Shown one piece after another: positions 1-64,000 of a stretch of 64,000 nucleotides of DNA. Both the position numbers and the translations under genes were made by a program. Location: contig ML769439.1 in the NCBI GenBank assembly GCA_009733575.1, forward strand, positions 219,527 through 283,526, written 5' to 3'. The notes beneath the pieces were generated by a model that saw only the letters and a list, made by a program, of their open reading frames with translations, did not search any database and was not told the DNA's origin. The stretch is from Gymnopus androsaceus JB14 (Eukaryota; Basidiomycota; Agaricomycetes; Agaricales; Omphalotaceae). Position 1 is the first letter of the stretch. Each line of letters starts with the position of its first letter.

Positions 1-16
1 TGACTCACTGATGCAG

Positions 17-826
17 CACCTATATCGACAATCCTCCAGACTTATATACGCTCATCTCGATCCTGCGGGCTTCCCACAAGCTCGGGTTTACGAGATTCAA
101 GTTTTGGGCGACGCGGTTGTTGGAGAAGATGTGGCCCGCAGAGTTGGATCCTATCTCGACCACGGCCCCAGTGGATGCAACCTCACTGAACCTCGACAAG
201 ACATGTCTTTCTACACGTCTCTCTCCTATCGATGCCACAGCCGTCGTTTCACTCGCGCGCGAATGTGGTATCCAGAGTGTTCTAAAGCGGTCACTCTATG
301 AACTCATACGAAGTGAGGGCTTTGGTCATTTGACGAACCAAATCCCAGACTCCGACCGCAACCTGCTCATCTCAGCACGAGAGAAGCTCACTCAGTTGTG
401 GATGGAATTACAGTTTCCCCCGTCACCGTCTTTTCCTGAATGTCCATTGCTCGCCGCTGGTCCTGCTGCACCAACCAATGCATGTACTGCGTGCGATCCC
501 GTCCGGGATGATAATGCTTTTAAAAGCACGTTCTCCTTCATGTGCACCCACCAGCTCCTCCGCCACCACCCGATGACATTGCTTACGATCCTCCCGCTCC
601 GCTGCCGTTGTCCATTGCCTATCTCTATGATCCGCTCAGTGGACTCGAGAAGCTTGCCCAACTGAATTGGGAGGGTCTTTCTGTGCCTGCTGGTGGTGCG
701 GGTTTGGGCTCGGGAAGGACGCCCGGACTAGGTTATTGTCCTACCTGCGCTCGAGCTCGAAGGGAGTTTTTTGCCAGTCTTAGGATGGAGTGGTGGGAGA
801 TCTTTGGGAATGTGTTTGGGTGTTGA
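17..826 (+). CDS. BTB/POZ-type protein, C-terminal part (gene enters from the left)
   Basis: Only the 3' part is in the window. The first 16 bases look like an intron end (CTGAT branch-like site and GCAG acceptor at 13-16), after which the frame is open from 17. The protein contains LLEKMWP and 'RASHKLGF', which match the helical segment after the BTB fold in basidiomycete BTB proteins ('LLRxSHKWGF'), then 'REKLTQLW' and a C-terminal cysteine-containing tail (CPTCARARREF) as in that family. The frame changes between about 483 and 555; a 71-nt intron from GT at 484 to AG at 554 would restore it, but the donor is weak, so an indel is possible. These proteins are usually putative protein-interaction adaptors of unknown target. 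A second gene of the same broad family lies at 51813-52773. Family assignment is by motif only. Confidence 0.55.
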
Positions 827-1887
827 ATGCTTTGCTTTATTCTGCAGTTTTACATTTATTTGCTAGACTTGTTTTGCTCGCTGGCTCACTTAGACCGCTT
901 TCAGTCATGCATCCAGTGTTTCGAGACGAGGAGTCAAACATCCTCCTTCCGTTCCCTTTGCCCTCTGACATTTGCTCAGATATTGCTATACTAGGATATC
1001 TGTCGTTTTAATGAAATACAGTACATACATCTCGAGTTGTTGATTATATTATACCTGTCGTATCGTATATAACCATGACTTGCTTGCTGCCTGTGCTTTA
1101 ATTGATTGCTCATGTGCCAGGACCTTTCCGTTAGCTGTGGCTTCGATCTTTGATGCTTTTCACTATCATTCTTTTTAGGCTTGTTTATCACTCGCACAGC
1201 GCTCAAGTAAGCCAGGAATTCCACGCAAACTCTATGCGCTATAGTAGTGGACTACGCCAATACTAGTTTTCGATGGCCAACACCATTCATTGGTATTGAT
1301 ACTCCCGCGTTTCATACCCTGCCTGCTTTTAATGGTAAGGATGTCGACGCGTCGAAGCTATACATTATTGCTTCACATCGAACAGGGTAATCTAGGGTAA
1401 CCTCTGGTAACCTTTCAGACTGTTATCGCAGGGTTATGCTCTGTTATTCTATGTCTTGTCCATCACACGGCGACGACGACACGATTGAACAAATACGGCA
1501 AGTATCAAACCTTCGAAATCATGATCTACTCCAGTTTCACAAGGCTGTATTAGCGGCATTCTATTGCTACGTAGTCTACACTGTAGTCTGTGCAAGCTGC
1601 GCGCCGCTTGCGTAGTAGTCTACGAATGGAATTTCCAAGTCTTCGAGCTCGAGGCAACTCGGACTTCGGGAAGCCCCTGTTTCGCTTTTCGGACAAATAT
1701 GACAAACGCGGAATGACATAGCGCGGCTGAGTCAACCGAACGGCATTTCGATTAGGGTGATCCGTATCTACTCGCACTTTGGTTCCACGATAGATGGGTT
1801 TCGTCTTTCCCGTCACGGTCTTCCTTCGTTCTAACTTCTAACCCCCTTTTTTCTCGGTCCCTTCCTTTCCTCTCGGACCCCTTCCGG
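827..1887. other. Intergenic region upstream of the flippase gene
   Basis: No supportable gene. It must hold the 3' end of the BTB gene and the promoter of the flippase. A pyrimidine-rich tract (about 1820-1885) directly precedes the flippase ATG, as is common at fungal transcription starts. Around 1387-1415 the word GGTAACCT recurs, without clear meaning. Confidence 0.4.
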
Positions 1888-4800
1888 ATGGCCGATACCA
1901 AGAAGAAGGATGGTGGGCTTAAAGCATTTTACCGGAAAGTCTCTGCCTTTAGCATCGAGGACATCTTTTCACAAAAAAGACCCCCTGGTCCTCCTCGTAT
2001 CGTCTTTGTCAACGAGAATCTACCTGGAGATTATTTGGATGCTAAGGCTAAAGTAAAGAAACAGCATGTCTATACCAGCAACCAGGTTATTTCGTCCAAA
2101 TATACCCTTATTACATTTATTCCGAGGAATTTGTTGGAACAGTTTAGGAGAGTTGCGAATATGTGAGTTGGTATTATATTTTTCCATACTTACCGGTGTT
2201 CATCGTTCGGTGCAGCTACTTCCTCGGTCTCTCCATCCTGCAGTTCTTCTCTACATTCGCTACAATCTCCCCTGGAGTGGTGATTCTCCCGCTAATCATC
2301 ATCATCGCTCTCACTGCACTCAAAGACGGCTACGAAGACTTTCGTAGACACCAGTCTGATAGACGAGTCAATCAGAGCGAGGTGGAGGTTCTTGCTGGGA
2401 GTAACTGGACGAATCCTAATATGACAAAGCGGAAGAGTAAAACGTTTGTGAGGGGATTGGTACCAAAGATGGGGTCTCGAAAACCCAAGCCCGTCACTCC
2501 TGCTCCTCCTGTAGATCCTGAAACCACGCTGACGGCTCCGCCCGTACATCACCGCAGACGGAGTAGTAATCGACTTTCGTTCATCAAGCAGGTTGATGAC
2601 GACGACGCCTACTGGAAATCCACTCTTTGGGAAGACGTTCGCGTCGGTGATTTCGTCCGAATAACCGACAACCGTCCCATCCCAGCTGATGTCCTCATCT
2701 GCGCCACCTCCGACCCCGAGAATGTCGCGTACGTGGAAACCATGAATCTCGATGGCGAAACCAACCTCAAGTCACGTAATGCTGTTCCGGGTTTAACTCA
2801 TCTATCATCTCCAGAAGCATGTACCAACAGTGCCAATTCATTCCAAGTGCACTGCGACAGACCCGAGAACAACATGTACAGGCTTAACGCAATGGTCGAG
2901 ATGGGCGGCGAAAAAGACAAGAAAAAGATTCCTGTCGATTTGCAGACTGTGTTGCTGAGAGGGACGGTTTTGAAGAATACGGATTGGGTTATTGGCGTTG
3001 TGTTGTTCACTGGACAGGATACCAAGATCGTTATGAACTCCGGCGGGACGCCAAGTAAACGGAGTCGGGTGGAGAGGCAAATGAATCCGCAGGTGTAAGT
3101 CGCTTGCTCGTGTTTTCTAGTTTTCTTATTGATATTTTTCCCTGCGTAGACTGATCAATCTAGCGCTAATTGCAATCATGGCTGTGGTTTGTGCTATCGT
3201 CGATTCTGTGCTTGAGAAGCAATATTTCCCTCTTGGTGCTCCGTGGCTGTACGACGACAACCTTCCTGGTTATAATCCGCAAGCAGACGGTGGTATTACT
3301 TTTGCGTTTGCGTTGCTCACGTACGTCTCCCTGACCCTTTCCTTTTCTTGGACCTAACTGAATTAATTCATTAAACCCTTTAGATTCCAGGATCTTGTCC
3401 CAATCTCGCTCTACCTCTCTATCGAGGTCGTCCGCACGATCCAAGCGATATTCATATACTTTGACAAGGACATTGCATATGATAAGAGCCGGACAACCAG
3501 CACAAGCTACTCAAGCGAGAAGCTGGAACTTGTCAGATGATTTGGGACAGATTGAGTATATCTTTTCGGACAAGACTGGAACGCTGACTCAGGTGTGTAT
3601 GATATCCTTGCTTGTTAGTGGTTAGAGGAGCCTATAGGGCGAGCTCGAGCACATTTATGCCATTTGCTTCGACCCTCCCTTCCATATCATCACAACCGAT
3701 CTAATATTAAATCTCCTAGAATTCCATGGTATTCCGACAATGTTCTGTTGGAGGTAAAGCATATCGTGGAGACCCGGAGGTACTCACAGATGGCGAAGAC
3801 GAGACCAACAAGAACTCGGATTCCATCGAGCTGGAGAAGGAAATACTGCATGAACACATCGCCAGACCCACCCCACCACAATCAGGATACTCCACAGACG
3901 CCAACTCGTCCCAAGGACTAACCCCATTTTCTTCCACACCTCGCACCAAGACGAATAACCCTCGCTTTAAAGATGCTGTTCTCACCTCCGATATCACCGC
4001 TGCCTGCACCGAGTCCGACGATCCCGCTTTATCATCTTCTCGTACTCGCGCCCGTGCCCGTCGCCCTCAACGGCTTCTTTACCGTCTTGGGTCTTTGTCA
4101 CACTGCTCTCGCCTCCGTAGACCCACTTACCGGTGTAATAGAGTACAAAGCTCAATCCCCAGACGAGGCGGCGCTCGTACAAGCTGCAGCGGATGTGGGG
4201 TATGTGTTTCTCGGTAGAGATAAGGAGATTTTATCGCTCCATACTCCGGCTTCGGTGGTGTCTGGGAACGAACGCGAGGGAGGGGGAGAGATGACTCCGG
4301 CACCGGTTCCAGAGCGATATGAACTCTTGCACATATTGGAGTTTTCAAGTGCGAGAAAGAGGATGAGTGTGATTGTGCGTAAACTGGATGAGGAGGGAGA
4401 AGAACAGGGAGGTGCAGGGAGGATATTTTTATTAAGTAAAGGGGCGGATAATGTGATTTTCGAGAGGTTGAAGACAGGCGGGAGCAGCGAGGAGGCGTTG
4501 AGGGATGAGACGGAGAGGCACTTGAGTGAGTTTGCGAATGAGGGTTTGAGGACGCTGACGTTAGCGTATAAGATTATTTCTGGCATGTTGTCTTCCTCGA
4601 CTTTCTCTTTGTTTTCCTGATTTATTCTTTTTCCAGAGGACGAATACCAGTCATGGAGTCACCGATACCACGAAGCCTCCGTCGCTTTAGACAACCGTGA
4701 AGAAATGATAGAGACGGTCTCCGAACGAGATTGAAAAGGATCTGAGGCTACTTGGGGCTACTGCCATTGAAGATCGGCTGCAGGATGGTGTACCGGAGGC

Positions 4801-7084
4801 CATAGCCGATCTCAAGCGCGCTGGAATTAAGATCTGGGTAGCGACCGGTGATAAGCTCGAGACTGCCATTGGTAAGTTTATCTCCCATGCCACGGTATTT
4901 TATTCTAAATCTCTCTATTCTCCACAAACAGCCATCGGACGCAGCACCAACCTAATTGGCCCCGAATCGAACATTATCGTCGTCCGCGGCAGCTCCAAAC
5001 CTGTCGCTCAGCAGATTAATAATGCTTTGGACAGGTTCTTCCCTGAACATAACTTGGAGGGAAAGCAAAAACCTCCTTCTCGCCCGTCAACGCCATCGAG
5101 GATGTATCCTTTGACTCGTGCCGATACGAATGTATCGTCTATCGTCGGTGGAGACAACGGAGACAGACCGGGCGGATTTGTGCTTGTGGTTGATGGTGCT
5201 GCTTTGTTACATGTACGTATATATTTTTTGCCTTCTCAATGTTTCTCTCATGTAGCATACGTCTTTCTAGGCATTCGAAAGCGACGAAAACAAGGCGCTT
5301 TTACTAAAGTTGGGTACTCTCTGCGAAGGAGTCATCTGCTGTCGAGTGTCTCCGTTACAAAAAGCCCTTGTTGTCCGATTAGTGAAAGACGGTTTAAAGG
5401 CGATGACGTTGGCTATCGGAGATGGTGCGAACGATGTCAGCATGATTCAGGCTGCAGATGTCGGAGTTGGAATCTCTGGTGAAGAGGGGCTTCAAGCAGT
5501 CAACTCGTCCGACTATGCCATTGCGCAGGTGCGTTTACCGTGGGTTTTGGCTTTGTGATTGTTCGTGCTTATTTTTCGTGCAGTTCCGATTCTTGAAGAA
5601 ACTGCTTCTGGTTCACGGACATTGGTCGTACGCTCGGAATGGAACCATGTCAGTCTTTTGCCGATGGAAGTTTGAATGTATAAACTGATGTTTTGTAGGA
5701 TCCTGAACTTTTTCTACAAGAACGCTGTACCCACTGGGATCTTATGGTGGTTCCAAATCTACTGTGCGTGGAGTGCCACCTTGTGAGTCTTTCTTGTGAG
5801 TCTGAAGTTGGTGATGGTGTGTTGACGATTCTTTCGCAGTGCAATGGACTACAGCTATATCCTCTTTTGGAACTCCTTATGGACTATTGCTCCCGTCGTG
5901 GGACTCGGTCTGTTCGATAGAATTCTTGGTGAGTTCTTGGTTGTTTTTTGAAAAAAGAAAAACAGTTGTGCTGACAAACTTTAGACTCCGAGACTCTCAT
6001 GGATCTCCCGGAGCTCTATCACTATGGCCGTGAAAAGTACTGGTTTGCATGGCGGGATTTCTTCATCTATATTCTCGATGGGATTTACCAAGTAAGTTGG
6101 TTGGACTTTTTCTTTGCTCGTTGTGCTTACGCGTCTTTTCAGTCTGTCATTATATATTTCTTTATCATGTTCACCTACGAGACTACTTCTGCCCGTCATG
6201 ATGGATACAGCGTTGATTTATACGAGTGGTCTACGGTCCGTTGTCTTGATCTGGTATCAATCACACTGCTTACTGTCGATATTATAGGTTACTGCTGTAT
6301 CTGGTGTCCTCGTTGTGGATATATTCACCGGAATGTGCGCATCTGCATGGACTTGGTGGCTCGTGTTCTTTGTTTTCATCGGTATCGTCGTAGTTTGGGC
6401 CTTTACAGTAAGAGCGAGCTTTTTTTGTACGAGGATTCTTTACTCATCCTTTTTCTCGATAGTTCATTTACTCTGCATTATCACCTGCCTTCGAGTTCAC
6501 AAACTTATATGGCTTTTACTACTTCCTTGGAGCATCTTCCTACTTTTGGTTCGGATTGGTAATCACCTTCATCCTTGCCCTTGCTCCACGTTACCTTGCC
6601 AAGGCCTACAAAGCAAGCTTCCGTCCCGACGACATAGATATTGTTCGAAGGATCAAGAAGGATAACCCTTACTTTGACTTCAAGCACTACGATCATCAGT
6701 CCAATGTCGGAATCGGTCTTACCGAGATGAAGCAGCGTCGACGGACTTCCCGCGTTGACAGTGAACATGTGTCTCGACGCTCGCGCTCATCAACTAGCAG
6801 TGTCGCTTACGCTGGACCCGCCAGGAGACAGGCCCCGCCCTTCCATGGACCTCCGATCAGCGAGCAGAACAGACATGTCGACAGGCCTCGTTTCCGTCGA
6901 CCGGGGCTTCGACTTTGCTGCAGAGGATGACGGCGTGGCTATCAGGAGAATCCAGACAAATTTGTCGGAGCGATTTAGCAGTCGGAATCTCGTTCCTGAT
7001 GGGGGGGATGGCAAGAAAGGAAAACGATCAAGGTTTCTTTCGCTGAAGCGAGGACTTACGAAGAAGAATCGACAAAATGAGTAG
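1888..7084 (+). CDS. P4-type ATPase, phospholipid flippase (DNF1/2-like), reading frame broken four times
   Basis: Identity is clear from the P4-ATPase signatures in order: N-terminal [15 protein letters not shown] then [11 protein letters not shown] (membrane), DGETNLK (actuator domain), SDKTGTLTQ (phosphorylated Asp), [44 protein letters not shown], and the C-terminal membrane block with YHYGRE. P4-ATPases move phospholipids to the cytosolic leaflet, normally with a Cdc50 partner. Exons: 1888-2162, 2216-3094, 3150-3320, 3384-3592, 3720-4582, 4637-4871, 4932-5212, 5271-5528, 5584-5648, 5699-5782, 5840-5928, 5985-6091, 6143-6235, 6288-6407, 6463-7084. Introns are GT-AG except 4583-4636, which needs a GC donor. 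In four exons the conserved protein continues only if one extra base is ignored: about 3484-3520, 3990-4060, 4723 and 6810-6845. Either the copy is a young pseudogene or the assembly carries insertion errors. Length and layout are otherwise complete. Confidence 0.93.
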
Positions 7085-7690
7085 GTTTTAAGCACTCGTT
7101 ATCTATTTATTAATTATTTCTCTTGCCTAAACCACTTATCTGGAGGATTCGCATGATCTAGTTATATGACCCACATCTATCGGCATGTTACGTTTGCATA
7201 TATTGTTTCGTCCTTGTTTCCTGTTCTACATAGTGTATCCATTGATCTGTATCCATCCAGTCCTCTTCCTAGTACATTGCTACACCCTCTCCGTTGTCTT
7301 TGCTATATTTCCCCCAAAGCCACATTCGTTTCATTAATTCCTTGGTCTTCATGATTATTAATTAGTAGCACGCCAGTGGTCCTGAGTGATAAAGTCACTT
7401 CCCTGTGTCCTATCCCGACTCTCAAACGAAGTGCAGAGAAAGGGCCTTGTCTGCTGCGATCGAGCTTCCCACACTCGAAAAGGCCGCATTTAGTTAATCG
7501 GTCTTCTTATCTTGTAAATTTATAAGCAGAATCTGTCATTTCCTCTGACTGTCCCCCTATATATGGCTTATCTTGACGGGTCAGCGGACCGGACAGTCAT
7601 ACACTTTCTGTCATCTGTGTCGCAGTTCAACGGCTGGCCTCTTGTTGTTTACCACTTCTGACCCACAGCCGCTGTTATTGACCATTATCG
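7085..7690. other. Intergenic, no gene seen
   Basis: The 3' flank of the flippase and the 5' flank of the next gene. TATATATGG-like and other AT-rich words occur near 7555-7565, but no promoter element can be assigned. Confidence 0.3.
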
Positions 7691-7699
7691 ACTATCCAA

Positions 7700-8980
7700 T
7701 GCAATCTCTCAATGACCTTCTTGTTCATTATCTGAATTCCGAACCCTTATGGTCTTCCCAATAGACTGTACAGCACACTCTTTGCATTGCCTTTAACTGA
7801 GCTCAAGCTTGTGGTACTGTCTACCCACCGTGTGTCTAAGGAGTCTGCAATTGACTCTATCCTATGTGCTGGCAACGCTATTCTTTCCAATCACTTGCAT
7901 TATATTGCAGCAGCAGATGCTATCAAAACTTATTTTGGTTCAAACATTGCACTCAAATTCCACCTCTCCCTCCCTCCTGGTCAACCTCTCCATACCTCAG
8001 CACATGCATTGTGTTCTGCAGCTAATACACAATTTATATCCGCATTTTTGGCTGCACAACCCAGAGTGATATTAATTTTATGATCGAAATGCTCTCCATG
8101 AAGACAATGAAGCTGGGTTCTGACAAGCAGACATATTCATCGACTTCCCAATACAGTCTCGGTAAAGTTCAGAGCAAAAATATTTACAATCTTCTTGCTG
8201 TTTGTTTCCAGTGCAACTTCCACTTACTTTTTACAATGGATTCTTCAATGCCAATACAAAAAACTCCAAATTAAGTATCCAATTGGTTGCATGCTAAAAG
8301 ACATACTTAAAAGCAGATTTAAGTCAACCTCTTTCAAGAATGCCCTTCATCATGCCAGAGGTGAGTCAGACAGTACCGTTTGCTTTCAACTTACCCATTA
8401 TCAGAGCTCAAGCAATGCTAAAAATATTCTGAACATTGTGGAGACGCATCTGCTTATGCGACTAGGAGATGCAGTGCACAGTCTCGATCTGCTGCACATA
8501 CTGGTGTCTGGTTTGTCTGGGGCAGGGAACACCCTCGTGCATGCTATGTACGAATCATTCGAACGGCATCACTGCAAAGATCTTCTATTTGCGACTTCTT
8601 CTGTTGCTGTAACTTGGATCTCACATGCTGGCAGACTTGTTAACAACCCCGCCTTCAAATACCTTATCATCAATGATGCCACCTTGTTCAACATCTCATC
8701 CTTATCAAGTTTTTGGGACATGCTTGCTCATGATGAGGTTAGCATCATTGTCCTGGGAAGTTTCGAGCCACTCCTGTCCGCGAGCGCAAGGAGTTTGTAT
8801 TTATGTGGAGGTATTTCCTTCGAGGGCCATTTCTTGCACTTCCAGAGATTGCAACTAGAGCAGGACAAGGTTTTGCGTGTCTGGAGAGAGAAGCTGGAGA
8901 AAGAGATGCGTTTGGAGGCTATTGTCCGCCGTCTCATTAATCTGTTGATGAATTCAAGTGTGGGCCATCTCCTCCGTTAG
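7700..8980 (+). CDS. Unrecognised multi-exon protein
   Basis: I do not recognise this gene. Two stretches look coding. One is 7742-8081 in one frame, with leucine-rich helical text such as LYSTLFALPLTEL and AAADAIKTYFGSN. The other runs from about 8195 to 8980, with HLLMRLGDAVHSLDLLHIL, a long mixed alpha/beta body, then a basic C-terminus (REKLEKEMRLEAIVRRLIN). A likely intron starts at GTGAGT near 8362 and ends near 8405; another must join the two blocks around 8060-8190. A short upstream exon (MQSLNDLLVHYL, near 7700) would need a small frame adjustment. No signal peptide, membrane segment or catalytic motif is evident. It stands alone between the flippase and the Zn2Cys6 array. Start and exon limits are uncertain. 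Confidence 0.4.
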
Positions 8981-9284
8981 GATGCTTAGTACCCATTCTC
9001 GTTCACATAATTATTTAAGTGGTTATCTTTCTGCTGGTACTCAAACTTAGACCGCTTGTAGACTGCTCTCATTGTTGGGTTGCTTAGTAAGCGCCGGACT
9101 GGGAGTCGGGGACCTGCCGCTGCACGCGGCGCTACGATATGTAGTGACACAATAATTAGATTCGAGGACTAACAATGTTAGTGTGATAAGCGCCCACATG
9201 TGTTTCCTTCAGACCTCGACTTTCATCGTCCCCTTCACATACAACCGGTACCTTCATATGTAAACTGCATGTTCCCGTTTCACT
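8981..9284. other. Spacer before the first Zn2Cys6 copy
   Basis: No gene. A GC-rich patch (about 9085-9135) and AAGCGCCCAC at about 9190-9199, shortly before the ATG of copy A. A related AAGCGCCCGC word occurs at about 20030-20039, before copy D, so this may be a piece of shared promoter. Confidence 0.35.
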
Positions 9285-11435
9285 ATGTCCACAAATAATA
9301 CACCTGCAAAGCGCAAAAAACTGCCAGCATGCGACTACTGTAAAACTCGTCGTGTTCTCTGTCATCCCCAACTAGATGGTTCTTGTCCTCGGTGCTTAGA
9401 GAAAGGGGTGAAGTAAGTCTTTGCATTATCAATTAAATTCAGATTTGGTTAATAAATCTTTCTTTAGCTGTACTACGACTCCTGTTATTCGTCGAAAACG
9501 AAGAACGAAAGCTCAACTTGCAGAGTCCTCAGGGGGTGCTGGTTCTTCATCCATCTCGCCGGCGGAGGCGCCATTACCATCTGCAGGGAATACAGTTGCT
9601 CTTACGCGTAACGCCCCGTTATCGGTATCTTTTCCGAACCCTCACCAGTCCCACCAAGTCTCGAACTGCCAGCAGCGATTGTGGAAAAGTTGATAGGATG
9701 TGCGTCACTGGCTGGCTGCTGCGTTGTGCACGTCATGTTAATCACATCTTTTTAGCGTTCTGTTCGCCATATATAACTCATCCATTAATGTCTCCTTCCG
9801 AGATAAAAACTCTACTCGCTGACCTATCATCTCTTCAACCTCAAGAACGTGTTCTTTTACACTGCTTAATGGCATTTTCCTCCCTTTTGTCTATGAGCCC
9901 TTTCGTCATAGGCACAGAGGAAGTCAGTGCTGAGCAGTTATTAATTTTCTCAACCAGTTCACCTCTCAAAGCACCTATCATACCCGATCTTCGTCAGATT
10001 GGTTTCCAAAGGGAGCCTGTGTTTCTACAACTGTGGGCGGAGGCGTTATGGCTTGCAAACCAGGAGGGCATAGCTACTAATCCGACAAACGTGAATGCGG
10101 CCTCTTGTTGGGTATTAGGCCATATTGCCCAAGTCGTTTTAGGTAAGGGCGCCTCACCGTTCAACTCGGCGTTCGTATGTCACGTACGTTGCCTTGCGGA
10201 GGAAGGAAACCTTGACGATCTTAATACCGTTAGATATCATTGGCATATGGTGAGTCATCTATTGCTACAGGGATTCGGGCTGCAATCTGATTTGGCTTAA
10301 GATGGGTGATGTGCTTGGTGCGCTAACAACTGGCAAATCCATCCAATAGTAAGTATATAAATTTCATCACCTCTTAATTAATGCTCAGCATACCTTAGCA
10401 CTCCCAATGACGAACCATTACTTGTTTGTCACACCCCGGAGCCATTGGAGAAGCTTATTCGGGACTCCACAACTAAATCGTTTACTGCAGGCGAAGCTTT
10501 TCGGTCAATTCATGGTTGTAAGTCACTCTAAATCTTGCCCGCATACTTCCGACTTCATTTTTACTCAGTCGCTCATCACATTATTCGTCTTGCTCGAGAG
10601 ACTTCCGAAAATCTCACTAGCGGTAAGAATACGAAATACCCTACGCGTTAACGCGTCTCATAGAGTTTTTCGGAATAGTCTTTGCACGAAGGCAACCGCT
10701 CGACGAAAGCTTCCTCATAAAGCACTTTGCGTCATTGGATCTCTTCCATTCTTTCTTAATCGTGGAGTTAGATCAAATCGCCCGAATCGTACAGCAGAGC
10801 CATCATAATCCGTTGCACGCATATTATCTTCGACTATGTGCACATGGATTCGTTGCGTCTTGGGGATCCTTGGTTCTTACCATCTTTGAGGCTCTTAGAG
10901 ATCGTTCATTACAGTTTGCTTTCAATGCTACTCTCGGGGGCTCATCAAATGGTTTTGTTACCTCTCTAGCTGACGACCGGAACCATGAGCGACTGCAGAT
11001 GCACCTGCGCCACGCTCGAAGGCTAGCGTCGACGGCTGCTGTGGAGATGTACAAAGCTCTGAGGGAAGTGCCTTCAATCACGCCGCTACTGCAACACAGT
11101 GAGCTGGTCAAATGGACCAGATTTCTGATGGATGAAGATAATGTTGTGGATATAAACCATGAGCAGCATCTGCAAGCACTCGAATGGTAACTGCTACTTC
11201 AATTTTCCATGGTTTTACAGTCCGTTCATTATTGGTTTCTCCTAGCTTTCGAGACGCTATCCAAGTCGCTGGATTTTACTGTGCTGATCGAACGGGTATA
11301 GTAGAATCTGTCAACGAATATCTCGCTTCGTCCATGAAACGCATCTCGACGAGGAATGATTATTCAACAGGCTTTGAAGCACTGTACTCGTTCACCGCTG
11401 TCTCTTCAATTAATTCGCTTGTGCCATTGGCTTAG
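9285..11435 (+). CDS. Zn(II)2Cys6 transcription factor, array copy A (one-base frame break)
   Basis: Fungal binuclear-cluster regulator. The N-terminus holds C-x2-C-x6-C-x7-C-x2-C-x6-C (CDYCKTRRVLC ... CPRCLEKGVNC) split by an intron before the last Cys, followed by a basic RRKRRTKAQL linker. The body resembles the fungal-specific transcription-factor middle region (WAEALWLANQEGI, NAASCWVLGHIAQVVLG, FVCHVRCLAEEG). Exons: 9285-9412, 9468-9699, 9756-10249, 10302-10348, 10399-10517, 10569-10622, 10664-11186, 11246-11435; every junction falls at the same codon phase as in B-D. Exon 2 is one base short of the pattern: the frame changes in the T run near 9625-9635, so the cluster and the regulatory body are out of register unless this is a sequence error. 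Expected length without the lesion is about 595 aa. The DNA target is unknown. Confidence 0.85.
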
Positions 11436-11655
11436 ATCTAGAATCCGCTTAGAATCCACACTCGAATACACTGTTTCTCTTAGGTGGGAGGTTTTCTAAG
11501 CATCGAATACATCCCGCCGAATACAACCAAGCTCTTGGTTTGATAAGTATCTACAAGATCAAGCGCAGTAAACAAGCGCGCATCGTGTCCAACTCCCATT
11601 TAATCCTCAATGCATGATCCTGTAAATTTCCATTACGTCCACAAAGGATATACCC

Positions 11656-13796
11656 ATGAAACGCAAGAAGCTGCCAGCATGCGACTCCTGTAAAGCTCGC
11701 CGTGTTCTCTGTCATCCCCAATCGAATGGCCCTTGTCCTCGTTGTTCAGAGAAAGGGGTGAAGTGGGTTTTTAGTTAGTAATAAACTCAGAAATTCTTTA
11801 CTAATCTTCTTGTTGTAGCTGTACTACAACTCCTGTTGTTCGTCGAAAACGTAGAACGAAAGCCCAACTTGCGCAGTTCTCAGAGGGCGCGGGTTCTTCA
11901 TCCTCCTCCCCATGCCCACCGCCATGCGCGTCATTATCGATCGAAAATGCAGTTGTTGCTGCTTTTATGCGTAGTGCGCCTTTTACGGGCACGTTGTCCG
12001 AACCCTCACCAGTCCCTCCGAGTCTCGAAATGCCAGCGGCGATGGTAGAAGAGCTGATAGAATGTACGTCGCGGGCTGGCTGCTGCGTGTACCAATTGTG
12101 CTAATAACCTCTCAAATAGCGTTCCGCATTTCGCCAATCCTAAGTCATCCGTTAATATCTCTTTCCAAGATAGAAGCTTTACGTCTTAGCTCGACCAACT
12201 TATCCTCCCTTCAACCTCAAGACCGAGTACTTTTACACTGTTTAATGGCGTATTCCTCCCTTTCGTCTATGAGCCCTTTCGTCATAGGCACAGAGGAAGT
12301 CAGCGATGAGCAGTCTCTAATTTTTTCGGCCGATTCACCTCTCAAAGCACCTATAATACCCGATCTTCGTCAGATTGGTTTCCGGAGGGAGCCTGTGTTT
12401 CTAAAACTATGGGCGGAGGCGCTATGGCTTGCAAACCAGGAGGGTATAGCTACTAATCCGTCAAGCGTAAATGCAGCTTCCTGTTGGGTATTGGGTCATA
12501 TTGCCCAAGTTGTTTTAGGCAGGGGTGCTTCACCGTTCAACTTGGCGTTTGTGTGTCATGTACGTTGCCTTGCGGAGGAGGGAAATCTTGGTAATATTCA
12601 TTCTCTTAGATATCATGGACATATGGTATGTCATCCATCAATACAGTAAATTGAGCTGAATACTGATTTGGCTTAAGATAGGCGATGTGTTCGGTGCACT
12701 AACGAGCGGTAAATCTGTTCAATAGTAAGTGTAAATTCCATTGCCTCCTCGTTGATGTTCAACATCTCTTAGTACGCCCACCGACGAACTGTTAATAGTT
12801 CGTTATACTCCGGAGCCGTTGGAGACGCTTCTGCAGGACGCCACAACTAAATGTTTTACTACAACTGAAGCTTTTCTGTCAATCCATGCTTGTAGGTCAT
12901 TATAAATTTTGCACGCAAAGGTCCACGTTAATTTTTTCCCTCAGTCGCTCATCACTTTACCCGTCTTGCTCGAGAGACTTCTGAAAATCTCACTGGCGGT
13001 AAGGATGCAGAGTACTCCAAGTTTCTACTCGTCTCATAGTATTTTTGGGAATAGTCCTTGCGCGAAGCCAGCCGCTCGACGAAAGCTTCCTCATGAAGCA
13101 CTTTGCATCATTGGATCTCTTCCGTTCTTTCTTACTAGCGGTGCTAGATCAAATCCCCCAAATTTCACGGCAGAGCTGTAATAAACCGTTGGACATATAT
13201 CATCTTCAAGCATGTTCGTATGCATTCGGTGTTGCTTGGGGATCCTTGGTTCTTCCCATCGTCGAGGCGCTTAGAGATCGTTCGTTACAGTTCGCTTTCA
13301 ATGCTACTTATGGGGGCTCCTCAAATGCTTTTGCTAGCTCCCTCGCTGACGACCGGAACTATGAGCGACTGCAGATGCACCTGCGCCATGCTCGAAGACT
13401 AGCATCGACAGTTGCTGTGGAGACTTGCAAAGCTCTCAGGGAGGCGCCTTCAGTAAGGCGGTTAACACACCGCAGTGAGCTAGTAAGATGGGCCAGATTT
13501 CTGATGGACGAGGATAATATCATGGATATAAGCTACGAGCAGCATCTACAAGCACTCGAATGGTAATGTGCTACTTTTATTTCTCCGATTTTGCGGTCTG
13601 TTCATTACTGGTTTCTCCTAGTTTTCGAGATGCTATCCAAGTCGCTGGGTTTTACTGCGCTGATCGAACGGGTATCGTGGAATCTATCAACGAATACCTC
13701 ATCATGAAACAAATCTCGGCGAGGAACGATTATTCAATAGGCTTTGAGGCACTGTCCTCATTCACCGCAGTCTCTTCAATTAATTCGCTTGTGTAG
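11656..13796 (+). CDS. Zn(II)2Cys6 transcription factor, array copy B
   Basis: Intact 591-aa paralogue of copy A. Exons: 11656-11762, 11819-12063, 12120-12625, 12678-12724, 12773-12891, 12945-12998, 13040-13562, 13622-13796; phases all close. The cluster is CDSCKARRVLC ... CPRCSEKGVNC, with all six Cys present. The start differs from A, C and D: the ATG used there reads ACG here (about 11630), so translation probably begins at the next in-frame ATG at 11656, eight to ten codons later and still upstream of the first Cys. Intron 1 has a GTGGGT donor, shared with copy C only. The C-terminus is slightly shorter (SINSLV then stop). The approximately 220-bp spacers A-B and B-C are near copies of each other, which indicates duplication of gene plus promoter as a unit. 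Confidence 0.9.
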
Positions 13797-14006
13797 ATTT
13801 AGAATTCGCTTAGAATCCACGCTCGAATACGTATTGTTTCTCCTAGGTAGGAGGTTTTCTAACCATGAATACCGCCGAATACAACCAGGATTTTTGACTC
13901 TTAGTTTTGATAAGTATCTACAAGATCAAGCGCAGTAAACAAGCGCGCATCGTGTCCAACTCCGATTTATTATAATCCTCAATGCATGATCCTGTAATTT
14001 TCCATT

Positions 14007-16364
14007 ATGTCCACAAAGGCTACATCCATGAAACGCAAAAAGCTGCCAGCGTGCGACTCCTGTAAAGCTCGCCGTGTTCTCTGTCATCCCCAATCGAATG
14101 GCCCTTGTCCTCGTTGTTCAGAGAAAGGGGTGAAGTGGGTCTTTTAGTTAGTAATAAACTCAGAATTTCCTTACTAATCTTCTTGTTGTAGCTGTACTAC
14201 AACTCCTGTTGTTCGTCGAAAACGTAGAACGAAAGTTCAACTTGTGCAGTCCTCAGAGGGCGCAGGTTCCTCATCCACCTCCCCATGCATACCGCCAGAC
14301 GCGTCATCCGTCGAAAATGCAGTTGTTGCTGTTTCTATGCGTAGTACGTCCTTTTCGGGCGCATTGTCCGAACCCTCACCAGTCCCTCCGAGTCTCGAAA
14401 TGCCAGTGGCGATGGTGGAAGAAGCCCAACTTGCGCAGTCCTTAGAGAGCGCAGGTTCTTCCCCATGCACACCGCCAGACGCGTCATCATCCGTCGAAAA
14501 TGCAGTTGTTGCTGCTTTTATGCGTAGTTCGTCTTTTATGGGCACATTTTCCGAACCCTCACCAGTCCCCCCGAGTCTCGAAATTCCAGCGGCGATGGTG
14601 GAAGAGCTGATAGAATGTACGTCGCGGGCTGGCTGCTGCAGGTACCCGTTGTGCTAATAACCTCTCTTAAATAGCGCTCCGCATTTCGCCAATCATAAAT
14701 CATCCGTTAATATCCCTTTCCAAGATAGAAGCTCTACTTCTTAGCTCGACTAACTTATTATCCCTTCAACCTCAAGACCGAGTACTTTTACACTGTTTAA
14801 TGGCATTTTCCTCCCTTTCGTCTATGAGCCCTTTCGTCATAGGCACAGAGGAAATCAGCGATGAGCAGTCTCTAATTTTTTCGGCCGATTCACCTCTCAA
14901 AGCACCTATAATACCCGATCTTCGTCAGATTGGTTTCCGGAGGGAGCCTGTGTTTCTAAAACTATGGGCGGAGGCACTATGGCTTGCAAACCAGGAGGGT
15001 ATAGCTACAAATCCGTCAAGCGTGAATGCAGCTTCCTGCTGGGTATTGGGTCATATCGCCCAAGTTGTTTTGGGCAGGGGCGCTTCACCGTTCAATTTAG
15101 CGTTTGTGTGTCATGTACGTTGCCTTGCGGAGGAGGGAGAGCTTGGTAATATTCATTCTCTTACTTATCATTCACATATGGTGTGTCATCCATCGATGCA
15201 GGAACTAAGACTGGATATTGATTTGGCTTAAGATAGGCGATGTGCTAACTGCGCTAACGACCGGTAGATCCATTCAATAGTAAGTGTGTGTGTAAATTCC
15301 TTTGCCTCTTTATTGATGTTCAGCGTACCTTAGCACTGCCAATGACGAACTTTTAATCGTTCGCTACATCCCGGAGCCATTGGAGACGCTTCTGCGGGTT
15401 GCCACAACTAAATCCTTTACTGCAACTGAAGTGTTTATGTCTGTTCATCCTTGTAAGTCATTCCAAATCTTGCACATGAACTTTCACCTTCATTTTTTCT
15501 TCAGTCGCTCATCACTTGACCCGTCTTGCTCGAGAGACGTCTGACAATCTCACTGGTGGTAAGGATCTAAAGCACTCCAAGCATGACTTCATCTCATAGG
15601 CTTTTTGAGAATAGTCTTTGCGCGAACGCAACCCCTCGACGAAAGCTTCCTCATAAAGCACTTTGCGTCATTGGATCTCTTCCATTCTTTCTTACTAGCG
15701 GTGCTAGATCAAATTCCTCAAATTTTACAGCAGAGCTGTAATAAACTGTTGGAAATATACTATCTTCGAGTATGTTCGTCTGGATTCGGTGTTGTTTGGG
15801 GATCCTTGGTTCTTCCCATCTTCGAGGCGCTTCGAGATCGTTCACTACAGTTTGCTTTCAATGCTACTTTTTGGGACTCATCAAACGGTTCTGTTAGCTC
15901 CCTCGCTGACGACCGGAACTATGAGCGACTGCAGATGCACCTGCGCCATGCTCGAAGACTAGCGTCGACAGCTGCTGTGGAGATTTGCAAAGCTCTCAGG
16001 GAGGCGCCTTCAATCACACGGTTAACACACCGCAGTGAGCTAGTGAGATGGGCCAGATTTCTGATGGACGAGGATAATGTCATGAATATCACCCCTGAAC
16101 AATGTATCCAAGCGCTCGAATGGTAATTGCTACTTCTTCTTTTCTGATTTTACAGTTTGTTCATTACTGGTTTCTCCTAGTTTTCGAGATGTTATCCAAG
16201 TCGCTGGGTTTTGTTGCGCTGATCGAACGGGTATCGTGGAATCTATCAACGAATACCTCGCCATGAGACACGTCTCGACGAGGAATGATTATTCAACAGG
16301 CTTTGAGGCACTGTCATCGTTCACCGCTGTCTCTTCAATCGATTCGCTTGTACCATTGGTTTAG
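14007..16364 (+). CDS. Zn(II)2Cys6 transcription factor, array copy C, with duplicated hinge
   Basis: Intact 661-aa paralogue. Exons: 14007-14134, 14192-14616, 14675-15180, 15233-15279, 15334-15452, 15505-15558, 15600-16122, 16181-16364. It has all six cluster Cys (CDSCKARRVLC ... CPRCSEKGVNC). Exon 2 is 425 nt against 232-245 nt in the other copies because the Ser/Pro-rich hinge has been tandemly duplicated: the block SVENAVVA...SEPSPVPPSLE...AMVEE occurs twice, each about 60 codons, with diverged first halves. This lengthens the linker between DNA-binding and regulatory parts without breaking the frame. Of the four copies, B and C are closest to each other in intron 1 and cluster sequence. 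Confidence 0.9.
14230..14616 (+). repeat. In-frame tandem duplication in the hinge of copy C
   Basis: Two direct copies of an approximately 180-nt segment, roughly 14230-14425 and 14426-14616. Both contain the words for CAGTTGTTGCTG, CCGAACCCTCACCAGTC and GAGTCTCGAAAT. Copies A, B and D have the segment once. Differences between the two units show that the duplication is not brand new. Confidence 0.85.
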
Positions 16365-16539
16365 ATTTAGAATCCGCTTAGAATGCATACTCGAATACGT
16401 ACTGCTTCTCCCCGAATGACAACCAAGATTTTTGGTTTGATAAATATCTGCTTTACACTGTATCGTCTTTGTAAGTAAACAAACGCCCATCATGTCCAAC
16501 CTTCATCACCAAACCGCCCTCAATCCATCCTGTAAATTT

Positions 16540-16645
16540 CCATTATCTCCACAAAGGATACACAATGCAAGAAGCTGCCAGCATGCGACTACTATAAAGC
16601 TTGCCGCGTTCTCTGTCATCCCCAACCACATGGCCCTTGCGCTAC
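16540..16645 (+). pseudogene. Broken fifth Zn2Cys6 N-terminus
   Basis: Sequence closely matching exon 1 of the array genes, preceded by the same upstream spacer text (from about 16440). It has lost the array-type start context (ATCTCCACAAAGG in place of ATGTCCACA), has Cys2 changed to Tyr (CDYYKACRVLC), and is cut off after 'HPQPHGPC'. From there the DNA belongs to the unrelated relic and inverted repeat described below. This shows that the array once had at least five units and was broken here. Confidence 0.8.
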
Positions 16646-17010
16646 AGTAAGGAGTGATATCTGAATCAGCATCGAGAGCGTACGTAGGAGAAATATTGAA
16701 GAGAAGAATAGGCAATCCCGGAGCTTGCAGAGGTGGGAGACATTGTCTCCAGCAGCGAAGAAGTGCCGCCACAACGAGGCAAATTTCAACTGTTTTGTCA
16801 TCGAAGAGGGCACCTATATCTGGCGTTGATAAGCCTTGAAATGGAAATAAGGTTGTAAGGCGCGGTAGGTCAATGCAAAATGTCGCGAAGCACACATACT
16901 TTCGGCTTTCTACTGCAAGCAAGTGAAATAAAAACTGCACCGCGTCCAATGCCGGGGGTGCCACCTATACTGAAGATCTTATGTCCAGGGTTCTCGGTGT
17001 AGTGAGTGAA
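16645..17010 (-). pseudogene. Relic with a P-loop-like motif, overlapping the left inverted-repeat arm
   Basis: Read on the minus strand this contains GGTPGIGRGAVLFSLA, which resembles an NTPase Walker A loop (GxPGxGKS/T) in which the Lys is Arg and the Ser/Thr is Gly, so nucleotide binding by this copy is doubtful. The frame is soon closed by stops and shifts. The same fragment appears on the plus strand in the right arm (19122-19252). The wording resembles P-loops of Crinkler-like and other STAND-type NTPases in basidiomycetes, but that is a guess from one motif. It directly abuts the broken fifth Zn2Cys6 copy. Confidence 0.35.
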
Positions 17011-17109
17011 AGAAGATTTATTGATCTACTACATCCCCGAATCTAGTAGCCAATCATCCGGCGAGAGCTTCAATGTCGACGGCCTGCGCAAAATTGCGCA
17101 AAGTAAACA
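16844..17109 (+). repeat. Left arm of a 265-bp inverted repeat
   Basis: Nearly perfect reverse complement of 19015-19278. The match begins at GAAATAAGGTTGTAAGG and ends at GCGCAAAGTAAACA, with only scattered single-base differences (for example one extra C in a run). The near-identity implies a recent event or gene conversion. Confidence 0.93.
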
Positions 17110-19014
17110 CTATCTAGAAAGCTTAATATCCAAACTATGATAACTTTGCATAAAATTGTACATTATGTACCAAAATAGCATGTATAAGACAAAATGTCAT
17201 AAATTATGCAATTTAATGCATTTGGTGCAAACTCGGAGCATTTCTTATGCAAATTTTTGCATTTGCCAAGTTGCATGAAAAAATCAGTTTCTAATCAGTA
17301 GAACCTCAAGAGGCAAAGATTTCCCAAGCTATATCTCACTTACATATCAAGAGACCCAGCATTGAAATGTTAAACTAAGTTGCTTTAAGTTGGTAAAATT
17401 TGCATAATTATGCATAATTGTGCAAACTTTGAGCAAAAATCCAAGGGTTCAGTCTTGGACTCCTCCAATTCAGGCTGGGCAAGCCCGAGTCAGGTAGGTG
17501 GCCAAGCCTTAAGTCGAGCGACATCCACAAGCAGCGACGACTCCAAAGCATGCATCAAATCAATTGGGGATGTTATGTCATTGCGGCCAGAAGCCGGAGC
17601 CTCCCTAAATTAACGTCACATCACGTTGCCTGCTGTCAAGTTGATTTCTTTGTTGATCGGTCTTTCTTTCCTCACCACCATCTCCTCTTCGCTCTGGCGA
17701 GTCCTCGATCAGTCCTCAATGCTATAACAACGCTTTTTCATTGTCCTTGTTCTTGCATTACATCAAACGTTTGCTGAGTCTAACTGGGAATGACTATTTT
17801 AATAGTGAATAGCTAGTGCTAACGTCGGATGAGATGGCCGAAACTGCTTGACTAGTATGCTCTGGAATATCTAGCCTGTTCTGGCACTAACACTTGTGTT
17901 TTTTGAAAGCTCTATATAGGCTCGACGTCTCCTTTAGTATTACACTCAAGTTGCGATAACAACTATTACCGCAACAAAAGCAATAACCACCAAAAAAAAA
18001 ATAACAACACACAAAAAATCAAGATAATCATACTGAGTGGATAAGAGACATAATATAAATATCACAATAAAATCACATCCTATAATTAGAACAATATAGA
18101 TAATATAGAATGAAATACATACATGTCAGGATCGTATCCTCAACAACAAAACGAAAATGATTACCGAAATGAGGAGCAGGACAAGATAAAACAAAAACAC
18201 AGGCATACTGTCTCAAAAGTGGTCAAAGTACAAGGTAACGGTGGTCTCATATTAAATTTGAAAAAATTAACCAATTTCGCTCATAAATAATCTTAGATCA
18301 AGTGGCCACGATGTACCGATCTACGACTGCAGAATAAATCTTAGAGCATAACAGGAATAGGCGACAAAACGTAACCCGATATACGGAGCCTGAAGTTACC
18401 AATATTGATAAAGTAGCAATCTTAAAGCCAAGCACAAGCGCCGCCAAAAAATAGTAACTTTTTTATACAAGCTAATTTAATAATGCTAAATCACAATCAA
18501 TATGTATAAAATACAAAAATCAGCAAAAGGTATCATATTAGAATTAATGATCAGAAATGGGCTACCGGTTCTCTTACAATATGGTGGAATTCAGAGGGGA
18601 CAAGCTCGTCCAGAAATATCGCAACAATATGGAGCTTTTGCAGAAGATTCAGGAGTCTGTCAAATGTATATACTGATCTTGTACGACTAATGTATTATCT
18701 ACTACTGTTACTGAACCCTGATCTCAGAGCCAATATATATACGTTCCTGCTTCTTTAGTGATCTTTGTGATTAGTATAAGAGCTTTTATGGCATTAGGCA
18801 TTATTCATATCAGTGAATAATGGAGCATAAAATGCATATAAAGTGATATAACTTGTGCAAATATCACAGTTTTTATCAAGGGACTTGTCAAATCGACAAA
18901 TCTTTGAATAATCTGCAATAATTAAGGCATTTTTGCATATTTTTGCACTTTATGCACTTTTTTGACTACCTTTGACATATTTCTAGCATCTTTTGCATAT
19001 AACAGTTTTCCTGA
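17110..19014. mobile_element. AT-rich island between the inverted-repeat arms (possible non-autonomous element)
   Basis: About 1.9 kb with no convincing gene. Both flanks next to the arms (about 17140-17420 and 18840-19000) are full of TTTGCA/TGCAAA words (for example TTATGCAAATTTTTGCATTTG and TTTTTGCATATTTTTGCAC), a subterminal-motif pattern reminiscent of transposase-binding sites. The middle (17940-18720) is very A-rich on the plus strand. No target duplication could be assigned outside the arms, so the element class is open; a fold-back element or an inverted duplication around an insertion are the main options. Confidence 0.5.
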
Positions 19015-19278
19015 TGTTTACTTTGCGCAATTTTGCGCAGGCCGTCGACATTGAAGCTCTCGCCGGATGATTGCTACTAGATTCGGGATGTAGTAGATCA
19101 ATAAATCTTCTTTCACTCACTACACCGAGAACCCTGGACATAAGATCTTCAGTATAGGTGGCACCCCCGGCATTGGACGCGGTGCAGTTTTATTTTCACT
19201 TGCTTGCAGTAGAAAGCCGAAAGTATGTGTGCTTCGCGACATTTTGCATTGACCTACCGCGCCTTACAACCTTATTTC
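19015..19278 (-). repeat. Right arm of the 265-bp inverted repeat
   Basis: Reverse complement of 16844-17109. It starts TGTTTACTTTGCGCAATTTT and ends CGCCTTACAACCTTATTTC, and contains the plus-strand copy of the P-loop-like relic (about 19122-19252, stop at 19250). Outside 19278 the sequence no longer matches the left side. Confidence 0.93.
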
Positions 19279-20117
19279 AACACGAGGTCTGCTTCTACGT
19301 TGACAGCAACATGTTACATGCGAGTTGAAATTATGAGAGAAATCACGGTTGTTGTGCTGCTGGTGCTGGCGATCTTTGCATAGTAGCCATATCACAGCGC
19401 TTGAGCTCTTGCCAGCCTCATGAGCTAGTGCGGTACTAGAATCGTGGTTGAGGTAAGACAGGTTTATATGTTGCATAAGCGGTTGAATTGGATGAAATGA
19501 TTCTCCGCGCGCTATTGGGAGATGAATGCGAGAATAACATAAATCTATTAGATTAGCTCGCTGCTCGAAGTTTCAATGAAATAAAATAACCTGGAGGGCA
19601 TCGAATAGCTAAGTATAACGCAGCTACGCGTAGTATCATGTCCTCAGAGTCATCAACTTGACCTCCTGCGTCACTTCTAGCCCTGCTAATCTCGTCCAAA
19701 ACGGCTGAATCAACGCTGGGTCACCGCTACATAGTACTTCAAAGAGTTTGACTTTGTACGAGTTTTTGGGGCTGTTCCACGCCAAGTCGCGATGAATCTA
19801 TAGACTCCCTCTTCTTGGTCCAGGTTTTAAGGCGGTGTTGATTCAAATTAGAAGAATCAACAGTATTGCTGGTGAGTGGGAGTTAGAAGAAGAGGGCTCA
19901 AAGCCCAACGTATTTGATTTAGAGGAGGAGACAGGAGAGGCGCGACGGATTATAGCGAACAATGATCTTGGAACAAGCGCCAAGTCACAGTGATACTTAT
20001 TAACTTTATCAAGCGCTCACATCGCTTATAAGCGCCCGCCGTCTCTTCCTCGAGCCTTCATCAGCAAACTCAATGACCAGACTTAATCCTCAATCCATGA
20101 TACTGTAAACTTCCACT
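19279..20117. other. Spacer with a short minus-strand coding relic
   Basis: No complete gene. On the minus strand 19802-19642 reads open for 53 codons and looks protein-like (LAWNSPKNSYKVKLFEVL, then LIQPFWTRLAGLEVTQEVK) before a stop; I cannot name the family. The last 100 bp are the promoter-side sequence shared with the other array copies. Confidence 0.35.
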
Positions 20118-22267
20118 ATGTCCACAAATGATACATCATCCATGAAACGCAAAAAGCTGCCAGCGTGCGACCACTGTAAAGATCGCCGTGTTCTCTGTCA
20201 TCCCCAACCAAATGGCCCTTGTCCTCGTTGTTTAGTGAAAGGGGTGAAGTAAGTCTTTTAATTGTTGATAAACTCAGGATTTATTTAATAATCTTCTTGT
20301 AGCTGTACTACAACTCCTGTTGCTCGTCGAAAACGTAGAACGAAAGCTCAACTTGCACAGTCCTCAGAGGGTACAGGTTCTTTATCCTCCTCCCCATACA
20401 CGCCGCCAGACGCGTCATTATATATCGAAAACGCAATTGTTCATTTTACGTGTAATGCGCCCTTTATTGGCACATCCGAACCCGAACCCGTCCCACCGAA
20501 TCTCGAACTGCCAGCGGCGATGGTGGAAGAACTGATAGAATGTGCGTCGCGAGCTGGCTGCTGCGTGTACCCGTTATGCTAATAACTTCCCTTGAATAGC
20601 GTTCCGCATTTCGCCAATCATAAATCATCCGTTAATATCTCTTTCCAAGATAGAAGCTTTACGTCTTAGCTCGACTAACTTATCATCCCTTCAACCTCAA
20701 GACCGAGTACTTTTACACTGTATAATGGCGTATTCCTCCCTTTTGTCTATGAGCCCTTTCATCATAGGCACAGAGGAAGTCAGCGATGAGCAGTCTCTAA
20801 TTTTTTCGGCCGATTCACCTCTCAAAGCACCTATAATACCTGATCTTCGACATATCGGTTTCCGGAGGGAGCCTGTGTTTCTACAACTATGGGCGGAGGC
20901 ACTATGGCTTGCAAACCAGGAGGGCATAGCTACTAATCCGTCAAGCATGAATGCGGCCTCCTGTTGGGTATTAGGCCATATTGCCCAAGTTGTTTTGGGC
21001 AGGGGCGCTTCACCGTTCAATTTAGCGTTTGTGTGTCAAGTACGTTGCCTTGCGGAGGAGGGAAAGCTTGGTAATATTCACTCTCTTAATTATCATGCAC
21101 ATATGGTATGTCATCCATCGATGCACGAATTAAAACTGGATGCTGATTTGGCTTAAGATGGGCGATGTGCTCAATGCGCTAACGACCGGTAAATCCATTC
21201 AATAGTAAGTGTATGTAAATTCCTTTGCCTCTTCATTGATGTTCAGCTTACCTTAGCACTGCCAATGACGAACTTTTAATCGTTCGCTACATCCCGGAGC
21301 CATTGGAGACGCTTCTGCGGGTTGCCACAACTAAATCCTTTACTACAACTGAAGTGTTTATGTCTGTTCATCCTTGTAAGTCATTCCAAATCTTGCACAT
21401 GAACTTTCACCTTCATTCTTTCCTCAGTCGCTCATTACTTGACCCGTTTTGCTCGAGAGACGTCTGACAATCTCACTGGCGGTAAGGATCTAGAGCACTC
21501 CAAGCATGACTTCATCTCATAGGCTTTTTGAGAATAGTCTTTGCGCGAACGCAACCCCTCGACGAAAGCTTCCTCATAAAGCACTTTGCGTCATTGGATC
21601 TCTTCCATTCTTTCTTACTAGCGGTGCAAGAGCAAATTCCCCAAATTTTACAGCAGAGCTGTAATAAACTGTTGGACATATACTATCTTCGGGTATGTTC
21701 GTATGGATTCGGTGTTGTTTGGGGATCCTTGGTTCTTCCCATCTTCGAGGCGCTTCGAGATCGTTCACTACAGTTTGCTTTTAATGCTACTATTAGGGAC
21801 TCATCAAACGGTTTTGCTAGCTCCCTGGCTGATGAACGGAACTATGAGCGACTGCAGATGCACCTGCGCCATGCTCGAAGACTAGCGTCGACAGCTGCTG
21901 TGGAGATTTGCAAAGCTCTCAGAGAGGCGCCTTCAATCACGCGGTTAACCCACCGCAGTGAGCTAGTGAGATGGGCCAGATTTCTGATGGAAGAGGATAA
22001 TGTCATGGATATCACCCCTGAACAATGTATCCAAGCGCTCGAATGGTAATTGCTACTTCCTTCTTTTCTGATTTTACAGTTTGTTCATTACTGGTTTCTC
22101 CTAGCTTTCGAGACGCTATCCAAGTCGCTGGGTTTTACTGCGCTGATCGAACGGGTATCGTGGAATCTATCAACGAATACCTCGCTTCGCATTTCGTGAA
22201 ACACGTATGGACGAGGAATGATTATTCAACAAGCTTTGAGGCAGTGATTTCTTCCTTGACTTGGTGA
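20118..22267 (+). CDS. Zn(II)2Cys6 transcription factor, array copy D
   Basis: Intact 593-aa paralogue. Exons: 20118-20248, 20303-20541, 20600-21105, 21158-21204, 21257-21375, 21428-21481, 21523-22045, 22105-22267, in the same phases as A-C. The cluster is CDHCKDRRVLC ... CPRCLVKGVNC, with all six Cys present. The hinge is single-copy and diverged (ENAIVHFTCNAPF). The final exon departs from the other copies: after NDYSTSFEAV it reads ISSLTW and stops, so the SSINSLV tail is replaced. Separated from copy C by the broken fifth unit and the inverted-repeat island. Its middle domain is very close to that of B and C, suggesting recent duplication or conversion. Confidence 0.9.
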
Positions 22268-22418
22268 CCACTGGTCACTGATTCTCCGGCCTCCGTCTAT
22301 TCCTCCTATCTAGTCAAGTCATCAAATACACAAATACATATTATGTATACACTTAATATCTTAATATCTTCTTAGCTAGGTTCTCAAGCCGAATAGTACA
22401 TTGATATGACTAAAATAT

Positions 22419-23682
22419 TCAACAGTTCGGATATAGTGGTACATCTATGGACAAGTAAGGCCGTGCAACTTGCAACTCAGGAGGAATACAGTTGGCATCT
22501 CGGGAAAATTGGCTAAATAAAGCAAAGTCATCAGCCCTAGGAAACGATGGATAGGCGTTGTAGTTGTACGCCTGGGTGTCTAGGGAAGATAAGTAGTAAC
22601 TTCCATTTGTTTGTCGTGAAGCATGGTACGGCTCTGCTGGTATGATTGAATGGTCTCGAACTCCTACAGATGCTGAAGAAGACTCTTGCAACCATTGCAC
22701 TAAGATGTCGTTCGTAGAATTTGGCGGATCCGGGGACAAAGAAGACTCCCGCGGCGTTGAATATGATGAGTCCTCCTCTGACCCAACGACGATAGAAGAA
22801 TCGCTACGGCTTGAAGTGGTGAATGACACGATATCCAGATCCTGTGTTTCTTCTACACCAGAAACCCCACGACGCTTTATAGTGTGATAGCTATAGACAA
22901 ATAGTTTGTCCGTAGGATATTCAAAAGATCTTTGAAAGTGACTTACCGATTCTTCGCTGCAAGCCCAGTTCGACCATGAAAGTTTGAGCGGGCTGGAGAA
23001 TTTGCATAGGTAAGCTGAAGCTTTATGGCCTGAAACTTTTCTTACCTATCTTAGCCCACGCTGTTCCATGCTGTTCGACAGCCTGAATGAGTTTGTTGTC
23101 CTATTTTGATTTCAGAATGAACACTAGTACGAAAAAACATAAATGCTCTACCTCTGCAGGCGACCATCTTGCTCGATTAATATTTGGATCCAGAATTTCG
23201 CGCCACCTTTTGGCGCACTCTGTCGACGTATGAGCGGTTAAACATCAGTGGATTGCAGTCAAACCCACGATCGCTGTTTCGACTTTTGACAACCATCGAT
23301 ACCAAGGACCATCTATTTGGGCAATTAATGAGCGTCGAGCCTCATCATTGACAGGGCTGTTGACATACCTTTCACCGTATCGTTCCATACCCAAGGCAAG
23401 CATAGCATCTTCCGTCGGCGACCAAGATCCCTTAATAAATGTGAAAGCCATATTGGACGTCCACCGTTTGCGACAATCCCTATTTGAGCGGTTCGGTACA
23501 TGTTTTGAAATTGCAGTCCACTTCGATGGATTTGGATTGTGAGGGTCCTCTGAAGTCACTAGAAGTTAAGAAATCGTTTGAAAATGATGTACAACTCCCA
23601 AAAGCTCACCTTTTTCGATTGCATATTTAAGTAACTGGTCCTCTTCAGGCGTCCAAATTTTGCGACCTTTATACTGTGGCAT
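22419..23682 (-). CDS. Three-repeat MYB-like DNA-binding protein
   Basis: Read on the minus strand. Repeat 1: RKIWTPEEDQLLKYAIEKG ... SKWTAISKHV with RCRKRW-like text split by an intron. Repeat 2: GSWSPTEDAMLALGMERYG ... RWSLVSMVV ... RNSDQCAKRWREI, split by introns near 23368 and 23270. Repeat 3: RARWSPAEDNKLIQAVEQHG, AWAKIA and GRTGLAAKNRY. The spaced tryptophans and the W-helix-turn-helix pattern are those of animal/fungal c-MYB/CDC5-like R1R2R3 proteins. The C-terminal exon (22829-22419) is a Ser-rich, low-complexity tail. Start chosen at 23682 (MPQYKGRKIW), immediately before repeat 1; an upstream in-frame ATG at 23766 exists. Likely nuclear. It lies tail-to-tail with array copy D; no functional link can be shown. 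Confidence 0.88.
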
Positions 23683-25119
23683 GAATAGATGTAGTGGCAG
23701 CGGATATGGTATGCAGTAGAAGCTTGAGTGATTAAACGAGAGACCTATAAAAGCGAGATGATCCAACAGAAACGTGTGAAATCTTGCCGTATACAGGCAA
23801 ATCTTATAGTTTTCTTACCTGCGCCTATTTCATTGGCATTTGTATGCTGCGGATAGAGCCAGGCTATCAAGTTCCCTACTGTACAGAAAGGATAAGGAGT
23901 CCTTGAATAATCAGGCCATTTATATATTTATCTGCTTCTGTGAAACTCGAAGGATGCAGTGCTGTTCACACGAGGTTCAGATGAGGAAGGAAGGTATGAA
24001 ACCTACGGAAGGAGCGCGGATCTGGGTCGTTATGATGATTCGATAAGCTCTAGCAGTGACTTCTCACCAACAACTCACCAAGTTGATACGGCGTGCCCCC
24101 GAAAATACCTACTTGACACGGCGTGTTTCTGCGGGTGCAGTTATACTCTTGCATCTTCAATAGGAAAGGATTAACGTGTTAAGTGACAGGTCCGTGTTTG
24201 ATTCCGGCGCTGATTGATCGGAGGATCTAAAATCTTCAGCTTTGACTTTTCCTTTCATAGCTATATCATACTACAACGGTTCTAGTATTTACAATTTCAT
24301 ATATTCATAAGCATATAGCACCAAGCATATATTCAGGTGGCTTTTCGGAAGGTTTCAATTGTCCTTTATTAACTGCATCTTATCCTACTGAGGGACAGGG
24401 GATTTGCGCTTTATAAGCCTACGGTAAAACGGAGCCTTGGTGAGAAAACGCGGAATGACGCCAATGTTCAGATCCAGCCGAATAAAAACGGAATAACGGT
24501 GAGATTCAGACGGGGAGCAACCGGAAACATGGGGAAGTTTGTCAAGACCATTGGCGCGGCACAGCAAATGTTTGAATTGCGATATTCGATTTCGTACATT
24601 CGTGCATTCATACTGGAATGTTGGCTTCCCCATGACAAATTCTTTAATTGGCCCACGAGGTAAGTTCAGAAAGGTTCAAGATGCTTATCAGGCTGGCGTA
24701 AAATTACCGTCGTGTAGGGCTGCGAGATTTGAGTCAAATAACGACACCCATTCATAAAAAGTCCAAGGAAAAATTTTGAAAAAATTTTCCGACTCCCTAG
24801 TCGCCTGTATACTAAGTATTCTCAGGTTTCAAGCAGGCTGTAGTAAAACATTTGCTAACTACTAATCCAAAGGAAACATGTACTCGTTCCAACAAGCGTT
24901 CCAAGCCTTCAATACCAGTACTTGCTTAATCTTATAAATCACTTAAAGTCTCCAAGGCTGTAAATAGACTAGGGGTCTTTGAGCCTGAAAACTATCGTAT
25001 ATGCAGGAGGTCGTGTGTACAATTTAGCAGTCTGACGCGTCGTAGCGCCAACGCGACAAGGCTAAACATGTGGGCGCTTAACGGGTTTCGGTGTGCTTGG
25101 GAGAGCGGGGGCTCCCTAA
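23683..25119. other. Intergenic, no gene seen
   Basis: Promoter side of the MYB gene, then about 1.2 kb where I found no supportable ORF, RNA gene or repeat. Confidence 0.35.
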
Positions 25120-25121
25120 TA

Positions 25122-25476
25122 CTGCAGCATTTCGATCACTTCGGCAGGGGGTGTGACCTGTGACCAGCCTGCCGAAATTCTCATTTCGTCAATGAGCCCG
25201 GTGACTTGTGACTTGCCGAAATTTTTGTCAAAGAAGTAATAAAAAGTGGAATCTAGAGGTCCATTAAGTACATGATTTTGCTTTTAGTTAATCTTTCACT
25301 CACGGATTGAATACCTAAACTTGTAGAAAGCCAAGTACATGGGAAGAAAAAAATTGAAATTTATTCACCCAAAAAAATTTTCGGCAGATGGCCTGGTGAA
25401 CTGTGAACCCTGTGACATTTCGGAAAATTTCAGAGGTCTGTGACCTGTGACTGCCGAACTGATCGAAATGGTGCAG
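25122..25476 (+). mobile_element. MITE with TA target duplication, CTGCA(G/C)CATTTCGATC family
   Basis: A 355-bp element flanked by TA (25120-25121 and 25477-25478). The terminal inverted repeats of about 26 bp match at all but two positions (left CTGCAGCATTTCGATCACTT, right as its reverse complement with C for G at two places). Inside, the words GTGACCTGTGAC and TGCCGAA recur in both orientations. The TA duplication suggests the Tc1/mariner group. The element at 58833-59225 has related ends. Confidence 0.75.
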
Positions 25477-25478
25477 TA

Positions 25479-26914
25479 GTCAAGAGTTTCTCCGATTCTC
25501 CGAAAGGTTTCAAGTTCTCAACTTACAGGGGTTCGGAATAGATTCTTCCATAAATACTTATCGATTATCCTTGACGGAGATGTAGGAGAGGAGGGTAGAT
25601 AGTGAGCTTGAGATGGTCCTAGTACTCGCATTGCAGCTCTGTTGACATTCAGCACATCGGAACAAGGAGAATGGAGAGAGTGGAAAGTGAGTGAGTCGAG
25701 CTGAGACTCGGGAGTAGTCCTTCAACAAAGAGATGCAGCCTCAGAGAAACTCTTGATAGCTTAAACTGGATTTACATTTAAGCTCGCTATGGATAACTTG
25801 CATGCATCTGAAAAGCAAGCCCGAGCATGAGCATTGCTTCCTTCAGCATATTCTATTCCACAGGTATCCTGTTGAGAGTTAGGTACCATACAATCCGAAT
25901 GCGCCTTTAATTTTTTCTAAAATTGCCAGATTTCTTTTGTACTTTTTTGGGCCAAAAAATTTGGGAATCGATGAACTAACAATCACAATTGGTACAGTAC
26001 TCGACTCCTCTAGTTTCTATACCTACTCGTATATCTGTACAACTATTCAGTACTTAAACTGCGATCGCCAAGGCGACAAATTTTCTGGAGGACATACAAG
26101 CTAAGTACTGCTGAATTTGTTGTGAAACGAAAGAGCTCAGCCGGTACAACCTCAACAGGGGAGGGAATTGAGCATCGAGACGGACGGGAACAAGAACTAT
26201 TAATTGGTAGTTCGTATCTATCTACTTTATATACGGAAGCAGATAGGGGTACGTGCAGTAACTTCAGAATGAGTATCTCGAGCTGATGATACGTATACTG
26301 ATGGTAGGCCATCCAACATCTGGGCGGTTTCGGCGGTTTCGACTGGGATGTCATAGCGAAGAATCAACTGTAGAATTTCGCTTGAATCACAACGGGAACG
26401 GAGTTTTTCTAGGTTTGTACTATGTAGGAGCACCCTGGAGCACCGCCCATAAGTTATTCTAGTCATCTTTCTATCCATCTATTAGGCCTAAAGCAGTCCC
26501 CTCCAAGAGGTTGACGACGAAAGTAAGGAGCCTCGTTATTTCTCATTTCCGACTACCTCTTAGAGGGATTGGTCACCAAGCTATCCATCTATCTGATATC
26601 GGTAACCAGCTGGTGAGTTTGCTTTTTTCTTTCTTTGGGCTGTACTTATTTTGTCGTAGTTCACCGTCACGATTCCACTGCGCATATGTGATTTCAATAA
26701 GGCCTTTTTCAGTCAGAAGACTTGATTCATGCAAGCTGCGGGTAATAGAACCTCACCGAATGACTATCATTCCAAGCAGTGCAAAGCCAACCCATGGCCG
26801 AGGTTCCTCAGACAAGTCAGTGATTTTGGTAGAGCGTTTCAAACAGTCACATATCCTCTCATTAGAGATAGTAGCCGAGGCGTGGATCGTGAAGATTCGT
26901 CAGTTTAAGTATCA
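25479..26914. other. Intergenic, no gene seen
   Basis: Several short open frames, none with intron-consistent coding character or recognisable motifs. It contains the 3' flank of the FAD monooxygenase gene. Confidence 0.35.
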
Positions 26915-28935
26915 TTACTCATCCTGGCCTTCTTCTTTCCCGCCATATTGTTCCATCAATCGTAAAGCCTCTTGTACAGCACCATCCAAGGACGTGTTCC
27001 ACGCTGAAGAGAAAGGGACTCAGGATTCTCAGCAATGCTACCAAAATGGTAAACTCACCCCATCCCCAGTTTTTTCCCAAGGCAGCTCCAATCTCTGCTA
27101 ACTTCTCCTTCCGCTCACTCTCTTCTAGCAATTCCAACTTCTGGCTGTCTTCACTTCCAACTTGGGTGGGAAGCAATCCCGGCAAATCAAACGTCAACTG
27201 CAGATATCTTCCATTTCTACGGCTCCTCTCCATGACTTCGAGTGCAAAAGGACGGCGAACGGCATCATAGACCGATAATGCACGCTGAATATCTTCACGT
27301 GAGGATATCTGACCGAGGACGGTAGCTAGTATGTATGCATCCTAATTTTCTCAGTCAATAGATCCAGAATCATGGGCAAAGAACCGCTTTACCTCGACAG
27401 CTTGACCTGCCCCCGATCCTTGATGTGGGGTCATTGCATGTGCCTGTATTGAAGGGTGTCGGTGCAGATAAAATAATCTCGAATAAAATTTACAAACGGC
27501 ATCTCCCAGAAGCACTACTTGACCAGAAATAAAGGAGCTCATCGGAAGGACAGTATGTATTGCCCAGTCTATCGGATTCACGATGCACTACCAAAATTAT
27601 TATTTCAGAACTCAACGTAGAAGCTCGACTTGGAAAAAGAGAAACTGACGTCAATCATTGCTTGTACGTCTTCTTCCCATCCTTCAAATGCGCTAAATGC
27701 GTTTTTAAACGCTTCAGGATCTGCTCCACGGTTAATTATGGACATCCATGGGCCATCGTATTCGGTGTTCTCCAACTCATGTTTGGAGACGAATGCAACA
27801 AAGTTGATCATTCTGCCTTCGGAGATGCGGTAGGCGAGGATGTGCTGTTAGGATTATTAAATCAGTAATGAGATGTGTGGATGATAGAAGATAATTTTGG
27901 ATCAACTTTTGGTACGGAGGAAAGGAACCTATAAAGTGACGGCACTCACAGCGCTTTTCCCGAGATACTACCCAAGCTGGATCAGCCACGCTTAATCCTC
28001 AGTATAAATCCAAACACATGCGCACCATAATTCCAGCAGTCGCACTCAACAACCTATGTCCCGGTGCCCTCTCTCTCAGTTTATCCACAGAAATCAATGC
28101 GCGATAGGCATTCGTCCCAGCCCACACCGGCTCTAAACTATAGCGCAATTCGGCTTCCGCCTTTAAATCCTTTACGTCTTGAGCGCGCTCACGCAGAACT
28201 CCTGCTCGAACGGAAGATTTCAATCCATCAGCACCTACGAGAATGTCGCAGGAGGCAGTGGTGCCGTCCGCAAAGCAGAGTTGAACTGCAAGGGGAGGTC
28301 CGCCTGATGATTGCGTGTAAGAGACGAGTCGCTTGGACGTGTAGGTTTGGATTCGATCAGGAAGATGATTAATTATAGTCTTCTGGTAGTCGGGTCGATG
28401 GAGAAATACAACAGAGCCTATAAGTAATATCATCGCCAAACCATCAGATAACAATAAGTATCATATAACTTACCTTCTGCCACTAGAGAGAAAAATTCTT
28501 CACCCTCAGCTTGGTTAGACTTGCGGAATACCCAATTGACGACTACCAGTACAAATCTTGTCAGTGTCAATAAGAGTGGCTAGATGAGAGGAATACCTGG
28601 ACCCTCCTGTCTTCCTCCGGCAAAAGTCTTCAGTAGATCTTCATCGAGCCCAAGCTTCTGGATAACTCGCCATACTCCTGTATAATTTGCGTTACCTGAA
28701 CACCAAGTATAAACAAATTAAACTCACTCGGAAAGACTCCAATCCCTGCTCCGATCTCTGCTAGTGCTTGCGCACTCTCGTATATTGATACATCAATGTT
28801 TGGGAAACGGGATAAAGCCAAGGCAAGTGTGAGGCCACCGATTCCTGCTCCGCTACATGGGATTTGTTTGCGATACAGCAGAGGAAGATAAGAAGGAACG
28901 TAGTACCATATAGCTACTCGAAGATTGGTATTCAT
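26915..28935 (-). CDS. FAD-dependent monooxygenase, salicylate hydroxylase-like
   Basis: Group A flavoprotein monooxygenase. Motifs in order: CGAGIGGLTLALAL (GxGxxG for the FAD ADP moiety, created across the first intron), EIGAGIGVFPRVW, LHRPDYQKTI, CDILVGADGLKSSVR (DG motif), then VVLLGDA ... HAMTPHQGSGAGQAVED (GD motif, with an intron inside) and a C-terminal VYDAVRRPFA helix. It ends ...GAVQEALRLMEQYGG at 26915. Exon 1 is 28935-28907, exon 2 28852-28728, exon 3 28677-28597; further introns are short and close in frame, including 54-nt and 66-nt ones that skip in-frame stops. Such enzymes hydroxylate aromatic acids or polyketides with NAD(P)H and O2. The substrate cannot be told. Neighbours (hydrolase, decayed P450, ABM enzyme) hint at a metabolic cluster. 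Confidence 0.88.
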
Positions 28936-30679
28936 TCCTGAGATTTAGCCTGAGTGGGAGACTGGAGGAGGAGGACTTTTGAATTTATGATGAAGTTGAA
29001 AGCATTTGATAAAATAGCTGGGCCACAAGATCTTTTGTCACATCGAACTAGTAGTGATATAGAATTTTTGATATATTGATAGAGATTTCAACATCAAGAC
29101 AGTCAATGACTTCTCAAGTGTGCAGGGGGTGGAAACCGGTTGTATGAGATGGCCAGTTTTAGTGGTCGGAGGAGAAAGATTCGACACTGCGAAGAAAATC
29201 ACAACTGGTGCACCACATACGCATAGATTTATGTTACATGTAGAATGCTTAAACCAACTATTGGATCATGATGTATGGAAATCAGAAGGTACGACACGCA
29301 TAATTAATACTTAATAACCACTTGCTAGTACTCGGAGAAATAGTTATAGAATAGAATACGCCAAGAATACGCCATCCCCGAGGTGTATGCGCCTGCGTAA
29401 AACACCTTCACTGTTCAAGTTGCTCTAACTGTGCTTTTAGAAGTCGTCTGAAAGAAAGAAGCGCCACGACTTTATTTACTCGCCAAGATCAGTTAATCAT
29501 CATGGTTGACTGACGGATGAAATTAGGGAAAAATGCAGGATAAAGGACGCGCCGAGAACCTTGCACGCCTTGGAGATTTGAATATCCTGAAAACGCATCT
29601 TCGAGAACCACCCCGTGGCTTCCGCCCTAACTAATGTCTACCATGCGGGTCACCACCTGTTACGATTTTACAACCAATATTGTCATCACAGTTGCTCCCC
29701 CTCTGACTTAGATTTTCCACAGCAGCTTTAGATTCCAATCTACTACAAGAGTTTCAAAGTCAACATGTGCCATGCGAGGTTCAAAAAAAAAACGAAGAAA
29801 AAAGACTTTAAACTTACACCCTCGTAATCGGAGAGGCAATAACGCTCGAAAGAAAGAGGGCCATTATTGTGATGTAGAAACGCATATTCGGATTCGGTCG
29901 TGGGTGGAAAGTGTAAAAAAGACTGTGTAGCTTAGGATAGAATGGCTCTTAAGGTGCGTCAGTTCGAAGGTTATATCGAGGGTTGTAAAGTACCTACCAG
30001 CCAAAATGAAGAAATGAAGGAAGAGATGAAAGACGAAGATATAGTTTGAGGCTGGAGTAGAGGTTCCCTTTTAAAAGGTTTCCAGCGCCGAATTCGGTTT
30101 CCAAATTGTATACCGCATTTGGAGACCTCGTCAGATATGTAGGATTCTGAAGAGAAAGATGGACAGTTTAGGTGGATCCAGATTCCTAAGACGACTACGA
30201 CTGATACATCGAGGGTCTGACGAACAATAGATTTTGAAGGATCACTAGAAGATGCTCGTCTGAGAATATTTCGGCTTGAATGTTGCCAAATGCAACATCC
30301 TCATTGCTGGTAGATACAATTACAGATCATAGACAACTAGCCGACGTCCGTGAATTAGGCGAAAGTCATTCTTGAACTTGTAGCGCTTCCTTGCTTCCAG
30401 ACATATATCATAGTACTCACTGGACAATTCGGTCTTCATCAACAAATCAACCTTCCCCGAGGTGTCGAGGTGCCGGACGGTCGAGACGAGATGATTCGTG
30501 GTTCTAATTAAGCAGCCTGCTCTGGCAAATGCAGTTGCGGCAAGTTACGATGCCACTACAGATACATAAGAATTGGAGCTAACAGATCATCAAGTTATCA
30601 TAGGCAGTGTATACTATTATCATTATATCCTTCTCAACCAACAACAAAAGAGAAAGCTATGCGCCAATCGTATTTTATA
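28936..30679. other. Long intergenic region, no gene seen
   Basis: 1.7 kb between the FAD monooxygenase start and the end of the hydrolase gene. Only short, shadow-like frames; no tRNA, repeat array or recognisable domain found. Confidence 0.35.
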
Positions 30680-31786
30680 TCAAGTAGAACAAGTGGAATC
30701 AGAATCATGATAGTGTTCCTGAACAAACTTGAGGATAAGTTTGTTCGTGACATCTGGTGCTTCATAAAACGGTGAATGTCCAACACCTGGCAGGAGATGA
30801 AATTCGTATTGAGAGAACTGATGATCCTTCAACCACTTCTCTAGTTTCCAGGCGAATAGATGCTGGTCCTCCCCTCCATGAATTACCAAGTACGGAAATT
30901 GATTAACAGCCGCGGCCATGATGGCGGTCTCATCCTGCTTACGCATAAGCATGGACTGTCGCACTATCGGTGGCTAAAAACCTTAGTATAAGTACAAACG
31001 CAGTACCAGGAAGCAATTGGGGATAGTTACTCTCGGAGCTGTACCTCCTATCCATTTAGCATACACATCGTATGGTAGTTCGTATTCCGGGGCAAAGCAA
31101 GCCAAAACGAAGTCGGGAAGGGTTTTAGCGAACAATGCAATGTCTTCCGTTATGAGTCCTGGGATAAGGCTAACTATATGAGGATGGATAATTTCCGAAT
31201 GCATGTTGTGATGAGGGAAGGATCCTATCAATATTTGACCAGCCAGAGAATCTGGCCCATACTTGGCTACAACGTCAGGGGGAACGATCCCTGTCACAGA
31301 GATTTGCAAATGAGGGGAAAAAAAGGACAGAATAAGTATGTACCACCCATCGACCTATTAGATATATATTGTCAATAAGAGTTCCAGCCGGATGGAGGAA
31401 GAAAAGGCACACCATGTTGCTGCAAAAGGCTTATGAACACCATAAGCATCGATTACAGCTTTGAAATCTCCAGCTTGACGCTCAGATGAGTATGCCTCTG
31501 CGTTTAGTGGTCCCTCACTTCGACCGCATCCACGAAGATCGTAACGTATCTTCAATCATCGTACATATCAACCAACACGCTCTGAAAGATCCAAATAAAA
31601 ACATACAATGTACAGATTTTCCAGCATCATGGCGTCAGTGTACTGCTTCTCGAACACATCAGAGGTACAAGCAAATCCATGGACGAACACGACCGCTGGC
31701 TTGGATGGATTTCCACAAGCCGCAGCCCAAATTTTGGTACCATCGGGGGCTGTCACGAACTGGCCTGGGGAGATATCAAGAGACAT
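30680..31786 (-). CDS. Alpha/beta-hydrolase, 293 aa, with the nucleophile Ser on an 11-nt exon
   Basis: Exons on the minus strand: 31786-31607, 31549-31413, 31354-31344, 31290-31031, 30973-30680; all phases close to a 293-aa protein. HG oxyanion motif: VVFVHGFACTSDVF. RYDLRGCGRSEGP follows strand 4. The nucleophile elbow ATWSMGG is assembled from exon 2 (..ATW), the 11-nt exon (completing W, then S, M, G and the first base of G) and exon 4. The acid is probably the Asp in VIHGGEDQHLF; the catalytic His is in LLPGVGHSPFYEAPD. This is the full triad of a soluble esterase/epoxide-hydrolase/haloperoxidase-like alpha/beta-hydrolase; the substrate is unknown. No signal peptide is seen. Without the micro-exon the gene would be misannotated as lacking its active site. 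Confidence 0.88.
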
Positions 31787-31878
31787 CGGTAAGGAAAGGA
31801 ATAAAAAGGATGTAATTTAACGCAAACAAAGAACATGCTGAACATGTAAATATATCCTCGTCGCACCCAAATAAAACG

Positions 31879-31920
31879 TAAGGCTTCCTCCATAAGGCTT
31901 CCTCCATAAGGCTTCCTCCA
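31879..31920 (+). repeat. Three perfect 14-bp tandem repeats upstream of the hydrolase gene
   Basis: TAAGGCTTCCTCCA occurs three times head to tail, about 95 bp upstream of the hydrolase ATG (minus-strand gene). On the gene's strand the unit reads TGGAGGAAGCCTTA. It could be a regulator binding array or simple slippage. Confidence 0.8.
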
Positions 31921-34562
31921 CCAAATGTCATTATTCCTGATCACCTCTTGATGAAATATTTCAATACGGTGCTTGAAACGTACTTTGAGTGTCCTGCAGT
32001 TCCCTCTTCTCATTTCTCCAATGGTCTGCAGTCACCGGCCGAGACTGAGAGAGCAGAGCAGAGCGAAGAATGAATCTCTATACATCATTGGAACCAGTGG
32101 CAGAGCGAACATGCAGTCGGAGAACAAATCATTTCCACCGAAGAACCAGAAAGTCCATCTATTTCATACCAGACAACATACGACAGGCTTCCTGAATGAA
32201 AGCCAAATAGAAGCACAGTTCCTTCTCGGAAAAATACTAGTACTTCGCCTTGAAATAACCCCTCTTCGACAGAGCAGGCAGCGCCAAAGGCAAGCAAGAT
32301 AATCCCATCTTCGACGCCAAGACAGTTTGTTCGAGTCAAGAGGGGAAAAAAGAATGGTGGGTGGGAAACGGACGGCTCAACGACTTCTGTGTCAAAGTGC
32401 GACAAGTTCGCGGTAAGCACCACCAATGGCAAGCCCGAGAAATATCGGAGGTATTATACGGGGAAAACCTCCCAAAGTCTTCCTCAAAGGCTATAATTGC
32501 ATCATCGTTTTTGTCACTTCGCCCACAGAAAGACACAGAGCAATTCTAATGACGCAATCATGTCCAAGAAGCAGTGTTGATACATAGAACAGGGGCTCCT
32601 GAAGTGGTAGGAGCACATTATGAGGCTCGATTTGGATGAAGGTCGGTAATTAGAGGCCCATGAAGACGTTTCTGAAACTTTGTCCAATATAGGGCGGATA
32701 TGGGTAAGATGGATGATTGTAGAGCGACAAAGAAGCTCCGCTGTAATCTAATAATGAACAAGTTAGTACGTGTACACATAGGGAGTATGTAGGCTTACTC
32801 AAGCTTTGACCAAGATATACACCAAGACAGCCACACGTTGAGGAGAGCTTCTCTGTGCACCAAAATCCTTAAATTAACGATGAAGTACAGGACTGGCGAG
32901 TGAATTCATGCAGCGCTGCTAGACTAAGGGAAGACATGTTAGTAGATGCATTTTAACACCAGGCAATTATTCAGAAAAAATATATATAGTAGTCTCATGC
33001 GCGTTTGGCGTCGAAGTGAGCTGAGTTATTTTATCATCATGGTAGAGACCAGGCGAAAACCATTTAAGAAGATGAAATAGGCTTACTTCTAGGTGTGCCC
33101 GTGGTTCAAATTGGTGGTCAAGCAAGAGCTTGTAGTTGCAGCCGGAGCAGGAGAACCAAATGGATAGCAAGCTAATGCTACGACATTGGAAGATTTCCGT
33201 GGGTCTCTTCTTCACCAAATTTTGGAGAGATTGTGAGAGTGAGATGCTGAGAGCGAACCGAGGTTGTGGTTGACGTTGAAAGTTGAATTTTGAAAACTTA
33301 CAGGCGTGTCAGTCTTATGTAAATTATCTTATCTTATCTACCCGTTTATTTCCGATCACATTATGTACGCGACGCGCCGACACCGACAGCTGCTCACTGG
33401 ACCACTCTCATCACAGAGCTAGAGGATCTCTCCCATCGCCATTAAATTCTCGCACCAACGTACTCTTATCACTCTCAGAAGTTATAGAGATGCATTCTAT
33501 CGGACTAGCTCTGGCTGTGTCGACAAACGGCGCCACTTGTACCGAAAATCTCTTACCCTCGACTTTGACGGTCTTTCATTTAAAATATCGTAGCTATGGT
33601 CAAACCTCGGTGGATGCTTGATTGTCTGCGATCATCCATAATCAAATACGAAGCAGGACCAAGATTTAGGGTGCTTTCGGAGAAGGATGATATGAGGGTT
33701 ATCGAAACTTTTAGTTAATTGTTGGTAATCTTGTCGTACAGGAGGAGAGGTATGTGCTCCCTCCGACCTTCTAACTTGCCAGTGCTCAATCGATCCAAAA
33801 GGATCGAAATTTTATAGGCCAAAAACTGTATACCCTGTATGGGACACTGGTTTTCAGCGCGTCGAGTTCACAGCGATATGACACCTTATAATCGTGGCGT
33901 AGCAGGTATTATTGTGCACTAGAACTTCATAGTGCTTTGCTCCTCCTTTTGCTCCTCGTTTAACCGGAAAATCCGAATAATAATCCATTTGCAATTCCCC
34001 CATTGTACCACTCGAGAGGACTATTTGGAACAGAACAGACTCGAAGGAGGAGGAATGCGTTATGTGTATAAAGGGTTAAACAGCCAAGTCACAACCGACA
34101 TAAACATCCAAGACTCGGGGATTTTACGGTATGTTGATATATCCATAGGCTGTGGCATAGGTAGAGACTTGCATTGGTCATTTCATTTCATCTCGCTAGC
34201 ATGTATTAATGGAATGCTTCTGACTCGTTTCTTCTGTAAGCCTGCTAGTTTTCTCTTTCTGCGTAACGCGATGCTTTCTCGCTAGTTCCCGCCTATATCG
34301 TTTTCGGAGGTGCTTCCTAACGCAACTACATCGTTCATTAATCTCAGTAACCTTTGTTCACGCTCAAAATCAACCTATAGGAATCTTCAGCGTCAAACAC
34401 GGGAGGGAAGGTTTCTTCGCGAGTGCCAGGCGAGTGCTGTCCTTTGGAATACTTCGTGATCCTTCGAAATCTAAATAGCAACTGATATTGCACTGGCTTT
34501 GTCGAATGGGTTACACGGTATAACTGAGGTATATCCGAATCCGAAGTATCGTTACAAGTGGC
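31921..34562. other. Long intergenic region, no gene seen
   Basis: Short ORFs on both strands (for example around 32085-32432 and 33932-34285) show no domain, no consistent intron pattern and no homology I recognise. Confidence 0.3.
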
Positions 34563-36891
34563 TTGGTATTTCAGCCGATTCAATGGATTCCAAGCTTTGA
34601 ATACTGTTCGAAACTTGTTCGACGCGCTAACTTGTACCATACCTTTGGATCTTTACAGGTTCTTCATCTCCTTGGATTTAAATGCTCTCCCGATTCTCCT
34701 TTCGGAATATTCATTCCTCCACCTATGACATACGCTTTATTCGGACTTCCCATCCCTGAATCCTCATCCATTTTGCGTTCCAGCTCCTGGCTTCCGTTAC
34801 AGGGTCGCTCTCGGTCTACGGAGTTATCTCCCTCATTCGATTGCTTTACTGTGAATACAACATCGACTTCACATGACCTTCCTGGGCCGCCTAGTTCGAG
34901 TTGGTGGTTCGGAAATTTCAGGGAAGCACAAGCGACCGTAAGCAACACTCCTCGTCACTAAGTACTGTTATACCCATAGATTGATATCATTACTTTTGTA
35001 ATAAAGGAAAACGCGATATTTTACAAGAGATGGGTTGGAGAGTATGGTCCTACAATGAGATTTAAATTCCTGCTCAATGTGAGTCGCATCAGATCCTCGA
35101 GTAGAGTCCTGTCTTACAGATATCGCCTCACGCAGACAAGTCGACTTTACACCACTGTAGATCCCAAAGCTTTAAGCCATATACTCAATGGTCATATTTA
35201 TGGAAAACCCGAGTTGACGATATGGAACATGAATCGCATCTCTGGACCTGGTATCTGTTCAGCGCGATCTCTCTCCTTAGTTGTATTTGGCGCTTTATTT
35301 CCGCTACAAAGGTCTCTTCACTGTGGAAAATGAGAGACACAAGGTTCAACGCCGATACTTCCTTTCCAAAGCTTCTGGGACTTGAACTAAATCCTCGATT
35401 TACATAGAATCCAGCTTTTGGTCCAAGTGAACTTCGGGATTTAACAAAAACTTTTGTCGAAAAGTCAGACGAGGTCGGTTGACAAAACAATTTGTACGTT
35501 GAATTTTTAACCATTGACCTCAATCAAGACCAAGGACATATGGATATCGGAAATTGAAGCACAAGGGAATGTTGCGCGTATTGATGCAATGACTTGGTTG
35601 AGCAGGCTTACTCTTGATGTTATTGGCATAACGGGTACAGCCAATGTTTTACTGCGACTTGCAAGGCATTGAGACGCACTCCACAGGATTCAATCACAAT
35701 TTCCATGCCCTCAATATGGACAGCGAGGTGAACGAGTTGCATGAAGCTTTCTCAACCGTTTTCAGCTATGCCTTTACTGTCACTTCCTGGATGATTGTTC
35801 AGGGTGTGATACCCGCCCTGCGTTTACTTGTGAGTCATACATTCTTGAATCGTCAGTCAGGTTTCTTTCAGACCTATTTAGCCTAATGCGAGGTGGCCAT
35901 GCATTTCGTACGGCTAGGAAGACCATGGACCATATCGGAAGGCAACTGCTATCCGAAAGTAGAGCTTTTATCAAAGCTACTGATATATGGCATGCAAGAG
36001 ATCTTCTCTCTCTACTTGTGCATTCGAATATGAGTACCGATCTCCCCGAAGATCAGCGAATGTCTGACGAGGAAGTGGTTGCTCTACCTATTCCTATTTC
36101 CTTATACTGAGGCTGATCGGATTTTCTGCCAGAGGTACCCACCTTCGTTGCTGCTGGCCATGAAACAATATCGACAACAACCTGTGCATAAAGAAAGCAT
36201 GACGATGGAAGAACTCAATTCACTGCCTTATCTGGATTCCGTGGTTCGAGAATGCCTACGGTTCCATGCACCTGTACCGTATACAGCTCGAGCAGCAGTG
36301 GCAGACGACATTCTGCCCTTGAGTACACCGTTTACTGATAAGAACGGTAATATATGCAACGAACTTCGGTGCGCTTCATTTTATCAGTTGTTATAAACCA
36401 TCGAAACCCAAATCTTTTAGGATCATGAAAGGCTGCCATATCGTTATCCTATCTTTGCAGTAAGGCGGTCTGGGAGATGCTCTGGAAATCAAGTAAGTGT
36501 AATAAAATGCTAGTTTACGCTCGGTTCACACCTCTTCATAGACCTGAACGCTGGGAGAAGCTTCCAGAAGCATGTATCCTCGATCCCTGGCGTCTGGGGA
36601 AATATTCATGACATTTCTCGGAGGCTCCCGTGCTTGCATCGGATACCGCTTTTCTGATTATAGAGTAAGTCGTCCTGGAACTCATACCGTGTTCAAGATC
36701 TTGCTAAACTGTCTCTTACTAGGATAAATGCCATCCTCTTCTCGCTTGTAAAGTTTTCGAGTTTGATCTCCCGGTCCGTAGCGAGGAAATTGCCACTCGC
36801 ACATCTTTAGTACAAAGACCGTACGTTAGCAGTGAGATGGAAGTAGGAAGTCAACTTCCCCTCCATATCAAGCTGTACTCTGTGGCATGAC
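34563..36891 (+). pseudogene. Cytochrome P450, decayed
   Basis: P450 landmarks in order: LPGPPSSSWWFGNFREAQ (proline-rich hinge), RLYTTVDPKALSHILNG, GLFTVENERHKVQRR, NPAFGPSELRDLTKTFVEK, LSRLTLDVIGITG, ARDLLSLLVHSNMSTDLP, the oxygen-binding helix AGHETISTTT, LPYLDSVVRECLRFHAPVP (ExxR), and the haem-binding loop FLGGSRACIGYRF with its Cys ligand. It is closest in wording to multi-copy basidiomycete P450s. Lesions: a stop plus about 50 nt of foreign text between VQRR and NPAFG (35350-35408); a stop region between the DEEVVA motif and the AGHET helix (36085-36135); loss of about 30 codons right after the I-helix; and frame breaks before the haem loop (near 36600) and after it. A functional enzyme is very unlikely. 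Confidence 0.88.
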
Positions 36892-37666
36892 AGTCCACTC
36901 AAATGGCGCAATGGATCACTATGGATATGAGTATGGAGTCCAACGGTTAGATGTCGTAGGGGGTACGAGCTCCGATCTGAATCATTGGAAAAGGGATTGA
37001 ATCCAGGAAATGAGGATATATATGTCGGTTTGCACGACGGGAAATAGTTTCAGGGTATGGAGGTTGGGCGTGTATTCAAGATATCAATGCAAGTTAAGAA
37101 AATAGGTGTGGCATACGTTGCTCTGGAGACATGTCCATGCTGTGTACTATAGCTCTCTAAGACTGCCGCTAGCCTGCAGCAGCATCCGATCCGAGCAGGA
37201 ATGGTTTAACAGCCGTAAACATCCAAGCTCGAATGAGCATGCATCTCGTGAATAAGGGTCGCTTCGTGTCAAGCCGTAGTCTTTCCACATTAGAGAGAAA
37301 TTACAGGCGAATACTTAACCGAAATAGTAGTTGTGCAAATAAACGTCGAAGAGCATCCAGGGTCATGAGAATTCCGATCGGGTGGTTTGAGAGTAATGAG
37401 ATGGAAGATGGAAAATTCCGCGCTGACTGCTAGAAAAAAGTTAACCCAAGCTCTCCCAACCAACGAAGATTAGCTTTATCAACTAGTGTCGATAATGCAT
37501 TTTGTTCGTTGTTGTGGGATTTGACCCGGATTCGCTTGGTTGGGAATGCTGGAAGAGTTCAAATTAACAACTGTTTTTCATCTGCAACGTAGCCGTAGCC
37601 GTAAAATGATCGGTCCAAAAATAAAGAACAAAAAAACAAGAAGAGCAGGAAATGGAGGTGAAGGCA
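36892..37666. other. Intergenic, no gene seen
   Basis: No coding pattern. A weak inverted pair, CTCCCAACCAACGAA (about 37453) and TTCGCTTGGTTGGGA (about 37530), may be the ends of a tiny element remnant. Confidence 0.3.
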
Positions 37667-37756
37667 TTCCTTCTAGCCGACTTGAACGACTGACCTCGTC
37701 ATACCAGAGGATGATTCCATACTAGTGACGCGCTCTACCAACTGAGCTAAGAAGGA
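37667..37756 (-). tRNA. tRNA-Thr, anticodon AGT, with an intron of about 17 nt
   Basis: Minus strand. Acceptor stem TCCTTCT/AGAAGGA is perfectly paired; D arm GCTC-AGTTGGTA-GAGC; anticodon stem CGTCA/TGACG with loop CTAGTA and the intron (TGGAATCATCCTCTGGT) after position 37; T arm AGTCG-TTCAAGT-CGGCT, with one G-T pair; discriminator A. Total 90 nt, consistent with a 73-nt mature tRNA plus 17 nt. Internal A and B boxes are present (TAGCTCAGTTGG and GTTCAAGTC). Confidence 0.93.
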
Positions 37757-37826
37757 CATAACTAACTTTGCAAATGAATGTATATCAGTGATTGGGTTTC
37801 GTCACTCTGACAAGTTCAACCTTGAC

Positions 37827-40341
37827 ATGTTTTTCCTTATCATGCAACTAAGACCGCTACTTTTCCTCCTTCTTACCGTGCCCTATGGCTCAACCACCTC
37901 TCAGTCGACCTTCTTTACAGGACCGGAATTTCTAACAGAAACGATTGACAAGTTCATCGATGACCTGCTTTCATCGTGGAATTCACCTGCAGGGATCAGT
38001 GTCGCAGTCGTACAAAAGAACTTTGTTGACGAGACTTGGCATATCGAGACGAAGGGTTATGGAATCGCAAAGGCTGATGGCGCGAAAATGACTGAGAATT
38101 CGTTGATTTGTATCGCGTCGAATTCCAAGGTGAATATCCGAGTTGGTCCAAATTGATTACGAACTGACGATTGCTTCTAGTTATTTACGGCCATCTCAAC
38201 TGGTCTGCTTATCTCAAATAAGAGTCTCGACATGGATTGGACGACAAAGATCGCGTCTTTGGTACCAGAATGGCAGCTCATCGATAAATTCGCTGAAAGA
38301 CAAGTCAACGATTATGGATGTGATGAGCCATCGGACAGGGTTACCGCAGACACGATCTAATGTATGGCAGAACATGATAGCACCAGCACTATTGTATGTA
38401 TGTTGTTGCTTTTATTCGTTCCCGAGCTACCAAGTACTAATCTTTTCGAATACTCTAGCTATCCCGCCTCCGCCATCTTCTTCCCTCCGCTCCCTTCCGC
38501 ACAACATGGCAGTACAACAACATCATGTACTTTCTTCTCTCGTACCTCCCTACTATCCTTCTGCCGCATCAACCACCCTTTGCGCAATACGTTAAAGAAA
38601 ACATATTCGTACCGCTTGGGCTGAATGATACAACCTACTCTCATGATCTTGCTATCCAGTCTGGCCAAGCTTGCTCATGGTTTCGCGAGGGATAAGGCGA
38701 TCATAATGATGATATATTTGGTCCAGGAACACCTCGAGCGATGCACTGGCCATATGAATATCTCGATGGCGGTGAGGATGGGAATTTCAAGTCTGGCGTT
38801 GGAGGTGTTATCATGAATGCTAAAGACGCTGTGGAGCCTTATCTTTCTTGCCTATTGATTCATTGCTGATACTCTCCAGGCTATCTGGCTCAAGTTCTCC
38901 TGCTGGAAGGTAAGAACCCGACGACTGGCGAGCAGGTTATTCCTCCCGAAGGTTATTCGGCAGGTGGCGGAGGGTGTTACTGTTAAGAATGGTCATGCGT
39001 GAGTCGTTCGCTCTTTATAGCTGGTAACACTTATTCGATCCTCCTTTCACGAATTACAGGGCCTTCCCCGAGCTTTCACCTACTGTTTACGGAGGTGGTC
39101 AAGAGAGGGGAACGTATAGAGGACATGGTATGTATCGACTACTAATTGAACGACCGGCTGATGGTAATGGTATCTTGCAGAATATATCGAGGTACGAGTC
39201 CTTCCTTCCTCCTTCCTTCATCGCATACATACCTTATACTGACTTTCCCTTAACACTGGACAGCACGGCGGCTCCACAACTGGTTTCCGCTCCCAAATCA
39301 CCCGCTTCCCCGCCCCACAAGATCAATTCGGTATTGCCGTTTTCTCAAACGACGATGCGTTTGGGAGCGAGTTTCATGAGATTGTAAAGTGGAGGATCGT
39401 TGATCAGAGATTTGGGTTTGGTGGAGATTTGGTTGATTGGGAGGGGAGGTAAGACTTGTGCTTGGTTGTTCAGCAAAAAGATATACCTACTAATTACCTT
39501 CGTTTCGTCTTTGTTCTTCGCAGATTCCGGTCCTCAATTCATGAAATCCCACAAATCATCCCGCGCTGCTCGTCTTCCCCGACCCAAGAACGCAGACGAG
39601 TCATTACCTTCAGGCACCCTCGAGAGGTTAAGCGGGTGGTATAGGAATCCTGGGTATGAGGAGTTTGAGTTTTGTTTGTATCTTCCGGGTTCGGAGGAAT
39701 TGCAGAACGATACAAGCTCGGAGACATGTAAAGCACTCATTGATTCGCTGCCTACTTTCCTTCCTGGCGTCTTAGAATCTTCTGCCTCCGCCTCCAACTC
39801 GGATGTTGGAGAAGGAGGACCAGCGCCGGCGCTGATAGCCAAATGGGACCGAGCATGGTCGACACATTTAGTATTGAGGCATTGGAATGAGTCGATGTTT
39901 AATTTGACGATGTATGAGAGTCGGGTGAGTTCATTGTTCTCCTTTTTTCGGTTCTCTCGCCGAGAACGATTTCATAAATCTCTCACTCTATATCTTCCCA
40001 ACTCCCAACTCTAACTTTTCAAACCCTAGGAAATCATCCCAATCACCGACTCTCCGGGACAAAATCAATCGAAGTTCTGGGCGGCTGCAGTCCATGAGGC
40101 GAATATTATCACTGCTCAGTTTGGGTTCCGAGTCAGTACCGATGCGATGGGCCTCGAAGAAGTAGCTAGTGGTTTGCGTAATACATATTCTCATGATCGC
40201 TTTCCGGTGGGATTTGGGATTAGAGGTGGATTTTGGGGTGCTGGAGAGGGTGTCTCAGATCCGAATCATGGAGATGGAGATGAGGATGAGTGGGAGACGA
40301 TTCGAGATAGGGCGGAGGTATGGTTTGAGAAGGTCGTTTGA
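37827..40341 (+). pseudogene. Beta-lactamase-like serine hydrolase (class C/penicillin-binding fold), damaged
   Basis: N-terminal hydrophobic leader (MQLRPLLFLLLTVPYGSTTS) suggests secretion; the first ATG of this run is 37827. Family motifs: IASNSKLFTA (SxxK nucleophile, assembled across the intron at 38130-38180), DKSTIMDVMSHRTGLP, WQYNNIMYFLLSYL (YxN), ENIFVPLGLNDTTYS, GVGGVIMNAKDA, and EHGGSTTGF (HGG for KTG), then a C-terminal extension ending at 40341. Lesions: extra single bases near 38290, 38347 and 38377; an in-frame TAA at about 38692; compensating shifts in 38890-38950; and another shift near 39530. Introns otherwise fit. These proteins are esterases or peptidases in fungi, often near metabolic genes. 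Either a pseudogene or a region with insertion errors. Confidence 0.82.
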
Positions 40342-40691
40342 CAGAGTATCGAATCACTTATGATACAAGACCTCCTCCACTGCTAGCTCTACGAAAAATG
40401 TCATGCCATCGGATAAGCTGGAGTTGAAAATTTTACGCTTTGACCTCTGACTACTTATGTAGCATCGACGCTTATGTTGTGCTTTGAGAGGCTCAAGCTC
40501 AAGATCGAGCTCTTTCTGAGTTTTGTTATTCTCTGTGCAATACTCATCCGAATCGGAGCCGACTCGGAATCCTACCACATGCGAACTCCTCCGACGTAGT
40601 TCCGATTTCGAGACTTGTATAAAAGAAGGGCCCGGGTTGAGTCATTCCACCCATCTTTAATCATCGTTTTCACTGCGAAACGTTTCTGAGC
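40342..40691. other. Promoter-side spacer of the ABM gene
   Basis: No gene. TATAAAAG at about 40618-40625 lies about 70 bp before the ABM ATG and is a plausible TATA box. Confidence 0.5.
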
Positions 40692-41167
40692 ATGTCGAAT
40701 TCTACTTTCCAACATGGACTCATGCTTTATCTCCACATCACAGTCGATCCTTCTCGTATAGATGAATACCTCGAGCATTTACAGCCTATACATAAAGCCG
40801 TCAGCGCAGAACCCGACTGCGCTCTTTTCACTGTTTCGGTTAACCGAGAGACAGGCGAAATACGTATGACGCAGAGCTGGAATCGGGATAGGGAGTGGTT
40901 CTCGGAGGTGAGTCTTAGTGTCGTGTACAGTAAGGATTTCCGAATGAATGAATGGATTTTAGGTGCAAGCGAAGAAAGCATACTATGAGCCTTTCATTGC
41001 TGCTACAAAGTCGATGTGGACCAAGCCTCGTACGTTTCTTTAGTAGTGTGCAATTTGCAAACTCGGCTCTAATATAACTAATTCTATCACTAGGTGTAGT
41101 TGAGGTGCAGGAGCGCTTGGGTTCGCAGTGGGAGTTTCAGAAGGTGACAAATTTTGAGGGTGCGTAG
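40692..41167 (+). CDS. ABM-domain (antibiotic biosynthesis monooxygenase fold) protein
   Basis: Exons 40692-40907, 40963-41029, 41094-41167 give a protein of about 118 aa. It opens MSNSTFQHGLMLYLHITVDP (strand 1), PSRIDEYLEHLQPIHKAV (helix), EPDCALFTVSVN, RMTQSWNRDREWFSE, then VQAKKAYYEPFIAATKSM: the ferredoxin-like alpha+beta pattern of the ABM/quinol monooxygenase superfamily, in which two subunits form a beta-barrel. Members oxidise polyketides or quinols without cofactors, or act as small stress proteins. All three introns are canonical. It sits 350 bp downstream of the beta-lactamase-like gene on the same strand. Confidence 0.82.
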
Positions 41168-41664
41168 AGCTTAGTGGTATTCGAGGCTGGTTTCCAAATG
41201 GCTTCAAGAACGAGTGGAGTTACCTTAAATAGGCATCCGCTAAAGTCTTAACTCACATAAATGCATATTCTATATCACTTCATGTCTATAGCTACTGCTG
41301 CACAAGGAAATATAGCTCCGATCCGTTTCCGATTGTTTCACGTGCTCGTGGATATTGCGTCAATTTATCGTGACTCATCTCAGCCCTCCTCTTGTTTACA
41401 ACCACCAATTTGGCAATGACCCAGCCGCTCTCTTCGAATTCAGAAACAATCAAGTTCGCTTGAAAACTCGTAGGCTTTCCGGATTTCATGCCAAAGCAGC
41501 TTCACTTGCTCATACTATTCAAGCAGACCCAGTAAACCCCTAGCCGCTAATAACTCTAGTACTCATCGCAAACGTCCAAGAATCGACGAAGAGTCGGATC
41601 AGGAGCACGATGCTAGTGAGGATGACGAAGATCAGCCAAGCGAAAGAAGCGAAAGAAAACCAAA
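41168..41664. other. Spacer and uncertain 5' end of the F-box gene
   Basis: From about 41550 one frame reads THRKRPRIDEESDQEHDASE (basic then acidic), which looks like the N-terminal region of the following gene but is one base out of register with it. No convincing start codon was found upstream. Confidence 0.4.
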
Positions 41665-44063
41665 ATGCCAGCGGAGTTCCGGAAAGTCCGAGGAAGGCTA
41701 GGTCTCCTCGAACGGCTTGCTAGGGATGTTCCTCTCGATATTATGTTTGAGGTACGAACGTATTCTACTGCTATGACAATGTGATTTATGATCTGCATTC
41801 ATCCTAGATTTTCGGCTACCTTAACAATTGTGATCTTCTTAATCTTGCTCGCACTTCTCGCGACCTTCGAGGTGTCCTCATGAGCAAGTCCTCTGAATTA
41901 ATTTGGCGCACTGCTCGCTCGAATATGGAGGGTCTCCCGCCTCCTCCGAAGGGTCTAAGCGAACCCCATTATGCTGACTTGCTATTCGGAAAGCATTGCT
42001 ATGTGAGGCATTGAATTCTTGATCGAGTTTGAGATGTATACTAACCATTTTCTATGAAGATATGCTTGCGCAAAGGCCACTGTGAGCCTACTTTCTGGTC
42101 CTTTCGTCTTAGATGCTGTCAGGTCCTGTGCAGTCAAAACGTGAGCTGAGCTTCCTGAATTCTATCTATCGCAAGCGAACCTGTAATAGATTCCCGCATT
42201 TTCAAACCCTCAAGCGAGCGCAGCCCAAGGCTTACCGCGACGAGAACATTCTGCCGCGAGAAAGGATTGCTGGAATTTACCGTTAGTCTGTTCATTTATT
42301 TCAGTTGTTGAATTAGGAGCTGAAATTCGCCTAGGCTATGTCCGTAAATCTACACCGGCTCGTCAAGTGGGACATCCCGCCATGTCCGAATGTCTGAAAC
42401 AGGAATACGAAGCACTTGAAGACGATGAGCAGCGCGTTGTATGGATTCAGCTCAAAAAGGAAGAAGCTGAAGCCGTTCAGGAGGTAAGATACTTGATCGT
42501 TACGAGGCGTTTTCAGTCAGTAATTTTCTAATATGGATATATAGCACGGCCGTTTATGCGAAAATTGGTACGAAACAATGTCAAAAAATCGCGATAATAA
42601 ACTTACCGAAAAGCGAAAAGAAGCGTGAGTGCCTTTTGAATTCCATCGGTATCAATGCTGAGCAAGTCCTGATCAGAGTTATTCGAAAACTGGAGGATCT
42701 TGGATGGGGAGAGGAGATCAAACTTATATTCCACCCTTCGACTGTCCAAGTTAACTTTAGTTCGAGTGCAAGACATAGCCTGTTCTCCCATGACCTAGTT
42801 AAACAGCCCAAGGAATTGACAGAGCAAGGTATGTCGACTATTGAAAAAATCAAATTCACATCGCTCACTTGTTCTTTAGCCTGGAGGAGAATGAGAGACG
42901 ATTTGGTGGATATTCTTTCGGACCACAAAACGCGACGCCTCGCTACAGAACAAGAAGAAACTGCCCACCAGCGCTATTCAAAGCTCGAACGTGTTTATGC
43001 TCACTTTTCGACTGCAGATCTTCGAGAACCATTCCCCCCTTTGGGCGACATACTAAATCACCAATTATTAGAATACTTGATCTGGGAAACTCCCACGGAG
43101 GATAACCTGACGGAGGGCTTTTTCTCGGACAAGCTCTCAGAGCTACTTCCCGACTTCGTTCAGCAATGGAGGCTCGCAAAAGTGCACGAGCTTGTGGACA
43201 TGATGCAAAGGACGGGTGTTCCCAATGCCACGGAATCGGATCTTCACCTAGCAACAACAATTTTTTGTTGTACGAGGTGCAACCAAAGCTTGCATTTCCC
43301 TTCCATGTTCTATCACAGCTGTTGCCTCCGGCCAGAATTCCAGCCCCCCCAATCCCGTCTCCAAACCTATCAGCGGAAAAGCTGGACAATGAATTCCTTG
43401 AAAGGGGTTTGGTCATCTCGACCAATCTGTTTCAATATAACAGGCTCTAAGTGTTTTGAAAGAAGTTGTCGAAGAGTGCGGTCTTGATCCAAGCACAGCG
43501 ACGAAGAACGATATGGATGTTGTTAATCCGCTTGTTGAATGCTTGGTTTGCGAACGCACAAATACGTATGGATATGGCTCATATGGACGCCTTTTTATGG
43601 GGTGGCGCACTTCGGTAAGTTTTTGGCGACACCAATCTATCTTCTGTAGAGTACTCAATCATATCCCTTTAGCCTTTTCATCGCCAAACTAGTTCTCACG
43701 CACACCACAAACTTGCAATCAACTCATTCGGCGAAGAAACGGAAGCCATTCTCAAGTTGGAACCCACTGCTCCCAATATACGGTGTGCGCATTGTCATGA
43801 AGCGATATACGGCACTAGCAGAGATGCTACGGGTTTGACCGCACATTTGGAAGAAGTGTAAGTTCAGTTGTCCTTGTGCCTGGTCTGTGGCTCACTCCGT
43901 AACGAATGCTTGATACAGCCATAAACGGACTATCGACAAACAAACTAGTCTTTACGCTCAAGTCATTACAGCCGATTGGTATTGGAATCCTCGCTCTACA
44001 GCTGCGACGGAGTTCCGATATGTACGGCAAGTAACCTACAATGTGGCGGAAGGAGGTGTGTAA
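41665..44063 (+). CDS. F-box protein with zinc-binding cysteine motifs (basidiomycete type)
   Basis: The F-box reads LERLARDVPLDIMFEIFGYL, then DLLNLARTSRDLRGVLM and SSELIWRTARSNMEGLP, as in the large basidiomycete F-box family; F-boxes bind Skp1 in SCF ubiquitin ligases. Next come a Cys-rich stretch (ICLRKGHCEP ... RCCQVLC), coiled-coil-like charged helices (EEEAEAVQE region near 42470; ERVYAHFSTADLREP), a second zinc-type motif (FCCTRCNQSLHFPSMFYHSC) and EVVEECGLDPSTATKNDMD, ending at 44063 with CAHCHEAIYGTSR and YAQVITADWYW. Introns are short and regular. One extra G near 43442 puts EVVEECGLDP out of frame with the preceding exon. The start is uncertain: 41665 is the first ATG in the F-box frame, but a basic/acidic segment upstream probably belongs to it. 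Confidence 0.75.
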
Positions 44064-44300
44064 AGTCGACGTACATTAGAATACTGCCCAGCACTTAATT
44101 AAGCTCGTGCTAATTTCACGCGCTTTTCATTTCATCTTTGGTGCATGCGTTTCTCCAAGGATACTTTAACAATTTTGCCCCTCAATTGACTCTGACAGTG
44201 ATACTGTTATTCGGCTTGTACATCAAACTTTCCACTTCTACGGGAGCTCTCTTCTCCTTCCTTTATAATTGCGAGTTCAGAGACACCGTACACAGTGTAA

Positions 44301-45046
44301 ATGCACTTTCAACGTGGCATCTTCTATCTCCTTCTCTCGACTTTCTCTGCTCAGAGAAGTATTGCTTTCCAGAAAATCACTGGCCCCCAGAATGCATCAA
44401 ACGTGACAATGGCGCAGACACTGCTCGTTAACGCTATAGTGGGAAAGGAAAATGTATCTACCGTAGAATGTTGGGCAATTCAACCAGGGTATCAAATCTC
44501 GCCGCAGGTGCGTACTTACCTCATACCCTTCAATCCAGAGTAGGGCTCAGATTTGAGTCTTTGGAATTCACGCTCTTCCTCTTAGACGGGAACGATCGGG
44601 GACCAGATTCTACAGCTAGGAAACTTGGCCAACGCTTCGTATATTGTTTTTCCAAGTGACGGGAACTCAACAGATAGCGGGTAGGTCTGATTTGTTTTGT
44701 CCCGGGTCGAAACTCATCTTACAAAATTATAATATAGCTTACACAATGCTCCTTATCGTCAGTGGGTCATTTTGCTCTCTGGCAGTGGAAATATCAACTT
44801 TCCCAATGCGTCTACCACTCCGAATCTTACTGTCACCGCTGGGGAACTTTTCATTGCCGACGTACGTCCGGTTTTCTGATTTCAGAAAATTCATAGCTGA
44901 TACTAGTGCTACAGGATATACCAGGAACATCAAGCTATGGACATCGGAGCGTGTGGGCATCTGGTACGATTGCCATACAAATGCCATTCCTGGATGGGGT
45001 TGTAGTGGGCCACAAAGTCATTAACAATAGAGGTGCTTGTAAGTAG
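44301..45046 (+). CDS. Small secreted cupin-like protein
   Basis: Begins MHFQRGIFYLLLSTFSAQRS, a typical signal peptide, and continues as about 165-175 aa through four short introns (donors near 44508, 44689, 44761, 44861). The body has QWVILLSGSGNINFPNAS, LTVTAGELFIADDIPG, GHRSVWASGTIAIQMPF and ends GHKVINNRGACK. The pattern of short beta strands with two glycine-rich turns and a conserved GHR/S motif resembles the single-domain cupin-like small secreted proteins common in Agaricomycetes. Several N-glycosylation sequons (NAS, NVT, NVS) support an extracellular location. No enzymatic role can be assigned: the usual cupin metal-binding histidine set is not complete in what I can read. Confidence 0.7.
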
Positions 45047-45088
45047 GTAGATGAGATAGATACATATAGATTACGCGGCGCAACTGTC

Positions 45089-46785
45089 CTACTTGAATCC
45101 GACCATATTCACCTCCCGAGATCCATCGTCCTTGTCCCGCATGTCGAAGAATACCATCGCTTTGAAATCCGGCGGTTTGGTGTTGTCTGCTAGATTAAGC
45201 CATCCACAGAGGGTAACGTCAATGGTCTGTAATGACTTTATACGTCTAACGTTGTATCGAGACGACATATTTCCACATTCCAAATCGACCATTCTCATAG
45301 GAGGGGTTCGGGGACCTGCAGGAGCGCACAAAAGCGCTACGTCCTGAGAGTAAACTGTCAAGTCAAGGTGCTGGATACGAGGGAGGGTGTCTGCGATACA
45401 TTCATAGATAGTATCCTGTAGTCCGAAATGAAGCCAAATGAGCAAGCAAGTCATTAGCATTAAAAAGTAGTCACACCATGTTACAGATCCGTTTCACGTG
45501 GCACTCCAAACTGGTTAGCTTGGGGCAAGCCTCGACAAGAGATCGGAAATCAAGGATTCCAAGTCCATGGTTTGCCCAATCCTCATCCCAGTCATCCTCG
45601 CTTCAAAACGAGAGTCTGTAAAAGAGGCATTTCCTGCAGCGTCAGTCGAAAGTTCACCACATCATTAATATCCCAAGGCTGGTACACCTCCAGCTCGAGC
45701 GCGGATAGTAGTCGGTATGCTCCAAGGGATAAGACGTCCCGGCAATCAAATGCACCTTTGAAAGCTTTGAGACGGGGGAGGCAGTCTGGAAGAGCTCTGG
45801 AGTGCCTGTATTGTAGATCCTCTACAGTTGGATGATTGAGTAGGAACTGATTCCAGTCGAGTGCCAAACCAGAAGGGCTATTGGGATCTCCATCATAGCC
45901 CAGGTCCAGATATTTCAAGTTCGGGAACCGAATCGAGTTCAATGCCGACGTTATTAGTTCTACAGAGTGTTGTTGCTCTGGATTCGGAAAGCCGATACCA
46001 AAATCTGTGAGGCCGGGACAGTCATCGCCAATCTGCTGAATGATCTCGGAAACGTAGCGTGGTTCCAGAGGAGCTATAGAATACCATTAAGAAATGTACA
46101 TCGTGGTTATGATACTGAGACACATACGCGCTTTGTCGCGTAGAGACAAATCCAGGATGAGGCAAGTCAAAGACGGGTTGCAGATATTTCTCTGCAGACT
46201 TTTTAAGCATAGGTAGAATGGTGAATAGAGTGTAGCCCACCAGCATTTTCAAGCATTTCCTAATATTTGCCGTGGAAATTCACATCTGATGGACACATCG
46301 GATAACCTAGCGAACGTAGCTAAGTTTACCTTGCTAGTAGTTCCGGAAAGGATAAGGAATGGACAAATAAGCACGAATGTCTGCAGCAGAGGGCCATCCG
46401 CAGAAGCGTGTGCAATGACGTTAGCCATAGCTCGCCTAACATTCATGCGAAAACTACTGAGTGATTTTCTACCCTCTTCCGAAAGTTTCTCATCACCGGG
46501 GAATTCCAGCCGGAGATTCTTCACAAAAGACGCTGGATGCGGGCCTTTCAGAGGTGCTCTCGAAGACTGTGAAGTTGCGAGGGTAGTTAAGGATGATGTT
46601 TCTAGTTTGCGATAAAGAAAAGGGGTGAATATAGAGTGATTTCGTTTGGAAAGTCGAGAAAGGATAGAGAGCGAGTGCGGAGATTCGATTCCAGCGTGTA
46701 TCGGCACTTCTAGACATTGGGACACCAGTTCGCACAACTCGACGGGAAGTCTTTCGAAGAAGTTCATGACAATCAAAGAAGACAA
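45089..46785 (-). CDS. F-box / leucine-rich-repeat-like protein
   Basis: Minus strand. The N-terminus FFERLPVELCELVSQCLE followed by LSILSRLSKRNHSIFTPFLY is a fungal F-box. The rest is LRR-like (RFPNLKYLDLGYDGDP, DCLPRLKAFKGAFDC, LLSALELEVYQP, MPLLQTLVLKRG, MRMVDLECGN, RIKSLQTIDVTLCGW). Introns are short; the main exons are around 46785-46252, 46150-46080, 45980-45590 and 45470-45089, but I did not settle every boundary. Start at 46785 (MSSLIVMNFF), with a second in-frame ATG at 46767 nearer to the F-box. Such proteins choose targets for SCF ubiquitin ligases in families that expand rapidly in basidiomycetes. Convergent with the secreted protein gene at 44301-45046, with only 40 bp between the two stops. 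Confidence 0.75.
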
Positions 46786-47278
46786 AGAACAAGCGCCTAG
46801 GCCCTACAGAGCGCCCGAGCCAGCGCTTGTTGCTCCAGCAGTCTCCGTCGTCCGATCTATAGGTATACGAATTAACTAAGTACCTACATATGTATGAAAT
46901 TCGCACAAGTTATACATTTTTGACCTGCTTAACGGCCAAAAAAAATCCAATTGCGGTAGAAGGCTAAAAATACAGGACAATTCAAATAAGTTACGAAGTC
47001 GATAACATTTCAGCAAAAAAGAGTCATAAAAAAAGGAAACGAGCGATATATAAAATAGAACGAATGAAAGAAAGGACTCAAAACTACAGGTACAATTTAA
47101 AAGCAGACTCATTAGGTAGGTAGTAATACTTGTAATACAAGGGTGGGTATACGACGAATAAACGCTATAGCGTCAATTAGTTCTTCGTGGTGTTGATTTG
47201 CTACATGTCTACAGTGTCAGTATAGAGGCGGAAGACCAACGCTCGTACACCGCCAGCAACCCGCAAGTCGAAGCGACA
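46786..47278. other. Intergenic, AT-rich
   Basis: The 5' flank of the F-box/LRR gene and 3' flank of the zinc-finger gene. A-rich between 46930 and 47100; no gene seen. Confidence 0.4.
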
Positions 47279-50157
47279 TTACACTCTCGCAACTTTCCCG
47301 CTCCCTCCCTTCTCCAATACCTGCGAAGCGAGTCGCTTAAACGAGGGACGAGAGGAGCGGCGAGGAGCCGGGCCTGACGCCTCTCCGGTTCCAGATGATG
47401 TCGACGATTCTTCCTCTCCTGAAGTAAACGAAGTACTTTCAGGTGTGTGACTGAGGCGGTTTTCGGTACCAGTATCGGCGTCAGAAGATGTAGATGGAGC
47501 AGAGAGCATTTGCGGTATCGCAGGCGAAGAAGACATGGAGCTTGACGTTGACGGGGACGGGGAGGACGCAGCTCCTCCTGCCCCTCCTGAGCTATCATTC
47601 CCACTCATCGTCGGCTTATTCCTCCTCATCATCTTGCCCTGCATACTAAGATTGACCGGCGCCTTTCGCGCGCGGTCAAGTACTGCAGCTTCGTAACTTC
47701 GGAGATCTTCAGCATTACCGTGGACCGTCATCCCAGTACCACCATGTTGAGGTGGTGGTGGTTGTGACGGTAACCCAGGTTGAAGAGGATAGTGCTGGGA
47801 TAGTGAGGGATGATGTCCAGGATTTTGTGAACCAGAAATGAGTTGTGGTGGGTATCCCGCACCCCCGAGATTATACGCTCCATTGAAACCCACGAAACCA
47901 CCTCCTACACTGTACCCAAACCTGTCCTCATCGTTGAACGCAGGAGGCGTCTTCACCGAGGGGAGGGAGGACACACGGGGCCGACGATAGCCTGGGTTTA
48001 CGCCCGCTACGGTTTCGGTGCCATTACCATTGCCACTCGGAGGTGAATGACTCTGAGGTGGTGCAGCCAATGGCAAAAGTATTCCATGTCCGTGTTCACT
48101 GATATCTATACCGTGCATCCTAGGAGACTGAGCCCCTCCAGGCCCAGGTGTCCGCATGTAAGCTTTCCAAAACTCACGCAGCTCGCGAGTTTCTATGTCT
48201 CTCGTTGGAGTGCCAACAGCACCATGAGTGGGTGTTCCGATTCCCACCAAACCCATATCCATGTCGGTAGAATGTGAATTAGAATTATGAGGAGGATTAT
48301 TGTTATTAAGGTGTCGGCCATAGCCGTGTCCGGTATTTGGTTTTGCACGAGGAGTGGGAGGAAATTGATGCGGATGAGAATTTTGTTGTTGATTGGGGTG
48401 CGGAGAGGAAGATGTAGAGGGTGGTATTGGCGACGATCCGCTAGAACCGGAAATCGGATTCGTGTGCTCAGGCCCAACTAGTCCCATAGCTTGCTCCTCA
48501 CCCATAGGCATCGGCGTAGCATCCGGGTCGTTGGAGTTTCGTAGCAGACCTATTGATCCCAAATCGACAACGCCCCCATCGGCTAGATGTATCACTCCCT
48601 GCGGATGACCAGTATCGTCGCCATTAGGGTTCGGATGCTGGTGTCCATCCGCGGCCCCAAGATGACTGAAAAATTCAGCTCCATCGTTCGCTAACCCCGC
48701 TAGAACCGCTGGATCATCGAGAGACAAGAGGCCAAATGCTGATGAGAAACCAGCGTTGCCAGTACCAGTGTTTTCACCGCTGGGCCCTTGACTTTGGCTG
48801 TGTCCACTCTCGGATTGAGACCCCTGACTGGTACTAGGCCTACTAGAAGCAAACGAGCTCGAGGTCCCAGGCCTAGAAATATCACTTGTATCACTGGCAG
48901 TACCGGGTCTCGACCGATGTTCATAGTGAGGAGAGTCATACGAAGAAGATGAGGAAGAGTGTAAGGAGGTTGAAGAAGCTGCGTGCGGGTGAGCATGAGG
49001 ATGTTGTTGGTGAAAGACGTGCTGAGGTGGTTGTGGAGGTTGGAATGTAAATTGGTGGTCCTGAGAAAAACGCGAGCGTTCGGTTTAAAAAAACAAATAG
49101 AGGGTGGAATGCGAAACTCACTCTATAATCACCTCCTCCGACATTGAACGCAAATTGTCCTACTCCAGTATCGAAAGGAACCGGACTAGTCCCATGTGGA
49201 CTGTCATGCCAGCCATTAATCCACGGTTGTCCTGAAACGACAGGAAACGAGGGAAAAGACGCTCGACGTTGGAGATCTGCTTGTTGCTGTTGTTGATGTT
49301 GTTGTTGAACGCGATGATGATTTGCTATATACGAAATGGAATTGCTGGCAGGAGCGGATGGGGGAGGGTGTAACATTAAAGCTTCACCGTCTGCATATCC
49401 TCCTGCAGGAACGTCATAGAAGCCTCCAAATGTGGCTCTAGAGAAGGGAATGGGTGGGGGTACCGGAGGGGATGAGGATGAAGCTGAATTAGAATTAAGG
49501 ATGGAAGACGGGACTCTGGACGGATTATGTCCAGGTCCGATTGGCGCTGTCTGTCGATGAAATTTGACGAATGTACAGCGTATTTTGCGTTGAATGCATT
49601 TTGCTGCAGAATCGTCAGTAAAGTACGAACAAAGAAGAAAACAAACCAAGTGGCTCACCACACGGATTAGAACCATCGCATGGGAGACTACTTTGTACAC
49701 ACTGGTCACAAGCTTGTTTGCTCGTAGTTGCCCTTGAGGCGTTTGCTCCGAATCCTTTTCTTCTTCCTGTAGGAGCATGACCTCTGGCGACACCGGCGGA
49801 ACCAGAGCCAGCGATATGACATTTATTGACATGTCTTGAGAGCAGATCCGAACGAGAAAATTGATCACCGCACTGCTGGCATTTGTATGGTCTATCTCCA
49901 GTGTCTGGAGCCAAAGGTTAATGGAAAGCAGTAAAGATTGGCGACAGACTCACGAGACCGCTGCAAATGGAGGTTAGCAAGAAGATAAGAGGATTGCGCC
50001 GCGCGCTTACCATATGCCTCACGACATGCTGGGGCCTAGTAAATGTCGCCGAACAAACGGGACATTTGTGGTCTCCACCCATATTACCGGACCTAAGACT
50101 CCAAGTTCGTATGTTGTTGTGGAGTTTTTGTGGATCTGGAGCGGAGCGGAGTGGCAT
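47279..50157 (-). CDS. Transcription factor with two C2H2 fingers plus a Zn(II)2Cys6 cluster, 887 aa
   Basis: Minus-strand exons 50157-50011, 49960-49954 (7 nt), 49904-49659, 49603-49122, 49060-47279; phases close to 887 aa. Finger 1: CPVCSATFTRPQHVVRHM followed by RSH, its last His made across the 7-nt exon; linker TGDRPYKC; finger 2: CQQCGDQFSRSDLLSRHVNKCH. After about 30 residues comes CDQC-x6-C-x5-CAKC-x6-C, a complete binuclear zinc cluster, split by an intron. The remaining 650 aa are Ser/Gly/Pro/Gln-rich (including a QQQHQQQQQ run), typical of a disordered activation region. C2H2+Zn2Cys6 regulators of this order are known from ascomycete melanin regulators of the Cmr1/Pig1 type; whether this is an orthologue cannot be told. 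Start set at MPLRSAPDPQ; an intron-like stretch precedes it. Confidence 0.88.
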
Positions 50158-51812
50158 TACTATAGTAAACTTTGGAAAGGGGTAGTAATCTAGGTACCTT
50201 GTAGCAGTCTTCAGTTGTTGCAACCGTTTAGTATACGAGCTTGCCGTGTATTGCTCGTTCTCGGTGGCCGTCGGAAGGCCTTAGTGGTCAGTGGTCAAGC
50301 GTTGTTGGAACGTTCATCTTTTCAAATCGAAAAGAGACCCCGAAAACGGAAATGTATACGTCACTTTTTCACACACTCACAATTAATCTCGGACCGGGTC
50401 CGAGCATACATGTCGTCATTAATTTCACACCTTTAAGCTTGCTTCCTCCCTGACTGCCGTGATTCGATTCCAGTCAATGGAGGAAGATACCTTCATTCAG
50501 CTATTTTCTCCAGAGTCTAAGTATAACCCAAGTTTTGAGCGTGTCCGATGACATAGCAAGCAGCTGAACATGGAAACTGCACTGTGAGTGTGCAATACAT
50601 TTAGTAAACCCTGTAAGCTAGGCGCTCTGGATACTCTAGCAGACGACGCGCAGAGATTGCAGAATGTCACCACTGCCTCGGAGACCTAGTACATCTATAC
50701 AAACTGGAATGAAAGCACCCATTCACGGACTTCCCCCAGGACGTTTTAGGTCACTTCCGACGTGTAGATGGCGAGTGTGAGTCTGTTAACTCTACAGGAA
50801 ACAATTGGCGAGTAAATGGCATAGGTAAGCTTACCCGACGTTTCCACTCTCCCTCAAACGTTGTGGCCTACAGTGGCTCGATTTCGGATGAAGACCATTA
50901 CAGATTTTTCTGATGGCGCTCTGTGACCTTAATGACTGGCTCTAGATGTTCCCCGAACTACAGTATGCGCTCGGCCCTCATTGAGGTACGTACGACTTAC
51001 TGTTTGCAATCACTTATCTCGATGTAGACCTTAAATTCACCGAACCTTGCCCATTGTCGAATGCACTGGCTTGCAGTGTGTAACCTTTCGGCGTGCCTCT
51101 TAGATTCTCGGGAGTTTCTTAATCGTAGATATTTCGGATAAAGCTATACTCCAAGAACCTTTCATCTTGATATGGCAATATGCCTCGAGCGGCCATGTTT
51201 TCAATACTGGACAAGATCACTAGTTCGGCACTAGTCCGTCACCTGCCAATAAAACTATGATTATAAGGGCACTCATTTTCCTCCATCTCTCTGCACCGTC
51301 CTCACTCGTAGTTGATCCATCTCAAACTTCAAAAATTCAGCTCCGACTCATTGTTCTCGTTTGCACGGAAGGTTTGTAAATTTCTATTGACATGAATATG
51401 CAGAGCTCGAAACTACGGTGAAAGTATGTTTTGTAGACGCGTTCAACTGATGTGCCTCAGTAAACATTATCCATTGGCATACCCCACATACAAGTTCGAA
51501 GCAGCCCGAGAATCACAGATTTGCTATGCGATCTGGCTTCCAGACTGGCGGTGAGTGACTGGGCTCTACTCTAGTTGCCTATCAATTCACCGCATCAGAC
51601 TGACATCTCCGAAATTATTTTAGAAATTTTCATTCACTGGTCGTGTAGGGGCGGCTCATAGGCGGCCTATGAGCTTGCCTTTTTCCCTTAGATCTTCAAG
51701 CTATTCATGTCAAGATAAGTTTCCATCTAGTCGATATCGCTTGGGAGTCAAAATACTTTTGATTAAATAAAACAAAGCGAAAGGGTATTGTAAGCTTTGA
51801 TTAAGTCTACAT
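50158..51812. other. Long intergenic region, no gene supported
   Basis: The promoter of the zinc-finger gene, then about 1.4 kb with several splice-like words but no continuous coding signal. It may hold a fully decayed gene; nothing nameable. Confidence 0.3.
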
Positions 51813-52773
51813 TCATAAGGAGAATTCTTGTTTAATGACTTCCACGAAGTTAACATCGACAAACGGCCGCTTATCCATAAGCTTCCATCCAGAATGACCT
51901 CGATTGTTAAGATCATAATGGCTCAGGCGATCCCGCAACCCCATGAGCCGCAAAACGGTGGAAAGACCGAGTTTCTCAACATCGCTTTCGGTGAATGACT
52001 TTGCGCGTCGAAGAATCTCGTTGAATAGGGGTGCAAACCAAAGCTGTATGTCGTATCTCCTTGCGATAACAACCTTATCAACTGGATCGATGTCCGGTAG
52101 GGCTGCCATCTTCGAGATGGCGTGTGCCCGGACTGCACCCATACACCATTTGTCTGCAAGCTTGAGGACCGAAGTCCATTGAGAAAACGATAACTTCTCA
52201 GCAGTTGCGTTAAATCTCTTTCTGTTCGAGGAAAAGCGGATTGAATATCAATCATTCAAGGACACTTATAGCAAGTACTCACGGAGGACAGAGTACTCTC
52301 AAAAGTTGTCGAAAATCATCTTCCAACACCCCTTCGAGGTGAATGGGATTTCCTTTCAATAGACCCTCTCCGTCAGAAGGTATAGGGAGCTCCACCATCC
52401 CTTGGAAGACTTCGGATTCTACAGCAAGAAAATGGATCGGTATCTGGAAGAGACACTCTTCTACCTGCAAAATGATCATGGCAGGATGTATCTTTCCGCA
52501 GGTAAATTGTCTCACCAAAAAAATCCTACATTCGTAGTAATATGAGCTATCCTGCGTCAAAACTAATTTTAGGGGCAACTTTTTGGATAAAGTCGGCGAA
52601 GAAGGGATGTCGGGCACAAGCGTTGCTGGACTGCTTGAACCGTCGTTGGTATCGCAGGGGATCGCAGACTCGGGCTCGTAATCAGGCTTCTGTGGAAAAT
52701 GAATTTGTACTAAGGATTGCGTTTATTGTAACTAGATCGTTGGACTGACCTCCCGATCGGATTCAGTGGACAT
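51813..52773 (-). CDS. BTB/POZ domain protein
   Basis: Minus strand. Exon 1 (52773 to about 52750) MSTESDRE; then PDYEPESAIPCDTNDGSSSP. The BTB core is CLFQIPIHFLAVESEVFQGM (the 'HR..L...S.vF' region) with DDFRQLLRVLCPP. After a short intron at about 52282-52229 come FSQWTSVLKLADKWCMGAV (the 'L.LA.KW' helix after BTB), DPVDKVVIARRYDIQLWFAP and EKLGLSTVLRLMGLRD. This is the standard layout of basidiomycete BTB proteins of about 280-300 aa. Likely a protein-binding adaptor; the partner is unknown. Same broad family as the partial gene at the left edge of the window. No lesions seen. Confidence 0.82.
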
Positions 52774-52893
52774 CTTTCGGTGAAAAAAGAGTGATGGGGT
52801 TAAGAAAGAAACAAAATGGAGGCACGCCGATGCTTTAAGTTCATGACCACGGCACATGTTTGCCTTGAGGATGGCATATCAATTAGTTACAGC

Positions 52894-53760
52894 CACACTG
52901 CCAATGATAATACTTCAGCCAGGCTGAAGTACTGTGAGAAATGAATTATTTCAGTGCATAAGATAAATGTACTTTTTCATACAAGTATATAAAATAAATA
53001 TTTCAATGAACTTATGAAGGAATTACATTTAGACCCTCTGAATTTTGAATTTTAAACAGACTTCCGAAAGAGCGCTTTTCAATTGAGCTCTAAAAACAAC
53101 AGTTTCGATGCGGACTGAATACTTTTGCTTCACAATAAGAGTGAAAGCAACTATTTCAAAGAAGCTTTTAGCTGGTTCCCGAAAGACAATACTTCGATTC
53201 TCGGGCTGATCCGGGCCGAAGGCAAAATTTCAGTGGAAAATTGAATTATTCTCCAAAACAATTACTTTCTTATTGTGAGAGCAGGGCTTTCAAGTCCACA
53301 TTAAATCTATTGTTTCCAGAGTCTGATTGAAAGCTTCTCTTTTGCACATCTACAGTGACGGCAACTATTGATGCACACCCCCAAATCAGGAAGGTGGGCG
53401 CTTAAGCGTTGTTCTTCAGCGTACTGCTCAAAAGAATCATGATTTTTGAGATTATGAGTACTGCGTAATGCTTAATAGGTGTGATTTTCATGCGAGGAAG
53501 TCCAACGGGCTTTTTTTTAATGAGACATGGGGGTTCAAAGCACTTAAGCACCCATCGGCCCGATTTGGGGTGTGCATCAATAGTTGCCATCACTGTATGT
53601 AAAGTTCTCACTTCAGAATGTTGGAATTCAATTTATTCATTGCTCTATTAAAATATACGACTTTTACATTTTTCTGAAAAAGTACACTTTGTATAGGGAT
53701 TGAAATAATTTATTTCCCGTTATGCTTCAGCCAAGCAGAAGCATAATTATTGGTGGTGTG
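52894..53760 (+). mobile_element. Inverted-repeat DNA element carrying a nested MITE
   Basis: Imperfect terminal inverted repeats of about 60 bp (left CACACTGCCAATGATAATAC and GCTGAAGTACTGTGAGAAAT; right is the reverse complement with about one change in five). AGC stands immediately outside both ends (52891-52893 and 53761-53763), a possible 3-bp target duplication. No transposase inside. Removing the nested MITE leaves about 620 bp. Confidence 0.65.
53353..53595 (+). mobile_element. Tc1/mariner-like MITE, nested
   Basis: 243 bp, flanked by TA (53351-53352 and 53596-53597). Terminal inverted repeats of about 55 bp: CAGTGACGGCAACTATTGAT on the left, CAGTGATGGCAACTATTGAT on the right read in reverse, continuing GCACACCCC. 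The CAGTG ends and TA duplication point to the IS630-Tc1-mariner superfamily. Confidence 0.85.
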
Positions 53761-54138
53761 AGCAGTACAGAGATTGTGATTTTGATATATTGAGCTTGCT
53801 GAGTTTTGGCTGAGCTACTAGTAAGTCGTAGATGGGTGTCCTAATTAGCACGCTGGCGGAACTTTTGTTTCGAGCTATTCACATCAGGATGTATTCCACT
53901 ACACTTCTGACACCTCCTTGGAATGAGAATAAGCCTCAAGAAATGAGTTTCAGTCTCAAAAAAGCTTTGTCCAAACTCACTGAAAGCACAGGATTAGTGT
54001 TTCTGAGGCTTGGCATGGCATGATGTGGCATGTCATTATTGTTGTTTGCATAATAGTTGGCCAATCCAATCTCACGGTTAAATTCTGCCAAATTGCGGTC
54101 AAAAGTATTTGAACAATTGCTCAAGCGGTACTGCACCC
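53761..54138. other. Spacer between elements, no gene seen
   Basis: No supportable feature. The words CAAGAAATGAGTTTCAGTCTC and CACTGAAAGC near 53940-53990 are weakly symmetrical. Confidence 0.3.
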
Positions 54139-54366
54139 AATCCTTCAATTTTAAGTGCAAAATGCACTGATTCATATTGTGCAGGGCACTATATAAATTG
54201 ATTTAGCATTGTCTCAAATAATTATATCCTTACTTCATGCAAGTCTTCTGAGCTCCTGAGTTTTTTAACACTGCATCTACATGTCTTATGTACCTCAAAA
54301 ATACTTATAAATGTTCCTTCACATGTCCTGCAGGGCACCCGGTAAAAAATCTGTTGCTGAAGGGAG
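54139..54366 (+). repeat. Left arm of a 220-bp inverted repeat bracketing the retrotransposon nest
   Basis: Strong reverse-complement match to 63375-63592. Shared text includes AAGTGCAAAATGCACTGATT, CTTCATGCAAGTCTTCTGAG, CTCCTGAGTTTTTTAACAC and TTCACATGTCCTGCAGGGCA. Identity roughly 85-90 percent by eye. Confidence 0.88.
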
Positions 54367-55280
54367 TTGCAATGGTGGTATGGAATGCACATCAGATGGA
54401 CATGGCAATGTTGTAGTCTATCCTTGAGGTATTGGGACGAACCGCCCGCTGAATCAGATTACTAATCATTGAGCTGAATAATCAGTCTGCTGCCCAAAAA
54501 AACAGCAGGAGCTATGTTCATTGCTTGCATCTGTTGAAGGTGAGACCAAATGGTGAAATCACATTACTAACCAAGTGGAGTGAAACAGTTGTGAGAGAGT
54601 TTAGTATTGTCTGAGAGGACAGTAAAGCAGTAGTATGCAGAGCAATGGGGACTACAGGTAAACTACTACAGCTTATATACTAAATGTCTGTAAAACTATA
54701 CAGTACCCTAAATCTAATAATAGGTACAGTATTGGTAAGTATACATGCGTACAATGGTCCCTACAATGTGATGTATGTATATACATCAGCAGTTGATATC
54801 ATAGCTATAATCACATGTATGTAATTAGCAAATGACAACAATCAAATGATATCAATACATAGGAATGTGATTTTGGTGATCAGTGAGCCAATGTTGAATA
54901 TCACGGTATAAAGTACCTGATCATGTGTCTATGATCGTGAGTGTATCTTTCAACACTCACCCTTGCTAAGATCAATGGATTGGTGAGGATAAGGTTTAAG
55001 GGATCTTTAGATGAAAAGAAAAGAAAATCTATGTAAAAAGGGGCAACGGGAGCTCTAAGGCCAAATCTACTGAGTATGTAGCAAAAGCCGGTCCTGCTAT
55101 CAAATCCAATGCCATTAAAGGCACATGTAGTTTAGAGGATAGAGACTTCTGTGCTTTGCTACCATAACTCTACATTGAAGGAACATGAAGTCCAAGGACG
55201 GAGAAGCAGTTCATGGAGGCTGGATCCAAGACCAAACATGAGCCTGGCCTTTGGTGATGTTGCCTGCTACATGTTCTTGA
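54367..55280. other. Non-coding flank of the copia element
   Basis: AT-rich, no gene. It should contain the 3' LTR of the minus-strand copia element, but I could not delimit one or find a matching partner near 62530-63370. Confidence 0.35.
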
Positions 55281-56069
55281 CTACTTTGAGCTTGAGGAGC
55301 TCAATGATTTCACTGCCTGGTCATCTAAAGTTCCTGGATCAGGGGTATGGACTTTGTGGAATATTAATTTCCTGAAGGGTTTATTTTTTTCAAAGTTAAT
55401 ACCCAAAAGATCCTTAAACTTTGTGAATTTAACAAGTGCAAGATTTTTCATTAGAATATCTGCAATGTTATCTTCAGTGTGAGCATAAAATAGTTTGACT
55501 TCATTCAGTTCAACTCTTTTCCATATGTAATGGAAGTGTATATCAATATGTTTGGTTCTTCTCTCTTGAATTGGATTTGAGGTGAGAAAGATGGAATCTT
55601 GATTGTCACCCAGTAAAGGTAAAGATTGAATTGAAATTTCAATCTCATTGAATAGAGATCGGAGCCACATGAGTTGTTGACATGAGTCAGACAGTGCCAT
55701 ATATTCAGCCTCAGTGGAAGAAAGCGCAATGGTCTTCTGTTTATGGGAAACCCAAGATATTGGACCATTGGCTAATTGGATGATCATCCCTGTATGGGAT
55801 TTTTGATCATCAGGATCAGATGCCCAGTCAGAGTCGCAATAGGCTAAAAAGCCAGCATCTGAAAGACTGTCAAACACAAGTTCATAGTTCCTGGTATACA
55901 AAAGATAGTGTAGGATATGAAGTGATTTGGTGTAATGGTCTTTACTTGGATTTGCAGAGTATTGACTTAATTTGATAACCGCAAAAGCAATATCAGGGCA
56001 TATGCCTAGCATGAGGTACAATAATGATCCTATGATGCTTTGGAAGCATTGTTTGCAGATGGTGTCCAA
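55281..56069 (-). pseudogene. Copia RNase H and C-terminal region
   Basis: Contains IIGSLLYLMLGICPDIAFAV, the RNase H signatures AYCDSDWASDPDDQKSHTG, ALSSTEAEYMALSD, and TKHIDIHFHYIWKRVE, ending with the usual KFKDLLGI tail. RNase H degrades the RNA strand during reverse transcription. The 262-codon frame is open by itself but is cut off from the reverse transcriptase by a stop and frame shift at about 56069-56117. Confidence 0.9.
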
Positions 56070-56116
56070 GAAGAAGGTAACGGGGTGTGAGCTTCTTTTG
56101 CTTTATCCATGCAAAA

Positions 56117-56640
56117 TCAGCAAATGATTTTGATAAGGTAATCCCTTTGGTCAAGAATCAATTTTCGCTTTTTGCGATCACAAGTTATGCGCATGCCAAG
56201 GAACTCTTTTGGTTCACCTAGATCACGGCAGTCCCATATTTTCATAATTTTTTTTTTCTTCTTTAGGACTAAATTTTTATCAGAACCCATGAACAATGCA
56301 TCATCAACATATACAATGGCAATTATGGTCTTGCCTTTATCTTTGAAGACATATACACTGGCATCTGAATTACAGTGCTTAAATCCTAGTTTTCCCATAG
56401 AGGCAGTGCACTCTTTCCACCAGGATAAGCCTGACTGTTTCAGACCGTAAAGCAATCGGTGTAACCTCCAAACCTTCATTTTGTCCTTAACAAAGCCTTT
56501 GGGTTGTTCCATGTAGATTTCTTCATCTAGCTTGCCATAAAGATAAGCCTGTTTAATGTCAAAAGCCTGGATTTCCCAGTCTTCTAAAGTGGCTAAAGCT
56601 AGGAGTGTTCTACATATTTCAAATCACACAACACGCAAAA
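56117..56640 (-). pseudogene. Copia reverse transcriptase fragment
   Basis: MEQPKGFVKDKMKVWRLHRL, LYGLKQSGLSWWKE and the catalytic YVDDALFMG in IIAIVYVDDALF, followed by LGEPKEFLGMRI. The upstream part (to about 56700) is recognisable in pieces (AYLYGKLDEEI) but with stops. Polymerase of the decayed element. Confidence 0.9.
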
Positions 56641-57622
56641 ACAACTCGTTATAGTCTATCCCTTGAACTTGTAAAAATCCTTTAGCGACGAGTCGGGCTT
56701 TGTATCACCCATCTCTCTTCTTATTAAAAACCCATCAACATTTAATAGGTTTACAACCAGGAGGTAATTTCACAACCTCAAAAACATTCCATTGTTTTAA
56801 TCCATCAATTTCATCCATGTAAGCTTGATCCCATTTATTGATTTCTTCCTGACTAATACCAGCATTTCAGTAATCTGATCATTGTGACCATGAGTCAGGG
56901 ATATTATTCAAGTAATTTTGAATGTCAAACTTGGCAAGGGAGCTTGAATAGGGAATTGAATGAGCAAGCAAGAAGTTTTGTAATTTTACTCCCCTTTCCT
57001 TAATCATTGATATGATATCCGCTTCAGATTCAGGTTCCATGTCATCATCATTTGATGTTGATACAGGCTCATCTTTGTCCAAATCAGGACTAGGAGAGCA
57101 TGGTCTGTTTGAAGGACTAGCCTGAGGTTGTGCGGGATCATTTAATGGTAAAGGAATATTGCGAGCTTTGCCAGTTTGGTGTCGCCATCCAGCACTAGTT
57201 CCAGGAGTAGGAACCATGCCAGGTTGGGTAGGGAGTTTACGTTCTCTCACAGGATTTTGTCATTTCCATTCCAGAATATACTCAGGTCTATGACTGAAAG
57301 GATCAGAACAAGGAGGTGTAGGTGGACGGCAATTATCCTGTGGAGGTGGACTTATTGATGGAGATCAAGGTGGTTGATGAGGTGGGAGACCATCATCAGA
57401 AGAATTGTCATTGTCAAATTCACCAGGCAGATCTGGTGGATGATTTGTATTCCTATCTCAAGTCAAAAATGGTATTTGATCTGGATCAAAGAGATCAAGA
57501 TCATCAGCTGGTGTGTCTGCATCACCATCTGAAGGTCATGAAGAGCCGGATCTATTATAAGGGTTAGACTGGACAGGTTTGTTGGGTTTTTCTCCTTCAC
57601 CAGTGTAAATGGTGTTGTTGGT

Positions 57623-58540
57623 TCACATGGATATATATCCTTTGCTTCCTTGGTCATATCCAATAAAAATCATAGCCTCGGAGTGTGCAGATTGTTTATG
57701 TTTACATTGTCCTTTCGGGATAAAAATGTAAGCACCAGAACCAAATGTTCTAAAATAGGAAACATCTGGTTTCTTCCAAGTAAAGATTTCAGTTGGAGTC
57801 TTCCAGTTCAATCAATGCATTGGTGTGCGGTTAGACACATGCATTGCAGTAAAATATGAAAATTCCCACCAGGACTCCAGATAGCAAGCGTGATGACGCA
57901 TTGATTCTGATTTGTCCATAAGTGTGTGATTGATGCATTCTGCGTGACCATTTTGTTGATGAACATGAGGTTCAGATTTCTGGACCTCAATACCTTCAGC
58001 CTTGAGAAATATTTCCATGATTTCATTTAGAAATTCTCCCCCTCAATCTATGCATATCTTCTTGATCTTACAACCAGTTTGCTTTTCAGCCAAAGATTTG
58101 TAATCTTTAAAGGCTTGAAATGCATCAGATTTTTGTTGCAATTTGATTGAGACAGCGTACAAAGAACAATCATCCAATAATGTAATCACATATTTAAATT
58201 TATGATGCAATAAAGTTGGTAATTCATTTAGATCCATGTGAATGAGATCTAGGATGTGTTCTGCTTGCTTGTTTGAAAGGGGGTAAGATTGCTGCAGGAC
58301 TTTGCCAAGAGTGCAACCTTTACATGGATTTTTCTCAGTGGAAATAGGTATTTGCTTCGGAAGACCTTGTACATGCTTAGGAGCATTGCATAAAACATCA
58401 TTTCCAGGATGACCAAAATGGTTATGCCATGTGTTGTAATCTATTGAAGTCATTGAGACCATTTCATGCTCTGGATTTAATATATCTGAGCAGAGCCAAT
58501 GAAGGCTATCACCAATAGAATTGGGATTGCAGGTCATTAT
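57623..58540 (-). pseudogene. Copia GAG-pre-integrase and integrase core
   Basis: Zinc-binding region WHNHFGHPGNDVL ... NPCKGCTLGK, then core residues: Asp in LIHMDLNELP, Asp in IKKICID followed (after a stop near 58042) by GGEFLNEIMEIF, and NGHAECINHTL with the third acidic residue. Continues WKTPTEIFTWKKPDVSYFR. Integrase inserts the cDNA; the stop and missing segments make it inactive. Confidence 0.88.
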
Positions 58541-58832
58541 GATCTTTCAATCAGACTTTGTACAAATCTGATGTCTATCCTCATTTATGACTGTATAACA
58601 GCCTTGTCAGTTCAATTGACTGATTGAGAGTAAGCAGTGTGGGCAGTGTGGTTGGTATCACAAATCCTTTACTCACCTGCTATGGATTTGGAGGTTGGCA
58701 AAAAAGGTTAAGCTGAGTGTGTAGAAAGAGAACTGCTTGTGTGAAGATAATGAAGATGTTATTGAGTCTGAGATCTCTGAGCTCAGACCAGTCTACTTAT
58801 ATACAAAGGGACTGGGACCCCAGTCACTACTA

Positions 58833-59225
58833 CTGTACCATTTCGATCGAGTGTTCATCCAGGATGATGCATGATGCATTGACACCACCAGTTCATTGGT
58901 TCATTGACCTCAATGATGCATGATGGAGAAAAATTTGAGTTCAGTTCACCACAAATTTAGTGCTTGTCCAGAGCCCAATATACTTGAAATAGTTTGTTGT
59001 GAGCTGAGGAAACAATAATAGCTAATTGTACAGCATTTTTTGATAGCCAATGCAGCTGTACATGGGGAAAAAAACAGCCACGAACGGAAAATTTATTATC
59101 TAGGTAGAAAAATGATGGATTTGATATTAGTTCAGAGGCACATATGATGCATGACGAATTTGGATTTTAGTTCAGTTCAGAGATGCCCATGACGCATGAC
59201 TGAACGCTCGATCAAAATGGTACAG
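58833..59225 (+). mobile_element. MITE with TA target duplication, same end type as 25122-25476
   Basis: 393 bp, TA at 58831-58832 and 59226-59227. Inverted ends CTGTACCATTTCGATCGAGT / CTGTACCATTTTGATCGAGC. Both ends carry the core CTGYACCATTTYGATC seen in the other MITE, while the interiors differ (here GATGCATGA and TTCAGTTCA words recur). Confidence 0.75.
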
Positions 59226-59282
59226 TACATAAGACCCATGATACCTATCCATGTGGGTCTGAAACAAGGGGTAGATCAACCC

Positions 59283-59861
59283 TGTTGGGATGGAGATAAC
59301 ATCTCTACAAGGGTGGAGCAACCCTGTTAGGATGGAGATAACATTTCTACAAAGGTTGGGTAACCCTGCTGTTACGAACATTCTTATCTTATCAGACACA
59401 TGGTATTATTTTCTTATCATTTTCCTTTATTTACTCTTGTATAGCTACATAAGCATGCACTTGTTTAGACGTGCAACTGTACTAATTAGGTTCTGTCAAT
59501 CAGAGTATGATTGTTTCCGATCATAACACATGCTAGCATGTCCATACTTATACAATCAACCTACATTACTTATTGTCGTCTACTTGTTGTCTTTCATTGT
59601 TTCATGCATTGTTACCACAAGGTCAGGGTATAGGGTATAGGGCTTAGGGTTTGTACTTTAGTATATAAGTAGTTGTAGCTGTAGCTTAGTCCTTAGCTTC
59701 AATCTCGTCAATACCTCCTAGTTCTCAATATCATCTTCTCTTTTCCTCATTGTTCTTGTCTTTGCCTAAGTCGGAAATCGTGATGCCTGGTACCTCGTGT
59801 TGTGGGGAACTAGTCGCTGACACCTGCAAGGTGGAGATAACATCCCTGCAAGGGTTTGATG
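59283..59861 (+). repeat. Approximately 43-bp tandem repeat split by a solo LTR
   Basis: The unit GATGGAGATAACATCTCTAC plus AAGGGTGGAGCAACCCTGTT occurs twice at 59283-59368 and partly a third time after the LTR (59823-59861: GTGGAGATAACATCCCTGC). The solo LTR landed in the third unit. Confidence 0.75.
59370..59822 (+). mobile_element. Solo LTR, 453 bp, with CCTGC target duplication
   Basis: Starts TGTTACGAACATTCTTATC and ends GAACTAGTCGCTGACA (TG...CA). CCTGC precedes (59365-59369) and follows (59823-59827). It contains the promoter-like TTTAGTATATAAGTAG (about 59657-59672), also present in the other solo LTR of this nest, so the two may come from related families. Confidence 0.88.
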
Positions 59862-59929
59862 GAGTAGCTAAGAAGCATATGTACATCTATACTAGATAAT
59901 AAAAGTGTCAAGATAATGCACTAAGATAA

Positions 59930-60246
59930 GATAATAAAATATGTCATAGATAAGATATAATGAAATAGGGAAATCTGTGACAGTTGGTAAAACACCAGAT
60001 GTAACTTAGTTGTATGGGTAAAGCCAGTGCCATTATGGTGACAAATATAGATTGTCCCAGATCCCAAAATGAAGGATTCATTGCGACCATCTGCACTTTG
60101 CACTGGACGAGGAGTTTCAAATTCCTTGTAGTCAGCAAAATCTTCAATATATGGGTGAAATGTCCTGAAGCGCCTGAATCAAGCAGCCATTTCTGATTAG
60201 AAGAACTGGCTGTAACTTGAATTTCTGTGTGATGTTCCTTATTCAC
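59930..60246 (-). pseudogene. Copia protease region
   Basis: SSSNQKWLLDSGASGHFTH holds the aspartic-protease D-S-G motif; further on FILGSGTIYICHHNGTGF and THTTKLHLVFY follow after one frame shift. Preceded by a weak zinc-knuckle remnant (HNCVNKEHHTE). The protease would process Gag-Pol; this copy is broken. Confidence 0.85.
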
Positions 60247-60263
60247 ACAATTATGCCTATAAT

Positions 60264-60850
60264 TTATATATATTCAACCCCATCAAGGGGTTGCAGATTA
60301 CATACAGAGTCCAATAAATACAAAGTAGGAGCACTAAAATCATATGGTGTATTTATAGGTCCATCAACAGATGGCCTTGAGATAGTGTGCATCATATAAT
60401 TGTAGGAGTTCTGTTTACAGATCCGATGCAATATTTTAGTGAATTTTTTCTTAATGGTAGAAAAGGAAGGAACTTGCCAGAAAATCAATTGCTCTTCACT
60501 GGTTCCAGAATTTTCACCCTTGTAGACATCCATGTAGGAGTCAACAAGTCCTCCAAGATCAATCTCCACATCCTCAACCTTCATGTTGGCAAGGAGGGGA
60601 TCAAAATCTCCAGTGTAGGGGTTGTGAGATTTAACCAGAGGAGAAGAAACCTTGGTACCATTGGTGATAACAGGAGCCATTGCAACGTAAGCTGCAGCAA
60701 AAGTGGTGACAGGATTTTCCACGGTTGCCTTATGAGCCTGAGCCTTGCCTTTGCCTTTGCCACCATGCCTGAATTTCTTCTTCTTGTTATTATTTCCATT
60801 GGAATTACCAGATTGGGGAGAAGTACTGGTTTGCAGCCCTTTGGGTACTC
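60264..60850 (-). pseudogene. Copia gag, C-terminal part
   Basis: Lys/Gly-rich KFRHGGKGKGKAQAHKATVE, followed by AAAYVAMAPVITNGTKVSS and a long open frame that ends at 60264. It is the continuation of the gag frame on the other side of the solo LTR. The usual CCHC knuckle is not intact here. Confidence 0.65.
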
Positions 60851-61214
60851 CTGTTATGACCTATACCATTTGCTATTAAACTTTATCAACACTACTTACC
60901 ACAAATTCACTCTTTCACTAGTATTAAACCGCATATAATCACTATCTGCTCACATAAGATTGTAATACTGATATTCTGTATTAGTACATACATTCCCTCA
61001 CTATCCTTAGTCTATATTTCACACATCCACACACACTTACTGCGCATATATGCATAAATTCTCACACTTACTGTGCATTTACACTGCATATAAGCACAAA
61101 TTCCCATACTTACTGTGGATTCCACAGCTTCTATACATTTATTATATATACCTATTCAATTTATGCAGTTGATGCGCAGTTCCGCAGTGATACTGCGCAT
61201 TCCGCAGCTTTTCC

Positions 61215-61230
61215 TTTAGTATATAAGTAG
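61215..61230 (+). promoter_or_regulatory. TATA-type promoter of the 873-bp LTR
   Basis: TTTAGTATATAAGTAG, identical in the 453-bp LTR. It is followed about 100 nt downstream by the hairpin array. Confidence 0.65.
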
Positions 61231-61328
61231 CCAAGATTCACCATGTATGGTAGACGTATTATTTTTTGAATCCAAACTGCCCTTTGTGCTAAACACCCCT
61301 TGTGTGTGCTTCAAGACCACTTTTGGTG

Positions 61329-61590
61329 TATTCTGTTGAGCTATCTCCAGATACACTTCCACCCTATATAGATTGTTGAGCTATCTCTGATCTATATATT
61401 TATTCACCTGTTGAGCTATCTCCTTGTGAATACTTACTATTATTTGTTGAGACATCTCTGAGTATTAGTTACAAGCCTTATTACCTATTGTTGAGCTATC
61501 TCCAAATAGTAGTTAAAACCTTTGCTGCCTATTGTTGAGCCATCTCCAAAGGTAGTACTTATCATTGTTTGTTGAGACATCTCCAAACAA
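61329..61590 (+). repeat. Array of seven hairpins with a constant loop core and covarying stems
   Basis: Seven units with the core GTTGAG-NNAT-CTC(C/T) (cores at about 61334, 61374, 61410, 61445, 61490, 61533, 61570). Inside the core GAG pairs with CTC around CTAT, ACAT or CCAT. Outside it each unit has its own complementary arms: TGTATTCTG/CAGATACA; TATATAGATTG/TGATCTATATA; TATTCAC/GTGAATA; ACTATTATTTG/TGAGTATTAGT; TACCTATTG/CAAATAGTA; CTGCCTATTG/CAAAGGTAG; ATTGTTTG/CAAACAAT. Stems differ in sequence but keep pairing, often with G-U pairs or single bulges. This is read directly from the sequence; function is unknown. Confidence 0.85.
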
Positions 61591-61734
61591 TACATTCTGT
61601 GAGTTCCATATTAATTAATTCTGTTACTAACAATTCTACTTGAGCCTAGTTGTTTGAGTATATATTTCTTGCCTAGCGGTTATTAACAGTCCAAGGCTTG
61701 TCTTAAGTTTCCTATTTTTATTATTAACATGTTA

Positions 61735-62524
61735 TTAGGTTTGGAGGAGATTCAAGTTGAGTCATAACAACTCCCTGGTCATCCTTCTTCTTCTTTTGGT
61801 TATTCCAAGAAGATCCATCAGCAGGAGGACATTTCTTCACAGTGGAAAGACGGGATTGAAGAGAAATGGTGGTGGATTGGTGGTGTCTGAATTCATCCTG
61901 GATGGTGGGAATAATAGCTTCCATTGTCAAACTTTTTGCATCATATTGAGACAAAATTGACATGGCAAGACCATCCATGGATCAGGGTAAAGAGGCAAGC
62001 AAGATCATGGACTGAATGGATTGAGTGAGAACCAATCCGGAATCAGTAAGGCGTGAGAAAATCGATTGGAGGGAAGAAATTGGCATAGCTGGATCAATTC
62101 CTTCAGCCATTTTGAACATGATGGCCTCTTTAAAGATGCCAAACATGCCTGTGGCACCGGGACTTCCATAAGTATCTTTGAGATGGGTCCAAGTCTCAGC
62201 AGCAGTTGCTTTAACAGCAGTATTGCAGATGTGATCCGGGAGACGCAAAGCAATGGCAATGGCAGAATCATTATTGTCATCCCAGGTTGCTATCTTCTCA
62301 GTGATGTCAGCAGGTGATGTGTCAATCACCTGGTTAGTGGAATAAGTTCCCGCTTGGACTTCAGCTGCTGTAGCAATGCGTGAGGTATGGAGAGGACGAG
62401 GGTATCATCCGTTGATGTATCCAATGAGTTTCTGCAGGCATAGATAGGCAATCATGCTGGTAGACCATGTGCTATAGTTGGTACCATCCAAATAAGGAAT
62501 AACAGTGATGGCGGAGGAAGACAT
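61735..62524 (-). pseudogene. Copia gag, N-terminal part
   Basis: Starts MSSSAITVIPYLDGTNYSTW (copia gag N-terminal 'L.G.NY..W' motif) and continues with DNNDSAIAIALRLPDHI, AAETWTHLKDTYGS, FKEAIMFKMAEGIDP and LSQYDAKSLTMEAIIPTI. In-frame stops near 62405 and 61979 and the LTR insertion at 61734 break it. Gag would form the virus-like particle of the retrotransposon. Confidence 0.85.
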
Positions 62525-63374
62525 TGTTTGATAAGAGTTCTATAAAAGGAAGTCAGCAATGTTCAATTAAGAAGTGCATGATTCAGTTATGAACATCGAA
62601 TCTATCCAACATGTCTTTTACCCATTGACTTAGTGTTAGGTGTTGATTGTATATTTAATTCCATCCATATTTCCATCTCCAATCTGATCATTCCTATCAG
62701 CCTCAGCAAATGTTCATAAAAGGCTATGTACTAAAACCATATGCCAATAGAAAACCATTTGTTTGATGTTCTACTGAAAGTGCCAAAAGATCAATTAAGA
62801 TCAATTTTGCACATTAAGGTGCACAATCATTCTAATAGGTGTTTAAGGGATTTAAGGCAATATGGGGGAATGAATACAGTAGAAGGCCAAGAGATCTCAC
62901 ATGTGTTTGCATTTTCCCAGCATACACGCATATGCTTTTGATTATTCACATAGCGGCAGAAGTCTTCCTGGGAAGGGGAATCAGCCCCTAAATTGCTCAC
63001 AGTGAATCCAGGTGTACAGTACTTGGTATGAGACTTGTTTGAGACCATTTGTTGACCATTTGACAACTTTTGACAATGACCTCAAATTTCACTCAAATTT
63101 TTTGATCCTTGTGCAGGACTTATTTGCTTTGGAATACTGCTTCAAAATACTAGTATTTTAGCATAAATATAATGTGAAAGTGTGGTGGAATGAGCTTTGA
63201 ACAACATGGAAACTTCGAAGCACCCATGAGATTATTCAGCTCAGCAGGCACTAAATTGGCTGCAGTAAAAGAACCAACTTGACTCGCAGACATTATACAC
63301 ATCATTTATGATTGTTGTACTTATTACTCTGCCTACAGGAGACTAGCAATGTTGTGGCCAAATAATCATTAAAT
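62525..63374. other. Non-coding region between the copia gag start and the right inverted-repeat arm
   Basis: Should hold the leader and 5' LTR of the copia element. I see no TG...CA pair matching the other side and no clear tRNA primer site, so the LTRs are lost or too diverged. Confidence 0.35.
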
Positions 63375-63592
63375 CTCCCTTCAGTGACAATTTTTTCACA
63401 GGGTGCCCTGCAGGACATGTGAAAGAACATTTATAGGTATTTTAGAGGTACATAGGACATGTAGATGCTGTGTTAAAAAACTCAGGAGCTCAGAAGACTT
63501 GCATGAAGTAAGGGTATAACAATACTAAATCAATTTATATGGTGCCCTGCGCACTATGAATCAGTGCATTTTGCACTTAGAATCAAAGGATT
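63375..63592 (-). repeat. Right arm of the 220-bp inverted repeat bracketing the nest
   Basis: Reverse complement of 54139-54366 (text CTGCAGGACATGTGAAAGAA, CTCAGAAGACTTGCATGAAG, AATCAGTGCATTTTGCACTT). The two arms lie 9 kb apart in opposite orientation, so they are not LTRs of one element. Confidence 0.88.
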
Positions 63593-64000
63593 TCAGCATC
63601 AGAAAAAACTGTTTGGGGCCCAGGAGAATCTAAGGTCACCTATTCCTCTTAGGCATCCTGAGGCATCCTAGTTGGCCCAGGAAAAAGGGTAAAACTTTGA
63701 ACACCTCAGGTATCCTAGTCATCCTAGGTGTCCTGGGAGATCCTGGGATATAGAGTGCCCACCAACAACTTCCCAGTCTGGGAGAAGATCCCTGAGCACA
63801 GCAAGGGAGGGGAGGGAAGCAGAGGTGGGCCTGAAGTTTGCACACCAAATTATATTTCTATTAATGGTAGTAAGAATTGATGGTACCTACAATTGTAATA
63901 AATTTGTAGACATTGATGAGTTAGATTTGTGCTGGGTATGAAAACCAACCAAACAACAATCACCCCAATCAGATATAATCCAAAAGGTTTAATTTAATGC
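63593..64000. other. Right edge, short imperfect repeats
   Basis: Between 63650 and 63750 the word CATCCTAG/GATCCTGG and relatives recur at short spacing (CATCCTGAGGCATCCTAG, TATCCTAGTCATCCTAGG). No gene seen. Confidence 0.4.

Follow-up and report, generated by a model that had tools for sequence, protein, structure and literature searches.

Self-priming has been described for Tf1-type Ty3/gypsy retrotransposons (passages in PMC4600332 and PMC7175516). The element examined here resembles Tf1 and Tf2 of Schizosaccharomyces, the Tf1/sushi group, Tj1 and Tcn1 in having a PBS complementary to the RNA 5' end, which in this case is predicted, with 12 complementary bases compared with 11 in Tf1. As in the Tf1/Tf2 group, a Tf2-type SH3 domain and a chromodomain follow its integrase. 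Tf1 is said to carry a U5-IR-like stem-loop (Lin and Levin 1998). In the passages on Tf1 no array of repeated units was found, whereas such an array is the feature of the present element.

The stem-loops of retroviral and Ty1/Ty3 leaders are distinct from one another. The present leader differs from these in that a single tip recurs on seven to eight different stems, while sharing with them the same place, the presence of hairpins and a zinc-knuckle Gag, here as candidate reader. Leader hairpins and zinc-knuckle Gag are discussed for retroviral packaging signals and the structured RNA 5' ends of Ty1 and Ty3 in passages of PMC4974528 and PMC11381356. For Ty3 packaging, the cis-acting sequences 'are not precisely defined', as the latter puts it in the passage concerned.

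The array lies in a solo LTR of Gymnopus androsaceus JB14, within a window of 64,000 nucleotides (the whole stretch of DNA that was analysed). The initial annotation gave the LTR a length of 873 bp; its ends and the target-site duplication ACTCC instead give 918 bp (60852-61769). A minus-strand copia-type gag adjoins it (Retrotran_gag_2, E 1.6e-10, 61985-62404), so the LTR is probably a nested insertion. No match was obtained for the frame on the opposite flank (60267-60848). U3 contains, upstream of the TATA box, a 42-bp direct repeat whose copies are 81% alike (window 61034-61117). A 482-aa frame elsewhere in the window finds its best named matches in Gymnopus and Lentinula, in keeping with an agaric host. 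The genome (83.3 Mb, 934 contigs) was searched for copies, yielding 49 matches to the LTR query (915 bp, 60855-61769) and 29 to the array query. Of the latter, 24 were aligned and five short fragments left out. The features of the window copy are collected in Table 1.

Table 1. Features of the solo LTR and its hairpin array (window coordinates)
Feature	Position	Strand	Basis
Target-site duplication ACTCC, left copy	60847..60851	no strand	sequence reading
Solo LTR (TGTTATGAC...GTCATAACA), 918 bp	60852..61769	+	ends and flanking duplication read in sequence
TATA box TATATAAG	61220..61227	+	sequence; same motif or one base off in other copies and in the sister L090
Predicted RNA 5' end and self-primer AGACGTATTATT	61252..61263	+	exact complement of PBS AATAATACGTCT in C99 and C184
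Hairpin 1 (GTGTATTCTG / CAGATACAC, one bulge)	61326..61356	+	fold and arm pairing
Hairpin 2 (TATATAGATTG / TGATCTATATA)	61365..61398	+	fold, arm pairing, model R1 matches
Hairpin 3 (TATTCACCTG / CTTGTGAATA, two mismatches)	61401..61432	+	fold, arm pairing, model R1
Hairpin 4 (ACTATTATTTG / TGAGTATTAGT, one U-U mismatch)	61436..61469	+	arm pairing, model R1
Hairpin 5, a chimera joining the left arm of family hairpin 5 to the right arm of family hairpin 6	61479..61514	+	copy alignment, arm pairing
Hairpin 6 (family hairpin 7; bulged A)	61523..61557	+	fold and arm pairing
Hairpin 7 (family hairpin 8; ATTGTTTG / CAAACAAT)	61564..61591	+	fold, arm pairing, model R1
Leader remainder (U5 side) to LTR end	61592..61769	+	in copies with an internal region the PBS would come next
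Only ATG of the window leader (12-codon open frame, TAA just before LTR end)	61729..61767	+	
Target-site duplication ACTCC, right copy	61770..61774	no strand	sequence reading

While the window holds a solo LTR, the copy in C99 encodes RVT_1, RT_RNaseH, Integrase_H2C2 and rve (the last below the cut-off) in Ty3 order, preceded by Retrotrans_gag with a zinc knuckle. Its coding sequence is split over several frames, and separate pieces after the integrase match a chromodomain (PF00385, E 7.7e-9) and SH3_Tf2-1 (E 4.1e-19). Domain order, chromodomain and PBS, all read from sequence, would place the element in Ty3/gypsy among the self-primed chromoviruses (Tf1/sushi group). In the same copy the gag start is separated from the Retrotrans_gag domain by ~2.5 kb of broken coding sequence (L069 1149-3698), of which the pieces 1536-2648 and 2609-3193 matched no Pfam family. 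A further copy with LTRs on both sides (L071, C184:125000-131500) has an internal region of 4.49 kb compared with 7.85 kb in C99, and lacks C99 internal 4351 to 7629, the part holding RT and integrase. The two LTRs differ at 21 of 659 aligned bases in L071 and at 12 of 773 in C99.

The initial annotation placed the array in the R-U5 leader, and this position is borne out by the match between self-primer and PBS, by which the RNA is predicted to start at 61252, ahead of the array. TATA spacing predicts the same start, the distance from the first base of the TATA box to that of the self-primer being 32 bp. In C99 and C184 the LTR end is followed by ...CATAACA-T-AATAATACGTCT, with the PBS one base past the end, and variants of this sequence occur in C429 and C179. 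Within copies, primer and PBS pair at 12/12 bases in C429 and at 11/12 in C99, C184 and C179. In C429 both sequences differ from those of the other copies, yet pair completely. Such a match appears to be the signature of Tf1-type self-priming. The post-LTR sequence T-AATAATACGTCT does not begin with TGG, the one feature by which tRNA priming was judged. Where copies vary in the self-primer, the change is often from CG to CA or TG, which decay linked to CpG methylation would produce. The array would occupy the leader before gag, the position of a retroviral-type packaging signal.

Two sister families were compared. The family in C146 (L090), found via its gag start (49% identity over 62 residues, E 1.5e-4), has the same TATA/primer/PBS layout as the array family, with TATATAAG, the self-primer AGATCAGTTATT and the PBS AATAACTGATCT, which lies one base past the likely LTR end and is complementary at 12/12 bases. 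Its leader, however, has no hairpin array and is CT-rich instead. This leader (L090 385-817) folds far better than shuffles (z -5.45), and by reading of the fold this strength may come mainly from the primer:PBS duplex and an adjoining stem. The sister in C46 (RT 74% identical) showed no recognisable LTR or array in the 2.5 kb downstream of RT, where a chromodomain-like piece was seen by eye.

The seven GTTGAG-NY-ATCTC cores described initially are all present as exact copies of GTTGAGNNATCTC, from 61335-61347 through 61571-61583, all inside the solo LTR and with no other exact copy in the window. With up to two mismatches the pattern has 26 matches (7 with none, 19 with one or two), and shuffles average 22. 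The complementary arms claimed for each core likewise pair in all seven hairpins. Hairpin 4 forms in a fold of 519 nt, while its left arm pairs elsewhere in a fold of 300 nt; the chimeric hairpin 5 is also present in the longer fold and absent from the shorter. Family hairpins 5 and 7 have a bulge at the same position. The initial annotation further proposed that GAG pairs with CTC around NNAT. The inner pairing is divided between two competing folds, one of GAG/CUC around N-Y-A-U and the other of GA/UC around G-N-Y-A with a UU/UC internal loop. In the energy model the GA/UC fold has a probability of ~0.8 in four of the eight C184 hairpins (1, 3, 5 and 7). For hairpins 2, 6 and 8 it gives the two folds nearly equal weight, and in hairpin 4 GAG/CUC is preferred. 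The G-N-Y-A reading would centre the variable bases in the loop.

A comparison of the fold with shuffled sequence had been proposed initially, and the array passes it: RNA of 61321-61620 folds to -66.8 kcal/mol against -52.1 (sd 4.4) for shuffles, none of 200 being as good. The 519-nt leader of the window folds modestly better than shuffles (z -1.69; 6/100 as good), and the eight-hairpin copy in C184, over 632 nt reaching into gag, has a z of -4.73 (20 shuffles only). Re-pairing of left and right arms was more discriminating than these folds for the family's eight reference hairpins, with arms in the forms common among aligned copies (the first right-arm A of hairpin 8 is G in 14/22 copies, and hairpin 6 is split about evenly). 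Here none of the 40,320 orders beats the native one (sum -73.1; permutation mean -32.8). For the seven hairpins of the window, three of 5,040 orders, native included, are at least as good; the fusion that forms its fifth hairpin makes this set the weaker one.

Changes among the copies bear on whether pairing is maintained. Across the 24 copies 162 hairpins were assigned and seven set aside as chimeric or degraded, with six more chimeric hairpins dropped later. Stem changes common to at least two insertions kept pairing in 11/12 cases, compared with 10/37 private changes, which show no pairing bias (one-sided Fisher p 1.1e-4). Dropping the six chimeric hairpins removed one shared pair-breaking change (hairpin 4 of L057 and L062), which adjoins a newly formed pair; with it the count is 11/13. 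That shared changes keep pairing and private ones mostly do not fits selection in an active lineage followed by neutral decay after insertion. Stem arms mutating without compensation, named initially as evidence against selected structure, do occur as private mutations in individual copies that are probably dead, but are scarcely seen among changes shared between insertions. Before the chimeric hairpins were dropped, distinct one-sided changes gave G-U 15 times and A-C 17 times. Of six distinct two-sided changes, four leave the pair intact.

Between copies, covariation is real but small. On 20 of the 24 aligned arrays (the window's L039, L040, L041 and L061 left out), three pairs have two-sided changes against 0.7 expected (5/500 shuffles as high), and paired cells reach 97.8% against 97.5% when shuffled (2/500 as high). 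Pair types between copies show no excess over shuffles in these 20 arrays (266/500 as high). Between hairpin kinds, 91.4% of cells are paired against 77.3% when shuffled and 42-53% when slid, in a set of 20 unbulged hairpins of five kinds hand-picked, well-paired first, from 86 distinct windows. In this set neither two-sided changes (39/500) nor pair types (81/500) stand out. The duplicated halves of the array (hairpins 5-6 and 7-8) differ at 7/19 pairs, all still paired and two changed on both sides; the three outermost pairs of hairpin 6 are without an equivalent in hairpin 8. Arm permutations, pairing between kinds, shared stem changes and two-sided changes thus agree in favour of the selection on structure proposed initially.

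The tip is conserved differently from the stems. UUGAG-N-Y-AUCUC is nearly invariant, with shared variants at 1/70 fixed core sites, and elsewhere at 7/126 stem sites, 9/71 spacer or bulge sites, 19/169 sites after the array and 115/364 U3 sites. Single-copy variants per site amount to 0.07 in the core, 0.28 in stems and 0.27 after the array, so that the rate in stems is no lower than after the array. The two variable loop bases are N followed by a pyrimidine in 162/162 hairpins.

All eight cores, some mismatched, are found in 11/24 copies, or 13 if L054 and L057 with damaged cores are counted. Eight hairpins are thus the commonest form among aligned copies, and the window copy is a seven-hairpin subtype. 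Its fusion of hairpins 5 and 6 is common to L039 (the window), L040 and L041; the seven-hairpin form has therefore spread, and none of the units is indispensable on its own. In further arrays different deletions have left six or seven hairpins, and some arrays are truncated. The model R1, applied to five sequences, detected arrays in the window, L076 and L077 and nothing in L089 and L090; one of its 24 hits is antisense, inside an array.

The best explanation is an array, specific to this family, that would serve as a multivalent docking site for a protein, most likely Gag during packaging; we give this about an even chance. The prediction is that seven units, or eight in the commonest form, fold within the R-U5 leader of this Ty3/gypsy element's RNA, and we infer that the hairpins form in the cell. 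A near-fixed 12-base tip would thereby be offered many times over to a binding protein, with the stems as sequence-free props holding it. Its leader position and zinc-knuckle Gag make Gag the first candidate reader, and packaging or dimerisation would be the purpose. Tandem duplication probably enlarged the array, and the number of units (six to eight seen) would change through deletion from one identical core to another. Counting against this explanation are the small covariation between copies, the absence of a pairing bias among private changes, the sister's self-priming layout without an array, the C99 fold with its mispaired hairpins and the insertions with seven hairpins. The more specific proposal of a multivalent packaging code, in which seven or eight interchangeable docking hairpins inside the self-priming loop are read by Gag through avidity, is put forward tentatively. 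The main rival to Gag as reader is a host RNA-binding protein on the tips that would control how the element's RNA is translated, exported, stabilised or localised. Many RNA-protein recognition elements look like this, with a fixed tip repeated on stems that vary. The leader is also poor in ATGs, with one in the 519-nt window leader compared with 9.9 expected from shuffles, none in C99, two in C184 and none in the sister leader, which fits scanning through a 5' UTR. However, no particular host protein is indicated, and the covariance models of Rfam 15 gave no match in 60700-61900 even at E 1, leaving a host factor the unlikelier reader.

It may instead be that the hairpins are an architectural spacer, merely shortening the leader so that the 5' self-primer reaches the PBS. 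The array does lie between the two, and the unconstrained minimum-energy fold of the C184 leader closes a primer:PBS duplex around all eight hairpins. The C99 leader pairs part of its primer with gag-side bases in its minimum-energy fold (-125.9) and forms primer:PBS only when forced, which costs 4.6 kcal/mol (-121.3); hairpins 5 and 6 mispair in this prediction. Shuffling the array alone, however, leaves the predicted primer:PBS pairing unchanged (0.862 native, mean 0.860, 9/40 at least as high), and the sister leader closes without any array. The array is thus not needed for self-priming as such. A spacer would also make the near-invariant tip unnecessary; that tip, with interchangeable stems and eight repeats, is better explained by docking sites, and we consider a spacer rather improbable. 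Still less probable is an array of no function, in which template-switch 'correction' of imperfect palindromes in replication or reverse transcription produced complementary arms without selection, even though tandem duplication and core-to-core deletions are evident among the arrays. Such a process should give perfect palindromes, or G-U and A-C in equal number, while G-U pairs number nine in the eight reference stems and A-C pairs are absent; it also conflicts with the bulge position shared by hairpins 5 and 7 and leaves the near-invariant tip unexplained. The least probable reading is a DNA-level element of cruciforms or protein sites in the LTR promoter. The array as single-stranded DNA (z -3.24) and, less strongly, its minus-strand RNA (z -2.34; 5/200 as good) do fold better than shuffles. 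However, the array is downstream of the predicted start, and the reference hairpins fold to -73.1 kcal/mol as given against -57.5 for their complement. Together with G-U pairs in the absence of A-C, this greater plus-strand stability points to the RNA of the element.

Outside the genome, a pattern of two neighbouring cores was found in three viral and eight prokaryote records. Arms at their 27 cores pair at 1 to 8 of 11 positions (bulges disallowed), so these are regarded as unrelated repeats or chance occurrences. Among the open-licence papers listed by the searches, no title or abstract start describes comparable tandem hairpins in the leader of an LTR element. The self-priming and chromovirus frame is therefore known, while the leader array is a module of which we did not find a description.

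How the Gag of LTR retrotransposons selects its own RNA is poorly defined. The eight natural replicates of the tip, the variants with six, seven and eight units and the array-less sister make this choice directly testable. The sister's independent primer/PBS pair supports self-priming in this fungal lineage. If the proposed packaging code is true, the array would act in packaging or dimerisation as a signal repeated in tandem, and the number of units could set how strong it is, a design that the searches of open-licence papers did not find described for any LTR element.
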